DNA of 57,419 bases from an uncultured Pelagibacteraceae bacterium (GTDB lineage: Bacteria; Pseudomonadota; Alphaproteobacteria; Pelagibacterales; Pelagibacteraceae). The stretch is from the NCBI GenBank assembly GCA_902604005.1, contig CACKXH010000005.1, positions 1 through 57,419 on the forward strand, given 5' to 3'. The position numbers were made by a program, and so were the translations under genes. Numbering within the stretch: position 1 is the first letter of the stretch; each line of letters begins with the position of its first letter. Below, in pieces: positions 1-57,419 of this stretch. Under the pieces are notes generated by a model. That model had not been told where the DNA came from, did not search any database, and was given only the letters and a program-made list of their open reading frames with translations.

Positions 1-1
1 T

Positions 2-484
2 GAAACTTATATAATTAAATTTGAAAAAGATAAAGCTAACGGAATGGTACCTGTAAACAAACAATCCCACTTGAGACCATTAGCTACAATAAATCAAGTT
101 AACAAATGTATTTCAATTTTAAAAAGTAAGCCAAAAATTAAAAGATCAATGTGGAGTAGAAGAGCTCAAGAATATGAAGCTAAAATTTCATCAGGAAAAA
201 TTTATGAATTAGCTGAAGTAGTTAGAGATCTGAATAAGGGTGACGATCTAATGGTAGATCAATCTTATAGCGAAAGACAACTTTTTGAAAAAGCTTATGA
301 AAGAATTTTATCTGAATTTCAAATTATCCTCAATTTATCTTTAGATGAAACACAAAAAAAATTAGATAAAGCTTTAAAAAGAAATATTACCAATGTAGCA
401 AAAACAACACCTCAAGAAACTAAAAATCCAGAAGTAAAATTACCTGTTGATGATCAAGAAACAGTTGTAGAGGAAAACTTATAA
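2..484 (+). CDS. CarD/CdnL-family RNA-polymerase-binding regulator (5' partial)
   Basis: This is the C-terminal part of a CarD-type transcription regulator; the frame is open from base 2, so the start lies outside the window. The family binds the RNA polymerase beta subunit and stabilises open complexes at rRNA and other promoters. The visible 160 residues include the helical CarD C-terminal region, with the typical run WSRRAQEYEAKISSG and an E-L-A-E-V-V-R-D-L stretch. An acidic, probably disordered tail follows, ending VEENL. The gene ends just before a strong hairpin terminator. Family assignment is firm; the N-terminal RNAP-interacting Tudor-like domain cannot be checked here. Confidence 0.88.
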   Translation, partial: ETYIIKFEKDKANGMVPVNKQSHLRPLATINQVNKCISILKSKPKIKRSMWSRRAQEYEAKISSGKIYELAEVVRDLNKGDDLMVDQSYSERQLFEKAYERILSEFQIILNLSLDETQKKLDKALKRNITNVAKTTPQETKNPEVKLPVDDQETVVEENL

Positions 485-490
485 TAAAAA

Positions 491-532
491 AAAACGCCTC
501 TCACACGTAAATCGTTATGAGAAGCGTTTTTA
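491..532. terminator. Bidirectional intrinsic terminator
   Basis: Imperfect hairpin with arms AAAACGC..TCTCA and TGAGA..GCGTTTT around a 10-16 nt loop. On the plus strand it is followed by TTTTTAAT, on the minus strand by a run of nine T. It sits between the convergent carD-like gene (+) and the tiny Lys/Arg gene (-), so it can end both transcripts. Confidence 0.8.
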
Positions 533-550
533 ATAAAGAATACTAAGTTA

Positions 551-628
551 CTATCTTCTTCTTCTTTTCTTAGCTTTTTTCTTAGCTTTTTTCTTAGCTT
601 TCTTTGCTTTTTTTCTTCTCTTAGGCAT
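551..628 (-). CDS. 25-residue Lys/Arg/Ala-rich microprotein
   Basis: A short frame reading MPKRRKKAKKAKKKA followed by more KKKA units and ending KKRRRR. Composition is 13 Lys, 6 Arg and 4 Ala out of 25, with no acidic residue, so net charge is about +19. The start is well supported: GGGAG lies 8 nt before the ATG. A consensus-like promoter and a palindrome lie upstream and a terminator downstream. The sequence resembles histone-H1-like tails or very small basic ribosome-associated proteins, but I cannot assign a family. A nucleic-acid-binding role (nucleoid or ribosome) is inference from charge only. The KKKA part is encoded by a 12-bp tandem repeat. Confidence 0.72.
   Translation of the reverse strand: MPKRRKKAKKAKKKAKKKAKKRRRR
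569..604. repeat. 12-bp tandem repeat inside the Lys/Arg gene
   Basis: On the plus strand CTTAGCTTTTTT is repeated about three times. It encodes successive Ala-Lys-Lys-Lys units, so copy-number change would lengthen or shorten the protein in frame. Confidence 0.75.
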
Positions 629-649
629 CTTTAGCTCCCTTTTTAGTTA

Positions 650-670
650 AACGAATCAAATTGATTCGTT
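650..670. promoter_or_regulatory. 21-bp perfect palindrome in leader of the Lys/Arg gene
   Basis: AACGAATCAA-A-TTGATTCGTT: perfect 10-bp arms around one central base. It lies between the predicted -10 element (680-685) and the Shine-Dalgarno sequence of the 25-residue gene. It is either a dimeric-regulator operator or a 5' RNA hairpin. The symmetry is directly visible; the role is inference. Confidence 0.55.
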
Positions 671-679
671 ATTTACTTA

Positions 680-708
680 TTTTTATTTTTTTATATGCGT
701 TATGTCAA
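680..708 (-). promoter_or_regulatory. Sigma-70-type promoter for the Lys/Arg gene
   Basis: On the minus strand a perfect -35 TTGACA (708-703) is followed after 17 nt by TAAAAA (685-680). Transcription would start just before the 650-670 palindrome, giving a leader of about 45 nt with a good GGGAG ribosome site. Confidence 0.55.
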
Positions 709-824
709 TTCTTTAATTTAATTAAACATTTTTCAAAAATTTAAAAAACTTTTTTTTATTTTATAAATATTATGTTAAAAAAAGTTAGTGTTTATGCGTA
801 TAATAATCCAATATTTAAAGTTAT

Positions 825-2525
825 TTAATAAAGTTTTTCTAAATCAATTTTATATTTTTCTAAAATTCTTTTTCTTTTAAGTTTCAAAGTTGGCGTTAAC
901 ATTCCATTTTCAATTGTAAATTCATCTCTAATTAATTTAAATTTCTTAACTTTTTCTACTTGAGATAATGTTTTATTTAGATTTTCAATAAATAATTCAA
1001 TTTCTTTTTTATTTTCGTCTTTTTCACTTACAATTAATGCAACTAAATAGTTTTTTTTATCACCATAAACAAAACTTTGTTTAATTTTTTCATCAAGACA
1101 TAACAGATTTTCAATTTTTGATGGAGAAATATTATCTCCACCTAAATTTACTATTATTTCTTTTTTTCTATCAGTTATCTTTAAATTTCCATCTTTAGTA
1201 ATTTCGCCAATATCTCCAGTATGCAACCAACCATCTTTAATAATTTCCTCAGTTTCTTTTTTTTTGTTCCAATAACCAAGCATAACATTTTCTCCTCTAA
1301 CTAAAATTTCACCATCTTCAGCAATTTTTACTTCATTTGTTTTAAAGGGTGGCCCTACAGTTTCAATTTTAATTTTTCCTGGAATATTACAGCTCACAAC
1401 GGGTGAGGTTTCCGTTAATCCATACCCCTGTAAAGTAGGTAATCCTATAGCATTCAAAAATTCACCTATTTTTTGATCTAATGCACCACCTCCTGAAACG
1501 AAGGCTTTTAGTTTGCCTCCAAATTGATTTTTTATTTTTCTTCTAACTAATTTTTCACATAAAAAATTAATACATTTTTCTTTAAAATTTAAAGACTCTT
1601 TATTCAAGACTTTTGTTCCAAGAGAAATTGTATTTTCTATCAATTTTTTTTTAATTCCTTTTTGTTTAGAAAAATTGAGAGAAATTTTACTATACAAATT
1701 TTGATAAAATCTTGGCACTGCTGTCATAATAGTAGGTTTAGCTATTGACATATTAAGCAGCAGTTTTTCTAAACTCTCAGCATAGAAAACTTTTGCACCG
1801 AGAGAAATTTGAACATATTGAACAGTATGCTCGTATGAATGAGATAATGGGAGCCAAGTTAAAAAGACTGGTTCACTTTTTTTAATTATCAATTTTAAAA
1901 TTTCTAATGCACCTTCACAATTAGATAAAATACCTCCATGACTAAGCATAACACCTTTGGGATTACCAGTAGTTCCTGATGTATAAATAATGCACGCAAG
2001 ATCATTTCTTTTAATTTCATGATTATAGTCTTCAGAAATAGAAATCGTTTCTCGCTTTAAATTTTTCTCAAAAATATTTTCTATACTTTCAATTTCTTTA
2101 TTAAAATTTTCAATTGATAAAATAATAGTTTCATTTGAAATAAATTTTTCTATTTTTTTGAATTGAATATAATTTGAAACAATACAAATTTTAGGCTTAC
2201 AGTCATTTAAAATATATTCGTAATCTTTTTCTGAATAAGTTGTAAATAAAGGAACTGTTACTCCTCCGGCATTCATAATTGCTACATCTGTAATAAGCCA
2301 TTCAGGTCTATTTTCAGATAATAAAACACACCTATCTCCTCTAGATAAACTTTTTTTTAAGTATTCTGATAAAATATGAACATGATGCTCAGCTTGTCTC
2401 CAAGTTATAAAATTGTTATTATTGACTTTTAACCATTTCAAAAACGGTTTATTAGACTCTAGGTCTTTTTCTCTACATTTTTTAAAAAAAAGTTCTACTA
2501 AACTATTAGTTTTATTTATATCCAT
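825..2525 (-). CDS. Long-chain acyl-CoA synthetase (AMP-forming)
   Basis: ANL-superfamily adenylating enzyme that activates fatty acids to acyl-CoA with ATP. The P-loop YTSGTTGNPKGVMLSH is at about 181-196, GYGLTETSPVVS lies in the middle third, and GWLHTGDIG and TDRKKEIIV with the hinge follow. Length (566 aa) is slightly under the 600-residue FadD15-type enzymes, and no transmembrane segment is evident. The ATG lies only 4 nt after the encoded CCA end of the upstream tRNA-Leu, and the N-terminus (NSLVELFFKK) fits the family, so a start this close to the tRNA looks real. Substrate chain length cannot be read from sequence. Confidence 0.9.
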   Translation of the reverse strand: MDINKTNSLVELFFKKCREKDLESNKPFLKWLKVNNNNFITWRQAEHHVHILSEYLKKSLSRGDRCVLLSENRPEWLITDVAIMNAGGVTVPLFTTYSEKDYEYILNDCKPKICIVSNYIQFKKIEKFISNETIILSIENFNKEIESIENIFEKNLKRETISISEDYNHEIKRNDLACIIYTSGTTGNPKGVMLSHGGILSNCEGALEILKLIIKKSEPVFLTWLPLSHSYEHTVQYVQISLGAKVFYAESLEKLLLNMSIAKPTIMTAVPRFYQNLYSKISLNFSKQKGIKKKLIENTISLGTKVLNKESLNFKEKCINFLCEKLVRRKIKNQFGGKLKAFVSGGGALDQKIGEFLNAIGLPTLQGYGLTETSPVVSCNIPGKIKIETVGPPFKTNEVKIAEDGEILVRGENVMLGYWNKKKETEEIIKDGWLHTGDIGEITKDGNLKITDRKKEIIVNLGGDNISPSKIENLLCLDEKIKQSFVYGDKKNYLVALIVSEKDENKKEIELFIENLNKTLSQVEKVKKFKLIRDEFTIENGMLTPTLKLKRKRILEKYKIDLEKLY

Positions 2526-2529
2526 AACT

Positions 2530-2614
2530 TGGTGGGCGAAGAGAGAATCGAACTCTCACTTCTTGCGAAACACGATTTTGAGTCGTGCGCGTCTACCAGT
2601 TCCGCCATTCGCCC
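2530..2614 (-). tRNA. tRNA-Leu (anticodon CAA)
   Basis: An 85-nt class II tRNA with encoded CCA. Acceptor GGGCGAA pairs with TTCGCCC. The D arm contains GGAACTGGTAGACGC. The anticodon stem CACGA/TCGTG holds the loop CTCAAAA (anticodon CAA, reads UUG). A long variable arm and a GAGAG-TTCGATT-CTCTC T arm follow. The acyl-CoA synthetase ATG follows the CCA after four bases, so the two are probably co-transcribed and separated by tRNA 3' processing. Confidence 0.95.
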
Positions 2615-2673
2615 TTAATTGTTTAAAAATTTATTAAATAGTATAAGAACTAAAATTATATTAAAACCAAAAA

Positions 2674-3279
2674 ATGTTTAGTTCTCTTTATAAAAAATGT
2701 TTAAATTTAGCGGCTCACAAAAGTTCTAAGTATTACCTGGCAATTGTTTCTTTTATTGAAAGTTCTTTTTTTCCCATACCTCCAGATGTAATGGTAATAC
2801 CTATGGTTATTGCAAAAAGAAAAGATTTTATAAAAATTTTTCTTATTACTACAATATTTTCCGTGCTCGGAGGTATATTAGGATATTTTATCGGATTATT
2901 TTTTTTTGATATTGGAATACAAATAATGAGTTTTTATGGATATGAGGATAAACTAAACAATCTTAAAAATAATTTAACAAATAATGAGGGATTTTATGCC
3001 TGGTTAGGAATTCTTTTTTTAGCTGGTTTTACTCCCCTTCCTTATAAAGTTTTTACTATTGCGAGCGGCCTAATTGGATTTAATATTATAATTTTTATTA
3101 TTATAAGCCTAATATCTAGAGGTCTGCGTTTTTTTATTGTTTCTTATTTGTCCTATAGATTGGGAAATTTCTTCACAGAATTTATGGAAAAACATGGATC
3201 AAAATGGTTTACAATTATAGGTATTACAATTGTTATAATTGGAATTATAATTTACCTAATTCTTAAATCTTATGCTTAA
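2674..3279 (+). CDS. DedA/YqaA-type SNARE-associated membrane protein
   Basis: A 201-residue polytopic membrane protein. It carries the DedA-family start region with SFIESSFFPIPPDV, a G-G-x-L-G-Y-x-I-G helix after about residue 60, a FTPLPYKVFTIASGL segment and a C-terminal helix. DedA-family proteins are linked to lipid flipping and membrane homeostasis; the YqaA subgroup has no firmly fixed substrate. The last 8 nt overlap dsbB. It heads a three-gene plus-strand set with dsbB and coq7. Confidence 0.85.
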   Translation: MFSSLYKKCLNLAAHKSSKYYLAIVSFIESSFFPIPPDVMVIPMVIAKRKDFIKIFLITTIFSVLGGILGYFIGLFFFDIGIQIMSFYGYEDKLNNLKNNLTNNEGFYAWLGILFLAGFTPLPYKVFTIASGLIGFNIIIFIIISLISRGLRFFIVSYLSYRLGNFFTEFMEKHGSKWFTIIGITIVIIGIIIYLILKSYA

Positions 3280-3760
3280 TTATAAAATTGAAACTTTTTT
3301 AAAGATAATCATTATAATTAGTTTGAGTGCATTAATTTCAGCCTATTTTATAGAGTATGTTCTTGGTCACCAGCCATGTAATTTATGTCTAATAGAAAGA
3401 ATTCCTTATGGTTTGTGCATAATTTTAATTGTCTTAAATTATATGTTTAAAATAGATAACAAGTTTTTAATTATATTATTAATTCTTACCTTTATTTTCT
3501 CTTTTATGATTTCGGCTTATCATTTTGGAATTGAAAAAGGCTTTTTAGAGGAATCGGCCATTTGCGTAGTAAAAAATACTACTGAAATAATCTCAAAAGA
3601 AGAATTATTAAAAGAATTACAAGCAAAAACTATAAGTTGTAAAGATGTGACATTTAGAATTTTTGGATTTTCTCTTACAACAATTAATATAATAATAAGT
3701 TTAATTATAGTTATTTTGCTATCCAAAATCTTTATAAATTATGAACAATTTAAAAAATAA
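3272..3760 (+). CDS. dsbB: Disulfide bond formation protein DsbB
   Basis: Inner-membrane quinone reductase that reoxidises periplasmic DsbA. Four hydrophobic helices are visible. The first periplasmic loop carries the signature HQPCNLCLIER (Cys36, Cys39) and the second loop has a separated pair (Cys98, Cys123). Length of 162 aa is typical. The start overlaps the upstream DedA-like gene by 8 nt and the end overlaps coq7 by 20 nt, so the genes are likely translationally coupled. The ubiquinone-making Coq7 neighbour fits a quinone-dependent enzyme. Confidence 0.93.
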   Translation: MLNYKIETFLKIIIIISLSALISAYFIEYVLGHQPCNLCLIERIPYGLCIILIVLNYMFKIDNKFLIILLILTFIFSFMISAYHFGIEKGFLEESAICVVKNTTEIISKEELLKELQAKTISCKDVTFRIFGFSLTTINIIISLIIVILLSKIFINYEQFKK

Positions 3761-4271
3761 AATAGAGGAGTTCATTAGAGTTGACCATGCCGGTGAAAGA
3801 GGAGCGGTCAAAATCTATGAAGGACAATTATTGGCCTTAAATACTTTAGTAAAAGATGAAAGTTTAAAAAAAACTATAGAAGAAATGAAGATCCATGAAA
3901 AAGAACATTGTGATTTTTTTGAAAATGAAATCAAAAAAAGAAAAATTGAACCTACAAAATTATTACCCTTATGGGATTTATTAGGAGTTGGCTTAGGCTT
4001 TGGTTCAACTCTTTTAGGAAAAAAGGCAGCAATGTTATGCACTGCCTCTGTTGAAGAAGTTATTGACGACCATTATCAAAGTCAAATTAATCAACTAGGC
4101 TCTGAAGAAAAAGATCTTAAGAAAAAGATTATTAAATTTAGGGAAGATGAATTACATCATAAAGATATAGCTTACGAGAAGGGTGCTACTAAAAAAGGTT
4201 TTTATTCAATAATGGACAAAATTATTAAGACGGGATCAAAGATAGCAATTAATATTTCAGAAAAAATTTAA
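3741..4271 (+). CDS. coq7: Demethoxyubiquinone hydroxylase (Coq7 type)
   Basis: Di-iron monooxygenase for the penultimate hydroxylation of ubiquinone synthesis. The family start IRVDHAGERGAVKIYEGQ is at 12-29. Carboxylate/His ligands appear as E-x-x-H in MKIHEKEHCDFF, in the EEVIDDHY helix and in REDELHHKDIA. The 176-residue length fits the bacterial form. The alternative UbiF flavoprotein is not seen here. It ends 2 nt before the convergent HNH gene. Confidence 0.93.
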   Translation: MNNLKNKIEEFIRVDHAGERGAVKIYEGQLLALNTLVKDESLKKTIEEMKIHEKEHCDFFENEIKKRKIEPTKLLPLWDLLGVGLGFGSTLLGKKAAMLCTASVEEVIDDHYQSQINQLGSEEKDLKKKIIKFREDELHHKDIAYEKGATKKGFYSIMDKIIKTGSKIAINISEKI

Positions 4272-4273
4272 AT

Positions 4274-4843
4274 TTAAGCCTCTAGTTCTACATCCCAGTA
4301 TAGATAATCCATCCAGCTTTTGTGTAAAAAATTAGGAGGGAAATTTTTTCCATTACGATGTAAATCTTCAGTTGAAGGTTGATAGGGATATTGAAATAGT
4401 TTCATACCAGAAGATTTAAGTAATTTTCCACCTTTTTTTACATTGCAAGTTGAACAAGCAGTTACAACATTATCCCAATGCGTTTCTCCACCTTTTGATC
4501 TAGGAAGTAAATGATCAAAAGTAAGCTCTTCTCCACTACCACAATACTGACATGAAAATTTATCTCTAAGAAAAACATTAAATCGAGTAAAACTTGGCTG
4601 TGATTGTGGAACTATGTAATCTTTTAAAGCAATAACACTTGGTAATTGCATATCAAATGATGGACTTCTTACAATTCTATCATAAGTACTAACTATTATT
4701 ACTCTATCTAAGAAAACTGATTTTACAGTATCTTGCCAAGACCATAACGACAATGGATAATAACTTAAAGGTCTATAATCTGCATTTAAAACTAATGCAG
4801 GACACTTTTCTAAAGAAACATCTTGTTCAAAAAAATTATTCAT
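4274..4843 (-). CDS. HNH endonuclease-like protein
   Basis: A 189-residue protein with a C-terminal HNH module: zinc cysteines C98/C101 (FSCQYCG), catalytic D110-H111 (FDHLLPRSKGG), N125, and C130/C133 (CSTCN). The N-terminal part (ALVLNADYRPLSYYPLSLW) is typical of the conserved alphaproteobacterial chromosomal HNH family. The real cellular role is not established; no methylase or restriction partner is nearby, so a restriction role is unlikely. All catalytic residues look intact. Confidence 0.88.
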   Translation of the reverse strand: MNNFFEQDVSLEKCPALVLNADYRPLSYYPLSLWSWQDTVKSVFLDRVIIVSTYDRIVRSPSFDMQLPSVIALKDYIVPQSQPSFTRFNVFLRDKFSCQYCGSGEELTFDHLLPRSKGGETHWDNVVTACSTCNVKKGGKLLKSSGMKLFQYPYQPSTEDLHRNGKNFPPNFLHKSWMDYLYWDVELEA

Positions 4844-4890
4844 ATTTAAAGTTTAGCTTAAAAAAAAAAAAATTCAATAATAAGCAATTG

Positions 4891-5541
4891 TTAAATTTTT
4901 TTTAAAATATAGTTTAATGCCACACTTGATGCCTCAATCGGAATATGATGGTCACAATTTTTAATCAAATGAGTTTCTATATTTACATTATTTCTAATAA
5001 AAAAATCTTTTGCCTCTAACAAAAAATCTGGTGAGACAACTTGGTCAGAGTCACCATGTATAAGTAAAGTATTTGTTGAAGCCCTTTTTCTAGATTTCAA
5101 ATCTTTTTGATTGATAATTTTTCCAGAGAATCCAACTACACAATTATATTCTTTATCAGTTATTAAACCTAAATTTATAGACATCATACACCCTTGACTA
5201 AATCCTGATAGACAAATTTTGTTGTTTTCTAAATTAAACTTATATTTTATTTCATCAATAAACTTATTTAATTTTTTTTCAGCGTTTATTGATTGTTCCA
5301 AAATATAATTAGGATCATCTTTTGTTAAATCAAACCATTGAAATCCTGATGGATTTATAGGACATGGTTCGTGACCGTTAGGGCATATAAAAATAGTATT
5401 TGGTAAATGTCTTTTCCAATTTAATGACAGCATGCTTATATCTTTACCATCCCCTCCATAACCGTGAAGAAGAATAATTGCATTTTTAATTTCTTTATCT
5501 TCTTCAGGTTTTATAATGATTGAATCTAGGCAAAATGTCAT
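4891..5541 (-). CDS. Alpha/beta-hydrolase, carboxylesterase/phospholipase-like
   Basis: A 216-residue cytosolic serine hydrolase of the esterase/lysophospholipase family. It has the oxyanion motif LLHGYGGDG (24-32), nucleophile elbow GFSQG (Ser115), acid in HGDSDQVV (about Asp166) and catalytic His near 198 (CDHHIP). Substrate cannot be read from the sequence. It is divergent from the HIG1-type gene. Confidence 0.85.
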   Translation of the reverse strand: MTFCLDSIIIKPEEDKEIKNAIILLHGYGGDGKDISMLSLNWKRHLPNTIFICPNGHEPCPINPSGFQWFDLTKDDPNYILEQSINAEKKLNKFIDEIKYKFNLENNKICLSGFSQGCMMSINLGLITDKEYNCVVGFSGKIINQKDLKSRKRASTNTLLIHGDSDQVVSPDFLLEAKDFFIRNNVNIETHLIKNCDHHIPIEASSVALNYILKKI

Positions 5542-5590
5542 ACTGCATAATTTATGTTTTTTTATTTTTAAAACACCCTACAATACAATA

Positions 5591-5794
5591 ATGATTTCTG
5601 GAATATTAGTAAAAATATTATCCATAACTTTATTAATTGCTGTTGGTGTTGTTCTTATACTAGGAATTGGTACATTATTTAAAGGTGGAGAAACAAGCAA
5701 AAAATATTCGAATAAATTAATGCAATTAAGAGTACTATTACAATTTATAGCTATAATAATTTTGGTAGGCTTTGCCTATTTTTTTAAGAATTAA
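5591..5794 (+). CDS. Twin-transmembrane HIG1-domain protein
   Basis: A 67-residue protein starting MISGILVKILS. Two transmembrane helices flank a short polar loop (GGETSKKYSNKLMQLRVLLQ), matching the HIG1/twin-transmembrane family. Family members act as small assembly or stability factors around respiratory complexes in mitochondria and alphaproteobacteria; the exact role here is unknown. An in-frame ATG at 5516 would add 25 residues, but that part lacks family similarity and overlaps the divergent hydrolase. The gene end overlaps tlpA by 4 nt, tail to tail. Confidence 0.8.
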   Translation: MISGILVKILSITLLIAVGVVLILGIGTLFKGGETSKKYSNKLMQLRVLLQFIAIIILVGFAYFFKN

Positions 5795-6300
5795 TTAAAA
5801 CTGCTTAGCCATTCAACAAATTTTTCATCTTTAAAATCAATAGAACCTATGACTCTTGCAAATTCAAATCCATCTTTATTAAATAAAATTGAAGTTGGTA
5901 TTCCTCTTAATCTAAATTTTTTGGCTAATGTTGTTGGAGGGTCGAAATATAATTCTAAATTTTTAATTTCTAACTCTTCAAAAAACTCTGAAGATTTCTC
6001 AAAACTATCTTTCCCAACATTAATTGGAAATATTTTTAAATTGTCTAATTTTGTATGAATTTGTAATGCATCTAAAGAAGGCATTTCATCTTTACACGGA
6101 ACACACCAAGTTGCCCAAAAATTCAATAAAATCAAATTTCCCTTATAATCATTTAAATCTAGTTGTTTATTTTGAGCGTCTAGAAACGTTAAACCATCAT
6201 ACTTTTTAAGCTCTTTGTTTATAACAAGATTTTTCAAATCAGCTGATTCAGCAATCAAAGAATTAAATAACAAAAAAATAAATATTATTAAAAATCTCAT
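5791..6300 (-). CDS. TlpA-like periplasmic thioredoxin
   Basis: A 169-residue thiol-disulfide oxidoreductase with an N-terminal signal peptide or anchor (MRFLIIFIFLLFNSLIAES) and a thioredoxin fold with active site WCVPC (Cys66, Cys69). A cis-Pro region LRGIPTSILF follows. TlpA proteins keep periplasmic cysteines reduced, often for cytochrome oxidase or c-type cytochrome maturation. Divergence from argH is the classic alphaproteobacterial arrangement. Only 24 nt separate the two start codons, so the promoters must overlap the coding regions. Confidence 0.9.
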   Translation of the reverse strand: MRFLIIFIFLLFNSLIAESADLKNLVINKELKKYDGLTFLDAQNKQLDLNDYKGNLILLNFWATWCVPCKDEMPSLDALQIHTKLDNLKIFPINVGKDSFEKSSEFFEELEIKNLELYFDPPTTLAKKFRLRGIPTSILFNKDGFEFARVIGSIDFKDEKFVEWLSSFN

Positions 6301-6324
6301 GTTAAACAGGTATAACTAATTATC

Positions 6325-7719
6325 ATGACAAAAAATAAAAACAACCAGGCAATATGGAGTACTAGAATTAAAAATAATGGTTCTGGTCTTTTTCAAAGAA
6401 TTGGAAGCTCTATTGACATTGATAAAAGACTTTATCGTGAAGATATAGCTGGATCCATCGCTCATGTAGAGATGCTATTTAAACAAAAAATAATTTCATT
6501 TAAAGTAAAGAATAAAATTATTTATGGTCTTAATAAAATAAGAAATGAAATATCAACAAAAAAATTTGAGTTTAAAAAAAGATATGAAGATATTCATATG
6601 AACATAGAAAAAAGACTCTTCGAAATAATTGGGGAAGAGGCTGGCTATATTCACACAGGAAGATCTAGAAATGATCAAGTAATTACTGATTTTAAAATTT
6701 GGATTAAATCTGCTAATAAAGAAATTATAATTGTGTTGAATAGAATGATAAAAAGTACATTAAGATTGGCCGAAAAAAATATAGACACTATAATGCCAGG
6801 TTTCACTCATCTCAAAAATGCACAAGCTATTTCATTTGCACATTATTTAATGGCTTATGTTGAGATTTTTAGTAGAGATAAAAAAAGATTTAACAATAAT
6901 TTAGATAATCTAGATGAAAATCCTTTAGGTGTTGCTGCTTTAACTGGGACTTCATTTAACATAGATAGGAACTATACAACTAAGAAACTAGGTTTTAAAA
7001 GACCAACAAATAATTCTATTGATACTGTTTCAGATAGAGATTTTGTTTTAGATTTTTTATATAGTGTATCAGTATGCTCAATGCATATTTCTAGAATTGC
7101 TGAAGAACTTATAATTTGGAATTCTGAAGGATTTAATCTAATAAATTTATCAGATAAAATAGTTACAGGTTCTTCAATAATGCCTCAAAAGAAAAATCCA
7201 GACCTATTAGAATATTTAAGAGGAAAAACTGGTAGCAGTTACGGAAATTTATTTTCAATGCTAACAATATTAAAGGGCTTACCTTTATCTTATTTTAAAG
7301 ATCTTCAAGATGATAAAGAAATTATTTTCAAATCTAACGATACATTAATTGATTGTCTAAAAATATTTGATGAAATATTAAAAAACTTTACTCCTAATAA
7401 AAAGAGAATGCTTGAACTTGCAAATTATGGACACTTAACAGCAACTGACTTAGCTGATTATCTCGTAAAAAATCACTCGATGTCTTTTAGAAAAGCCTAT
7501 CAAAAAACAGCTAATATAGTTAATTTTGCCGAAAGAAATAAAAAAAACCTTAATCAATTAACATTAGTAGAATTAAAAAAAATTGAGCCAAAACTCACAA
7601 TAGATGTTTTAAAAGTCTTTGATTTAAAGAATTCTGTTAATTCGAAAAAATCATACGGTGGAACATCTTTTGAAAATATTAAAAAAATGATAATGAAATA
7701 TAAAAAAAAAAATGATTAA
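6325..7719 (+). CDS. argH: Argininosuccinate lyase
   Basis: Last enzyme of arginine synthesis; splits argininosuccinate to arginine and fumarate. Fumarase/aspartase-superfamily hallmarks are present: the TGRSRNDQV region (about 110) and the signature GSSIMPQKKNPDLLEYLRG containing the catalytic serine loop. The 464-residue length is normal. It heads the argH-lipoprotein-lysA-plsC unit, and its last 8 nt overlap the small lipoprotein gene. Confidence 0.97.
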   Translation: MTKNKNNQAIWSTRIKNNGSGLFQRIGSSIDIDKRLYREDIAGSIAHVEMLFKQKIISFKVKNKIIYGLNKIRNEISTKKFEFKKRYEDIHMNIEKRLFEIIGEEAGYIHTGRSRNDQVITDFKIWIKSANKEIIIVLNRMIKSTLRLAEKNIDTIMPGFTHLKNAQAISFAHYLMAYVEIFSRDKKRFNNNLDNLDENPLGVAALTGTSFNIDRNYTTKKLGFKRPTNNSIDTVSDRDFVLDFLYSVSVCSMHISRIAEELIIWNSEGFNLINLSDKIVTGSSIMPQKKNPDLLEYLRGKTGSSYGNLFSMLTILKGLPLSYFKDLQDDKEIIFKSNDTLIDCLKIFDEILKNFTPNKKRMLELANYGHLTATDLADYLVKNHSMSFRKAYQKTANIVNFAERNKKNLNQLTLVELKKIEPKLTIDVLKVFDLKNSVNSKKSYGGTSFENIKKMIMKYKKKND

Positions 7720-7843
7720 AAGAATTATTCTAACTCTAATTTTGTTATGTACTATAATCTCTTGTGGAAAAAAAACTGACCCAGTCTACAAAGAGTCTTC
7801 AAAAAAGATTGAAATAAAAAATGTTCTTAAAAAGAAATCTTAA
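7712..7843 (+). CDS. LptM-like small lipoprotein
   Basis: A 43-residue lipoprotein between argH and lysA: short basic start MIKR, hydrophobic stretch, lipobox TIISC with lipidated Cys18, then CGKKTDPVY and a Lys-rich tail. It overlaps argH by 8 nt and lysA by 1 nt (TAATG), so it is translationally coupled. LptM-type proteins (C-G-x-K-x-x-P after the lipobox) assist disulfide maturation of the LptD LPS translocon in enterobacteria and often lie beside lysA/dapF. Transfer of that function here is inference. Confidence 0.8.
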   Translation: MIKRIILTLILLCTIISCGKKTDPVYKESSKKIEIKNVLKKKS

Positions 7844-9057
7844 TGAAATATATAAATAAAAAATTTACAATTGAAAAAGTTAGTGTTCAAAAAATTGCTA
7901 AAAAATTTGATACTCCAACTTATTGCTACTCATACAAAAAACTAAATGAAAATATCAAAAATTTTAAAAAAAATTTTAAATCATTTTCTCCATTAATTTG
8001 TTTTGCAATTAAGTCAAATACTAATGTCAATTTAATTAAAGAAATAAAAAATTTTGGATTGGGTGCCGATGTTGTGTCGATGGGTGAACTAATGATGGCT
8101 TTAAAAGCAGGTATCAATCCCAAAAAAATCGTTTTTTCTGGAGTTGGCAAAACATCTAAAGAAATAAATTATGCTATAGATAAAAAAATTTTATTAATAA
8201 ATGCAGAATCTAAAAGTGAAATTAAAGAAATTGAGAAAATTGCAAATTTAAAAAAAAGAAAAGTTCAGGTAGGAATAAGATTAAATCCAAACACAGACGC
8301 GAAAACTTTAAAACAAATTTCAACCGGAAAAAGAGAAAACAAATTCGGTGTTAACGACAAGGTATTTATTGAGATTGTAAAATATTGCAAAAACTCAAAT
8401 TATATAGATTTAAAATGCTTAAGTGTCCATATAGGTAGTCAAATTTTAGATCATAAACCTTATGAAAAAATGTTAAATGTAATTAGTAAAATCATCAATA
8501 AAATAAATCATAATTTTGAATTTATAGACCTTGGTGGAGGTATGGGTATTTCATACAATAGTAGAAACAAAAAATTGAATTATAAAAAATATAATTTAGC
8601 TATTAAAAAATTTTTAAAAAACCATAAGTCAAAAATAATATTTGAACCTGGTAGATCTATTGTGGGAAATACAGGCATACTCATCTGTAAAGTAATTTAT
8701 ATAAAAAAAACTGAAAGTAAAAATTTTGTTATTTTGGATGCTGCTATGAATGATTTAATACGACCTGCTCTATATGGGGCTGTTCATAAAATTTTACCCT
8801 CAGTAAAGAAAAATAAAAAACTTTACAAAACTTATGAATTTGTTGGACCAATTTGCGAAAGTACGGATAAATTTGCAACTTCAAAGAATTTTCAAGAATT
8901 AAAAGAAAAAGATCTAATCATTATATGTGATGTAGGAGCTTATGGAATGTCATTAAGTTCAAACTATAATTTAAGACCTAAACCTACAGAAATACTTATT
9001 AAGGGATCAAAAATTAAAGTTATAAAAAAAAGACAAAAGTATAGAGATTTTATATAG
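7843..9057 (+). CDS. lysA: Diaminopimelate decarboxylase
   Basis: PLP enzyme making lysine from meso-DAP. Visible are the PLP lysine in CFAIKSNTN (about 55), SVHIGSQI, DLGGGMG, the EPGRSIVGNTGIL phosphate/substrate loop, GPICESTDKF with the active-site cysteine, and GAYGMSLSSNYN near the end. The 404-residue length is normal. It overlaps the upstream lipoprotein gene by one base. dapB of the same pathway lies at 52.1 kb in this window. Confidence 0.96.
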   Translation: MKYINKKFTIEKVSVQKIAKKFDTPTYCYSYKKLNENIKNFKKNFKSFSPLICFAIKSNTNVNLIKEIKNFGLGADVVSMGELMMALKAGINPKKIVFSGVGKTSKEINYAIDKKILLINAESKSEIKEIEKIANLKKRKVQVGIRLNPNTDAKTLKQISTGKRENKFGVNDKVFIEIVKYCKNSNYIDLKCLSVHIGSQILDHKPYEKMLNVISKIINKINHNFEFIDLGGGMGISYNSRNKKLNYKKYNLAIKKFLKNHKSKIIFEPGRSIVGNTGILICKVIYIKKTESKNFVILDAAMNDLIRPALYGAVHKILPSVKKNKKLYKTYEFVGPICESTDKFATSKNFQELKEKDLIIICDVGAYGMSLSSNYNLRPKPTEILIKGSKIKVIKKRQKYRDFI

Positions 9058-9069
9058 CTTTAAATATGA

Positions 9070-9771
9070 ATGATTAGAAACTCTTTATTTTCAATTTTCT
9101 TTTTTTCAGGAATAATAATTATTTCTTTAATTTTTTTACCAGCATTTTTTTTGCCTCAAAAAATTGTTTTATTTGGGGGAAAATTGATGGGACTTTGGGC
9201 AGGTTTCTGTTTAAAAGTTTTTTTATCTACAAAAATTTTAATTAAAGGGTCAGACAATATAGTTAAAAATGATAAATTTTTTATAGCCTCATCTCACCAA
9301 TCAATGTTTGAGACCTTTTATTTACAAACAATATTTAATTCCCCGGTATTTATTTTAAAAAAGGAATTAATTTTAATACCAATATTTGGATGGTATTTAA
9401 AAAAGATAGGATCTATTTCAATCAGAAGAAATAAAATAACAAAAGACAACTTAGGTTTTTTTGAAGATGTTTCAAAACTAGTTATTAATTCAAAGCGACC
9501 ACTTATTATTTTTCCTCAAGGAACACGAGTTTTGCCAAATGAAAGACCTCCATTTAAGAAAGGTGCAGCAAGAATTTATGAGGAATTGAAGATTAAGTGC
9601 CAACCAGTTGCAATTAATTCAGGACATGTTTGGCCAAAAGCCAGTTTAAAAAAAACACACAAAACTATTACTATTTCTATCTTGAAACCAATATCTGCCG
9701 GTCTTTCAAAAGAGAAATTTATTAATACTCTAGAAAATGACATTTATTCTGAGCTTGATTTGTTAGATTAG
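9070..9771 (+). CDS. 1-acyl-sn-glycerol-3-phosphate acyltransferase (PlsC-like)
   Basis: A 233-residue membrane acyltransferase of phospholipid synthesis. An N-terminal hydrophobic segment is followed by motif I SSHQSMFETF, then motif III FPQGTR. Motif I reads H-x4-E where the family textbook form is NH-x4-D; the H is kept and the acid is Glu. A further motif KKGAARIYEEL follows. It lies at the end of the argH-lysA set, and its stop overlaps the dnaN stop by 4 nt. Confidence 0.87.
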   Translation: MIRNSLFSIFFFSGIIIISLIFLPAFFLPQKIVLFGGKLMGLWAGFCLKVFLSTKILIKGSDNIVKNDKFFIASSHQSMFETFYLQTIFNSPVFILKKELILIPIFGWYLKKIGSISIRRNKITKDNLGFFEDVSKLVINSKRPLIIFPQGTRVLPNERPPFKKGAARIYEELKIKCQPVAINSGHVWPKASLKKTHKTITISILKPISAGLSKEKFINTLENDIYSELDLLD

Positions 9772-10880
9772 CCTTTCATTGGCATTACAACAAAAATACT
9801 ATCAAAATCTCCTGAATCTTTAATTAATGCTGGCGAACTAGTATCGTTCAAAAAGAATTCGATTTTTTCTCCATCTAATTGAGAAGCCACATCTATAAGA
9901 TATCTTGAATTGAAACTAATTTCCAATTCATGATCAAAGTTAACATTCAAACTTTCTTTCCCATCTCCGCTATTTGTATTATTAACTGATAGATGTAAAA
10001 TATTTTTTGATAGATTAAACTTAACCCCATCTTTCTTATCTAAAGACACTGAGGCTACCCTATCAACTGAATTTAAAAATAACTTTAAATCTACTTCTAA
10101 TTTTTTTTGATTATTTTTTGGTATTACCTGAATATAGTTTGGAAATTTACCATCAATTAATTTTGAAATTAAAATACTGTTGTTAAGTTCAAATTTTATT
10201 TTTGATTTATCATTAGAAATTTTAACTTCTCCATCGTAATTTTCTAAAAGGGAACATAATTGAAATATCGTTTTTTTAGGTAATATAATTGGTTCAAACT
10301 TAATTTCATTTTCTAATCTTATTTTTGAAATTGACATTCTGTGACTATCAGTAGCAACTGCGGTAAGATATTTTTTTTCATCTACTTCATTTAAATGCAA
10401 ATATATCCCACTCAGATAATGTCTAGTCTCATCATTTGAGACTGAAAATTTACACTTATTGAGTAATTTTAAAAGTTGTTTGGATTTGATTGAAAATTCA
10501 TTCTGATTGAAATTTTCATCTGTAAGAGGAAATTCTGAAGGACTAAGACAGTTTAAATTAAAAATAGATTTCTCTGACTCTAAATGAAGTTTGCTCTTAT
10601 CATTTAAAGTTAAGTTTATTTTTTTTCCTGAGGATAATTTTCTAACAATATCATATATAGTTGAGGAGACAGTTGTTGTTTTCCCCTCCTCTAAAACCTC
10701 AACATTATTGAGTTGATGAATAAAAATTAAATCTAAATCTGTTGCTGTTATAATTAATTTTGAATTTTGTGCATCTAATAATATATTTGATAAAATCGGA
10801 AGAGTGCTTCTTTTTTCAATTACACCTTGACAATAATTAAGTGCTTGTTGTAAATCTTGTTGATTAACGTTAAATTTCAT
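9768..10880 (-). CDS. dnaN: DNA polymerase III sliding clamp, beta subunit
   Basis: A 370-residue processivity clamp beginning MKFNVNQQDLQQALNYCQGV. It shows the three-domain clamp pattern with EKRSTLPILSNILL early and a C-terminal VVMPMKG, matching the usual ending ..V.MP.R. A longer frame from 10931 adds 17 residues with no clamp similarity inside dnaA, so the ATG at 10880 is preferred. It overlaps the dnaA stop by 11 nt, implying coupling in a dnaA-dnaN operon. Confidence 0.96.
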   Translation of the reverse strand: MKFNVNQQDLQQALNYCQGVIEKRSTLPILSNILLDAQNSKLIITATDLDLIFIHQLNNVEVLEEGKTTTVSSTIYDIVRKLSSGKKINLTLNDKSKLHLESEKSIFNLNCLSPSEFPLTDENFNQNEFSIKSKQLLKLLNKCKFSVSNDETRHYLSGIYLHLNEVDEKKYLTAVATDSHRMSISKIRLENEIKFEPIILPKKTIFQLCSLLENYDGEVKISNDKSKIKFELNNSILISKLIDGKFPNYIQVIPKNNQKKLEVDLKLFLNSVDRVASVSLDKKDGVKFNLSKNILHLSVNNTNSGDGKESLNVNFDHELEISFNSRYLIDVASQLDGEKIEFFLNDTSSPALIKDSGDFDSIFVVMPMKG

Positions 10881-12288
10881 TTTCTTTATTATTGTATAAT
10901 ATCTGATTTTTAAGTTTGTTGATATTATCAACCATGTCAGGGTCTTTTTCTTTTAATTTTTCAATTGTTTTTACTGAATGAATTATTGTGGTGTGATCTC
11001 TATTAGAAAATTCTCGACCAATTTCAGGCAATGACTTTGAAGTTAGAATTTTTGTTAAATATATAGCGGTTTGTCTGGGTCTAACTAAATATCTTGATCT
11101 TCTCGCGGATAGCATCTCATTTTTACTAATCTTAAAAAACTTACAAACTAAAGTTTGAATTAAATCTATAGTTACTTTATTTTCTCCTAAATTTAATAAA
11201 TCTTTTAAAACTATTTTAATTTCAGCTAAATTTGGAATTTTATTATAAATCCTTGAAAAAGATACTATTCTGTTAATTGCACCAACTAACTCTCTAATAC
11301 TAGTTGTTACTTCATTGCTTATAAAATCTTTTATTTCTTTAGAAATTTTAACTTGATCTGGATATAAGTTGTCTAATTCTTCTATTTTTTTTTCAACAAT
11401 CTTTTTTCTTAGTTCAAGATCTGGTTTTTGAATATCAACTACTAAACCACCAGAAAATCTAGATTTAATTCTTTCTTGAATTCTAGATAGTTTATTTGGT
11501 GCTCTATCAGCTGAAACAATTATCTTTGATCCCTTATCAAGCAAGGCATTAAAAGTATGAAAAAACTCTTCTTGCATTGCTTCTTTACCATTCATAAACT
11601 GAATGTCATCTATTAGTAAAATATCTGTGTTTCTAAAATATTCTTTAAATTTAACCATATCATTTGATTTAATTGATTTTACAAATTGATACATAAAACG
11701 TTCAGCAGATATAAACATAACTTTGTTATTTTTTTTCAATTCTAAACCTATGGAGTTTAATAAGTGTGTTTTACCCATTCCAACCCCACCATATATATAT
11801 AATGGGTTATAATTTGATGTATTTTCTGAAACTTTTAATGAAGCTTCGAAAGCAAGTTTGTTACTAGACCCGGTCAAAAAGTTTTCAAATCTCTTATTTG
11901 GATCAATACGATTATATTGAAGATAAGAGTCCTTTATAAAAGAAATATTTTCTTTATTTTTGAGTGGTTTAAAATTTTCTACAATATGATCGTTCTTAGT
12001 GTTGATATCAACTATTTTAAATTCGATTCTAATTATTTCTTTTTTGTAATTTTTAACTGACTGTAAAATTTGATCTAAATACCTAGAAGTAATCCAGTCC
12101 CGGATAAATCTTGTCGGAACTGATAATAATATGTAATTATTAAATTCTTCTACAAAATTAATCTTTTTAAGCCAACTTTCATAAATTTCTAGTCCCAACT
12201 TATTTTTCATTTCATCCTGAACAATACTCCAGTCCAGTTTTTCGGACTTTAATTTATCTAAACTTGTATTCTTATAAGTATTATTCAT
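10870..12288 (-). CDS. dnaA: Chromosomal replication initiator DnaA
   Basis: AAA+ initiator that binds DnaA boxes and melts oriC. Domain I is at 15-85 (WSIVQDEMKNKLG). Walker A GGVGMGKTHLL lies in the second quarter and Walker B LLIDDIQFM after it. The C-terminal domain IV carries the family signature with FSNRDHTTIIHSVKTI. The 472-residue length is normal. No clear ribosome site precedes the ATG. Its upstream gap (12289-12557) has no recognisable DnaA box. Confidence 0.97.
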   Translation of the reverse strand: MNNTYKNTSLDKLKSEKLDWSIVQDEMKNKLGLEIYESWLKKINFVEEFNNYILLSVPTRFIRDWITSRYLDQILQSVKNYKKEIIRIEFKIVDINTKNDHIVENFKPLKNKENISFIKDSYLQYNRIDPNKRFENFLTGSSNKLAFEASLKVSENTSNYNPLYIYGGVGMGKTHLLNSIGLELKKNNKVMFISAERFMYQFVKSIKSNDMVKFKEYFRNTDILLIDDIQFMNGKEAMQEEFFHTFNALLDKGSKIIVSADRAPNKLSRIQERIKSRFSGGLVVDIQKPDLELRKKIVEKKIEELDNLYPDQVKISKEIKDFISNEVTTSIRELVGAINRIVSFSRIYNKIPNLAEIKIVLKDLLNLGENKVTIDLIQTLVCKFFKISKNEMLSARRSRYLVRPRQTAIYLTKILTSKSLPEIGREFSNRDHTTIIHSVKTIEKLKEKDPDMVDNINKLKNQILYNNKENEI

Positions 12289-12557
12289 TTTGTTGGGGAA
12301 AGTTCAGTTAGAACCATAATAAAGTTTTTGCAACAAATAATTAACTAAAACTTAAAAAAAATAAAATCTATGATTGTGTGAAATATTGTCATTAAAAAAA
12401 TTTCTTTTAAAAAAAATTTTTAACTCTGAAGACGAATAAAATTTCTGATTGAAAAGATAAATATAATTAATTTACTAACTCTAAATATTGTTAATTAAAA
12501 TTATTTATTTATATATAGTGCGTATGCTTCAAGTTGAATCAACTGAGAGTATAACTT
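12289..12557. other. AT-rich gap upstream of dnaA
   Basis: 269 bases without a gene. I see no TTATCCACA-type DnaA boxes, GATC cluster or convincing small frame. A short palindrome AGTTGA-A-TCAACT (about 12532-12544) lies just beyond the rpsT stop and could be a weak terminator. The dnaA promoter must be here, but no element stands out. An origin is not supported. Confidence 0.5.
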
Positions 12558-12818
12558 TTATATTAGTGCTATTTTTTTTGTAATTCTTGATACATTCCTA
12601 GAGGCATTTTGTTTTTTAATTATACCTGTTTTAGAAATTTTCATAAGTTCAGAATTCAACTTAGGTAAGAATTTTAAAGCCTCTGATTTTTTTTTATCTT
12701 CAATAAGAAGATTCATTTTTTTTAAAGCATTTTTGTATCTACTTTTTCTTGCTTTATTAACAGCCGTTTGCTTAGATATTCTTCTTATTCTTTTGATTGC
12801 AGATTTAGTATTAGCCAT
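12558..12818 (-). CDS. rpsT: 30S ribosomal protein S20
   Basis: An 86-residue basic protein beginning MANTKSAIKRIRRISKQ, the canonical S20 start. It binds 16S rRNA at the bottom of the 30S body. A longer frame upstream to 12881 runs into mutM and is rejected because the conserved family start is at 12818. Its position between mutM and dnaA is the usual alphaproteobacterial order. Confidence 0.95.
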   Translation of the reverse strand: MANTKSAIKRIRRISKQTAVNKARKSRYKNALKKMNLLIEDKKKSEALKFLPKLNSELMKISKTGIIKKQNASRNVSRITKKIALI

Positions 12819-12868
12819 ATGCGCAGGGGTATAGCTTGAGAATTTATTTCGGTCAATCAAATAATCAA

Positions 12869-13732
12869 TTATTTTTGACACATATTACAAAAAAAAGTGG
12901 ATCTATTTGAGATAATTTTTTTTTTTATTGTTCCATAACATTTATATCGTTTACAACTCAATCCTTCTCTATCATATACTTTAAAATTTTTTTGAAAGCT
13001 TCCTTTTTGACCTGAAGCATTTTTAAAATCCCTAATACTTGATCCACCTTTTTTAATTGATTTGAGAAGCACTTTTTTTGAATTAATTATTATTTTTTTA
13101 CAATCTTTTTTTTTTAATAAACTTGCTCTTTTATTAGGTCTTATCTTGCTTAAAAATAAAATTTCACTAGCATATATATTACCAATTCCTGAAACAAAAT
13201 TTTGATCTAGTAAAAAATTCTTTATATTTTTTTTTTTGCCTTTAAAAAAAGAAAAAACATAATTTAGATCAAATTTTGATTCAAATGGCTCAGGCCCTAA
13301 ATGAACAAACCTTTTTTTTAATAATTCTGAATTATTTATAATTTCAAAAAAACCAAATCTTCTGGGATCATTATAAATAATCTTTAAATTTTTGAAAATT
13401 ATTTCTACATGATTGTGTTTTTTGGGTAAAATCGGGGAGTTATAAAAACTAGTATTTGTAAAAAGATTTTTTTTATTATCATAAACCAAATGTAAGGTAC
13501 CTGACATTCCAAGATGCAATAGACAGAAACTGTAATTGGATAAAGACAAAATTAAATATTTAGAAAATCTACTTACTTCGATTATTTTTTGATTTTTTAA
13601 AATATTTTCAAAATTTAAAGGAATTTTAAATCTTAAATTTCTATTTCTTACTATTACTTTTTTGACCTTTTTTTGTTTAATTTTTTTATCTAGCGACTGT
13701 CTAATTACTTCTACTTCTGGTAATTCTGGCAT
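12869..13732 (-). CDS. mutM: Formamidopyrimidine-DNA glycosylase
   Basis: Base-excision enzyme removing 8-oxoguanine and FaPy, with AP-lyase activity. The start MPELPEVEVIRQ supplies the catalytic Pro2/Glu3. A QNFVSGIGNIYASEILF helix-two-turn-helix region follows, and the C-terminal zinc finger reads CKRYKC..GRSTF-like..CNMC with a C-x4-C first pair, the form I recall for alphaproteobacterial MutM. The 287-residue length is normal. Divergent from ubiE with 32 nt between. Confidence 0.96.
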   Translation of the reverse strand: MPELPEVEVIRQSLDKKIKQKKVKKVIVRNRNLRFKIPLNFENILKNQKIIEVSRFSKYLILSLSNYSFCLLHLGMSGTLHLVYDNKKNLFTNTSFYNSPILPKKHNHVEIIFKNLKIIYNDPRRFGFFEIINNSELLKKRFVHLGPEPFESKFDLNYVFSFFKGKKKNIKNFLLDQNFVSGIGNIYASEILFLSKIRPNKRASLLKKKDCKKIIINSKKVLLKSIKKGGSSIRDFKNASGQKGSFQKNFKVYDREGLSCKRYKCYGTIKKKIISNRSTFFCNMCQK

Positions 13733-13764
13733 TTAATACTATATTGATAATATAATTTATTATT

Positions 13765-14469
13765 ATGCAACAATATCTACAAAATAAAAAAGGACTAGTC
13801 CAAAATGTTTTTGATCAAGTTTACAATAAATACGACCTAATGAATGACTTTATGTCCTTAGGTGTTCATAGATTATGGAAAAAAAGTCTCTTAAATATGA
13901 TGAATCCGTTACCAAATCAAAAATTAATTGATGTAGCATCTGGAACTGGTGATATTGCAAAACTTTTTTTAAATTATGTAAATAAATCATCTCAAATTAC
14001 TTGTGTAGATCCGAACAAAGGAATGATTAAAAAGGGTAAAGAAAAGTTGAATAAATTTAAAAATATTGATTGGATAATTGCGCATGCAGAAAAACTTCCA
14101 ATTAAAGATAATTTATTTGACTTTTATACAATCAGCTTTGGTTTGCGTAATGCCAAAAATTTAAATCAAGCTTTAACTGAAGCTTATCGTGTATTAAAGC
14201 CAGGTGGCCGTTTTTTATGTCTTGAGTTTTCAAAAATACAGAATGAAGGTTTAGATTTTATATATAAAAATTATTCAAAACTCATCCCTTCTATAGGTAA
14301 GCTTGTGGTTGGGAATAGAGAACCATACGAATACCTAATAAAAAGCATCGAAAATTTTATAAATCAAGACGAGTTAATTGATATAATGCTAAATAATGGT
14401 TTTCAAAAATGTAGTTATAGAAATTTATCAGGTGGAATAGTATCTATCCACAGTGGATGGAAGATCTAA
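13765..14469 (+). CDS. ubiE: Ubiquinone biosynthesis C-methyltransferase UbiE
   Basis: SAM-dependent methyltransferase of ubiquinone (and, where present, menaquinone) synthesis. Visible are FDQVYNKYDLMNDFMSLGVHRLWK near the N-terminus (read in two parts), the SAM motif DVASGTGDIA at about 57-66, FGLRNAKN, and YRVLKPGGRFLCLEFS. The 234-residue length is slightly short. Its stop overlaps ubiB, and the divergent mutM gene next door is the usual alphaproteobacterial pattern. Confidence 0.95.
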   Translation: MQQYLQNKKGLVQNVFDQVYNKYDLMNDFMSLGVHRLWKKSLLNMMNPLPNQKLIDVASGTGDIAKLFLNYVNKSSQITCVDPNKGMIKKGKEKLNKFKNIDWIIAHAEKLPIKDNLFDFYTISFGLRNAKNLNQALTEAYRVLKPGGRFLCLEFSKIQNEGLDFIYKNYSKLIPSIGKLVVGNREPYEYLIKSIENFINQDELIDIMLNNGFQKCSYRNLSGGIVSIHSGWKI

Positions 14470-16037
14470 TGTTGAAAAAAATATTTATTTTATTCAAGCT
14501 TGGAAGGAAAGTGGCAAAATCGGATATACTAAATATTACCTCAAAATTTAAAGAACCTCCACTAGCAGTAAAAATATTATTCAAAATTTTATCTTTTTCT
14601 TTTTCACCTAAAAAATTAATTGATAATAATAAAGATGAAGGTGAACGTTTATCTAGCTCATTAGAATCAATGGGAACAACTTTTATCAAACTAGGTCAAT
14701 TTCTAGCTACAAGACCAGATATTATTGGTGAAGAGCTCTCAAAAAAACTTGAAAATCTTCAAGATAGATTGCCTCCATTCTCAATCATTCAAGCAAAAGA
14801 AATAATTAAAAATGATTTAGGAGTAGATACTTATAATTCTATAATTGATTTAAGCGAGCCTATAGCTGCTGCTTCTATTGCACAAGTCCATAAAGCTCAA
14901 ATCAATGACAATGGAACTATAAAGGATGTAGCTATCAAAATTTTAAGACCAAATATAAAAAAAATATTTAATGAAGAAATAGATGCAATCATGCTTTTTG
15001 CTTTTTTAGTAGAATCTTTTATTAAAAAAACTAAAAGACTTAAACTAGTAGAAGTAGTTTTTTTATTAAAAGAAATTACAAATCTTGAGATGGATCTCAG
15101 ATTTGAAGCAGCTGCAGCAAATGAATATGCAGAAAATACTAAAAATGATGTTGGTTTTAGAATTCCTCAAATTTATTGGAATTTTACTAGTGAAAATGTA
15201 ATGACTCTTGATTGGGTAGATGGAGTTTCGATAAGAGAAACTGAAGAGTTAAAAAAAAGAAATCTTAATACAGAAAAAATTGCTGAAGATATTATTCAAA
15301 ATTTTTTAAGGCATGCTGTAAGGGATGGATTTTTTCACGCAGATATGCATCAGGGAAATATATTTATAGATAATAATGGGCACATTGTGCCTATTGATTT
15401 TGGGATAATGGGAAGACTTGATAAGATGAGTAAAAGATTTTTAGCTGAAATTTTATTTGGCTTTATTCAAAGAGACTATCGCAAGGTTGCTGAAGTACAC
15501 TTAATCGCTGGCTTAGTTCCTAAAGAAGTTCCAATCGATGATTTAGCTCAAGCATTAAGGTCCATAGGGGAACCAATATTTGGACAAGCCGTAAAAGATA
15601 TTTCAGGCGGGAAACTATTAAAGCAATTATTTGATGTTACTGAAAAATTTAATATGCAAACTCAGCCTCAACTTTTGATGTTACAAAAAACAATGGTAGT
15701 AGTTGAAGGGGTAGCAAGAAAATTAAATCCTAATACAAATATTTGGACTACATCAAAACCTGTCCTTGAAAGTTGGTTAAAAGAGACAAAAGATCCTATG
15801 ACAACTATAAATGAAACTCTTCAAAACACATCAGAAGTAATAAAAAGATTACCAGAGTTTCCTGAAATAATGGACAAAGCAAACCAAGCGCTTACTTATT
15901 TAGCCAGTGGTCAAATTCCCCAAAACTCAAATTCTTATACTGCTCTAAATACAAAAAAATTAGAAATGATTGCATTTAGAAATCAATCTATTATTGGTTT
16001 ATTAGTCCTTGTAATTTTTGGTCTATTGGTATTTTAA
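14457..16037 (+). CDS. ubiB: UbiB-family protein (ADCK atypical kinase)
   Basis: Membrane-attached protein-kinase-like ATPase needed for ubiquinone synthesis. Hallmarks are KLGQFLATRPDII, the Ala-rich nucleotide loop AAASIAQVHKA, HADMHQGNIFID with the catalytic Asp/Asn, and PIDFGIMG as the DFG-like motif. One or two C-terminal hydrophobic helices end in LLVLVIFGLLVF. The start could be 14457 (13-nt overlap with ubiE) or the ATG at 14469 (TAATG overlap); the second fits coupling and gives 522 aa. Confidence 0.94.
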   Translation: MEDLMLKKIFILFKLGRKVAKSDILNITSKFKEPPLAVKILFKILSFSFSPKKLIDNNKDEGERLSSSLESMGTTFIKLGQFLATRPDIIGEELSKKLENLQDRLPPFSIIQAKEIIKNDLGVDTYNSIIDLSEPIAAASIAQVHKAQINDNGTIKDVAIKILRPNIKKIFNEEIDAIMLFAFLVESFIKKTKRLKLVEVVFLLKEITNLEMDLRFEAAAANEYAENTKNDVGFRIPQIYWNFTSENVMTLDWVDGVSIRETEELKKRNLNTEKIAEDIIQNFLRHAVRDGFFHADMHQGNIFIDNNGHIVPIDFGIMGRLDKMSKRFLAEILFGFIQRDYRKVAEVHLIAGLVPKEVPIDDLAQALRSIGEPIFGQAVKDISGGKLLKQLFDVTEKFNMQTQPQLLMLQKTMVVVEGVARKLNPNTNIWTTSKPVLESWLKETKDPMTTINETLQNTSEVIKRLPEFPEIMDKANQALTYLASGQIPQNSNSYTALNTKKLEMIAFRNQSIIGLLVLVIFGLLVF

Positions 16038-16045
16038 TTCAACCG

Positions 16046-17245
16046 ATGAATAATTTGAATAATAAAAAGATCTTATTAATAATTTGTGGTGGCATAGCTG
16101 CTTATAAAAGTCTTGAAATAATAAGGCTTCTAAAAAAAAATGGAGTAACTATAAAAACAATTCTTACCAAAAGTGGTGCTGAATTTGTAACACCTCTTTC
16201 AATTGCTTCATTGTCTCAATCAAAAGTTTATCAAGATCTTTTTAGCATAGAAAATGAAGCAGAGATGGATCATATTAGCCTTTCAAGATGGGCAGATCTT
16301 ATTTTAATCGCGCCAGCAACGGCTAATACGATATCTAAGCTTGCAAATGGAAATTCTGATGATTTGGCATCTACAGTTGCTCTTGCTTCAAACAAAAAAA
16401 TTTTTATAGCTCCTGCAATGAATGTAAGAATGTGGAATCATCAATCTACTAAACAAAATATAGATAAACTAAAAACTTATGACTATAGATTAATTGGCCC
16501 TGAGATTGGTGATATGGCATGTGGTGAATATGGTGCAGGAAAAATGTCAGAACCACAAGAAGTAATAAATAAGCTAGATAGTTATTTTAAAAATTTAAAA
16601 ATAAATAATAAATTAAAAGCAATCGTAACTGCTGGACCTACTAACGAATATATTGATCCAATAAGATTTATTTCTAATAAATCAAGTGGTAAACAAGGAT
16701 ATGAGATTGCAAAATCATTATCCAAAAAAGGTTTTGATACAACCTTAATTTCTGGACCAACAAATTTGAAAACTAATGAAGATATCAATTTAATAAAAGT
16801 TGAAACCGCCGAAGAAATGTTTCAAGCAACACTTAATAGTTTACCTGCAGATGTTGCAGTATTTTCAGCAGCTGTAGGTGATTACAAACTAAAAGAAACT
16901 TCTAAAATAAAAATAAAAAAGCAAGATAAACTCTATTTAGAATTAGAGAAAAATGTAGATATTTTAAATTATGTCTCTAAACATAATTTTTTAAGACCAA
17001 AGCTTGTCATCGGTTTTGCTGCAGAAACTAATAATTTAGTAAATTATGCAAATGAAAAACTAAATGAAAAAAATTGTGACTGGATAGTTGCAAATGATGT
17101 ATCAAATAAAAAAATTGGATTTGACTCAGATTTTAATGAAGTCTCAATTTTTTATAAAAATAAAAAAACTGATAAACTTAAATATAAACCCAAATCTGAA
17201 ATTTCAGACGAATTAGTCGATAAAATTATTAATCATTTAAACTAA
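16046..17245 (+). CDS. coaBC: Bifunctional phosphopantothenoylcysteine decarboxylase/synthase
   Basis: Two consecutive steps of coenzyme A synthesis. The N-terminal flavoprotein decarboxylase has ICGGIAAYKSLEIIR, the catalytic His region HISLSRWAD and APAMNVRMW. The C-terminal CTP-dependent ligase has AGPTNEYIDPIRFISNKSSGK and the FAAETN motif. The 399-residue length is that of the fused enzyme. It ends in a one-base overlap with dut. Confidence 0.96.
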   Translation: MNNLNNKKILLIICGGIAAYKSLEIIRLLKKNGVTIKTILTKSGAEFVTPLSIASLSQSKVYQDLFSIENEAEMDHISLSRWADLILIAPATANTISKLANGNSDDLASTVALASNKKIFIAPAMNVRMWNHQSTKQNIDKLKTYDYRLIGPEIGDMACGEYGAGKMSEPQEVINKLDSYFKNLKINNKLKAIVTAGPTNEYIDPIRFISNKSSGKQGYEIAKSLSKKGFDTTLISGPTNLKTNEDINLIKVETAEEMFQATLNSLPADVAVFSAAVGDYKLKETSKIKIKKQDKLYLELEKNVDILNYVSKHNFLRPKLVIGFAAETNNLVNYANEKLNEKNCDWIVANDVSNKKIGFDSDFNEVSIFYKNKKTDKLKYKPKSEISDELVDKIINHLN

Positions 17246-17682
17246 TGGTTAAAGTTTTAATTAAAAAATTAAACCCTTCTGTAAAACTACCTTCATATAA
17301 AACTAACGGTGCCTCAGGTATGGATTTAATGGCTTTTATAGAAAAACCAATTAATTTAGAACCAGGTAAGTCTTGTCTTATTCCGACTGGATTAACTGTT
17401 GCATTCCCAGAGGAGTATGAAATTCAAATTAGACCAAGATCAGGCTTAGCAGCAAAAAATAATATTAGCGTTTTGAATACACCTGGTACGATTGATAGTG
17501 ATTATAGAGGAGAACTTAAAATTATCTTATTTAACCATGGAAATAAAAATTTTGTAATTAACAACAATGATAGAGTGGCTCAAATGGTTTTAACTCCAAT
17601 TAAAAAAATAGAACTAGAGGAAACAAATGAACTTCCAACATCATTAAGAGGTAAGGGAGGTTTTGGTTCGACCGGTAAATGA
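17245..17682 (+). CDS. dut: dUTP diphosphatase
   Basis: Trimeric dUTPase that keeps uracil out of DNA and provides dUMP. All motifs are visible: GASGMDLMA, RPRSGLAAKN, the substrate loop GTIDSDYRGE, DRVAQMV, and the C-terminal arm RGKGGFGSTG. The 145-residue length is normal. It overlaps coaBC by one base and the next gene by 4 nt, consistent with one operon. Confidence 0.97.
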   Translation: MVKVLIKKLNPSVKLPSYKTNGASGMDLMAFIEKPINLEPGKSCLIPTGLTVAFPEEYEIQIRPRSGLAAKNNISVLNTPGTIDSDYRGELKIILFNHGNKNFVINNNDRVAQMVLTPIKKIELEETNELPTSLRGKGGFGSTGK

Positions 17683-18416
17683 AAAAAGACTTAAATAAAT
17701 CTCAAATCGAAAGATTTTCAAGACAATTAGTTTTAAAAAATATAGGTCCAAAAGGACAAAAAAAAATTTTATCATCAAAGGTTCTAATTGTTGGTATTGG
17801 TGGTTTGGGCTGTCCTGCTGCAGAAAATCTTGTTAGAGCTGGTATTGGGACAATTGGCTTGATAGACAATGATATTGTCAATCTTTCAAATATTCATAGA
17901 CAAAGCTTATTTAATTCAAAAGATATAAAAAAACCAAAGGTTAGCGTCGCAGCAAAAAGACTTAAAGAAATAAATCCACTAACAAAAATTGAAACCTATA
18001 AATCAAAACTCAATGAAAAGAATATTGAAAATATAATTAAGGGTTACGAAATTATAATTGATGGTTCTGATAATTTTAAAACTAAATTTTTAATTAATGA
18101 TAGTTGTATAAAGTTAAAAAAAAAATTAATAACTGGTGCTATAAGTAAGTTTGATGGCCACATATTTACATTTGATTTTAAAGACAACAGAACAGCCTCT
18201 TTAAAAAATTTTTATCAAGAAAAAGAAATTTCTGACGATATTTTAAATTGTGAATTTGAAGGAGTTCTTGGTACAACTGCATCAATAGTAGGTGCTACCC
18301 AAGCGAATGAGGCCTTAAAAATGATAATGGAAATCGGCCAAAACTTAAAAAATCAAATATTAATTATAGATTTATTAAATCTTAATTTTAGAAAAGTTAA
18401 ATTTAAAAAAAAATAA
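17679..18416 (+). CDS. ThiF/MoeB/HesA-family adenylyltransferase lacking zinc cysteines
   Basis: E1-like enzyme that adenylates the C-terminus of a ubiquitin-fold sulfur carrier (ThiS or MoaD type). Visible are RFSRQLVLKNIG, the nucleotide loop GIGGLGCPAAENLVRAG (about 39-55), DNDIVNLSNIHRQ, DGSDNFKTKFL and EGVLGTTASIVGATQANEA. The two C-x2-C pairs that bind zinc in typical MoeB/ThiF are absent; only three cysteines exist in 245 residues. Whether it serves ThiS or MoaD cannot be decided. No rhodanese domain. Confidence 0.85.
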   Translation: MKKDLNKSQIERFSRQLVLKNIGPKGQKKILSSKVLIVGIGGLGCPAAENLVRAGIGTIGLIDNDIVNLSNIHRQSLFNSKDIKKPKVSVAAKRLKEINPLTKIETYKSKLNEKNIENIIKGYEIIIDGSDNFKTKFLINDSCIKLKKKLITGAISKFDGHIFTFDFKDNRTASLKNFYQEKEISDDILNCEFEGVLGTTASIVGATQANEALKMIMEIGQNLKNQILIIDLLNLNFRKVKFKKK

Positions 18417-18427
18417 AAAATTTAATA

Positions 18428-18871
18428 ATGAAAAAATTTTACTTTTTAATATTAATTTTACTTTTCTTTCCTTTTCATGCTTTTTCAGAAGAAGTTTTTT
18501 TGTCTTTAAAAAAAGATAAAGTAAATGTAAGATATGGTCCAAGTTTTAATTCACCTATAAAATTCGTCTATAAAAAAAAGGACTTGCCTATTAAGCAGAT
18601 AGATCAAAAAGAAAATTTTAAAAGAATAATTGATTTTAAAAATAATAATGGATGGATCCATGTGTCCCAATTAAAAAAAATAAACTCTTTTATACCTCTC
18701 GAAGATAAAATTTTATTTAAAAAACCAACTAATTTTTCAAAACCCCTTGCAAAAATAAAAAAAGGGAGAGTTTTAATTGTTCAAAAATGTGATGGCATAT
18801 GGTGTAAAATTAAAACGGGACAATTTTTAGGATGGGTAAAAATAGACAATATATGGGGATCTTTTAATTAA
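18428..18871 (+). CDS. Secreted SH3-domain protein
   Basis: A 147-residue exported protein: signal peptide MKKFYFLILILLFFPFHAFS, then two bacterial-SH3-like repeats. The first has KKDKVNVRYGPSFNSPIKF with GWIHVSQL; the second has a C-D-G-x-W-C-K-I segment and GWVKIDNIWG. Such proteins often bind peptidoglycan in the periplasm; no catalytic domain is seen. It overlaps the convergent DUF3501 gene by 8 nt. Confidence 0.8.
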   Translation: MKKFYFLILILLFFPFHAFSEEVFLSLKKDKVNVRYGPSFNSPIKFVYKKKDLPIKQIDQKENFKRIIDFKNNNGWIHVSQLKKINSFIPLEDKILFKKPTNFSKPLAKIKKGRVLIVQKCDGIWCKIKTGQFLGWVKIDNIWGSFN

Positions 18872-19460
18872 AATCTGCAGCTAAAGATTTTAATGTTACA
18901 TCAGTTAACTTTGTGGTGTGAGAATATTCTTTATGATCTATACCAATTTCAGCTTTTAATGAACCTGATTTAAATTTTTCTATTTGTTCTCTAGTAAATT
19001 TAAAATGAACAAATTGAACAGATGATGCTTTTCCTTCAGCTGAAGTTCTATCAACATCTTCTTCAGGGACAGCTTTTACTATATCTTCGTCTATTTTCAT
19101 AAAAACTTTTTCTTCTATTCCTCCAACTTTACCTAAAAATGCTGCTCTAGATACTGGATTGTCTATTTCAAACATAAGAGTAGCTACTAACTCACTTCCA
19201 CGAGGTATTAACGGATTATATGCTGCAAGTTCATCTTTTAATTGTTCATCTCCACCTTTTTCTATATAAAGCATTTCTTGAACTTGGGCCAGCATAGTCT
19301 CATAACTTTCAAAATAAAAAGTTGCATAGGGCCCTAATGAAACTCTTCTATTTTTTTTAAAATCAACTATATTTTTTCTTAACTCTCTCCTTTGTTTTGT
19401 ATAAATATCCAAAGGCATAATATCATTTTTTTGAATTTCTTTTTTTTCTTTAGGCATCAT
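18864..19460 (-). CDS. DUF3501-family protein
   Basis: A 198-residue protein matching the DUF3501 pattern (YTKQRRELRKNIVDFKKNRRV, then GPYATFYFESYETML). Function is unknown. Family members recur beside the Fe-S oxidoreductase and rubrerythrin genes found here, so a shared oxidative-stress or iron-linked task is inferred from context. The ATG at 19460 shares the A of the upstream TGA (TGATG); a GTG one codon earlier and an ATG one codon later are also possible. The end overlaps the SH3 gene. Confidence 0.8.
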   Translation of the reverse strand: MMPKEKKEIQKNDIMPLDIYTKQRRELRKNIVDFKKNRRVSLGPYATFYFESYETMLAQVQEMLYIEKGGDEQLKDELAAYNPLIPRGSELVATLMFEIDNPVSRAAFLGKVGGIEEKVFMKIDEDIVKAVPEEDVDRTSAEGKASSVQFVHFKFTREQIEKFKSGSLKAEIGIDHKEYSHTTKLTDVTLKSLAADFN

Positions 19461-20791
19461 CACAATTTATAACTTTTAGCAATTAATTCGATAGGATGTA
19501 CTGCCTCATCGCTTGAAATGTTTGTGTCAGCTTCTAATTGTTTTAAATGCTTTCCAGCTAATGGACAATCTGAAGCCATATACTTATTATTCTTATTTTT
19601 TATCTGTCTTGCTGTTGGTCTTCCAACTTTTACAGCTAAATCATGAGTTTCTTTCATCACACCAAAAGTCCCTCCATGTCCCGCACATCTTTCAACAATA
19701 TCTATTTTAGCATTAGGTATTAATTTAAGCATATCTCTGGCTTTAATACCCATATTTTGAGCTCTTGCATGACAAGCATGGTGCACTGTTATACCACCAT
19801 CTATTTCATGAAGTCCTTCTGCTAAACCCTCATTTTTAGATATATCAACTATATATTCATCTATATCTACTGTATTTTTTGATAATTTTTTTATATTTTC
19901 ATCATTAGGTAATAATAATGGCCATTCAAATTTTAACATAAGACCACAACTTGCAGTAAGAGTTATAACTTTATACCCTTTATTAATCCATTCTAATAAT
20001 TCTTTAGAAACTTTTTTTGCTTGCCCAACAACTTTTGGTAAATCTGCTTGCTCTAAAAATGGCATTCCACAACAACCCGGATATGCTTCTTGAACTTCAA
20101 CTCCATTTTTTTTAAGAACTTTAAGTGCAGCGACACCGGTATTCTTTTTATTAAAATTCACAAAACAAGTTGAATAAATAACTACTTTTCTATTACTAGT
20201 CTTAGATTCATAATTAATCCTATTTTTTTGGTTTTTAAAATAATTTGAAAAAGTTTCAGAATTATATTTTGGTAATTGGACTCTAATATCAATCCCAGTA
20301 ATAATTTCTAAGATTTTTCTAAAGAATTTATTTTTTATGTTAGAAACCCAATTAACTAATTTTGAAAACATTACACCGAATTTCGAATTTCTATCGATTT
20401 CAGCCAATTGTCTGGGTATAAATGATAGTTTACCCAATTTTTTTTGTGCAGTTCTATATCTCAACATCAAATGAGGAAAGTCTAAATCAAATTCGTGAGG
20501 AGGCACATATGGACACTTTGTCATGAAACACATATCGCACAATGTACATGCATCAACTACTGGAGCAAATTGATCACTAGATAAACTTTCTACATCTTCA
20601 TTTTTTGACTCATCTATCATATCAAAAAGTTTAGGAAATGAATCACAAAGGTTGAAACATCTTCGACAACCATGACAAATATCAAAAACTCTTCTCATCT
20701 CTAAATCCAATTTTTCAGAATTTACAAAGTCAGGATTTTCAAAGTCAATTGGATGACGTATAGGTGCTTCTGTACTACCTTCTTTACTCAT
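19460..20791 (-). CDS. GlpC/heterodisulfide-reductase-like Fe-S oxidoreductase
   Basis: A 443-residue soluble electron-transfer protein. Two [4Fe-4S] ferredoxin motifs lie near the N-terminus (CHGCRRCFNLC; CTLCDMCFMTKC). Two CCG-type domains follow: PGCCGMPF preceded by YSTCFVNF, and HHACHARAQNMG followed by ERCAGHGGTFG. The second CCG motif reads C-A-G. The start is set at MSKEGS (ATG 20791); a GTG at 20836 would begin inside a hairpin. It lies between rubrerythrin and DUF3501, suggesting it passes electrons to rubrerythrin or a related peroxide-removal step (inference). Confidence 0.85.
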   Translation of the reverse strand: MSKEGSTEAPIRHPIDFENPDFVNSEKLDLEMRRVFDICHGCRRCFNLCDSFPKLFDMIDESKNEDVESLSSDQFAPVVDACTLCDMCFMTKCPYVPPHEFDLDFPHLMLRYRTAQKKLGKLSFIPRQLAEIDRNSKFGVMFSKLVNWVSNIKNKFFRKILEIITGIDIRVQLPKYNSETFSNYFKNQKNRINYESKTSNRKVVIYSTCFVNFNKKNTGVAALKVLKKNGVEVQEAYPGCCGMPFLEQADLPKVVGQAKKVSKELLEWINKGYKVITLTASCGLMLKFEWPLLLPNDENIKKLSKNTVDIDEYIVDISKNEGLAEGLHEIDGGITVHHACHARAQNMGIKARDMLKLIPNAKIDIVERCAGHGGTFGVMKETHDLAVKVGRPTARQIKNKNNKYMASDCPLAGKHLKQLEADTNISSDEAVHPIELIAKSYKL

Positions 20792-20813
20792 ATAGCTATT
20801 TGGTTTAAAATTT

Positions 20814-20840
20814 TTTAGTGGGTGGTTAACACCCACTAAA
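20814..20840. promoter_or_regulatory. Intercistronic hairpin between rubrerythrin and Fe-S genes
   Basis: Perfect 11-bp inverted repeat TTTAGTGGGTG-gttaa-CACCCACTAAA. On the minus strand it lies 10 nt after the rubrerythrin stop and is followed by A/T mix (AAATTTT), not a clean U run, so it looks more like a processing, stability or attenuation element than a full terminator. Confidence 0.6.
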
Positions 20841-20849
20841 TAATACTGG

Positions 20850-21266
20850 TTACTTAATAGAATCTAAAGTTTTTTGAAATTTACCTGCGTGAGATTTTTC
20901 AGCTTTAGCTAATGTCTCAAACCAGTCAGCAATTTCCTCAAAACCCTCTTCTCTGGCTGTTTTTGCCATACCCGGGTACATATCTGTGTACTCGTGTGTT
21001 TCTCCTTGAACAGCTGAAGCTAGATTAGCTTTAGTTTCACCTATAGGTAAACCTGTGGCTGGATCGCCAACTTCCTCTAGATATTCAAGGTGTCCATGAG
21101 CGTGCCCTGTTTCTCCTTCAGCAGTAGATCTAAATACTGAAGCTACATCATTATATCCTTCAATGTCTGCTTTTTGAGCGAAGTAAAGATATCTTCTGTT
21201 TGCTTGACTTTCTCCAGCAAATGCTGCTTCTAGATTTTCTTTTGTTTTTGTTCCTTTTAATGACAT
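20850..21266 (-). CDS. Rubrerythrin (di-iron domain only)
   Basis: A 138-residue four-helix di-iron protein for peroxide reduction. Ligands appear in two E-x2-H repeats: [12 protein letters not shown] and [10 protein letters not shown], then QGETHEYT and [12 protein letters not shown]. The C-terminal rubredoxin domain of classic rubrerythrin is absent, so electrons must come from a partner, possibly the next gene's Fe-S protein. A strong AGGAGATT ribosome site precedes the ATG. The promoter lies in an Irr-like operator. Confidence 0.92.
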
Positions 21267-21292
21267 TTTTAATCTCCTTCAATTATTTCATT

Positions 21293-21340
21293 AGTATATA
21301 ATTATTCTAAACTACATGTCAACAGTTTAGAATAATTATA
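21293..21340 (-). promoter_or_regulatory. Rubrerythrin promoter and Irr-like operator
   Basis: Perfect 17-bp inverted arms (21297-21313 and 21324-21340, containing TTCTAAACT / AGTTTAGAA) with a 10-nt spacer. On the minus strand a consensus -35 TTGACA (21322-21317) lies in the loop, followed by TATATA after 16 nt or TATACT after 18 nt. One arm fills the -35/-10 spacer, a repressor-like geometry. TTAGAA cores resemble the ICE sites I recall for alphaproteobacterial Irr. Confidence 0.7.
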
Positions 21341-21371
21341 ATTTAGTTTTTAAGTTATTGAAATTATTATA

Positions 21372-21800
21372 TTAATTTTGATTTTGATTATCACTCGCAA
21401 CTTTTATCAAAACTTCAACTGAGTTAATTTTTTTTCCAGTGATATTTTTTTTTATATTAATATTTTCGATATAATCATCTTCACAATCAATTAATTGATT
21501 AGTATCTTCATCAAAAAAATGATGATGATTTGTTATATTTGTATCAAAGTAACTTTTATCACTATTAATTGATATCTCTTTCAAATATCCTTTATCTTTA
21601 AATGCATGTACAGTGTTATAAACTGTTGCTAGAGATATTTTCTCATTTAAATTATCTGATATTTTTTTAACCAGATCTTTAATAGTGAAATGAAAGGTTT
21701 CTTCTCGATTAAATAAAACCTCACAAATTTTGAGCCTTTGCTTAGTCGGTCTAAGGCCTGAGGATCTTAATTTATCAATAAATTCGATGTTTTTTTGCAT
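21372..21800 (-). CDS. irr: Iron response regulator Irr (Fur superfamily)
   Basis: A 142-residue Fur-family winged-helix regulator. Visible are RSSGLRPTKQRLKICEVLF, the recognition-helix region ISLATVYNTVHAFKDKGYL, and a triple-His HHHFFDEDT (His92-94) typical of Irr heme binding. It lacks the extra C-terminal C-x2-C zinc pair. Divergence from fabA is the rhizobial irr-fabA-fabB order. On the minus strand TATAAT ends 5 nt before the ATG, so the message may be leaderless, and an operator sits next to it. Confidence 0.88.
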   Translation of the reverse strand: MQKNIEFIDKLRSSGLRPTKQRLKICEVLFNREETFHFTIKDLVKKISDNLNEKISLATVYNTVHAFKDKGYLKEISINSDKSYFDTNITNHHHFFDEDTNQLIDCEDDYIENINIKKNITGKKINSVEVLIKVASDNQNQN

Positions 21801-21805
21801 TGTAA

Positions 21806-21840
21806 ATTATAATAGTTCTAAACTATATGTATATTATAAT
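21806..21840. promoter_or_regulatory. irr promoter with operator (irr/fabA intergenic)
   Basis: The palindrome ATAGTT-CTA-AACTAT is at 21812-21826. The minus-strand TATAAT (21811-21806) for irr directly abuts it. Ten-bp arms AATTATAATA / TATTATAATT flank the whole site. The minus-strand 15-mer ACATATAGTTTAGAA (21830-21816) differs by one base from the rubrerythrin copy. Irr autoregulation is inferred, and possibly co-control of fabA. Confidence 0.62.
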
Positions 21841-21875
21841 TCAATAAAATCAAGTATTAAGAGTGTTCAAAATTT

Positions 21876-22376
21876 ATGAAAAAAAACTCCTATTCCTATG
21901 ATGAGCTTATAAACTGTGGAAATGGTGGACTTTTTGGTCCTGGTAATGCGAAATTACCACTTCCACCAATGCTTATGTTTGATAGAATTACTGAAATCAA
22001 CGATGATAAAGGGGCTTTTAAAAAAGGATCATTAAAAGCTGAATTAGACGTCAAAAAAGATCTTTGGTTTTTTGATTGTCATTTTAAAGAAGATCCAGTT
22101 ATGCCTGGGTGTCTTGGTTTAGATGCTATGTGGCAGTTGGTTGGTTTTTATTTGGGTTGGATAGGTAACCCTGGAAAAGGAAGAGCTTTAGGAGTTGGGA
22201 CAGTAAAATTTACAGGTGAAGTTTTGCAAGATGTAAAATTAGTAGCTTATGAAATTGATATGAAAAAGATTATGTCGCCAGGTGGAACAACAGTCGGTCT
22301 TGCAAATGGAGTGGTTTTAGCAGATGGTAAAAAAATATATTCTGCAGACAGCTTAAAAGTAGGATTATTTAAATAA
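21876..22376 (+). CDS. fabA: 3-hydroxydecanoyl-ACP dehydratase/isomerase
   Basis: Introduces the cis double bond for unsaturated fatty-acid synthesis. Catalytic His69 ([14 protein letters not shown]) and Asp83 ([15 protein letters not shown]) are present; GRALGVG and the FTGEV strand fit. The 166-residue length is normal. It is first of fabA-fabB-fabI and ends with a one-base overlap with fabB. The upstream region holds the Irr-like operator, about 40-65 nt before this start. Confidence 0.97.
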
Positions 22377-23587
22377 TGAGAAGAGTCGTAATAACAGGAT
22401 TAGGAATCGTTTCTTGTTTAGGTAATAACCAAGAAGAGGTTCACCAATCACTATTAAATTCAAAATCAGGAATTTCTTTTTCCGAAGAATATAAAGAACA
22501 TAATCTTAAAAGTCATGTCCATGGAAAACCAAATATAAAACTTGAAGATCACATAGATAGAAAAACAATTAGATTTATGGGTTCAGGATCAGCTTATAAT
22601 TACATAGCAATGAAAGAAGCTATCAAAGATTCTGGATTGGAAGATAAAGATGTAAGTAACTTTAAAACTGGGATTGTAATGGGTTCTGGTGGACCATCAA
22701 TTGAAAATGTAATTTTGGCTGCTGACAAAACAAGAGCTAAAACTCCAAAGTTAATGGGACCTTTTGTAGTTCCGCGGACTATGGCTAGCACGGCATCGGC
22801 AACACTTGCTGTTCCTTTTAAAATTAAAGGAACTAATTACACAATGAGTTCTGCTTGTGCAACAAGTGGACATTGTATTGGAAATTCTATGGAACTAATT
22901 CAAATGGGAAAACAAGATATAGTTTTTGCAGGTGGCAGTGAAGAAATACATTGGGCTATGACTGCAATGTTTGATGCTATGACTGCTTTGTCCTCAAAAT
23001 ACAATGATACACCTAAAACAGCATCAAGAGCTTACGATAAAACTAGAGACGGTTTCGTAATTGCTGGTGGTGGAGGTGTTTTAGTGCTTGAAGAATATGA
23101 ACATGCTAAAGCTAGAGGAGCTAATATATATGCAGAATTAACTGGTTATGGAGCAACATCAGATGGATACGATATGGTGGCTCCTTCAGGAGAAGGCGCA
23201 GTAAGATGTATGAAAATGGCAATGGCAACAAGTAAAAATAAAATTGATTATATTAATACTCATGGAACATCTACCCCAGTTGGAGATATTACAGAGCTAA
23301 ACGCAGTTAGAGATACTTTTGGAGATCAAATTCCAAAAATTAGTTCAACTAAATCATTATCAGGACATCCTTTAGGAGCTGCATCAGTACACGAAGCAAT
23401 ATATTGTTTGATTATGATGAAAAATAGTTTTATTGCTGGATCAGCAAACATTAGTGAGATGGATGATGAAGCTAAAAAATTTCCAATAATTGCAAAAACA
23501 GAAACTGAAGTAAGTTTAAATACAGTAATGTCAAATAGCTTTGGATTTGGTGGAACCAATGCTGCTCTAATTTTTGAAAAGGTTTAA
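22376..23587 (+). CDS. fabB: 3-oxoacyl-ACP synthase I
   Basis: Condensing enzyme that elongates the cis intermediate from FabA. Nucleophile Cys161 lies in [12 protein letters not shown], the two His residues in [12 protein letters not shown] and [12 protein letters not shown], and the end is [17 protein letters not shown]. The 403-residue length is normal. One-base overlap with fabA and 2-nt gap to fabI support one operon. Confidence 0.96.
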
Positions 23588-23589
23588 TT

Positions 23590-24375
23590 ATGAGTTTGAT
23601 GAAAGGTAAAAAAGGATTAATCATGGGTGTTGCTAATGAAAGATCAATTGCTTGGGGTATTTCGCAAAAACTAGCTGAAGCAGGAGCTGAGCTTGCATTC
23701 ACATATTTAGGTGATGCTTTAAAGAAAAGAGTTATTCCTTTAGCTGAAAAATTAAATTCAAAAGTCACATTCAGCTGTGATGTTGAAAAAAAAGAAGAAA
23801 TTGTAAAATTATTTGAAGATGTTAAATCTCAATGGGGTGGAATAGACTTTGTCGTTCATGCAGTAGCATTTTCAGATAAATCAGAATTATCAGGTGAATA
23901 TTTGAATACAACTAGAGAAAACTTTTTAAGAAGTATGTTAATTTCTTGCTTCTCATTTACTGAAGTTGCAAAAGAGGCATCTAAAGTAATGAAAAAGGGT
24001 GGCAGTTTGTTAACTCTAACTTATGAGTCTACAAAGGCTATCCCAAACTATAATGTAATGGGTGTTTGCAAGTCTGCTCTTGAAGCTAGTGTTAAGTACT
24101 TAGCTAGAGATTTAGGTGCTAAAGGCATGAGAGTAAACGCAATAAGTGCTGGTCCTATAAAAACTTTGGCTGCTTCAGCTATAGGAGATGCTAAATTTTT
24201 ATATAAATGGAATGAGGACCATTCTTTCTTAAAAAGAAACGTGGATATTCATGATGTTGGAAATTCAGCATTATATCTATTAAGCGACCTTGCAAATGGT
24301 GTTACTGGTGAAATTCACTATGTAGATGCAGGATATAATAAGGTTGGAATGCCCGATCCCAAGAATATTACTTGA
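23590..24375 (+). CDS. fabI: Enoyl-ACP reductase (NADH)
   Basis: Final reduction of the fatty-acid cycle and target of triclosan-type inhibitors. Short-chain-dehydrogenase fold: GLIMGVANERSIAWGI binds NADH, and catalytic Tyr154 and Lys161 (YNVMGVCK) keep the Y-x6-K spacing. AGPIKTLAASAIG is the substrate-loop region. 261 residues, normal. Convergent with pnp, 39 nt between stops, no strong terminator seen. Confidence 0.96.
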   Translation: MSLMKGKKGLIMGVANERSIAWGISQKLAEAGAELAFTYLGDALKKRVIPLAEKLNSKVTFSCDVEKKEEIVKLFEDVKSQWGGIDFVVHAVAFSDKSELSGEYLNTTRENFLRSMLISCFSFTEVAKEASKVMKKGGSLLTLTYESTKAIPNYNVMGVCKSALEASVKYLARDLGAKGMRVNAISAGPIKTLAASAIGDAKFLYKWNEDHSFLKRNVDIHDVGNSALYLLSDLANGVTGEIHYVDAGYNKVGMPDPKNIT

Positions 24376-24414
24376 TCAAGCAGCAGAATTTGAATCTGTC
24401 ACCATTAATTTTCT

Positions 24415-26487
24415 TTATTCTGAAGCTTGTTTCATAGATAGTTTAACTTTACCTCTATCGAAACCAATTACTTTAACTTTTACTTCGTCACCTTCTTTTA
24501 CAACATCAGTTACTTTAGCAACTCTTTTATCTGCGAGTTCAGAAATATGAACTAGACCATCTTGTTTTCCTAAGAAATTAACAAATGCACCAAATTCCAT
24601 GATCTTCATAACTTTACCTGAATAAATTTTATTCAATTCAGCTTTTGCTGTGATGTCTTTAATCATTTGCATTGCAATGTTTCTGGACTCTTCGTCTGGA
24701 GCAGCAACTGTTACAATACCCTCGTCATTTACATCAACCTTCGCACCAGATTTCTCAACAATCTCTCTGATCGTTGCCCCGCCTTTTCCAATAACAGCAG
24801 CAATATCTTTTTTATCAACATTAATTTGTTCCATTTTTGGGGTATGTTTACCAACATCAGATCTAGAAGCTGATAAAGCTTTGTTCATTTCACCTAGAAT
24901 ATGAACTCTTCCATCCTTAGCTTGGTTTAAAGCCTGTTCCATGATTTCAAATGTGATACCTGTAATTTTAATATCCATTTGAAGCGAAGTAATTCCATCT
25001 TTGGTTCCAGCAACCTTAAAATCCATATCACCTAGATGATCTTCATCACCTAAAATATCTGATAGTACACTAAAATCTTTACCTTCCTTAATTAGTCCCA
25101 TTGCAATACCTGCAACCGGCTCTTTAATTGGTACTCCAGCATCCATTAAAGCTAAAGATGTTCCACAAACAGTTGCCATTGAAGAAGAGCCATTGGACTC
25201 GGTAATCTCTGACACTATTCTAAAAGTATATGGAAAAGCCTCTTTTGATGGCAATGAGGAGTTTATTGCTCTCCATGCAAGTTTCCCATGACCAATTTCA
25301 CGTCTTCCGGTTCCTATTCTTCCAGTTTCACCAACTGAAAATGGAGGAAAATTGTAATGAAGCATGAACCGTTCTCTTTGAAGACCATCTAAACTTTCTA
25401 TTCTTTGTTCATCATCAGAAGTACCAAGAGTAGCAGTAACAATAGCTTGTGTTTCTCCTCTAGTAAATAATGCTGAACCATGTGTTCTAGGCAAAACACC
25501 AACTTCACACGAGATTGGTCTTACATCAGATAAGCCTCTGCCATCAATTCTATTTTTATTTTTAAGAATGTCCGTTCTGACAATAGATTTTTCAAGATTT
25601 TTAAGCTGACTATTTACGTCAAGATCAGTATAATTTTCATCTTCTTCATAAAGTTTCTTAGCTTTATCTGTTATTTCTGAGATTTGATTTGATCTATCTT
25701 GTTTATCTCTTGTAGCAAAAGCTTTTTTTAAATCATCTGTAAAAGTTGCTTCAAGTTTTTTCTTTATTTCAGATAAATCTTTCTTTTCAACAGTCCACTC
25801 GGGTTTTTTACATTCTTTAGCAAGTTCTTCGATCATTTTAATTACGGGAACGAATCCTTCATGACCAAATTTAACTGCATTTAACATCTCTTCTTCTGTT
25901 AAACCATTTGCTTCAGATTCAACCATGAGCACTGCATCTTTTGTACCTGCAACAACTAAATCTAAACTTGAATTTTCTAATTCCGATTTTGATGGGTTAA
26001 GAACATATTTTCCATCAATAAAACCTACCCTTGAAGCTCCTACAGGGCCCATAAATGGCATTCCAGATATTGCTAACGCAGCTGATGAAGCTATAATTGC
26101 TAAAACATCAGGTTGGTTTTCTTTATCGTAAGAAATTACAGTTGGTAAAAGCTGAACTTCATTCTTAAATTCGTCGGGAAATAAAGGTCTGATTGGTCTA
26201 TCAATTAATCTTGAAATTAACGTTTCACTTTCAGTTGGTCTTGCTTCTCTTTTAAAATATCCTCCTGGGATTTTTCCTCCAGCATAATATTTTTCCTGAT
26301 AATTCACAGATAATGGGAAATAATCTATATCTGGATTTATTTTTTTTGCTCCTACTACTGTTGCTAAAATAACTGTTTCTCCACATGATGCTATAATTGC
26401 TCCGTCTGCTTGTCTTGCTATCTTGCCTGTTTCTAAACTTATTTTTTTTCCTGCTACTTCAATTTCCTTTTTAAATACCTTAAACAT
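24415..26487 (-). CDS. pnp: Polynucleotide phosphorylase
   Basis: 3'-5' phosphorolytic exoribonuclease of the degradosome. Two RNase PH domains are present (N-terminal [18 protein letters not shown]; second with [15 protein letters not shown] and [15 protein letters not shown]), then a KH domain ([14 protein letters not shown]) and a C-terminal S1 domain ([22 protein letters not shown]). The 690-residue length is normal. It follows rpsO as usual, but the 65-nt spacer is a GAACGAAAC-type repeat. Confidence 0.97.
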
Positions 26488-26539
26488 TTCATTTCCATTT
26501 CGTTTCGTTCATTTCGTTCGTTTCGTTCCATTCCGTTCT
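26488..26539. repeat. GAACGAAAC-type simple repeat between rpsO and pnp
   Basis: On the minus strand the spacer is a degenerate tandem array of GAACG/AAACG/AAATG units. The 11-mer TTCGTTTCGTT (plus strand) occurs at 26499-26509 and 26517-26527. It runs straight into the pnp ATG, replacing any obvious hairpin. Confidence 0.75.
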
Positions 26540-26552
26540 ATCTGATTTAACT

Positions 26553-26801
26553 TTATTTTCTTAAATTTAATTTAGACAGTACATTTTTGTAAGAATCTAT
26601 TTTATTTTTTTTTAAATAGTCTAACAATTTTTTTCTTCGATTTACTGCTCTTAATAGTCCTACTGAAGAATGTTTATCTTTTTTAAATTTCTTTATATGA
26701 CTTGAAAGAGTTTCAATCTTATCAGTTAGTAATGCAATTTGGATTTCTGATGATCCAGTATCCTTTTCATGCATAGCTAATTCTTGTGCTTTTTTATTCA
26801 T
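26553..26801 (-). CDS. rpsO: 30S ribosomal protein S15
   Basis: An 82-residue S15 (usual length 88-89). It shows HEKDTGSSEIQIALLT, LSSHIKKFKKDKHSSVGLLRAVNRRKKLLDYL-type helices (read in parts) and the basic C-terminal end. It binds the 16S rRNA central domain. The missing residues are at the N-terminus, which starts MNKKAQELAM. Twelve nt downstream of rbfA on the same strand. Confidence 0.94.
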   Translation of the reverse strand: MNKKAQELAMHEKDTGSSEIQIALLTDKIETLSSHIKKFKKDKHSSVGLLRAVNRRKKLLDYLKKNKIDSYKNVLSKLNLRK

Positions 26802-26813
26802 GTCTTATTCTTT

Positions 26814-27182
26814 CTATTTATTTGTTTGTTTTATTAAGTTTTCTATTTTTTCTGCATACTCAAAAGACTCATCTTTTCTAAAAAGTAATTTTGGTAAAAA
26901 TTTCATCGCTACTTTTTTTGATAAAATTTTTCTAATTAAAAATGAATACTCCTTAAGAACGTTAATCACTTCTTCAGCATTTTTACCTCCCAATGGAAGC
27001 ACATACGCTTTAGCAATCTTTAGATCTTGACTCATTTTAACTTCTGTAACTGTAATTGTGTTAGTTTCTAATTTCGGCACCTTAGCCTCATTTCTAATAA
27101 AAATCATGCTTAAAGATTGTTTAATCATCTCACCAACTCTGAGCTGTCTCTGTGATACTGGTTTGCCTATTCTATCTGCCAT
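26814..27182 (-). CDS. rbfA: Ribosome-binding factor A
   Basis: A 122-residue KH-fold 30S maturation factor. Visible are SQRQLRVGEMIKQSLSMIF, the ITVTEVKMSQDLKIAKAYV strand and a conserved L-R-x-x-L-like stretch (LIRKILSKKVAMKFLPKLLF). One-base overlap with infB. truB, often between rbfA and rpsO elsewhere, is not here. Confidence 0.93.
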   Translation of the reverse strand: MADRIGKPVSQRQLRVGEMIKQSLSMIFIRNEAKVPKLETNTITVTEVKMSQDLKIAKAYVLPLGGKNAEEVINVLKEYSFLIRKILSKKVAMKFLPKLLFRKDESFEYAEKIENLIKQTNK

Positions 27183-29398
27183 TAAATTGACCTTTCCTTA
27201 GATATAATACTAAAAGCTTCTATTGTGTCATTTTTTTGAAAATCCATATAATCTTTTACAGTTATACCACACTCCTGACCGCTACTGACTGATTTTACTT
27301 GGTTTTTTTCTCTAAATAAAGTTCCAACTTTTCCTGTATAGATTATTGCACCATCTCTTATTATCCTCACTTCTGAGACACTCGCAATTTCACCTTCTGT
27401 TACTTTAGAACCAGCTACTTTTCCTGCACCCGAAACTTTAAATATTTCTAAGATTTGTGCACTACCAGTAATTGTTTCTTTTATGTCGGGAGTAAGCAAT
27501 CCAGACATTCTTTGTTTAATATAGTCTAACACTTCATAAATTATATTATAAGATGAAATCTTTATATTTTCATTTTCTGCAAGTTTTTTTGCTTCCTTGC
27601 TTGGCTTGACATTGAAAGCTATCAATACTGCATTTGAAGCCTTAGCTAAAGTAACATCTGTTTCAGTAACCATTCCAATATCAGATAAAATTATTTTCGG
27701 TTTTACCTCGTCATGTTTTATCTGGCTTATAGCATTCTTAATTGCCTCTGATGATCCGTGAACATCAGATTTAATTATTAGATTTAATTCTTCAGTAGAT
27801 TTGTTTGTAAATGCAGATTCTTGAGTTGCAAAAGTTAAAGGATTCTTTCCATCTTTACTTTCTTTTGCTCTATTTTCACTTAAATTTTTTGCTTCTTTTT
27901 CATTATCAAGAACAATGAAATCATCTCCAGCTTTCGCGGCACCGTTAATCCCTAAAATTTCTACTGGAGTTGATGGTGATGCATCGTTAATATTTTTTCC
28001 TTTATCATTAATAATTGCTCGTACCTTTCCCCATTTTAATCCACTGACAAAAAAATCTCCTTTTTTAAGAGTCCCCGTTGTAACAATTATTGTTGCAACT
28101 GGACCTCTACCTACATCTATTTTGGACTCTAATACTATTCCAGTTGCTTTAGACTCAAAATCTGTTTTTAAATCTAAAATTTCTGCTTGAAGGATTATTG
28201 CTTCTACTAACTTATCCAAATTTAATTTTGTTTTTGCAGATATCTCAACCATTAGAGTATCTCCTGATAAATCTTCTGCAATTAATTCATGTTCTAATAA
28301 TTGATTTTTAATCTTTTGTGGATCGGACTCAGGTAAATCACATTTATTTATAGCAACAACGATTGGAACATTTGCAGCTTTAGCATGTTTAATAGACTCT
28401 ATTGTTTGAGGTTTAACTCCATCATCAGCAGCAACTACTAAAACCACAACATCTGTAAGTTTTGATCCTCTCGCTCTCATCTCAGTAAATGCAGCGTGGC
28501 CTGGAGTATCAATAAAAGTTAGTTTATTAGATTGGCTTTCAATTTGATAAGCACCAATATGCTGTGTTATTCCACCAAATTCACCTGATACAACATTAGC
28601 ACTACGAAGGACGTCTAGCACAGAAGTTTTACCATGATCAACATGTCCCATAACTGTAACTATTGGAGGTCTATTTTTTAAGTTTTCTGCTCTTGATTCT
28701 TTGATTTTTTGAATAATCTCCTCAGCTTTTTCTTCTCTAATTGGATTGTGTCCAAATTCTTTTACAAGATATTCTGCAGTATCTGCGGCTAATGTTTGGT
28801 TAATTGTAACAGTAACTCCCATGCCAAACAAAAATTTAATAACATTGCTTGATTGTTCCGCCATTCTGTTAGCTAACTCTCTAACTGTTATCGCTTCAGG
28901 TATATTAATATCTCGTTTTACTGGTTTTAGGTTTTCTTTATTCTCTTCTTTATTAAAGTTCTTTAGTTCTTTTTGTCTTGCTCTTTTTACTGATGCTAAA
29001 CTTCTCTCTCTAGTTTCTATTTCATCACTCAAAGCTCTAGAAACAGTAAGTTTAACTTGTCTTTTATTCGTGCCTAATTTCGTTTTTTTATCATTATCAG
29101 AATCACTTTTTAATTTTTTTGTTGCTCTTTGTTCAGCTAGTTTACGTCTTTCAAAATCACTTGTGATAGGTGAAGTTTTAGGGGTATTAAAATTTGGCTT
29201 TGAAAAATTACTTTTTTTAAAATTTTGAGGAGAATATTTTGATCCTGAATGTTTATTAAAATTTCCTTTTCCACCTGCAGGTTTAGAAAATTTTTTTTCT
29301 ATTACTACAGTTTTTTTTCCTTGATTTTTAGATGCATCAAAACTCTTTATAGGTTTTTTGGAAGTACCCGAAATAGTTAATTTTGTTTTTTTCTCCAT
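27182..29398 (-). CDS. infB: Translation initiation factor IF-2
   Basis: GTPase that delivers initiator tRNA to the 30S subunit. The Lys-rich N-terminal region (about 1-160) is low complexity. An IF2_N segment has [16 protein letters not shown]. The G domain shows GHVDHGKTS (G1), DTPGHAAF (G3) and NKCDLP (G4), followed by the C-terminal beta-barrel and IF2 C domains. 738 residues. Sits between nusA and rbfA in the classic operon. Confidence 0.97.
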
Positions 29399-29408
29399 TT
29401 TTCATCTC

Positions 29409-30962
29409 TCAATCTTTATAAACTATATTTCTTGCAGACATTATTAATTCATCTGCTTCTTTTCTTGATAAAGCAAAATCTTCAAGATAACCTTGGATTT
29501 TTACTCTTTCACCTTTTATAACATCAAAACCTCCGGTAAGTTCGTCGGAGGCTAAATCTGCAAAATCTACTAACTTCAAAATTTTTTGTTCACCTAATGT
29601 TACAAGCATGCCTGGGGTTAAACCTTTTAAATTTATTAGATCATCTGCAAGACCCAAATCTTTAATTCTTTTCGAAATATCTTCCTGATCTTTTTCATAA
29701 AATTCTTTTGCACGTTCAATGAGAGCTTTTGCTGTATCTTCTTCTATGCCCTCTATTTTCATTAGACTTTCAAAGGTACTATCTTTAATATCATCAATTG
29801 TTGAAAAACCTTCAGCAACTAATAGTTGTCCCAAAGTTTCATCTAATTCTAAGTTTTTAACAAAGTTTTCAGTTTTTTCTTTAAATTCTGATTGTCTTCT
29901 CTCTGAGTCTTCCTGGTCAGTCATTATATTAATTTCATAATTTAAGAGCTTTGTTGCTAATCTTACATTTTGACCTCTTCTTCCAATGGCTTTACTAAGA
30001 TTTTCTTCGGTAAGTATAACATCTAACTTTTTATTATTTGAGTCAACATTCACTCTTTGAACTTCAGCAGGAGATAAGGCATTAGACACTAGTACAGCTG
30101 GATCCTCTGACCAATTTACAATATCAATTTTTTCTCCTTGTAATTCGTTAACTACTGCTTGAACTCTTGAACCTCTCATTCCCACACAAGCTCCTACTGG
30201 ATCTAAAGAAGTGTCTACTGCTTTTACACATATTTTTGCTCTACTTCCTGGATCTCTTGAAGAAGATTTAATTTCTATTAATCCATCATAAATTTCTGGA
30301 ACCTCTTGAACAAACAACTTTTCCATAAATTTTGGATGGGCCCTAGATAAAAAAATTTGTTGACCTCTTTGTTCTCTTCTTACATCATAACAATAAGCTT
30401 TTACTCTATCACCAGCTTTAATATTTTCCCTTGGAATTAATTCATTTTTTTGAATTATTGCCTCTGTTCTTCCTAAATCAACAATAACATTACCAAACTC
30501 CAGACGTTTAACTATTCCACTTAGCACAGTTTCTTTTTTATCTATAAAATCATTAAATTGTCTTTCTCTCTCTGCTTCCCTTACACTTGAATTAATGACT
30601 TGTTTAGCAGTTTGTGCAGCTATTCTTCCAAAATCAAAGGCTGGTAAAGGTTGTAAAATTTCGTCTCCTATACTCTTATCTTTGTTTGTTTCTTGTAACT
30701 TTATTGCTCCTTCAAGGTCAATTTCAATATTAGAATTTTCAGGATTTTCCACAATTACAAGTTTCCTAAAAATTTCAATATCTCCACTATCTCTATTTAT
30801 TAAAACTTTAATTTCGTTATCTTGACCAAATTTTGATTTTGCAGCTTTGGCGATACCTGTTTCCATTGAGTTTATGATTAACTCTTTATCTATAGATTTT
30901 TCTAATGCAACAGCTTCCGCTATTCTTAAAAGTTCTAGTTTGTCTGCTCTTTTATTTAACAT
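29409..30962 (-). CDS. nusA: Transcription termination/antitermination factor NusA
   Basis: A 517-residue RNAP-binding factor. N-terminal domain (NKRADKLELLRIAEAVALEK), S1 domain (GIVKRLEFGNVIVDLG), two KH domains (VGACVGMRGSRVQAVVNEL; AIGRRGQNVRLATKL), then C-terminal helix-hairpin-helix acidic repeats. The start is placed at MLNKRADK, which has GGAGC about 11 nt upstream; a longer frame from 31001 would begin inside the terminator hairpin. rimP, the usual upstream neighbour, is absent. Confidence 0.96.
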   Translation of the reverse strand: MLNKRADKLELLRIAEAVALEKSIDKELIINSMETGIAKAAKSKFGQDNEIKVLINRDSGDIEIFRKLVIVENPENSNIEIDLEGAIKLQETNKDKSIGDEILQPLPAFDFGRIAAQTAKQVINSSVREAERERQFNDFIDKKETVLSGIVKRLEFGNVIVDLGRTEAIIQKNELIPRENIKAGDRVKAYCYDVRREQRGQQIFLSRAHPKFMEKLFVQEVPEIYDGLIEIKSSSRDPGSRAKICVKAVDTSLDPVGACVGMRGSRVQAVVNELQGEKIDIVNWSEDPAVLVSNALSPAEVQRVNVDSNNKKLDVILTEENLSKAIGRRGQNVRLATKLLNYEINIMTDQEDSERRQSEFKEKTENFVKNLELDETLGQLLVAEGFSTIDDIKDSTFESLMKIEGIEEDTAKALIERAKEFYEKDQEDISKRIKDLGLADDLINLKGLTPGMLVTLGEQKILKLVDFADLASDELTGGFDVIKGERVKIQGYLEDFALSRKEADELIMSARNIVYKD

Positions 30963-30977
30963 ATTTTTGTTTGCTCC

Positions 30978-31004
30978 AAAAAAAAATGGGCTAAAGCCCA
31001 TTTT
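30978..31004 (-). terminator. Intrinsic terminator / attenuator in the nusA leader
   Basis: Perfect 9-bp stem AAAATGGGC-TTTA-GCCCATTTT with nine T on the minus strand, ending directly at the nusA Shine-Dalgarno GGAGC (30977-30973). It can terminate metK read-through. Because a promoter-like element lies upstream of it (31027-31054), it may also attenuate nusA itself. Confidence 0.8.
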
Positions 31005-31026
31005 GTAAATTCAATAATGTAAGTGG

Positions 31027-31054
31027 AATATAGTAAAATATTTTTTTTATTCAA
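31027..31054 (-). promoter_or_regulatory. Candidate nusA promoter
   Basis: Minus strand TTGAAT (31054-31049), 16-nt spacer rich in A/T, TATATT (31032-31027). It lies just past the metK stop and upstream of the hairpin at 30978-31004. Moderate match in very AT-rich DNA. Confidence 0.4.
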
Positions 31055-31060
31055 CTTAAA

Positions 31061-32230
31061 CTATTTAGAAAAAACCTTAATTTTATCAGTTTTTTCCCAT
31101 GAAAATGAACCATTTTCTTCTGGTATTCTACCAAAATGTCCATAGGCAGATGTTTTTTCATATATAGGTTTATTTAAATTTAACATTTCTCTAATGCCTC
31201 TAGGGCTTAAATCAAAATTTTCTTCTATTTTTTCAACCACAAATTTATTTTTTTCTAAATCATTATCAAACAAATCTACATATATAGACAAAGGTTTTGA
31301 TACCCCAATTGCATAAGCTAATTGTATTAAACATTTTTCTGCAATTTTTGAACCAACAACATTCTTGGCAATATATCTAGCTGCATAAGCTGCAGATCTA
31401 TCTACTTTGGTTGGATCTTTTCCAGAAAAAGCTCCGCCCCCATGTGGCGCTGCACCACCATAAGTATCCACTATAATTTTTCTACCAGTTAAACCACAAT
31501 CTCCATCTGGTCCACCAATTACAAAATTACCTGTTGGATTTACATAAAATTCATCTTCACTAAAACCTTTAAGAAAATTCTCTGGAATAGATTTTAACAT
31601 ATAAGGTCTTAATAAATCCCTAACTTCTGCTTGATTAACATCAGCTGAATGTTGTGAAGAAATTACAACTGATTTAACTTTTGAAGGTTTTCCATTAACG
31701 TACTCGAATGTTACTTGGCTTTTTGAATCTGGTTCAATATTTTTTAATTTTCCAGATTTTCTATCTTCAGCCATTAATCTTAAAATTTTATGAGAATAAT
31801 GTATTGGCGCTGGCATTAAAACATTTGTTTCATTACAAGCATAACCAAACATAATACCTTGGTCTCCTGCTCCTTCATCTTTATTACCAGATGAGTCTAC
31901 ACCCATAGCAATATCAGCTGATTGAGAATGCAAATGGCTTTCAATTTTTGTTGCTTCTTTCCAAGTAAAGCCTTCTTGATCATAACCAATATCTTTAATA
32001 CAATTTCTTACTTTTTCAATTAATTCACTTTGTTTAATTTCAGGTCCTCTTACTTCTCCAGCCAAAACTACTTTATTTGTTGTTGTAAGAGTCTCGCATG
32101 CTACTCTAGAAAAAGGATCACTTGACAGATAACTATCTACCACCATATCTGAAATTCTATCAGACACTTTATCAGGATGACCCTCAGAAACTGATTCACT
32201 AGTGAAAAGATAATTTTTAAGATTACTCAT
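31061..32230 (-). CDS. metK: S-adenosylmethionine synthetase
   Basis: Makes SAM from methionine and ATP. Visible are [14 protein letters not shown] at the start, [12 protein letters not shown], and the P-loop-like [19 protein letters not shown]. The 389-residue length is normal. Its start overlaps lnt by 8 nt, so it is the tail of the fur-miaB-phoH-ybeY-lnt unit. No SAM riboswitch can sit in front of it because lnt coding sequence occupies that place. Confidence 0.97.
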
Positions 32231-33767
32231 TTTTAATTTTAATAAATGAAAATATTAAAAAAATATACAATAAAATTAATAATCCAAAAATTTTATTTCC
32301 ATATTTTGAAAATACTGTCGGTTGTATTTTTCTACTTTCATCAAAATCTATATATTTCGATTGTCCAAATTTTACTTTCTGTTCAATAGCTCCTAAAGGA
32401 TTAATTATAGCTGCTATACCATTATTTGATGAACGTAATACGTATTTACCACTTTCGATTGCTCTAAAAATACTATGAACAAAATGTTGTTGAGGCCCTA
32501 TTGATTTTCCAAACCATCCATCTTCAGAAATATTTATGATTAAATCAAAGTCAAAACTATGAAACAATTTCCCTGAATAGATTATTTCGTAACAAATTAA
32601 AGGTAAAATTTTTAAAATAAAATTTTTTTCTTTAATTTCTATAATATTTCTTTGATCTCCACTTGAAAATGATTGATAGTTATTAGTAATAGATTTAAGA
32701 CCAATTTTTTTTAAAATATTTTCAAAAGGTAAAAATTCACCGAAAGGAACTAATTTTATTTTATTATATGAATGTAATAAATTCAGTTCATTATCATAAA
32801 TCGAAAATGTGTTAAAATAATCTTTATAATTATTTTTAATAGATTGTTTATTAATTCCTATTATAAACAAATGATTTTCATTAAAATTTTCATTAAATAA
32901 CCATTTAAACTCTACCAATTCTTTTTGCGAAATATCTGGAAGTATTCCTTCAGGCCATACAAAAATAGTTTTTTCGTCTATATTTGGACTACTTATCTTT
33001 ATCAAATCCTCAATGACAGAAACTGAATTAGTATTGTGATAAAATCTATCAAGACTAATATTAGATCCTAAAACTCTCAATTTATAATCGTAAAATTTTT
33101 TTTCAGCTTTATTAAATTCATTTTTATAAAAGGATCCATTAACATAAAAAAGTATAGTCAGTATAAGAAAAAAGATAGGAACACCTAAATCTTTCTTTTG
33201 GTCTTTTAAGATTAATACTGCAGGGCTAGTGAACAAAGAAATACAAAATAAATTAAATCCATAAGTTCCTATTATTGAGGTAATACTTAATATTTCTAAT
33301 TGGTCTGAAAAACTATATGCAATTAAGTTCCAAGGAAAACCAGTTAAAATAGATCCTCTCACAAACTCTAGAACTCCAAAAATTAAGGAAAAAAATAAAA
33401 ATGAACTTATAATTTTTTTAGGTTTTAAAATTATAAAAAGATAAGCTACCATTCCGTAAAATAATGCCAAAAAAGCTGGTATTAAAATTATAGTTAATGG
33501 AATTAAAAATTGAAAATTATGATCAAATGTTAAAGAAATTGATATCCAGTATAAATTAGTAAAAAAATAACCAAAGCCAAATAACCATCCATAAAAAAAG
33601 AAAATTTTATCATTTTTATAATTATTAGATTTTTTTACTAAAAATAGAAAAAATAAACTAAATGTCAAAAAGTTAATTATTAAAAAATTATACGGCGGTA
33701 AGCTCAATGAAGTTATTATTCCTAAAGCAATTAAAAATATAAATTCAATATATAATTTTTTTTTCAA
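32223..33767 (-). CDS. lnt: Apolipoprotein N-acyltransferase
   Basis: Last step of lipoprotein maturation in the inner membrane. About seven N-terminal hydrophobic segments precede a nitrilase-like domain with the catalytic set Glu (FVWPEG), Lys ([15 protein letters not shown]) and Cys ([11 protein letters not shown]). [14 protein letters not shown] is the conserved region after the Cys. 514 residues, typical. It overlaps metK by 8 nt and follows ybeY by 6 nt. Confidence 0.95.
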
Positions 33768-33773
33768 TTTAAT

Positions 33774-34229
33774 TTATTTTGAAGTTACTGATTGATATAT
33801 TCGATTCTCTTCTTTTAACATCTTTAAATAATCTTTATTCTTTAAGTGATCAAATCCTAATAAATGAAGAAAACCATGAATGAACACTTTAATCAATTTA
33901 TCTTCAAAAACTTTTCTCTTTTGAGATTTTGGTTTATCGATAAAATTATAACTTATTATTATGTCACCAATGTAAGCCTCTTTTAATACCTTTTTTTTAT
34001 TTTTAAAAGGAAACGATAAAATATCTGTAGGTTTATTTTTATTTCTAAAATTTTTATTTAATTTTTTTATATTTTTATTATTAGATAATAAAAGTGTTAA
34101 GCTAATTTTTTTGTTTAAAAATCTATATTTCTTTGGAAAAGAATTACAAATTTTTTTAAAAAAAAGTTCTTTATTTTTAATTCTTTTTGACCAGGCCTTC
34201 TCTTCAGAGAAGACATTAATATTAATCAT
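33774..34229 (-). CDS. ybeY: Endoribonuclease YbeY
   Basis: A 151-residue metalloprotein for 16S rRNA 3' maturation and 70S quality control. The three-His metal motif HGFLHLLGFDH is intact and NKPTDILSFPF is the conserved strand. Overlap with phoH (8 nt) is the usual phoH-ybeY-lnt order. Confidence 0.95.
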   Translation of the reverse strand: MININVFSEEKAWSKRIKNKELFFKKICNSFPKKYRFLNKKISLTLLLSNNKNIKKLNKNFRNKNKPTDILSFPFKNKKKVLKEAYIGDIIISYNFIDKPKSQKRKVFEDKLIKVFIHGFLHLLGFDHLKNKDYLKMLKEENRIYQSVTSK

Positions 34230-35217
34230 TTTTTGAATATGCTTTTACTATTTTTGAAACAAGTGGGTGTCGTACAACATCTGCATGATCAAAATCAACA
34301 ACTGATATTTCATTAAGGTGACCTAATAATTCTTTAGATCTTACAAGGCCTGACAAATTTTTGTTGGGTAAATCTATTTGAGTTGGATCACCATTAACAA
34401 CAATCTTTGAATTTTCTCCTAAACGCGTTAAAAACATTTTAATTTGTGTATCTGTTGCATTTTGAGCCTCATCTAAAATAGCAAAAGAATTTTTAAGTGT
34501 TCTTCCTCTCATAAATGCAAGAGGTGCTATTTCTATATCTCCAATTTCAATCATTCTTTGTATCTTTTCAAAGTCAAATAAATCATAAAGAGAATCATAT
34601 AAAGGTCTTAAATATGGATCTACTTTTTCTTTCATATCTCCTGGTAAAAAACCTAAACGTTCTCCTGCTTCAACAGCTGGTCTTGATAAAATTATTCTTT
34701 CTATTTTTTTTTCTAGTAACATTGTAAGACCTATTGCTACAGCCAAAAAAGTTTTACCAGTACCTGCGGGTCCTGCAGAAATAATAATATCACTTTGTCT
34801 TAGAGCTCTTACGTATTCTTTTTGATTTTCTGATCTTGGAATTATAGATTTTTTTGGAGTTTTAATAATATCTGTAACATTATTTTTTTTTATCTTTTCG
34901 TTTATCATAAATTTATCTACAGAAGAAACTATATCTTTATTTTCTATACTACCATTGTTAATAAATTGATTTGCTAAAAACTGAATTGCACTTTTTAATA
35001 TTTCATTATTTTGTGGATCAGATTTAATTAATATAGAATTGCCACGAGAATACAGATTTGAATTAGTGATTTTTTCCAATTCTTTTAAATTTTTATTAAA
35101 TTCACCAACTACTCCCAACAATAAGTTATTGTCATGAAAAATAACACTTAAAGAATTATTGTCTGAATAAACAAATTTAAGCGATGAATCTAGGTTTTTT
35201 TTAATTAAGCCACTCAA
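34222..35217 (-). CDS. ybeZ: PhoH-family ATPase (YbeZ)
   Basis: A 331-residue PhoH-like protein, partner of YbeY in RNA metabolism. Walker A GPAGTGKTFLAVAIGL and Walker B FAILDEAQNAT are clear; VVNGDPTQIDLP follows as in RNA helicase-like folds. The N-terminal 120 residues form a small variable domain. miaB lies 3 nt upstream and ybeY overlaps downstream. Confidence 0.94.
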   Translation of the reverse strand: MSGLIKKNLDSSLKFVYSDNNSLSVIFHDNNLLLGVVGEFNKNLKELEKITNSNLYSRGNSILIKSDPQNNEILKSAIQFLANQFINNGSIENKDIVSSVDKFMINEKIKKNNVTDIIKTPKKSIIPRSENQKEYVRALRQSDIIISAGPAGTGKTFLAVAIGLTMLLEKKIERIILSRPAVEAGERLGFLPGDMKEKVDPYLRPLYDSLYDLFDFEKIQRMIEIGDIEIAPLAFMRGRTLKNSFAILDEAQNATDTQIKMFLTRLGENSKIVVNGDPTQIDLPNKNLSGLVRSKELLGHLNEISVVDFDHADVVRHPLVSKIVKAYSKND

Positions 35218-35220
35218 TAG

Positions 35221-36549
35221 TTATGCTACCATTTGATTTGAATTTTTAGAAACTTTACCAAATAAGGTAGTCCTGTTACTTTTGTAAATTTTAACTGACA
35301 TAACTTTTCCAATGTCTTCTTTTTTACCATTAAATACAACAGATGTCATATATTCTGACCTACCAAAAACTTTTGTTTTATCTTCAGTTAAATTCTCTAC
35401 TAACACATTTAAAATCTTATTTTCTAAAGATCTGTTAACACTTATTTGGTTTTCAAATAATTGGTTTTGTATTATTTCCAACCTTTCCATTGAAATTTTT
35501 TTATCAATTAACTGAAGATTAGCAGCAACAGTCCCTGGCCTCGGACTAAAAATAAAGGAATATGAATTAATAAACTTAATTCTGTTAATTAAATTTAGAG
35601 TTTCTTTAAAGTCCTCTTCTTTTTCTCCTGGATAACCAATAATAAAATCACTTGAAAAGACAATATTTGGATTAATATTTTTCAACTTATCAAATATTTT
35701 ATTGTAATCTCTTACTGTATGTTTTCTATTCATAAGATCTAAAATTTTGTCAGATCCACTTTGAATAGGTAAATGCACTAAAGGCATCAATTTTTTTGAA
35801 AATTTATAAACATCAATTAGATCCTCTGTCATATCTTTTGGATGAGATGTTGTATATCTTATTCTTTTAATTTCTGGAATTTTTTCAATCTCCACTAATA
35901 AACTTGATAATCTATGTCCCTCATATTCATAAGAATTTACATTTTGACCAAGTAGAATAATTTCTTTTACACCGTTATCTGCTAAATATTTAGCTTCATC
36001 TATAATTTGTTTAAATGGTCTAGAATATTCTGGTCCCCTTGTAAACGGAACTACACAAAAGTGACAAAACTTATCACACCCTTCTTGAATAGTTAAAAAT
36101 GATGAAACTTTTGCAGATTCATTTTTAATTTCACTTAAATATTTAAACTTTGATACAGCATCAAATTCTGTTTCTTCAATTTTTTTCATATTTTCAGTAT
36201 AATTTAAAATCATATTATTAATTTTATGATAAGATTGGGGACCAATTACTAAATCAATATAAGGCTCTCTTTTAATCATTTCTTCATTTTCAGCTTGAGC
36301 TACACAACCAGCAATTATAACTAATGGTTTTTTTTTTGTTCTAAAAATTTTTTTAATTCTACCTATCTCATGATAAACTTTTTCTTTTGCTTTATTTCTT
36401 ATATGGCAAGTGTTTATCAAATAACAATTAGCTTCCTCATAATTTTTTGCTTTTTTAAAACCAATTTTTTTAACTGAGTCAAATATTCTATTGGAGTCAT
36501 ACTCATTCATCTGACAGCCAAATGTTTTAATAAATATTTTTTGATTCAT
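35221..36549 (-). CDS. miaB: tRNA-2-methylthio-N6-isopentenyladenosine synthase
   Basis: Radical-SAM methylthiotransferase acting on A37 of tRNAs. N-terminal UPF0004 cluster Cys (FIKTFGCQMNEYDS; NTCHIR; AGCVAQ), radical-SAM motif EGCDKFCHFCVVPFTRG, and a C-terminal TRAM domain. The start MNQKIFIKT (36549) follows the fur stop by one base and fits the family; an ATG at 36576 adds nine residues inside fur. 442 residues. Confidence 0.95.
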   Translation of the reverse strand: MNQKIFIKTFGCQMNEYDSNRIFDSVKKIGFKKAKNYEEANCYLINTCHIRNKAKEKVYHEIGRIKKIFRTKKKPLVIIAGCVAQAENEEMIKREPYIDLVIGPQSYHKINNMILNYTENMKKIEETEFDAVSKFKYLSEIKNESAKVSSFLTIQEGCDKFCHFCVVPFTRGPEYSRPFKQIIDEAKYLADNGVKEIILLGQNVNSYEYEGHRLSSLLVEIEKIPEIKRIRYTTSHPKDMTEDLIDVYKFSKKLMPLVHLPIQSGSDKILDLMNRKHTVRDYNKIFDKLKNINPNIVFSSDFIIGYPGEKEEDFKETLNLINRIKFINSYSFIFSPRPGTVAANLQLIDKKISMERLEIIQNQLFENQISVNRSLENKILNVLVENLTEDKTKVFGRSEYMTSVVFNGKKEDIGKVMSVKIYKSNRTTLFGKVSKNSNQMVA

Positions 36550-36550
36550 A

Positions 36551-36964
36551 TTATTGGGATTTTTTTTTAACCCCATATAATTCTAATTTATGGTCAACCA
36601 AAGTATAACCATGTTTTTCAGCAACTCTTTTTTGTAATTTTTCAATCTCCTCATCAACAAATTCTATAATTTCTCCAGATTTTACATCTATTAAATGATC
36701 GTGATGTCCTTCATTTAGTTCCTCATATCTGGCTTTGCCACCTTTAAATTCGTGTTTCGTAAGAATGCCAGACTCCTCAAAAAGTTTTACAGTTCTATAT
36801 ACAGTAGCAATACTTATTTTTGAATCTAATTTTGACACTCTGTTATATAACTCATCAACATCTGGATGATCGGTCGACTCCGACATCACTTTTGCAATTA
36901 TTCTTCTTTGATCCGTAAGTTTTACACCTTTTGATAAACATTTTTGTTCTATAGTATCTGACAT
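36551..36964 (-). CDS. fur: Fur-family regulator (Fur/Mur type)
   Basis: A 137-residue metal-dependent repressor: winged helix with GVKLTDQRRIIAKVM and ISIATVYRTVKLFEESGIL, then metal-site region GHHDHLIDVKSGEIIEF. No C-terminal Cys pairs. In alphaproteobacteria this lineage can respond to manganese (Mur) or iron, which sequence alone does not settle. Second Fur-superfamily protein in the window besides Irr. Placed directly before miaB, as is common in this class. Confidence 0.9.
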   Translation of the reverse strand: MSDTIEQKCLSKGVKLTDQRRIIAKVMSESTDHPDVDELYNRVSKLDSKISIATVYRTVKLFEESGILTKHEFKGGKARYEELNEGHHDHLIDVKSGEIIEFVDEEIEKLQKRVAEKHGYTLVDHKLELYGVKKKSQ

Positions 36965-36972
36965 GTTTAATT

Positions 36973-37359
36973 TTAACTTATATAAATAGGTTTAATCAAA
37001 TTTTTTTTAACTTTAAATTTATGGCATAGATCTGGAATATTTTCATATTTAATTTTGTCTAGGTCCTTAAAATCTTGAAAACTATAGCAATAATAATCAA
37101 TTTTTTGAGCTAAATGGATTGCTTTTGTGATAGAGAGTGAATTTCTAATACCTGCAAAACTACCAGGTCCTCTATTTACGTAAATAGATGATAAATCATC
37201 TATTTTTAGATCTTTTGAAGTTAAAAAGTTATTAATTAAAATCATTAATTTTTCATAATTAGTTTTGCTATTTTCATGACTAACACTATAAATATTATTA
37301 TCAAAAATGATCATTAAAAAAATATTTTCATTTGCAGCATCAATTATAAGTTTATTCAT
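36973..37359 (-). CDS. tsaB: TsaB-like protein, short form
   Basis: A 128-residue homologue of TsaB, the scaffold partner of TsaD in tRNA t6A37 synthesis. The N-terminal ASKHA fold is recognisable: MNKLIIDAANENIF, HENSKTNYEKLMILINNFL, VNRGPGSFAGIRNSLSITKAIH. Family members usually have about 210-230 residues; most of the C-terminal lobe is missing and only an IKPIYIS end resembles the family's usual PxYLR end. The start is set by family match; it overlaps the divergent deacetylase start by 53 nt. Confidence 0.82.
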   Translation of the reverse strand: MNKLIIDAANENIFLMIIFDNNIYSVSHENSKTNYEKLMILINNFLTSKDLKIDDLSSIYVNRGPGSFAGIRNSLSITKAIHLAQKIDYYCYSFQDFKDLDKIKYENIPDLCHKFKVKKNLIKPIYIS

Positions 37360-38368
37360 TTTTATTTTTTGTATGAATGTTAATTCTAATTCAGATGAAA
37401 ATAATAGCAAACTTTATTCAAAAGATGAGGGCGTTTTGTCTATTATGTATCATCGTTTTAATGAATCTAAATATCCCTCAACTAATATTCAAATGGATGT
37501 TTTTAAAGAACATATCAAATTAATCCAAAATTCTAAATTTACTTTTTACCATCCAAAAAAATTTGAAGATGAGTTTAATCAACCAAAAAATGAAAAAAAA
37601 ATTTTACTTACAATCGACGATGGTTTTAAATCTTTTTACAATGAGGCTTGGCCTTTTCTTAAAAAAAATAAAATTCCATTTATATTGTTTGTATCTACTG
37701 AGCCTGTTGGTAAAAATGGTTATATGACTTGGGATCAAATAAAAGAAATTGAAAAAAACGATTTTGTTGCAATTGGACATCATTCTCATACTCATGAGTA
37801 TTTAATTAATGAACCTCATGAGGTATTTGTCTCTGATATTGAGAAGGCTAGTAGTATATTTAAAGATAAATTGGGATATGTACCTACAATATTTTCATAC
37901 CCTTTTGGTGAATATTCTAAATTAATGAAAAATTATATTTCAGAAAATTTTAGTTTTTCGTTTGGACAACACTCTGGTGTGATAGATTTGAATAAAGAAA
38001 AATATGAATTGCCAAGATTTCCAATCAACGAAAAGTATGGCGAAATGAAACGATTCAAATCTATTATAAACTATTTTCCTCTTGAATATAAAGCTTTATA
38101 TCCTGAAGATAAATTATTAGATAAAGATAATAACCCTCCAAAATTTAAAGTAGAATTTTTTGATAATCAAAAAAATTTAAGTAATATAAACTGTTATTCT
38201 AACGAAGGAGATACTTGGGAAAAATCTCAAATCAAACTTGTCAAACAGGAACTTTCAATTTCATTTAGAGGGCCATTTTTGCCTCGTAGAGGAAGAATAA
38301 ATTGTTCTTTAAATGATAATGGTAAATGGAGATGGTTTGGCACTCAATTTACAATAAAAGAAAATTAA
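37307..38368 (+). CDS. Secreted polysaccharide deacetylase (NodB domain)
   Basis: A 353-residue exported carbohydrate esterase 4. A signal peptide is visible at 1-27 (MIIKKIFSFAASIISLFIFI). NodB motifs are LTIDDGFKSF (Asp104/105) and GHHSHTHEYL (metal His near 159 and 163), then FSYPFGEYS. The C-terminal 100 residues have no domain I recognise. The signal peptide supports the ATG at 37307, which makes the gene overlap the divergent tsaB; a start at 37373 would avoid overlap but lose export. Ends with a 4-nt overlap with the glucosaminidase gene. Confidence 0.84.
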   Translation: MIIKKIFSFAASIISLFIFIFCMNVNSNSDENNSKLYSKDEGVLSIMYHRFNESKYPSTNIQMDVFKEHIKLIQNSKFTFYHPKKFEDEFNQPKNEKKILLTIDDGFKSFYNEAWPFLKKNKIPFILFVSTEPVGKNGYMTWDQIKEIEKNDFVAIGHHSHTHEYLINEPHEVFVSDIEKASSIFKDKLGYVPTIFSYPFGEYSKLMKNYISENFSFSFGQHSGVIDLNKEKYELPRFPINEKYGEMKRFKSIINYFPLEYKALYPEDKLLDKDNNPPKFKVEFFDNQKNLSNINCYSNEGDTWEKSQIKLVKQELSISFRGPFLPRRGRINCSLNDNGKWRWFGTQFTIKEN

Positions 38369-39471
38369 ATTAAACTTTCCAGTTTTTTACTTGATGGTAA
38401 AAGCCTAGCGTCATCAAAATCTTTTAAATTATTTTGTTCAATGATTTTTCTTAAAACATCAACGTACTTTGTTCCAGTTTCAGCATATTTATCTAAATAT
38501 CCAGATAAATATATACTGTCTAATTTAGAGCCTTCACCTCTCAATTTGGCTCTAGCTTTTCTAAATTCTTTATAAGAAGAATGAGTATTTAAATTTCTTT
38601 GATATGCTCTCACAGAAGCTTGTAAAACATTAAATCTCATAACTTTGTGCCCTTCATCTTGCTCTGCTCCTTTTGGTTTTAGTCCTTCTCCAGACCAAGT
38701 CCATTGACCAAATAAAGCATTTCCTTCTAGCGCAAATCGAGAAGTTCCCCAACCAGTTTCTTTTGCAGCTTGTGCTATGGCTAAAGATGTAGGAATTTCA
38801 TCCATTCTTATTTTTAGAGTTGAAAGATCTTTAGATGAAACTCCATACTGTTTATATTTTTTATTCAACCATTTCTTTTCCAAAGTAGTATTATTACTTT
38901 TATTAATAATACTAAAAAGCTTCATTCTATCTAATTTTATATTATTATTTTCTTCAAGAATTAAAGGTAAAACAATTTGTATAAAAAAATTTTTTCTTTG
39001 TTGGGTATTTTCTATTTGTTTTATTTCACTTGGCAGCCAAGTAAGAGCGACAGGTCTAACCAATTTATTTTTTCTAATATCTGCTAAATTATAGTTAGTA
39101 TCTTTAAATAATTGTTTTATGGTCGAGGCACTTAACCTTACTGAGTCTGTTTCTAACTCATTAAGAGTTAGGATATCAGTTAGTAAATCCTTTTCATTAA
39201 ATTTTTCATTTGATTTTTCCTCAATGTTTTGATCATTCTCTCCATTTAACTGATAAACCATTATCTTTCTGGAATTATTTTGAAATTCGTTAGAAAAAAT
39301 TTCTTGATTTGCAAAATTAATAACAATTGGTGCAATATAAAAAAAACAAATTACGGCTATACATGATATAAAACTTCTGCCAATAGTTCCCGAAATTTTA
39401 CTTCCAAAAAAATTTAAAACTTCTGTTGTTTTCCTTTTTTTATTATTGGATAAAAAATCAATATTTCTCAT
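38365..39471 (-). CDS. Bax-type glucosaminidase-domain protein
   Basis: A 368-residue membrane-anchored peptidoglycan hydrolase-like protein. One transmembrane segment lies near residues 30-55 (FISCIAVICFFYIAPIVI). The C-terminal domain shows IPTSLAIAQAAKETGWGTSRF with the catalytic Glu, GNALFGQWTW, and GYLDKYAETGTKYVDVLR, matching the Bax/glucosaminidase group. Role in cell-wall turnover is inferred. Two nt after nfu on the same strand. Confidence 0.84.
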   Translation of the reverse strand: MRNIDFLSNNKKRKTTEVLNFFGSKISGTIGRSFISCIAVICFFYIAPIVINFANQEIFSNEFQNNSRKIMVYQLNGENDQNIEEKSNEKFNEKDLLTDILTLNELETDSVRLSASTIKQLFKDTNYNLADIRKNKLVRPVALTWLPSEIKQIENTQQRKNFFIQIVLPLILEENNNIKLDRMKLFSIINKSNNTTLEKKWLNKKYKQYGVSSKDLSTLKIRMDEIPTSLAIAQAAKETGWGTSRFALEGNALFGQWTWSGEGLKPKGAEQDEGHKVMRFNVLQASVRAYQRNLNTHSSYKEFRKARAKLRGEGSKLDSIYLSGYLDKYAETGTKYVDVLRKIIEQNNLKDFDDARLLPSSKKLESLI

Positions 39472-39472
39472 A

Positions 39473-40012
39473 TTATATTGCCTCTACGTCTTTAACTTCT
39501 TTGATATAATGTTTTAAAAGATTTTGAACACCTTGTTTTAATGTCATTGTAGAACTTGGACAACCTGAACAGCTGCCTTGTAATTGAACTTTTACAATTC
39601 CATCTTTAAATTCTTTAAATTTAATATCTCCACCATCTTTTGCAACTGCAGGTCTGATTTTTTGATCTAATATTTTTACTATTTGTTTTTCAATTTCTTT
39701 TAAATTAGCTGGATTTTGATCTAAACTCTTATCTATCACAAATTCTTTTCCACTTGAATAATAATCATTAATTAATGAAACAATAATATGCTTAATTTCC
39801 TCCCAAGAAATTTCATCATATTTATTCACTGATATAAAATCTTTACCTAAAAAAATTCCTTCAACACCATTTATAGAAAGTAAGTTTCTAATTAATTCAT
39901 TATTGAAATTATCTTTATTTGTTATTTCAAAAGAACCGCTATTTGAAACTGTCTTTCCTGGAAGAAATTTCAAAGAATTTGGATTTGGTGTAATTTCAGT
40001 TTGTACGAACAT
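39473..40012 (-). CDS. Nfu-type Fe-S scaffold/carrier protein
   Basis: A 179-residue NfuA-like protein of eukaryote/alphaproteobacterial type. Nfu N-terminal domain at 1-88 (TEITPNPNSLKFLPG) and C-terminal NifU domain with the cluster-binding pair in GSCSGCPSSTMTLK (Cys148, Cys151). It delivers [4Fe-4S] clusters to apo-enzymes such as MiaB or aconitase. Downstream of trpS, upstream of the glucosaminidase gene. Confidence 0.94.
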   Translation of the reverse strand: MFVQTEITPNPNSLKFLPGKTVSNSGSFEITNKDNFNNELIRNLLSINGVEGIFLGKDFISVNKYDEISWEEIKHIIVSLINDYYSSGKEFVIDKSLDQNPANLKEIEKQIVKILDQKIRPAVAKDGGDIKFKEFKDGIVKVQLQGSCSGCPSSTMTLKQGVQNLLKHYIKEVKDVEAI

Positions 40013-40064
40013 AATTTATATATAGTCAATAATTATCAAATTGAAACTTGTTAATAGAAATAAT

Positions 40065-41066
40065 TTAAAAACCCATTATTTCATGAATTTTTTTGATCTT
40101 TTTGGACGCTATATGATCTGCTTTTTTACAACCTTCTAGAAGTATTTGGTCCAGATAATTAGATTCGCTAAGTAATTTTTTTATTTCTAAAGATATTGGA
40201 ATAATTTTATCAACTAAAACTTGGGATAAATTTTCTTTAAATTCTGAAAAATTTTTTCCAGAAAATTTTTTTAAAGATTTTTCCAGAGTTAAATTAGTTA
40301 AGCTTGAATAAATACCAATTAAATTTTTTGCTTCAGCTCTTTTATCTAATTCATCGATAGTTGCTGGCATTGGCATCGGATCAGTTTTTGCTTTTTTAAT
40401 TTTATTAATTATCTGATCCTTATCATCAGTTAAATTTATTCTACTTAAATCTGATAAATCTGATTTACTCATTTTTTTTTGACCATCTTTAAGACTCATT
40501 ATTCTTGAAAATTGTTTTTGTATTAAAGGCTCTGGAATATTAAAAAAATCTTCAACTTTAAAATCATTATTAAACCTTTGAGCAATATCTCTGCAAAGTT
40601 CTAAATGCTGTTTTTGATCATCACCTACAGGAACATGTGTGGAGTCATATAATAATATATCTGCTGCCATTAAGACTGGATAAGAATAAAGTCCGATACT
40701 TGCTTTTTCTTTATCTTTGCCAGCTTTTTCCTTAAATTGTGTCATTCTATTCAGCCAACCCATTCTAGCAACACAGCTTAGTATCCATGCAGCTTCAGAA
40801 TGTGCACTAACTCTGGATTGGTTAAAAATAATACTTTTTTTTGGATCAATTCCACTTGCTATAAACGTTGCTACTGTCTCACGAATATTGTTTCTTAATT
40901 TTTTTGGATCTTGATTTATAGTTATTGCATGGAGATCTACTACACAAAATATACAATCATTATTATCGTCATTATTTAATTCAACAAAATTTTTTATCGC
41001 TCCTAGATAATTGCCTAAATGAAGATTGCCAGTTGGCTGGACTCCTGAAAAAATTTTTTTTCCCAT
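40065..41066 (-). CDS. trpS: Tryptophanyl-tRNA synthetase
   Basis: Class I aminoacyl-tRNA synthetase. HIGH-like [16 protein letters not shown] at the N-terminus, [15 protein letters not shown] in the centre and KKMSKS (KMSKS loop) near residue 199. 333 residues is normal. It follows murJ by 3 nt, the usual alphaproteobacterial murJ-trpS pair. Confidence 0.97.
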
Positions 41067-41069
41067 GTT

Positions 41070-42599
41070 CTAATACTTTAATTGAAGATCTTTATAATTA
41101 AAAGCTTTGATAACAAATGATACCAATAAATAGAAAACTAAGCCTAATAAAACACATAATATTAAATAAAATGATTTGAAATAATAATCATAAACTAATT
41201 GATTTTCTAAAATAGAAATTAAATATTTAAAAAAAATACCCATCATAATAGAAGTTAGAATTATTCTTATAAATCTTACTAAAAATATCCTATTAAATTT
41301 AAACAAACTTCTATTTTTTAAATAAATAAATAATATAATAGAATTAAACCATGATGAAATTGTTGTTGCTATAGGAATAATTATAAAACCAATACTTTTA
41401 AAATAATAAATACTGATAATAATATTGAGTATTACAGAAAATAAAGAAATATAAAATGGGGTCTTTGTATCATTATTTGCAAAGAAAAAAGTTGAAAAAA
41501 CTTTAATTAGTGCAAAAGCTGGTAGACCTAATCCAAAATAATAAAGTGCTTTTGCAGAATTTGAAACTGCTTCCTCATCAAATGATCCATAACCAAATAG
41601 CGCAGAAATAATTTCTTCAGAACCAATAAATAAAGCAACTGATGCAGGCAAGCTTAGAAACATACTTAATTCCAACGCTTTATTTTGAATTTGTATAATC
41701 TTATTTTTTTTTTTCAAATAAACATGTTTAGAAAGTTGAGGTAAAATTACTACACCAATTGCTATTCCTGCTATTGCTAAATTTATTTGGTAGATTCTGT
41801 CTGCATAATATAAATAAGATACTGCACTAGCTTGAAATGATGCAATAATTGTACCAACAAGTATATTTATTTGGGTAACACCAGACGAAAAAATGCTAGG
41901 AAAAAGTTTTTTAAAAAAAACTTTTACTTTTTTATTTAAATTAAATTGGAAATTTATTTTAATTGAATAGTATTTTTTAACAAATTTATACAAAAAAATT
42001 AACTGTAATAAGCCAGCTATTGATACTCCATAAGAAAGGTAATAAACCAGATTATCATCTAAGTATTTTCCAAAAAATAAAATTCCTATCAAGATTAAAT
42101 TTAAAATAATTGGTGCTGCAGAGGCCGCCGCAAATTTATTATGTGAATTTAATATTGCTGCAAAAAACGAAGATAAACTTACAAATAGTAGAAAGGGGAA
42201 AGTTATTCTTGTTAAATCTGTAGCTAGTTCTATTTTTTCATTAAAATCTACAAATCCTGGTGCTATTAAACCAACAAAAGCAGGCATAAAAATTTCGATT
42301 ATAAGAACTAAAAATAGTAAACCTACAAATAACAAATTAAAGATTTCGTTTGCAAACTTATTTGATTTTGTTTTACTTTTAACCAATTCTGAAGAATAAC
42401 TTGGTACAAAGGCAGCATTAAAAGTCCCTTCAGCGAATAGCCTTCTGAAAGTATTTGGTATTCTAAAAGCTACAAAAAATGCATCAGCTATAAAGCTTGT
42501 TCCAAGAAAAATTGCGATTAAAACATCTCTTAAATAACCGAACAATCTACTGATTATCGTATAAAAACCAAAAGTCCCTGTTGACTTAACTAAATTCAT
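41070..42599 (-). CDS. murJ: Lipid II flippase MurJ
   Basis: A 509-residue polytopic (about 14-helix) MOP-superfamily transporter that flips lipid II for peptidoglycan synthesis. N-terminal signature STGTFGFYTIISRLFGYLRD, then FRIPNTFRRLFAEGTFNAAF, are diagnostic. Divergent from maeB with 50 nt between starts; co-directional with trpS. Confidence 0.95.
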   Translation of the reverse strand: MNLVKSTGTFGFYTIISRLFGYLRDVLIAIFLGTSFIADAFFVAFRIPNTFRRLFAEGTFNAAFVPSYSSELVKSKTKSNKFANEIFNLLFVGLLFLVLIIEIFMPAFVGLIAPGFVDFNEKIELATDLTRITFPFLLFVSLSSFFAAILNSHNKFAAASAAPIILNLILIGILFFGKYLDDNLVYYLSYGVSIAGLLQLIFLYKFVKKYYSIKINFQFNLNKKVKVFFKKLFPSIFSSGVTQINILVGTIIASFQASAVSYLYYADRIYQINLAIAGIAIGVVILPQLSKHVYLKKKNKIIQIQNKALELSMFLSLPASVALFIGSEEIISALFGYGSFDEEAVSNSAKALYYFGLGLPAFALIKVFSTFFFANNDTKTPFYISLFSVILNIIISIYYFKSIGFIIIPIATTISSWFNSIILFIYLKNRSLFKFNRIFLVRFIRIILTSIMMGIFFKYLISILENQLVYDYYFKSFYLILCVLLGLVFYLLVSFVIKAFNYKDLQLKY

Positions 42600-42649
42600 A
42601 AATCATATTAGTCTTAATTTTACCCCATTTGTACACCTAATTAATGTAA

Positions 42650-44935
42650 ATGAAAAAAACAAAAATTGATCATTACACAGATAAAGAAGCTTTAGAATTT
42701 CATAGTCATAAAAAGCCAGGGAAGATTGAAATTTCATCCTCAAAAAATATGACCACAAAAAGAGATCTTGCTCTTGCTTATTCTCCAGGAGTTGCTGCTC
42801 CTGTTCGTGCTATTAGTGAAAACCCTGAAGCAGCATTTGATTATACTAGCAAAGGAAATCTTGTTGCTGTTATTAGTAATGGTTCAGCTATTCTAGGTAT
42901 GGGTAACCTGGGTGCTTTAGCTTCAAAACCAGTAATGGAAGGAAAAGCTGTTTTATTTAAAAGATTTGCTGATATAGATTCAATTGATCTTGAAATTGAC
43001 TCTAATGATCCAAAAGAAATTATTAATAGTATAAAAAATTTTGCTCCAAGCTTTGGGGGAATTAACCTTGAAGATATTGCTGCACCAGATTGTTTTATAA
43101 TTGAAGAAAAGCTTAAAGAAATTTTAGATATTCCTGTTTTCCATGATGATCAACATGGGACTGCCATAATTACTACTGCAGCATTAATTAATGCGCTTGA
43201 TATAAATAAAAAAAAAATTGATAAGATTAAAATAGTTGTTAATGGTGCGGGGGCCTCTGCTATGGCCTGTACTAATTTATTTTATAAGAGTGGTGTACCA
43301 AAAGATAATATCACCATGATAGATAGACAGGGTGTAATTTTTCGAGGAAGAGAAAATTTAAATCAATGGAAATCAAGTCATGCAATCGATACCAAAGATA
43401 GAACTTTGAATGATGCAATTAAAGATGCAGATGTTTTTTTAGGTCTATCTGCTAAAGGAACATTAACAAAGGATATGGTAAAAAAAATGGCTAAGAATCC
43501 TATAATATTTGCTTGTGCCAACCCAGATCCAGAAATAACTCCAGAGGAAATTGAAGAAGTAAGAGACGACGCAATTATAGCAACTGGAAGATCTGATTAT
43601 CCTAACCAAGTAAATAATTTAATTGGTTTTCCATATATTTTTAGAGGTGCGTTAGATGTTAGATCAAAAACAATAAATGAAGAAATGAAAGTTGCAGCAG
43701 CCCATGCAATTGCAAACTTAGCAAAAGAAGATGTCCCAGATGAAGTTGTAGCTGCAATGGGAGGTGAAAGACCACATTATGGTAAAGAATATATTATACC
43801 TTCAACATTTGATCCAAGATTAATAAGTGTTATTCCAGCGGCTGTAGCTAAAGCAGCTATTGAAACTGGAGTTGCGAGAATTAAAATAGATAACTTCGAA
43901 ACTTATAAAGATCAACTAAAACAAAGATTAGACCCTACGGTTACTATTATGCAGGGTATTAATAACTATATAAAGAAAAAACCTAAAAAAGTAGTTTTTG
44001 CTGATGGTGAAGATGAAAACATGCTTAAAGCAGCAATAGCCTTTAAAAATTCTAAATTAGGAATGCCAATTTTAATTGGAAAAGAAGAACTAATTAAAGA
44101 ACAAATAAAAAAAATTGGTTACAATGAAGACTTCGATATCGAAATTGTAAATTCTAAGGATAAAATTAAAAGAGAAAAATATGTTAAATATTTGTTTAAA
44201 AAACTTCAAAGAGAACAAGGCATGTTGGAATGGGATTGTGACAGGCTAATAAGAAACGATAGGGTAATTTGGTCTGCTTGTATGGTTGCTAATGGAGATG
44301 CAGATGCAATGATAACTGGAAATACTAGAAGATATTCCTCTTCCCTGGAAAAAATTATTAAAGTCGTTGATCCAAGACCTGGGGAGATTATGTTTGGATT
44401 AAATCTTATTGTAAATAGAGGTAAGACAATTTTTATTTGTGATACATCTGTTATAGAATACCCAGATGCAAAACAACTGGCTGATATGGCTATGTCAGCA
44501 GCAAGAGTTGTAAAACTCTTTGGCTTTGAACCAAAAGTTGCTTTTTTATCTCATTCTACATTTGGACAACCAGTAACTGATAGAACTAAAAGAATAAGTG
44601 ATGCTGTCGAAATTTTGAAAAAAAGTAATGTTGATTTTAAATTTGATGGAGAAATGCAACCAGATGTCGCTTTAGAAGAAATGTATAAAGAACTCTATCC
44701 ATTTTCTGAAATTGTTGGTAATTCAAATGTATTAATAATGCCTAGTCAACACAGTGCAGCTATTTCTTATAAAATGATAAAGTCTATGAGTAGGGCTAAA
44801 GTTATCGGACCTCTTTTAATTGGTCTAGGTCTTCCGATAGAAATAGCACCATTAAGATCTTCAACGTCTGAGATAATTAATTTAGCATCTATAGCAGCCT
44901 ATTCTGCAGATGTAATAGATTATAAAAAAAGTTAA
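42650..44935 (+). CDS. maeB: NADP-dependent malic enzyme with phosphotransacetylase-like domain
   Basis: A 761-residue MaeB-type enzyme converting malate to pyruvate and CO2. The catalytic half has SPGVAAPVRAI, NGSAILGMGNLG and DDQHGTAIITTAALINAL; the NADP site includes VVNGAGASAMAC. The C-terminal half (about 440-755) is a phosphotransacetylase-like domain, in this family regulatory rather than catalytic. Its stop overlaps the convergent BON lipoprotein by 4 nt. Confidence 0.95.
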   Translation: MKKTKIDHYTDKEALEFHSHKKPGKIEISSSKNMTTKRDLALAYSPGVAAPVRAISENPEAAFDYTSKGNLVAVISNGSAILGMGNLGALASKPVMEGKAVLFKRFADIDSIDLEIDSNDPKEIINSIKNFAPSFGGINLEDIAAPDCFIIEEKLKEILDIPVFHDDQHGTAIITTAALINALDINKKKIDKIKIVVNGAGASAMACTNLFYKSGVPKDNITMIDRQGVIFRGRENLNQWKSSHAIDTKDRTLNDAIKDADVFLGLSAKGTLTKDMVKKMAKNPIIFACANPDPEITPEEIEEVRDDAIIATGRSDYPNQVNNLIGFPYIFRGALDVRSKTINEEMKVAAAHAIANLAKEDVPDEVVAAMGGERPHYGKEYIIPSTFDPRLISVIPAAVAKAAIETGVARIKIDNFETYKDQLKQRLDPTVTIMQGINNYIKKKPKKVVFADGEDENMLKAAIAFKNSKLGMPILIGKEELIKEQIKKIGYNEDFDIEIVNSKDKIKREKYVKYLFKKLQREQGMLEWDCDRLIRNDRVIWSACMVANGDADAMITGNTRRYSSSLEKIIKVVDPRPGEIMFGLNLIVNRGKTIFICDTSVIEYPDAKQLADMAMSAARVVKLFGFEPKVAFLSHSTFGQPVTDRTKRISDAVEILKKSNVDFKFDGEMQPDVALEEMYKELYPFSEIVGNSNVLIMPSQHSAAISYKMIKSMSRAKVIGPLLIGLGLPIEIAPLRSSTSEIINLASIAAYSADVIDYKKS

Positions 44936-45525
44936 TTTTTCTGAATTCTTAAATCCTCAACAATTAAAATACTTGCTATAACATTTTCTACATCAAGAAT
45001 TTGTTTTGCTTCTTTTATCACATCATCTTTTTCTTCTGATGTAATAGCAATTCCATATATATAAATTTTCTTTTTATAAGTATCTATCTGATAATTTGCA
45101 GCTTTAATATTCTTATTTAGAATAAGAGCAGCTCTCAACTGTGAAGTGATCAGAATATCTTTTGCAGACTGTTTAAAATTAAAATTTTCTTTAATTTTAA
45201 TGTCATTCCTTACCGATCTTACTCCTTCAGTTTCCCAAGCTAATTTAGTTAATTTAAGTTTTTCCTCAGGATTCTCAACTTTTCCAGTTAAAAAAATTCT
45301 ACCATCAAGAACTTTAGTTTTAACAGAAAGTATATATTTTTTATCCATCAAAATCATTCTAGCGGAAAAATTTTTCTGCATTATTGAGTCATCTATTTGA
45401 GTTCCTAAAGATCTTGGATCAAGTGCAACACTAACTCCTGTTCCAAATAACCCACCAGAAGAAACACCAACACATCCTGATAATATTAATCCTAAAAAAA
45501 AAATTAATAATAATCTATTTTTCAT
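44932..45525 (-). CDS. BON-domain lipoprotein (OsmY/DolP-like)
   Basis: A 197-residue lipoprotein: signal with lipobox LSGC (lipidated Cys18), Gly/Ser linker, then two BON domains (about 55-125 and 125-195; second with VIKEAKQILDVENVIASI). BON lipoproteins attach to the outer membrane inner face and help its integrity. It overlaps rsmI by 11 nt, giving coupled translation. Confidence 0.87.
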   Translation of the reverse strand: MKNRLLLIFFLGLILSGCVGVSSGGLFGTGVSVALDPRSLGTQIDDSIMQKNFSARMILMDKKYILSVKTKVLDGRIFLTGKVENPEEKLKLTKLAWETEGVRSVRNDIKIKENFNFKQSAKDILITSQLRAALILNKNIKAANYQIDTYKKKIYIYGIAITSEEKDDVIKEAKQILDVENVIASILIVEDLRIQKN

Positions 45526-46378
45526 TTTTTATCTTTAAACAATAATTATAAATCTCTTTTTTTGAAATTTTGTTTTTGGAGATCATCAAATTAGTTATCT
45601 CTTTTATACTTAACTTATTTATCATTTGTCTTATATTCATCTTATCTGATTCACTAAGTTTTTGTGAAGACTTTTTGATATTTTTTTTTTCAGAAATTAC
45701 AATTGTAAGTTCACCTTTTAGTTCCTTATTAAATTCTTTTAGATTATTTATGTCTGCTCTAATGAATTCTTCATAAAACTTTGTCATTTCTCTACAAATA
45801 AGTAATTTTCTACCTTCAAAATTTTTTTTTAAAAGAGGTATAATCTTATTAAATTTTTTTGAAGATATAAAAAAAACTATTGAAAAATTAATTTGAGACA
45901 AACTATGTAGATCTTCATTTAAATCTTTTAATTTTTCAGGAAAAAAACCGTAAAAAAAAAATTTTTCTGAGAACCCACTTATTGATATAGCAGAAGTAAC
46001 TGCAGATGGTCCTGGTATAGGTCGAATTGCGATATTATTTTTTATACATTCTTTAATAAGTAGTGTTCCTGGATCAGAAATATTTGGAGTCCCAGCGTCA
46101 GATATAAGAGAAATTATTAAGTTAGAATTTAATAATTCAATAATTTTAGATAAATTTTTTCTTTCATTAAATTTATGATATGAGAGAAATTTTGAATTTA
46201 TTCCATATTTTTTAAATAAATTTTTAGAAATTCGAGTATCTTCGCAAAGTATATAATTAGAGTTTTTTAGTATTTCTATAGCTCTCAACGTAACATCGCC
46301 TAAATTTCCTATAGGTGTTGAGACTAAATATAGCCCTTTTTTAATTTCATTATTGAGAGTTTTAGAATTTCCAACCAT
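45515..46378 (-). CDS. rsmI: 16S rRNA (cytidine1402-2'-O)-methyltransferase
   Basis: A 287-residue tetrapyrrole-methylase-fold enzyme. KGLYLVSTPIGNLGDVTLRA, CEDTRISKNL, SLISDAGTPNISDPG and RPIPGPSAVTSAISISG are all diagnostic. It lies divergent from the LpoA-like gene, 31 nt apart. yraN, often the next gene, is missing here; a BON lipoprotein follows instead. Confidence 0.95.
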   Translation of the reverse strand: MVGNSKTLNNEIKKGLYLVSTPIGNLGDVTLRAIEILKNSNYILCEDTRISKNLFKKYGINSKFLSYHKFNERKNLSKIIELLNSNLIISLISDAGTPNISDPGTLLIKECIKNNIAIRPIPGPSAVTSAISISGFSEKFFFYGFFPEKLKDLNEDLHSLSQINFSIVFFISSKKFNKIIPLLKKNFEGRKLLICREMTKFYEEFIRADINNLKEFNKELKGELTIVISEKKNIKKSSQKLSESDKMNIRQMINKLSIKEITNLMISKNKISKKEIYNYCLKIKNEK

Positions 46379-46409
46379 AATTATAGTTAAATAATATAGT
46401 ATAAATAAA

Positions 46410-47564
46410 ATGAATATAAATTTTAAAATTATCTTTTTTACAACTTTAAGCTTTTTTTTGATTTCTTCCTTAGCAATTTCTTCTGAGGAAAAAATTAAAA
46501 TAGGTTTATTAGTACCTATGACTGGTGAAGATGAAAATCTTGGAAAGCTAATTATTAAATCAACACGAATGGCTCTTGAAGATATTAATACCGATAAATT
46601 AGAAATTTACCCAAAAGATACTGCGTCTAACCCCGATCAAACTTTTAAGTCTGCAACTCAATTTAAAGATATGGGTATCAAAATTGTTATTGGTCCGGTT
46701 TTTTATAAAAATTTAATCTATCTAGATGGACTAGAGGATATAATTTTTTTATCTCTTACAAATAAAACACTAAATCTTCCAAAAAATGTAATTAGTAGTG
46801 GTGTAAATGCTACATCTCAATTAAATGCTATAAAAAAATTTATTAATTCAAATGAAATAAAAAAAACAATTTTCTTAACACCTAAATTAGATTATGAGCC
46901 AGAGATTAAAAAGGCTATTATAGAGTCTAAAATAAAAACTTTTAAACATTTTATATATGATACTGAACCAACTAAACTCACTGCTCAAATTGAAAAAATA
47001 ACAAATTATAAAATAAGAAAACAAAACTTAGCAGATGAAATAAAAAGAGTAAAAAAATCAGATCTTATTGATAAGGAAAAACAATTAGAAAAGTTAGAGA
47101 AAATATATACAATAGGAAATGTAAATTTTAATTCTGTTATTATTTCAGATTTTGGTCAAAGTTTAAAAAGCGTTATTACATCACTTTTATATACCGATGT
47201 TTCACCAAAAAATAAACATATAATAACTTTTAATCAATGGTTTGATAAAAGTTTATTAAATGAAAAGGCAATTCAACCAATTTACTATCCATCTATAAAT
47301 AGAAAAAACTTAAATACTTTTGAAAATAAATTTTTTAAAAAGTTTGATGAATATCCAAATCATCTTTCACTATTAAGCTATGATTTGGTTGGACTTATAT
47401 ATTATTTATCAATTAAAAATGAAATATTAGAGATAGATAAATTGTTTAAGAAAAAAAATTCATTTAAGGGAAAAATTGGAATTTTTGATATTAAAAACAA
47501 TAAAATAAATCATAGGTTAAACTTTTATCAAATCAAAGATGGAAAAATTAAAGAAATTTTTTAA
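46410..47564 (+). CDS. LpoA-like periplasmic-binding-fold protein
   Basis: A 384-residue exported protein with a signal peptide (about 1-24) and a type-1 periplasmic binding fold: IKIGLLVPMTGEDENLGKL, DTASNPDQTFKSATQFKDMG, IVIGPV. The alphaproteobacterial counterpart beside rsmI is annotated as penicillin-binding-protein activator (LpoA-like). No lipobox Cys is seen, unlike LpoA. An amino-acid-binding role cannot be excluded. It overlaps rdgB by 17 nt, tail to tail. Confidence 0.78.
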   Translation: MNINFKIIFFTTLSFFLISSLAISSEEKIKIGLLVPMTGEDENLGKLIIKSTRMALEDINTDKLEIYPKDTASNPDQTFKSATQFKDMGIKIVIGPVFYKNLIYLDGLEDIIFLSLTNKTLNLPKNVISSGVNATSQLNAIKKFINSNEIKKTIFLTPKLDYEPEIKKAIIESKIKTFKHFIYDTEPTKLTAQIEKITNYKIRKQNLADEIKRVKKSDLIDKEKQLEKLEKIYTIGNVNFNSVIISDFGQSLKSVITSLLYTDVSPKNKHIITFNQWFDKSLLNEKAIQPIYYPSINRKNLNTFENKFFKKFDEYPNHLSLLSYDLVGLIYYLSIKNEILEIDKLFKKKNSFKGKIGIFDIKNNKINHRLNFYQIKDGKIKEIF

Positions 47565-48150
47565 TTTTTTTAAATGCTTTATACCTGTGATCAATCTTAT
47601 ATTTTTGTGATGGTTTCATTTCTCCAAAAGTTTTCTTTTTTTTATTAGGAATAAATATCGGATCATATCCAAAACCATTCGTGCCTCTTGATTTTTTTGA
47701 AATTCTTCCTTCAACTTTTCCAACAACACATGCTATTTTTTTATCTAAATAACTAATAGACAAAGCACAAACAAAACGTGCAACTACTTTTTTCTTTTTC
47801 CAGTTTTTATCTTTTTTATCTAATTCTCTAAATACTTTTTTAATAGCTTTATTGAAATTAGACTGTTTTCCTCCCCATCTTGCTGAATATATTCCTGGCC
47901 TTTTATCTAAAATATCAATTTCCAAACCTGAATCATCAGCTAAACAAATTAATTTTGTTTTTTTTGAAAAATACCTTGATTTTATCAAGGAATTTTCTTG
48001 AAATGTTTTTCCATTTTCTCTGGGACTTTTAAGTTTAAACTTTAATGTGGATAGAATTTTAAGATGTTTGGGGAGTAAACTCTTTATTTCTATTAATTTT
48101 CCTTTGTTATTAGTGCCTATAAGTAATTTTTTAATTTTTTTATTTAACAT
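47548..48150 (-). CDS. rdgB: XTP/dITP diphosphatase (RdgB/HAM1)
   Basis: A 200-residue house-cleaning pyrophosphatase for deaminated purine nucleotides. Visible are GTNNKGKLIEIKSLL, LADDSGLEIDIL, PGIYSARWGG and GFGYDPIFIP. The last motif reads IDHRYKAF where the family usually has SHR. Very Lys-rich. Divergent from grpE with 36 nt between, a common alphaproteobacterial arrangement without the hrcA gene in between. Confidence 0.93.
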   Translation of the reverse strand: MLNKKIKKLLIGTNNKGKLIEIKSLLPKHLKILSTLKFKLKSPRENGKTFQENSLIKSRYFSKKTKLICLADDSGLEIDILDKRPGIYSARWGGKQSNFNKAIKKVFRELDKKDKNWKKKKVVARFVCALSISYLDKKIACVVGKVEGRISKKSRGTNGFGYDPIFIPNKKKKTFGEMKPSQKYKIDHRYKAFKKIKKFL

Positions 48151-48186
48151 CTAGAAATTTAAAATTTTCTTACCATATAAGACTAA

Positions 48187-48795
48187 ATGGAAAAAGATCA
48201 AAGCAAAAAAAAAGAACCTGATTTAGAAGAAGTTAATCAAAATTCAGAAAATGATAAAAAAGAAGAACAGGTTTCCAAAGAACAAAGTTCAGAAGAAAAA
48301 ATTTTAGAATTAGAAGATAAGTTAGCTAGAACTTTTGCTGAAATGGAAAACCAAAGGAGAAGGTTTGAAAAAGAAAAAGAAGAGGCTTTTGAATATGGTG
48401 GATTTGCTTTTGCAAAAGAGGCCTTAAACCTAATTGATAATCTCGAGCGATCAAAACAAATTTTAAAAAATGATAAATCTTTAGAAAACTCTGAAGCTCT
48501 TAAAAAAATGTTAGAACATTTTGATATTATAAATAAAGATTTAATTTCTATTTTTTTAAAAAATAATATTAAACCAATTGATAGTTTAAATAAAAAATTA
48601 GATCCAAATTATCATCAAGCAATGATGGAAATAGAAGATGATCAAAAAGAACCGGGAACTATAGTTCAAGAGATTCAGAAAGGTTTTACTATTAAAGATA
48701 GATTATTACGACCTTCATTAGTAGGAGTCTCAAAAAAATCCACAAATAAAAACTCAAAAAATGAGGAAAATAAAGAAAATTTAGATAAGAAATAA
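48187..48795 (+). CDS. grpE: Nucleotide-exchange factor GrpE
   Basis: A 202-residue DnaK co-chaperone. An acidic/Lys-rich disordered N-terminus (1-35) precedes a long coiled coil (EKILELEDKLARTFAEMENQ) and the C-terminal beta-wing with PNYHQAMMEIEDD and GTIVQEIQKGFTIKDRLLRPSLV-type end. A Lys/Asn-rich tail follows. First of grpE-dnaK-dnaJ. Confidence 0.95.
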   Translation: MEKDQSKKKEPDLEEVNQNSENDKKEEQVSKEQSSEEKILELEDKLARTFAEMENQRRRFEKEKEEAFEYGGFAFAKEALNLIDNLERSKQILKNDKSLENSEALKKMLEHFDIINKDLISIFLKNNIKPIDSLNKKLDPNYHQAMMEIEDDQKEPGTIVQEIQKGFTIKDRLLRPSLVGVSKKSTNKNSKNEENKENLDKK

Positions 48796-48807
48796 TGATT
48801 GTATCAA

Positions 48808-48835
48808 CTTGTAGAATTCAATTTAACCCCTATAT
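48808..48835 (+). promoter_or_regulatory. RpoH (sigma-32)-like promoter of dnaK
   Basis: CTTGTAG (48808-48814), 12-nt spacer, CCCCTATAT (48827-48835), close to the heat-shock consensus CTTGAAA-N12-15-CCCCATAT. It lies in the 60-nt grpE-dnaK gap, about 15 nt before the predicted leader. No CIRCE inverted repeat is present. Confidence 0.65.
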
Positions 48836-48855
48836 GAAGGTAAAGAGACATAACT

Positions 48856-50781
48856 ATGAGTAAAATAATTGGAATAGATTTAGGAACGACTAATTCTTGT
48901 GTTGCGATAATGGAAGGTAGTCAGGCGAAAGTTTTGGAAAATGCAGAAGGTACAAGAACAACTCCTTCTGTAGTAGCTTTTACAGAAGAAAAAGAAAAAT
49001 TAATTGGACAGCCAGCCAAGAGACAAGCTGTAACCAATCCAGAAAATACTATATTTGCTGTTAAAAGATTAATTGGAAGAAATTTTGAAGACCCCACAGT
49101 AAAAAAAGATATAGAAGCCGCTCCATTTAAAATTGTAAATTCTGAAAAAGGTGATGCTTGGATAGAAACTAAAGGTGAGAAGTATTCACCATCACAAATT
49201 TCAGCTTTCATACTTCAAAAAATGAAAGAAACTGCAGAAAAATATTTAGGACAAGCTGTAACAAAAGCTGTAATTACTGTTCCAGCATATTTTAATGATG
49301 CTCAAAGACAAGCAACAAAAGATGCAGGTAAAATAGCTGGTTTAGAAGTTTTAAGAATTATTAATGAACCTACTGCTGCATCATTAGCTTATGGTTTAGA
49401 CAAAAAACAAAATAAAAAAATTGCTGTTTATGATTTAGGTGGAGGAACTTTCGATGTATCTATTCTTGAATTAGGGGATGGAGTATTTGAAGTTAAATCT
49501 ACTAATGGAGATACATTTTTAGGTGGTGAAGATTTTGATAATGCAGTTGTAGAATATTTGATATCAGAGTTTAAAAAAGATAGTGGTATAGATTTAAAAT
49601 CAGATAAATTAGCTTTGCAAAGATTAAAAGAGGCTGCAGAAAAAGCAAAAATTGAATTATCAGCTGCAGAACAAACTGATATTAACTTACCATTTATAAC
49701 TGCAGATAAAACTGGTCCAAAACACATCAATCTAAAAATGACAAGAGCTAAACTCGAAGCTTTAGTGGAAGAACTAATAGCTAGAACAATTCCACCATGT
49801 AAGACTGCACTTAAAGATGCTGGTATTTCAGCAAATGATATTGATGAAATTGTAATGGTTGGTGGTATGACTAGAATGCCTAAAGTGATCAATGAAGTGA
49901 AAAATTTCTTTGGAAAAGAACCAAACAAAAGTGTTAATCCAGATGAAGTAGTAGCAATGGGCGCTGCCATCCAAGCTGGAGTTTTGCAGGGTGACGTAAA
50001 AGATGTTCTTTTATTAGATGTGACTCCGTTGTCTCTTGGAATTGAAACTCTTGGAGGAGTATCAACAAAACTTATTGAAAAAAACACAACTATACCTACA
50101 AAAAAAAGCCAAGTATTTTCAACTGCTGAAGATAATCAGCCAGCAGTTTCAATTAGAGTTCTTCAAGGAGAAAGGGAAATGGCAACGGATAATAAGTTGC
50201 TAGGAAACTTCGAATTAATTGGTATTGCTCCAGCACCTAGAGGAGTTCCTCAAATTGAAGTTACATTTGATATTGATGCTAATGGAATAGTCAATGTATC
50301 AGCAAAAGACAAAGGAACTGGAAAAGAACAAAAAATACAAATTCAAGCGTCAGGTGGATTAAGTGATGAAGAAATAGAAAAAATGGTTAAAGACGCTGAA
50401 GCCAATAAAGAAGCTGATAAAAAGAAAAGAGAATCTGTAGATGTGAGAAACCAAGCAGATACCTTAATTCATTCAACAGAAAAAAATCTAAAAGAACATG
50501 GATCAAAAATCTCAGATACTGAAAAAAAAGCAATTGAAGATGGATCAGCTGCTTTAAAAGAATCTTTAAAAGGTGAAGATATCGAAGATATTAAGAAAAA
50601 GACTGAGACTTTAGTTCAGTCCTCAATGAAACTAGGAGAAGCTATTTATAAATCACAACAAAACAAAAAACCAGATTCTGGTAAAGATGATGGAAAAGAT
50701 GAAAAGGAAAAAAAAGACGATAATGTTGTTGATGCGGATTTTGAAGAAGTAAAAGACGAAAATAAAGAAAAAAGCGCTTAA
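48856..50781 (+). CDS. dnaK: Chaperone DnaK (Hsp70)
   Basis: A 641-residue ATP-driven chaperone. [17 protein letters not shown] at the start, [29 protein letters not shown] and [10 protein letters not shown] mark the ATPase domain. The substrate domain has [17 protein letters not shown]. The acidic C-terminal tail ends [16 protein letters not shown]. Gene order grpE-dnaK-dnaJ and its own sigma-32-like promoter suggest heat-shock control. Confidence 0.98.
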
Positions 50782-50809
50782 CTGACATCTATTTGTCCAG
50801 GTTATATAC

Positions 50810-51949
50810 ATGGCTAAAAGAGATTATTATGATGTCCTGGGCGTTGGAAAAAATGTAAGTCCTGATGAATTAAAATCAGCTTATAGAAAATTAGCTGTTA
50901 AGTATCATCCAGATAAAAATCCAGATGATAAAGTAGCTGAGGATAAATTTAAAGAGGCTAGCGAAGCCTACGGTGTTCTCTCAGACAAATCAAAAAAAGA
51001 AAACTATGACAATTTTGGTCATGCTGCCTTTGAAAATGGGGGTGGTGGACAAGGAGGTTTCGGTGGCTTTGGAGGTTTCAGTGGAGCAGACTTTTCAGAT
51101 ATTTTTGAAGATTTTTTTGGCGATTTTGGTGGAGGTGGTAGAAGAAGCTCGAGAGGTCGAAATTCTAATAATAGAGGTTCAGATTTAAGATACGACTTAT
51201 CAATTACTCTAGAAGAAGCCTATTTAGGTAAAAAACAAAATATACAATTTTCTACTTCTGAAAAATGCAATACATGTAAAGGAAATGGTTCAAAGCCAGG
51301 TTCAAGTCCAGACAGATGTACTTATTGTGGTGGAAATGGAAGAGTGCGTTCAAATCAGGGATTTTTTACAGTTCAACAAACTTGCCCTCAATGTGCTGGT
51401 AGCGGAGAAGAAATAACTAATCCATGTACTGATTGTAATGGACAAGGAAACAAACAAACGTCCAAAAAAATATCTGTTACAATACCTAAAGGTGTTGATG
51501 ATGGCACAAGGATAAGACTTGCTGGAAAAGGTGAGGCTGGAACAAGAGGTGGAGCAAGTGGAGACTTATATTTATTTATAAATGTAAAGTCACATGACTT
51601 ATTTAAAAGATCAGATGTTAATTTATTTTTCGAATTCCCAATTTCTATTGCAGATGCTGCACTAGGAACAACAATAGAAATACCTACAATAGACGGCAAA
51701 AAAGCAAAAATTAAAATACCCGATGGAACTCAAGATGGTAAACAATTCAGATTAAAAGGCAAAGGTATGCCATTTATGAGAAGAGGAGATCATGGTGATT
51801 TATATGTTCAGGTTAAAACCGAGGTACCAGTATATTTAAATAAAGAACAAAAAGACTTATTGGAGAGATTTAGAAAAATAGAAAATGAAAAATCCAATCC
51901 AAGCATTAAGAAATTTTTCCAAAAAGCTAAAAGTTTTTGGAATAGTTAA
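50810..51949 (+). CDS. dnaJ: Chaperone DnaJ (Hsp40)
   Basis: A 379-residue co-chaperone. J domain with HPD ([10 protein letters not shown]), Gly/Phe-rich linker (about 77-110), four zinc-binding C-x2-C-x-G-x-G repeats ([32 protein letters not shown]), then the two C-terminal substrate domains. Full length with all motifs intact. 28 nt after dnaK. Confidence 0.98.
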
Positions 51950-51952
51950 TAA

Positions 51953-52120
51953 ATGAATTTAGAACAGATAATACCTGCTATTTTCTTAATAGCAGTTTTA
52001 ATTTTAGTTCTTCCAAGTTTTTTAAGTTCTAATTCCAAAACAAAACAATTAATTAAAAATTTATTTATTTGGTCTATAATTGTTGTCTCTATTGTGTTAG
52101 TTTCATATCTTATCTTTTAA
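51953..52120 (+). CDS. 55-residue two-helix membrane protein
   Basis: Small frame between dnaJ and dapB starting MNLEQIIPAIFLIAVLILVL. Two hydrophobic segments (about 6-23 and 37-55) flank a polar loop SSNSKTKQLIKN. It starts 3 nt after the dnaJ stop and shares one base with dapB (TAATG), so it is tightly packed in a translated run, which argues that it is real. I do not recognise a family and give no function. Confidence 0.68.
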   Translation: MNLEQIIPAIFLIAVLILVLPSFLSSNSKTKQLIKNLFIWSIIVVSIVLVSYLIF

Positions 52121-52896
52121 TGAAAAAAATTAATTTAGCTGTAACTGGATGTTTAGGTAGAATGGGTCAACAGATAATTAAATCTGTAAGACAAGATAAA
52201 GATTTTAGATTAGTGGCGATTACAGAAAATAAAAAAAAAAACAAAAAAATTAGTGGAATTAAAATTAATTTAAATAACGAACAAACATTTAAAAAAGCAA
52301 ATCTAATAATAGATTTTACAATTCCGAAATGTACTTTTCAGATTCTAAAAATAGCAACAAGATTAAAAAAGAGAGTAGTAATTGGAACTACTGGATTTAC
52401 AAAAAAAGAAGAAAATTTAATAAAAAAATTTTCAAAAAAAATTCCAATTTTAAAAGCTGGAAATATGAGTTTAGGTATTAACCTTTTAATGTATCTAACA
52501 GAAATTACTTCTAGCTCGCTTGGAAAAAATTTCTTAAGTAAAATTTATGAAATTCATCATAAACATAAAAAAGATTATCCATCTGGTACTGCTTTGATGT
52601 TAGGAAAAGGAATTGCAGAAGGAAGAAAAAAGAACTTTTATAATCTGATAGGAAAAAAATATTTTAACAAGAAGGATTTTCCTTATGGAAATAAAATTAA
52701 TTTCAACTCTATAAGAAAAGGTGAAATTATTGGTGAACATGAAGTTAAATTCTCAAGTGGGAAAGAAATCATAACTTTAAACCATGAAGCTTTTGATAGA
52801 GCTTTATATTCTGAGGGTGCTTTATCAGCTGCAAAATGGTTAATGAGAAAAAAACCAGGGCTTTATTCCATGAGAGATCTTATGAATTTCAAATAA
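52120..52896 (+). CDS. dapB: 4-hydroxy-tetrahydrodipicolinate reductase
   Basis: Lysine/DAP-pathway reductase. NAD(P) motif VTGCLGRMGQQI, then IIDFTIPKCT, GTTGFTKKE, and the active-site EIHHKHKKDYPSGTA. The start MKKINLAVTG matches the family; the 17 upstream in-frame residues belong to the previous small gene's region and are rejected. 258 residues. One-base overlaps on both sides. Confidence 0.96.
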   Translation: MKKINLAVTGCLGRMGQQIIKSVRQDKDFRLVAITENKKKNKKISGIKINLNNEQTFKKANLIIDFTIPKCTFQILKIATRLKKRVVIGTTGFTKKEENLIKKFSKKIPILKAGNMSLGINLLMYLTEITSSSLGKNFLSKIYEIHHKHKKDYPSGTALMLGKGIAEGRKKNFYNLIGKKYFNKKDFPYGNKINFNSIRKGEIIGEHEVKFSSGKEIITLNHEAFDRALYSEGALSAAKWLMRKKPGLYSMRDLMNFK

Positions 52897-53549
52897 TGAG
52901 TGAAATTCAAAGAGCTAAGGTAATTCATAAAATCTTAAATAAAATTTATCCAACTATAAAAGTTCCTCTTAAAAGTAGAAACGTTTTTACGCTATTAATT
53001 TCTGTTTTACTTTCTGCCCAGTGTACAGACGTAAATGTAAATAATGTTACAAGAGATATTTATCCAAAATATTATAAACCACAACATTTTAAAAAATTAG
53101 GAAGAAGAAAAATTGAAAAATTAATTAAAAAAATTGGTATATTTAGAATAAAAGCAAAAAGTATTTATAATCTCTCAAAATTATTGATCAAACAACATGA
53201 TGGCAAAGTTCCAAATACTTTTGAAGAATTAGAAAAACTTCCTGGTGTCGGTCATAAAACAGCGAGTGTAGTAATGTCACAAGGATTTGGATATCCTGCA
53301 TTTGCTGTTGATACACATATCCACAGACTGGCTCAAAGATGGGGGTTAACTAATGGAAAAAATGTTGAACAAACTGAAAAAGATTTAAAGAGATTATTTC
53401 CTGAAAAAGACTGGAACAAACTTCATCTTCAAATAATCTATTACGGTAGAGAGTATTGTAAGGCTCGCGATTGTTATGGATTAACTTGTAAAATTTGCAC
53501 TTCTTGCTATCCTAATAGAAGAAAACCGCTAATAACAAAAAAAGCTTAA
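52896..53549 (+). CDS. nth: Endonuclease III
   Basis: Base-excision glycosylase/AP lyase for oxidised pyrimidines. VLLSAQCTDVNVNNVT, the helix-hairpin-helix LPGVGHKTASVVM with catalytic Lys, and VDTHIHRLAQRWG with catalytic Asp are present. The C-terminal Fe-S loop runs CKARDCYGLTCKICTSC, with cysteines at relative positions 0, 5, 10, 13 and 16 instead of the usual 0, 7, 10 and 16. Start MSEIQRAKV shares a base with the dapB stop. 217 residues. Confidence 0.94.
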   Translation: MSEIQRAKVIHKILNKIYPTIKVPLKSRNVFTLLISVLLSAQCTDVNVNNVTRDIYPKYYKPQHFKKLGRRKIEKLIKKIGIFRIKAKSIYNLSKLLIKQHDGKVPNTFEELEKLPGVGHKTASVVMSQGFGYPAFAVDTHIHRLAQRWGLTNGKNVEQTEKDLKRLFPEKDWNKLHLQIIYYGREYCKARDCYGLTCKICTSCYPNRRKPLITKKA

Positions 53550-53550
53550 A

Positions 53551-54480
53551 ATGAAAATCCTTGGCATTGGTAATGCAATAGTTGATGTAATTTGTAAGGT
53601 AAATGAAAAATTCATTTCTGAAAATAATTTAACTAAAGGCACAATGAAATTAATTTTTGATGAAAGTGAGTTTCAAATTTTATTATCTAATCTTAAAATT
53701 GAAAAAACAATTTCTGGTGGCTCAGTCGCAAATTCGATTGTCGGTTTATCCCAACTTGGAAATGAAGTTGGATTTATAGGAAAAATTTCTGATGATGATT
53801 TAGGTAATAAATATGAAGAGGGATTAAAAAAAGAAAATGTTAAGTATTTTTACACTAAAAAAAAAGAAAAACTTCCAACCGGAACATGTTTAATTTTAGT
53901 AACTCCGGACTCAGAACGAACAATGTGCACTTTTTTAGGTACAGCTGGTCAAATTAATGAAAATGACATAAATTTAGATGCAGTAAATAAAAGTGAATTA
54001 ATTTTTTTAGAGGGTTATTTGTGGGATGAAGGAAGTCCCCAAAAAGCATTTGAAAAAGCTATTTTAAATTCAAAAAAAGTTGCAATGTCTCTTTCTGATA
54101 AATTCTGTGTAGAAAGACATAAATCGCACTTTTTGTATTTAGTTAAAAATAAATTAGACATAACATTCGCTAACGAAGAAGAAATTATGTCTTTGATTAA
54201 CACTAAGGACTTTGATGAAGTGATAAAATTTGCAAAAGAAATTAAAAAACATTTAATAATTACACGTGGAGAAAAAGGTGCTATTTCAATTATGAATAAT
54301 AAAATTGCAGAAATAGGAGCGAAAAAAAATTTAAAAATTGTAGATTTAACCGGAGCTGGTGACTTATTTGCTGCTGGTTATTTACACAGCTATATTAAAA
54401 ATCACCCATTAGAAAAATGCCTGGAGAAAGGCACAGAAATGTCAACTAAAGTTATTCAACAAATCGGAGCGCGATTTTAA
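53551..54480 (+). CDS. PfkB-family sugar/nucleoside kinase (adenosine-kinase-like)
   Basis: A 309-residue ribokinase-fold kinase. GIGNAIVDVICKV at the start, SGGSVANSIVGLSQLG for substrate binding, TRGEKGA, and DLTGAGDLFAAGYLH with the catalytic Asp. The pattern is that of the bacterial adenosine kinase-like group; substrate is not certain. Its last 39 nt overlap the convergent arfA-like gene, and its stop codon lies inside a terminator hairpin. Confidence 0.88.
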   Translation: MKILGIGNAIVDVICKVNEKFISENNLTKGTMKLIFDESEFQILLSNLKIEKTISGGSVANSIVGLSQLGNEVGFIGKISDDDLGNKYEEGLKKENVKYFYTKKKEKLPTGTCLILVTPDSERTMCTFLGTAGQINENDINLDAVNKSELIFLEGYLWDEGSPQKAFEKAILNSKKVAMSLSDKFCVERHKSHFLYLVKNKLDITFANEEEIMSLINTKDFDEVIKFAKEIKKHLIITRGEKGAISIMNNKIAEIGAKKNLKIVDLTGAGDLFAAGYLHSYIKNHPLEKCLEKGTEMSTKVIQQIGARF

Positions 54481-54579
54481 TTTTTTTCTTTTAAAACTTC
54501 CTTTGCCTTTTTTAGGTTTTACAATTTTTTGCTTATATCTTTTATCAGATAAATTTTTTGCTACTAAATTTTTTTTCAA
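54442..54579 (-). CDS. arfA: ArfA-like alternative ribosome-rescue factor
   Basis: A 45-residue frame with TTG start. The core KRYKQKIVKPKKGKGSFKRK (14-32 with the preceding residues) matches the ArfA signature LFRQRVEKNKKGKGSYMRK, including an identical KKGKGS. ArfA recruits RF2 to ribosomes stalled on nonstop mRNA. The TTG overlaps the TGA of the upstream regulator (TTGA), and the end runs 39 nt into the convergent kinase gene. A 6-bp hairpin AAATCG/CGATTT falls at codons 35-39. The only usable start I see is TTG; no ATG exists in the open frame. Confidence 0.75.
   Translation of the reverse strand: MKKNLVAKNLSDKRYKQKIVKPKKGKGSFKRKKLKSRSDLLNNFS
54464..54489 (+). terminator. Terminator of the dnaJ-dapB-nth-kinase run
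   Basis: Stem AAATCG-gagcg-CGATTT on the plus strand, followed by TAATTTTTTTCTTTT. The kinase stop TAA lies just after the stem. The same hairpin lies inside the arfA-like frame on the other strand. Confidence 0.6.
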
Positions 54580-55136
54580 TTTATTGAATATCCATTTTTT
54601 TCACTCTTAATGAAATTCTCATCATCGAAGTATTCTTTCATTTTTTTTCTTAATCTATAGATATGTGTTTCAACTGTATGTGTTTCGAGTTCAGATACAT
54701 ATCCCCAAACATCTTTTTGTAATTGATCAATTGATACATTTTTTTTTTTATTAATAAAAATTATTAAATTTGCCTCTCTTTCAGTTAGATTAAGTATTTT
54801 GTTTTTCCAACTAATTTCTCGAGAATTTAAATCGAGATTATACTTGCCTACCTTGAAAGATGATTGACTTATAAAATTTTTTTTTAAAAAATTTATATTT
54901 ATAATTTCTAATAGTTTCTCTATCTTTATGGGTAATTCTTTTAAAACTAAACAATTATGTAACTTTTTGTTATTTTCTTTAGCAATTATAATAAAATTTC
55001 CTAATTCATCTAATTTTAATAATGATAGGTCCTTTTCGTTGCTTTTTAAAACTGAAAAATCTAATTTTTCACTAATTTCATTTAAAATATCAAATAAAGT
55101 TTGATATTCATAAATTATTAAATTTTTAGAAATCAT
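54576..55136 (-). CDS. OmpR-like winged-helix regulator with degenerate receiver
   Basis: A 186-residue protein. The C-terminal winged helix is clear: VGKYNLDLNSREISWKNKILNLTEREANLIIFI, then VETHIYRLRKKMKEYF and a KNGYSIN end (read in parts). The N-terminal about 90 residues have receiver-like length, but no phospho-acceptor Asp is visible at the strand where FIIIAKENN stands, so phosphorylation is doubtful. Start chosen at 55136 (MISKNLIIYEYQ), only 4 nt from the divergent L,D-transpeptidase start; an ATG at 55151 would overlap it. No sensor kinase is nearby. Confidence 0.8.
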   Translation of the reverse strand: MISKNLIIYEYQTLFDILNEISEKLDFSVLKSNEKDLSLLKLDELGNFIIIAKENNKKLHNCLVLKELPIKIEKLLEIININFLKKNFISQSSFKVGKYNLDLNSREISWKNKILNLTEREANLIIFINKKKNVSIDQLQKDVWGYVSELETHTVETHIYRLRKKMKEYFDDENFIKSEKNGYSIN

Positions 55137-55140
55137 AGTA

Positions 55141-55632
55141 ATGAAAATCATATTAAAAAATAAAAAGACACTTGTATATGATGATTTTCAATTTAAATGT
55201 GTTATTGGCGCTAGTGGTAGCACATGGAATAAAGTAGAGGGTGATAAAAAGACACCTAAAGGAATTTATTCTTTAGGACCTTTATATTATAGGGCTGATA
55301 GAATTAAAAAACCATCCACAAGATTAAAGACAGTCAAAATTAAAAAAAGTATGGGATGGTGTGATGATATTCACCATAAAAAATACAATAAACTAATTAA
55401 AATAAATAATCAGTTTAGGTTTGAAAAGATGTGGAGAAGAAATCATATTTATGACCTTTTAATTCCCATAAATTATAATTCTAATAAAACAATAAAAAAT
55501 AAAGGTAGTGCAATCTTTATTCATTTAACAAAAAATTATAAAAAAACACTAGGATGTATTGCCTTAAAAAAAAACGATTTTTTAATATTATTAAAATTAA
55601 TCAAAAAAAAAACAAGAATACAAATTATTTAA
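55141..55632 (+). CDS. L,D-transpeptidase (YkuD fold) without signal peptide
   Basis: A 163-residue YkuD-domain protein. GASGSTWNKVEGDKKTPKGIYSLG is the entry motif (read in parts); the catalytic region is IFIHLTKNYKKTLGCIAL with His128 and nucleophile Cys139. Family enzymes make 3-3 peptidoglycan cross-links or attach lipoproteins in the periplasm, but no signal peptide is visible, as in the short YkuD subgroup of alphaproteobacteria. It overlaps the convergent yggS-type gene by 4 nt. Confidence 0.85.
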   Translation: MKIILKNKKTLVYDDFQFKCVIGASGSTWNKVEGDKKTPKGIYSLGPLYYRADRIKKPSTRLKTVKIKKSMGWCDDIHHKKYNKLIKINNQFRFEKMWRRNHIYDLLIPINYNSNKTIKNKGSAIFIHLTKNYKKTLGCIALKKNDFLILLKLIKKKTRIQII

Positions 55633-56282
55633 ATTCTATTACCAAATATTTTTGAACCAATCCTTACATAAGTTGAATCAAATTTTATAGCTTGTTTATA
55701 ATCAGCTGACATACCCATACTCAACTCTTTTAAGCCCAATAGATTATTTAACTTTTGCATTTCAGAAAAATAAATAGTTGTGTTATCGTCGTTTGGGGGA
55801 ATACACATTAAACCAACAATATTTAATTTATATAAACTCAAACATTTTTCAAAAAAAGATTTTAAATCTTTAGTTTGAATACCACTTTTCTGATCCTCAT
55901 TGCCTATATTTACCTGAATAAAAATTTTTAGAAATTTATTATTTTTTTTTTGTTCGATAGCAATTTTTTCAGCTAATTTAAGGTTATCTAAAGAATGAAT
56001 ATAATCGAAAAGAGGTACAGTATATTTAACTTTATTTGTTTGGAGTTTACCAATCATATGTAAATTAATTTTGGGAAAGGATTTTTTTATCTCAGTCCAC
56101 TTATCGGTCGCTTCTTGGACTTTATTTTCACCGAAATGAATATGTCCATGGTTAATTAATGGCTCTATATTTTGCATACCAAAGGTTTTACTTACAGCAA
56201 TAATATTTACTTTTTTTGACGATTCTAAACTTGACTTTAGTTCGTTTTCTATTGAAATTAAATTTTCTATACTATTATGCAA
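55629..56282 (-). CDS. YggS/PLPBP-family pyridoxal-phosphate homeostasis protein
   Basis: A 217-residue PLP-binding TIM-barrel protein. VNIIAVSKTFG holds the PLP lysine (about 32), then HFGENKVQEA, HMIGKLQTNKVKY, QVNIGNEDQKSG and LSMGMSADYKQAIKFDSTYVRIGSKIFG (read in parts) follow. It balances cellular PLP and amino-acid pools. The start is TTG (56282), inside the same six bases as the divergent ATG at 56277. Confidence 0.92.
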   Translation of the reverse strand: MHNSIENLISIENELKSSLESSKKVNIIAVSKTFGMQNIEPLINHGHIHFGENKVQEATDKWTEIKKSFPKINLHMIGKLQTNKVKYTVPLFDYIHSLDNLKLAEKIAIEQKKNNKFLKIFIQVNIGNEDQKSGIQTKDLKSFFEKCLSLYKLNIVGLMCIPPNDDNTTIYFSEMQKLNNLLGLKELSMGMSADYKQAIKFDSTYVRIGSKIFGNRI

Positions 56283-56828
56283 ATTAAGTTACCTAATATT
56301 TATTATTATATTGATCAATTTAATTTATCAGATTTATCGAAATTAAATAACAAAATAAATATCATATATAGAAATTATAAAAAAGAAATTCGAAATGAAA
56401 CTATTTATTCGCTTAAAAGTTTTTGTAAAACCACAAAAAGAAAACTTTTTATTGCGAATAATATTAAACTTGCAATAAACTTTGGATTAGATGGGGTCTA
56501 TATTCCATCCTTTAATAGAAAAATTAATTTTGCTTCTACTTTTTGTTATCCAGCCAATTTTAAAATTATTGGTTCGGCCCATAATATTAAAGAAATTAAG
56601 ATTAAAAAACTGCAAAAATGTTCTGAAATTTTTATATCTCCAATATTTAAAACAGAAAAATCAACCAAATTTTTAGATATACTTAAATTTAATAATTTAA
56701 CCTTAGCTCAAAAATCAAAGTATATAGCCCTAGGGGGTATTAACAAAAAAAATTTTAAAAGACTTAAACTAACTAATATATGCGGTTTTGCAGGTATAAG
56801 TGGGATAAAAAAAAACGGCCTAAGATAA
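56277..56828 (+). CDS. ThiE/TenI-superfamily protein (thiamine phosphate synthase-like)
   Basis: A 183-residue TIM-barrel protein, short for ThiE (about 205-215). Family-like motifs are FIANNIKLAINFGLDGVYIPS, IIGSAHNIKEI, EIFISPIFKTEKSTKF, IALGGINKKN and GFAGISGI. ThiE joins HMP-PP and thiazole phosphate. Several usual residues are altered (VHLGQ reads VYIPS), so TenI-like or diverged function is possible. The last codons form the left arm of the terminator. Confidence 0.72.
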   Translation: MQIKLPNIYYYIDQFNLSDLSKLNNKINIIYRNYKKEIRNETIYSLKSFCKTTKRKLFIANNIKLAINFGLDGVYIPSFNRKINFASTFCYPANFKIIGSAHNIKEIKIKKLQKCSEIFISPIFKTEKSTKFLDILKFNNLTLAQKSKYIALGGINKKNFKRLKLTNICGFAGISGIKKNGLR

Positions 56829-56841
56829 CTTAGGCCGTTTT
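56812..56841. terminator. Strong bidirectional terminator
   Basis: Perfect 13-bp stem AAAACGGCCTAAG-ATAA-CTTAGGCCGTTTT. On the plus strand it includes the stop of the ThiE-like gene and is followed by TAAAT; on the minus strand it is followed by nine T. It serves both the ThiE-like gene and the convergent porin. Confidence 0.88.
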
Positions 56842-56864
56842 AAATAACTTTAATCTTTCTATAA

Positions 56865-57419
56865 TTAGAATGCCATACCTAAAGCGATTTCGTTTACGCT
56901 TAGTTCTTTTGCATCTGCATCATAGTTAGGGTTGCTTATAGAAGTTGAATAAGCTTTGATTGACATCGCACCCATTGAGTAAGCAATTTGTAGTGAATCA
57001 CTATCTTGCGTTACATCAGATGTAGTTGTTGATGTACCAGCATCAAATGTATCTTCAGTTTCTGCATATGAAATTGACATATTGTCATTTACGTTGAACG
57101 CAATTGACATAGAGTCACCTTCAAAGTGTCCTGAAGAAGTTCCAACTGTCTTAGCATTAGTTGTAGTATTATCAGCAGTTGCTGCAGTTAAACCTGCGTC
57201 AACATAAAACTTTTGATAACCAATTGAAACTGGACCCATAGAGTAGTTAGCAAACCATGTACCGTTAAACTCATCTTGTACATCAGCTGTGCTATTTTGG
57301 TTTTTGTTGTCTCTTTCAGCAACGTAAGCACCAACTGTTAGTGCATCGTAACCAATAGTTACACCTAAACCATAACCTTCTCCATAAGTATTACTTCTAG
57401 CAGAAGTTCCACCATCATT
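56865..57419 (-). CDS. Outer-membrane porin, C-terminal part (5' partial)
   Basis: The frame is open to the window end, giving 184 residues of a beta-barrel porin; the start lies outside. Alternating strands (YGLGVTIGYDALTVGAYVAE; MSISYAETED; LQIAYSMGAMSIKAYS) and a C-terminal phenylalanine (ALGMAF) are typical for BAM-inserted porins. Codon use differs from neighbours, with many C-ending Tyr/Asn/Asp codons and little Lys, as expected for a very highly expressed protein. Substrate unknown. Confidence 0.85.
   Translation of the reverse strand, partial: NDGGTSARSNTYGEGYGLGVTIGYDALTVGAYVAERDNKNQNSTADVQDEFNGTWFANYSMGPVSIGYQKFYVDAGLTAATADNTTTNAKTVGTSSGHFEGDSMSIAFNVNDNMSISYAETEDTFDAGTSTTTSDVTQDSDSLQIAYSMGAMSIKAYSTSISNPNYDADAKELSVNEIALGMAF

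Follow-up and report, generated by a model that had tools for sequence, protein, structure and literature searches.

In Chlamydia, the small RNA IhtA acts on the mRNA of hctA, which encodes the small, very basic, H1-like DNA-binding protein Hc1. As described in PMC4355289 and PMC3469542, loop 1 of IhtA covers the AUG of hctA, in a genome that has no Hfq homologue. By description, this pair resembles the arrangement considered here for Pelagibacter, in which the RNA element RF01814 has a hairpin loop complementary to the start of the mRNA for a very basic microprotein. IhtA blocks the translation of hctA (PMC4355289), whereas repression by RF01814 is our proposal from sequence comparison. RF01814 forms one hairpin, and its match of 13 nt extends over the Shine–Dalgarno sequence; IhtA, by contrast, has three stem-loops and pairs over about 7 nt around the AUG, and the Shine–Dalgarno sequence is not needed (PMC4355289). 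HctA is also longer, about 125 aa by the length of its ORF (+1 to +378; PMC4355289), than the Pelagibacter peptide, which has 20–35 aa.

Bacterial H1-like proteins such as AlgP (PMC9239181) and Hc2, which varies by lysine-rich pentamers (PMC2848022), contain Lys/Ala(/Pro)-rich repeats of variable number, as do the microproteins of Pelagibacterales. The latter, however, are far shorter, have no Pfam or NCBIfam match and, in the genomes searched, were found only in Pelagibacterales beside carD. Trans-encoded type I toxin–antitoxin pairs likewise consist of a very small protein and an antisense RNA that covers the ribosome site of its mRNA. RF01814, however, is not opposite or next to the gene, as the RNA of a type I system is, but far from it, and the product is a polycation.

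RF01814 (“rhtB sRNA”, or rhtB element) is an orphan motif reported in 2009 by Meyer et al. (PMC2704228). The section of that paper on other motifs assigns it no target and mentions neither the complementarity nor the microprotein gene, and a word search of the main text for “lysine” and “small protein” returned nothing. Literature searches for RF01814, rhtB sRNA, rhtB RNA and rhtB motif found Meyer et al. alone, and no function for the element. The SAR11 section of PMC5069720 mentions neither RF01814 nor an RNA of the microprotein gene, and among the matches listed for a SAR11 histone-like small protein none was on the subject by its title.

The window, that is, the whole stretch of DNA analysed here, is one entire contig of 57,419 bases from an assembly at 67% completeness. 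Its relevant features are the following.

2 to 484, plus strand: carD (CarD_C domain), which has lost its 5' end at the contig start; convergent neighbour of the microprotein gene and synteny anchor.
About 488 to 533, both strands: bidirectional hairpin terminator common to the microprotein gene and carD; stem and both T-runs are kept in the genus alignment.
551 to 628, minus strand: microprotein gene of 25 codons plus stop, MPKRRKKAKKAKKKAKKKAKKRRRR; the frame is kept in the genus, with in-frame length changes and a pN/pS of 0.16.
601 to 666, plus strand: weak RF01814 match (25.6 bits against a gathering score of 55), not a member of the family; the trace that led to the complementarity.
626 to 639, minus strand: GGGAGCTAAAGATG, Shine–Dalgarno sequence through start codon, which corresponds exactly to the apical loop of RF01814 and is the proposed target of the small RNA; the block GGGAGCTAAA(G/A)ATG is present in 72 of 72 genus gene copies and also, co-varying, in the RF01814 complement.
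635 to 639, minus strand: Shine–Dalgarno sequence GGGAG, from the sequence and the genus alignment.
650 to 670, minus strand: hairpin or inverted repeat of the 5' leader, AACGAATC...GATTCGTT, directly 3' of the −10 box, in 71 of 72 leaders.
680 to 708, minus strand: promoter TTGACA-N17-TAAAAA (TTGACA at 708–703, TAAAAA at 685–680); TTGACA is invariant and an A/T-rich −10 conserved in the genus alignment.
825 to 2525, minus strand: gene for an AMP-binding (acyl-CoA ligase-like) protein, located on the same strand upstream of the microprotein gene.

The preliminary description of this DNA had claimed, with no strand stated, a 25-residue frame of charge +19 with a GGGAG ribosome site, a TTGACA-N17-TAAAAA promoter and a bidirectional terminator. 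Each of these is found at the positions listed above, and the frame lies on the minus strand. The peptide, MPKRRKKAKKAKKKAKKKAKKRRRR, consists of Met, Pro, 13 Lys, 6 Arg and 4 Ala, with a side-chain charge of +19; the promoter spacing is 17, and the terminator hairpin has T-runs on both strands. The reading as a microprotein gene stands, but the leader hairpin and the exact partnership between the ribosome site and the RF01814 loop had been missed. The evidence for the promoter is its conservation. A promoter scan alone provides none, because its site count is not above chance (18 promoter-like sites in 3 kb compared with 16.3 in shuffled sequences); the match that it places at the microprotein gene has an 18-nt spacer.

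With carD as the anchor, a match was obtained in 50 of the 61 genomes of the first set, and 30 loci, the window's included, came from the window's genus (family f1). The alignment of these 30 loci, three of which end before the promoter, keeps TTGACA, the A/T-rich −10, AGGGAGCTAAAGATG, the frame and the terminator stem. A Lys/Arg/Ala-rich frame directly downstream of carD, and convergent with it, is complete in 28 of the 30. In the other two (L021, L023) the contig end falls inside the frame, as it does in L152 and L153 of a later set. When all 76 carD loci fetched from the genus are taken together, the frame is complete in 72 and ended by the contig in four. The case named in the preliminary description as refuting, a kept promoter and terminator with the frame lost, was not seen.

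The 72 complete genus frames represent 52 distinct DNA sequences and 35 peptides of 20–35 aa, with charges from +12 to +24. After the initial Met, these peptides contain K, R, A, T, P and S exclusively, and mostly Lys, Arg and Ala. Differences among the frames are concentrated at third codon positions (188, compared with 98 at second and 38 at first positions), pN/pS is 0.16 over 77 close pairs, and length changes occur by whole codons. The conserved frame, its in-frame length changes and the low pN/pS support a genuine microprotein gene that is under selection as a protein. It is plausible that standard gene finders would overlook such a frame by its length. In six loci (L024, L028, L029, L146, L147 and L154), an upstream in-frame ATG would add about 9–15 residues (MIR..RELKM...) and read through the Shine–Dalgarno sequence; we read the conserved ATG after GGGAGCTAAA(G/A), not the upstream one, as the start codon. 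In L030 (G032), carD runs through two TAG and two TAA codons and looks frameshifted, and the adjoining microprotein gene is intact.

Versions of the gene also occur outside the genus. Other genera of family f1 (g5 to g9) carry versions of 21–50 aa in 9 of 9 carD loci. In family f2, a frame of 40–91 aa occupies the same place in 18 of 20 loci, and both misses are at contig ends; these frames start with MEELK or MEDLK and continue with Lys/Ala/Pro repeats, as in the longer version MEELKVIFAKARKKAKKKAAPKKK... In the rest of the class, where carD was matched in 127 of 143 genomes, no Lys/Ala-rich frame convergent with and downstream of carD was found in the 29 loci with a recognised carD (30 fetched). 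Two candidates there are taken for probable chance frames in Arg-rich, probably GC-rich DNA: a 59-aa Arg/Pro-rich frame in L443 that passed the filter, and a frame in L462 that overlaps the carD end. A distant alphaproteobacterium of family f10 (L448) has a Lys/Ala-rich, H1-like frame, MNRSSGLFDPF...KKTKTSAKKATKSAAKAKAKPK, located 721–1188 bases before the carD end, on the carD strand and not convergent with carD. Judged from carD loci alone, the microprotein family appears to be specific to Pelagibacterales.

The comparison of genomes also brings out the 5' leader. Its hairpin is present in 71 of 72 leaders, the remaining one ending at a contig end, and pairs 3–7 are formed in 71 of 71. A related hairpin occurs at the same place in family f2; the 5' sequence CGAATCA is common to both families, and the loop and 3' arm are variable. 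The hairpin may be a second regulatory site or a stabiliser of the mRNA. Further upstream, the genus alignment is mostly variable except for a second conserved block at 781–804, between the AMP-binding gene and the promoter of the microprotein gene. This block reads GC(G)C-ATAAAC-N-(C/T)TAAC... on the gene strand and AAAGTTAGTGTTTATGCGTATAAT on the plus strand, where it is promoter-like in the promoter scan; a simple pattern finds it kept in 20 of 27 genus loci.

Regarding the nature of the peptide, Pfam and NCBIfam profiles gave no family up to an E value of 1 for the window peptide and four homologues, which says little for such short and biased sequences. No solved structure matched the microprotein, as is expected for this length and composition. 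The 35 genus peptides are Lys/Ala-rich, free of acidic residues and variable in repeat number, as H1-like proteins are; the f2 homologues have KKAAPKK repeats but also two acidic residues near the N-terminus (MEEL, MEDL). Repeats of the KKAAPKK type are typical of H1-type tails. The peptide is probably a minimal, histone-H1-tail-like polycation of Pelagibacterales and a putative DNA binder. Binding to nucleic acid is consistent with its composition and with the longer, KKAAPKK-rich version of its order-mates. We prefer DNA as the ligand since the repeats of that version are those of H1-type tails, although RNA is also possible.

The alternative that survives best concerns this ligand. Very short, highly basic peptides such as bTHX and bL37 occur in ribosomes, and the microprotein could be a ribosome- or RNA-binding component instead of an H1-like DNA binder, a role compatible with control by a small RNA. 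We regard this as unlikely, though deserving serious consideration. Against it are the order-mates' KKAAPKK repeats, which vary in number as is typical of H1-type tails, and the 20–35 aa range of the peptide within one genus. That no Pfam or NCBIfam family of any kind was matched also argues against it, with little weight for so short a peptide. An H1-like DNA binder remains the preferred reading.

The connection to RF01814 emerged from a permissive Rfam scan of the window, in which the sub-threshold match listed above is due to CAUCUUUAGCUCCC; read as its reverse complement, this is the ribosome site of the microprotein gene with the start codon. The window locus is a putative RF01814 target and not a member of RF01814. 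The exposed apical loop of the element is AUCUUUAGCUCCC, its inner stem is AGCC/GGUU, and 13 nt of the loop are antisense to the Shine–Dalgarno sequence and the first two bases of the AUG. In the 30 best-scoring RF01814 loci, the complement is in every case a hairpin with GGGAGCTAAAGATGG in the loop, the same as in the ribosome site of the microprotein gene. Apart from the gene start, the complement of this apical loop is the single conserved place where the block GGGAGCTAAA(G/A)ATG is found. Complementarity of the loop to the start region of the target was found in relatives of the window's genome. The element detected in one complete genome, G066 (1297616–1297698), overlaps 1297623–1297755, the HTCC1062 interval printed in PMC2704228, and this identifies the window's genus as Pelagibacter.

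The match is rare outside these two places. In 149 genus genomes (the window's own, G000, and others at least 85% complete), GGGAGCTAAAGATG occurs in 139 and never more than twice per genome, and a reversed control gave zero matches. When an 18-nt version was searched for in seven complete genomes, with as many as three mismatches allowed, two places had 0–1 mismatch each, seven further sites in all had three, and the reversed control matched once. A contig scan for the 18-nt version gave at least 120 stretches; among the matches listed, 58 are gene copies, 60 are RF01814 copies and two are chance. Automatic labels had given 57, 52 and 11 “other”, and the 11 were assigned by eye to eight elements, one cut gene and two chance matches. 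In complete genomes, the microprotein gene and RF01814 are far apart, for example at 410501 and 1297651 in G066. The start of carD itself was considered as a second target and rejected, since the 58 candidate starts differ at 6–11 of 18 positions; one 3-mismatch site lies near carD in G066, at position 411654.

Duplex energies separate the same sites. Pairing was scored between a 22-nt consensus, which spans the loop and inner stem, and 7,151 ATGs preceded by a Shine–Dalgarno-like stretch; these lie in 117 loci that had been chosen because they carry the motif (1.79 Mb over both strands). At the 116 sites with the motif, element copies included, the energies are −29.8 or lower, compared with −26.6 or higher (mean −9.5) at all other start-like ATGs.

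Loop and target also change together. In a paired comparison of 51 genomes, some of them picked for absence of the G form described below, gene copies were recognised from their position beside carD and the composition of the peptide, and element copies from their match to the covariance model. Thirteen of the 14 matched positions agree in 51 of 51 genomes and the remaining one in 50; G159 has one loop change without a counterpart in the target. That change aside, the sole variable base within the match is the one before the ATG, which is G in both partners in 44 genomes and A in both in 7. A whole-genome search for the A form, GGGAGCTAAAAATGG (followed by G only), matched in 8 of the 149 genomes, with two sites each in six genomes, one in G331 and one in G302. 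None of the first seven has the G form. The site in G302 is the start of an unrelated gene, in addition to two G-form copies in that genome. G238, G309 and G292 have neither form. Mapped on a CarD tree with 72 rows, the A state requires two changes, at least one of them forced, and the co-change before the ATG amounts to one or two coordinated events, not many.

The third site in G302 (contig C8, 20327–20341, L472) lies at the start of another frame, MVKKVGEHITLDIIGTTKEYD..., and was seen in this single genome. The frame looks like SpeD, which we take to be S-adenosylmethionine decarboxylase.

At codon 2 the agreement ends: the element has G there in 51 of 51 genomes, against C in 30 and G in 21 of the gene copies. 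The 30 mismatched genomes are of the MPK types, to which the window's peptide also belongs. That no more than 21 of 51 agree at codon 2 would be explained by the fold, since the match stops where the inner stem of the small RNA, AGCC/GGUU, starts.

The structure of RF01814 is well kept. Stem pairs 1–9 are formed in 69 of 69 elements, with pair 9 as A-T in 4 and T-A in 65, and pair 10 is formed in 63. Regarding the strand, an extended −10 lies upstream of the stem in 66 of 69 loci (5–8 bases before it in 65), and AATGCA or ATGCAT is found farther upstream in 65 of 69. The same promoter stretch also precedes the divergent neighbour gene, and the strand of RF01814 is for this reason argued and not proven. 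The complement is read as non-coding, since the frame there is not kept (MAKKDYL..., MAK*, MAR*, MA*). By the listed frame starts, the element is followed by an rhtB-like frame in 45 of 69 cases, a proC-like frame in 10, another gene in 2 and none within reach in 12; cruder automatic labels gave 33 rhtB-like, 24 other and 12 none. A T-run directly follows the hairpin in 25 of 69, and Meyer et al. report poly-U after the stem in about half of their examples and describe the lower stem as an inverted repeat (PMC2704228).

RF01814 scores over its gathering score of 55 in 172 of 297 genomes of the order, all 172 in the window's genus (198 genomes). The 26 genus genomes without it over the cut-off are the window's own, at 67% completeness, and 25 nearly complete ones (85–97%), of which 12 have no match at all and 13 have weak ones. 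Some lineages in which the target block is kept, such as those of G009, G093 and G174, may truly lack RF01814, although gaps in the assemblies would account for a share of about this size. The sister of the window on the CarD tree, G029 (support 90/49, weak), has an identical peptide and a readable RF01814 element. The other genera sampled keep the gene but have no RF01814 over the cut-off, and control by RF01814 would be either a Pelagibacter invention or exerted there by an RNA that has diverged beyond the model. In 12 genomes of other genera, no RF01814 copy with a matching loop was found by a pattern that misfits the g8 spacing and the g5 and f2 sites: G294, G065 and G089 each have a single match, the gene itself, G076 and G075 have unrelated starts, and 7 of the 12 have no match.

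Viral carriage was not found. Among 72 viral contigs with the 16-nt pattern, the classifier, which missed 8 of 60 RNA copies in the genome set, recognised neither the gene nor the RNA, and by eye none shows the hairpin. A contig titled Cytophagales bacterium (L270) carries a typical Pelagibacter RF01814 element and is probably mis-binned. The Pfam Hfq profile had no match in 8 of 8 Pelagibacter genomes (seven complete and the incomplete G000), with a response in 5 of 14 control genomes.

We consider it probable, judging from these sequence comparisons, that RF01814 is a trans-acting antisense RNA that represses an H1-like, probably DNA-binding microprotein, similarly to IhtA and hctA. The microprotein gene would be transcribed from its own promoter, with the adjacent leader hairpin, up to the terminator common with carD, and RF01814 would be transcribed separately as a short RNA. 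Its loop, AUCUUUAGCUCCC, would pair over the Shine–Dalgarno sequence and the first bases of the AUG, blocking ribosome binding and translation without Hfq. When the small RNA declines, the peptide would be made and coat nucleic acid, most likely DNA, thereby tightening the nucleoid or damping transcription. This logic would be that of IhtA and hctA, reached independently. We also lean towards the broader view of RF01814 as a dedicated, Hfq-independent switch that places the chromatin state of free-living, streamlined marine bacteria under translational control and that evolved independently of IhtA–HctA.

Three other roles of RF01814 have to be weighed. The common 14–18 bp could be a double-stranded DNA operator for one transcription factor, located at the start of the microprotein gene and between rhtB and its divergent neighbour. 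Complementary strands would then be the same DNA site, so that co-variation is expected here too, and the lower stem as an inverted repeat (Meyer et al., PMC2704228) would suit a protein-binding site. The shared sequence, however, is not palindromic; one of its two copies falls on a Shine–Dalgarno sequence and ATG, the other on a hairpin loop. The complete pairing of stem positions 1–9 and the pair-9 swap that preserves it also favour an RNA, although this is a weak point because a DNA inverted repeat would fit as well. We consider the operator improbable.

A cis attenuator or leader of rhtB (or proC) only, with the pairing to the microprotein gene as a by-product, appears just as improbable, if not slightly more so. 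The frequent rhtB-like and proC-like frames shortly downstream and the T-runs after the stem would be explained by such a role. The 25 nearly complete genus genomes without RF01814 slightly strengthen it and slightly weaken the reading as a trans-acting antisense RNA. Yet the loop hardly varies and corresponds to its target base by base, and the downstream genes differ between loci; cis and trans roles could both hold.

RF01814 might instead be read on the opposite strand, where its loop repeats the ribosome site with the start codon, and mimic that site, acting as a sponge or encoding a leader peptide of the neighbouring gene. The frame there, however, stops after two to four codons in a number of loci, and the upstream flank on that strand varies with context, whereas the conserved promoter lies on the RF01814 strand. 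This possibility is rather remote. Least credible of all is an untranslated frame at a locus that makes a structured RNA, since the strong nucleotide-level conservation of leader and start, which would suit it, is accompanied by third-position changes that dominate, a low pN/pS and whole-codon length changes, and an RNA-only locus was rejected on the basis of this protein-type selection on the frame.

With translational repression of the microprotein as the preferred reading, RF01814, previously an orphan for which no function was found, gains a target and a directly testable mechanism. The microprotein gene represents a gene family with a histone-tail-like product and has no Pfam or NCBIfam match. 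According to PMC2704228, about 20% of marine metagenome reads have their closest match in a Pelagibacter genome. If the proposal is correct, SAR11 would set the level of a nucleic-acid-coating peptide by a dedicated small RNA. Antisense-RNA control of an H1-like protein would then be known from two independent cases, which would point to a general logic for switching the nucleoid state in small genomes without Hfq.
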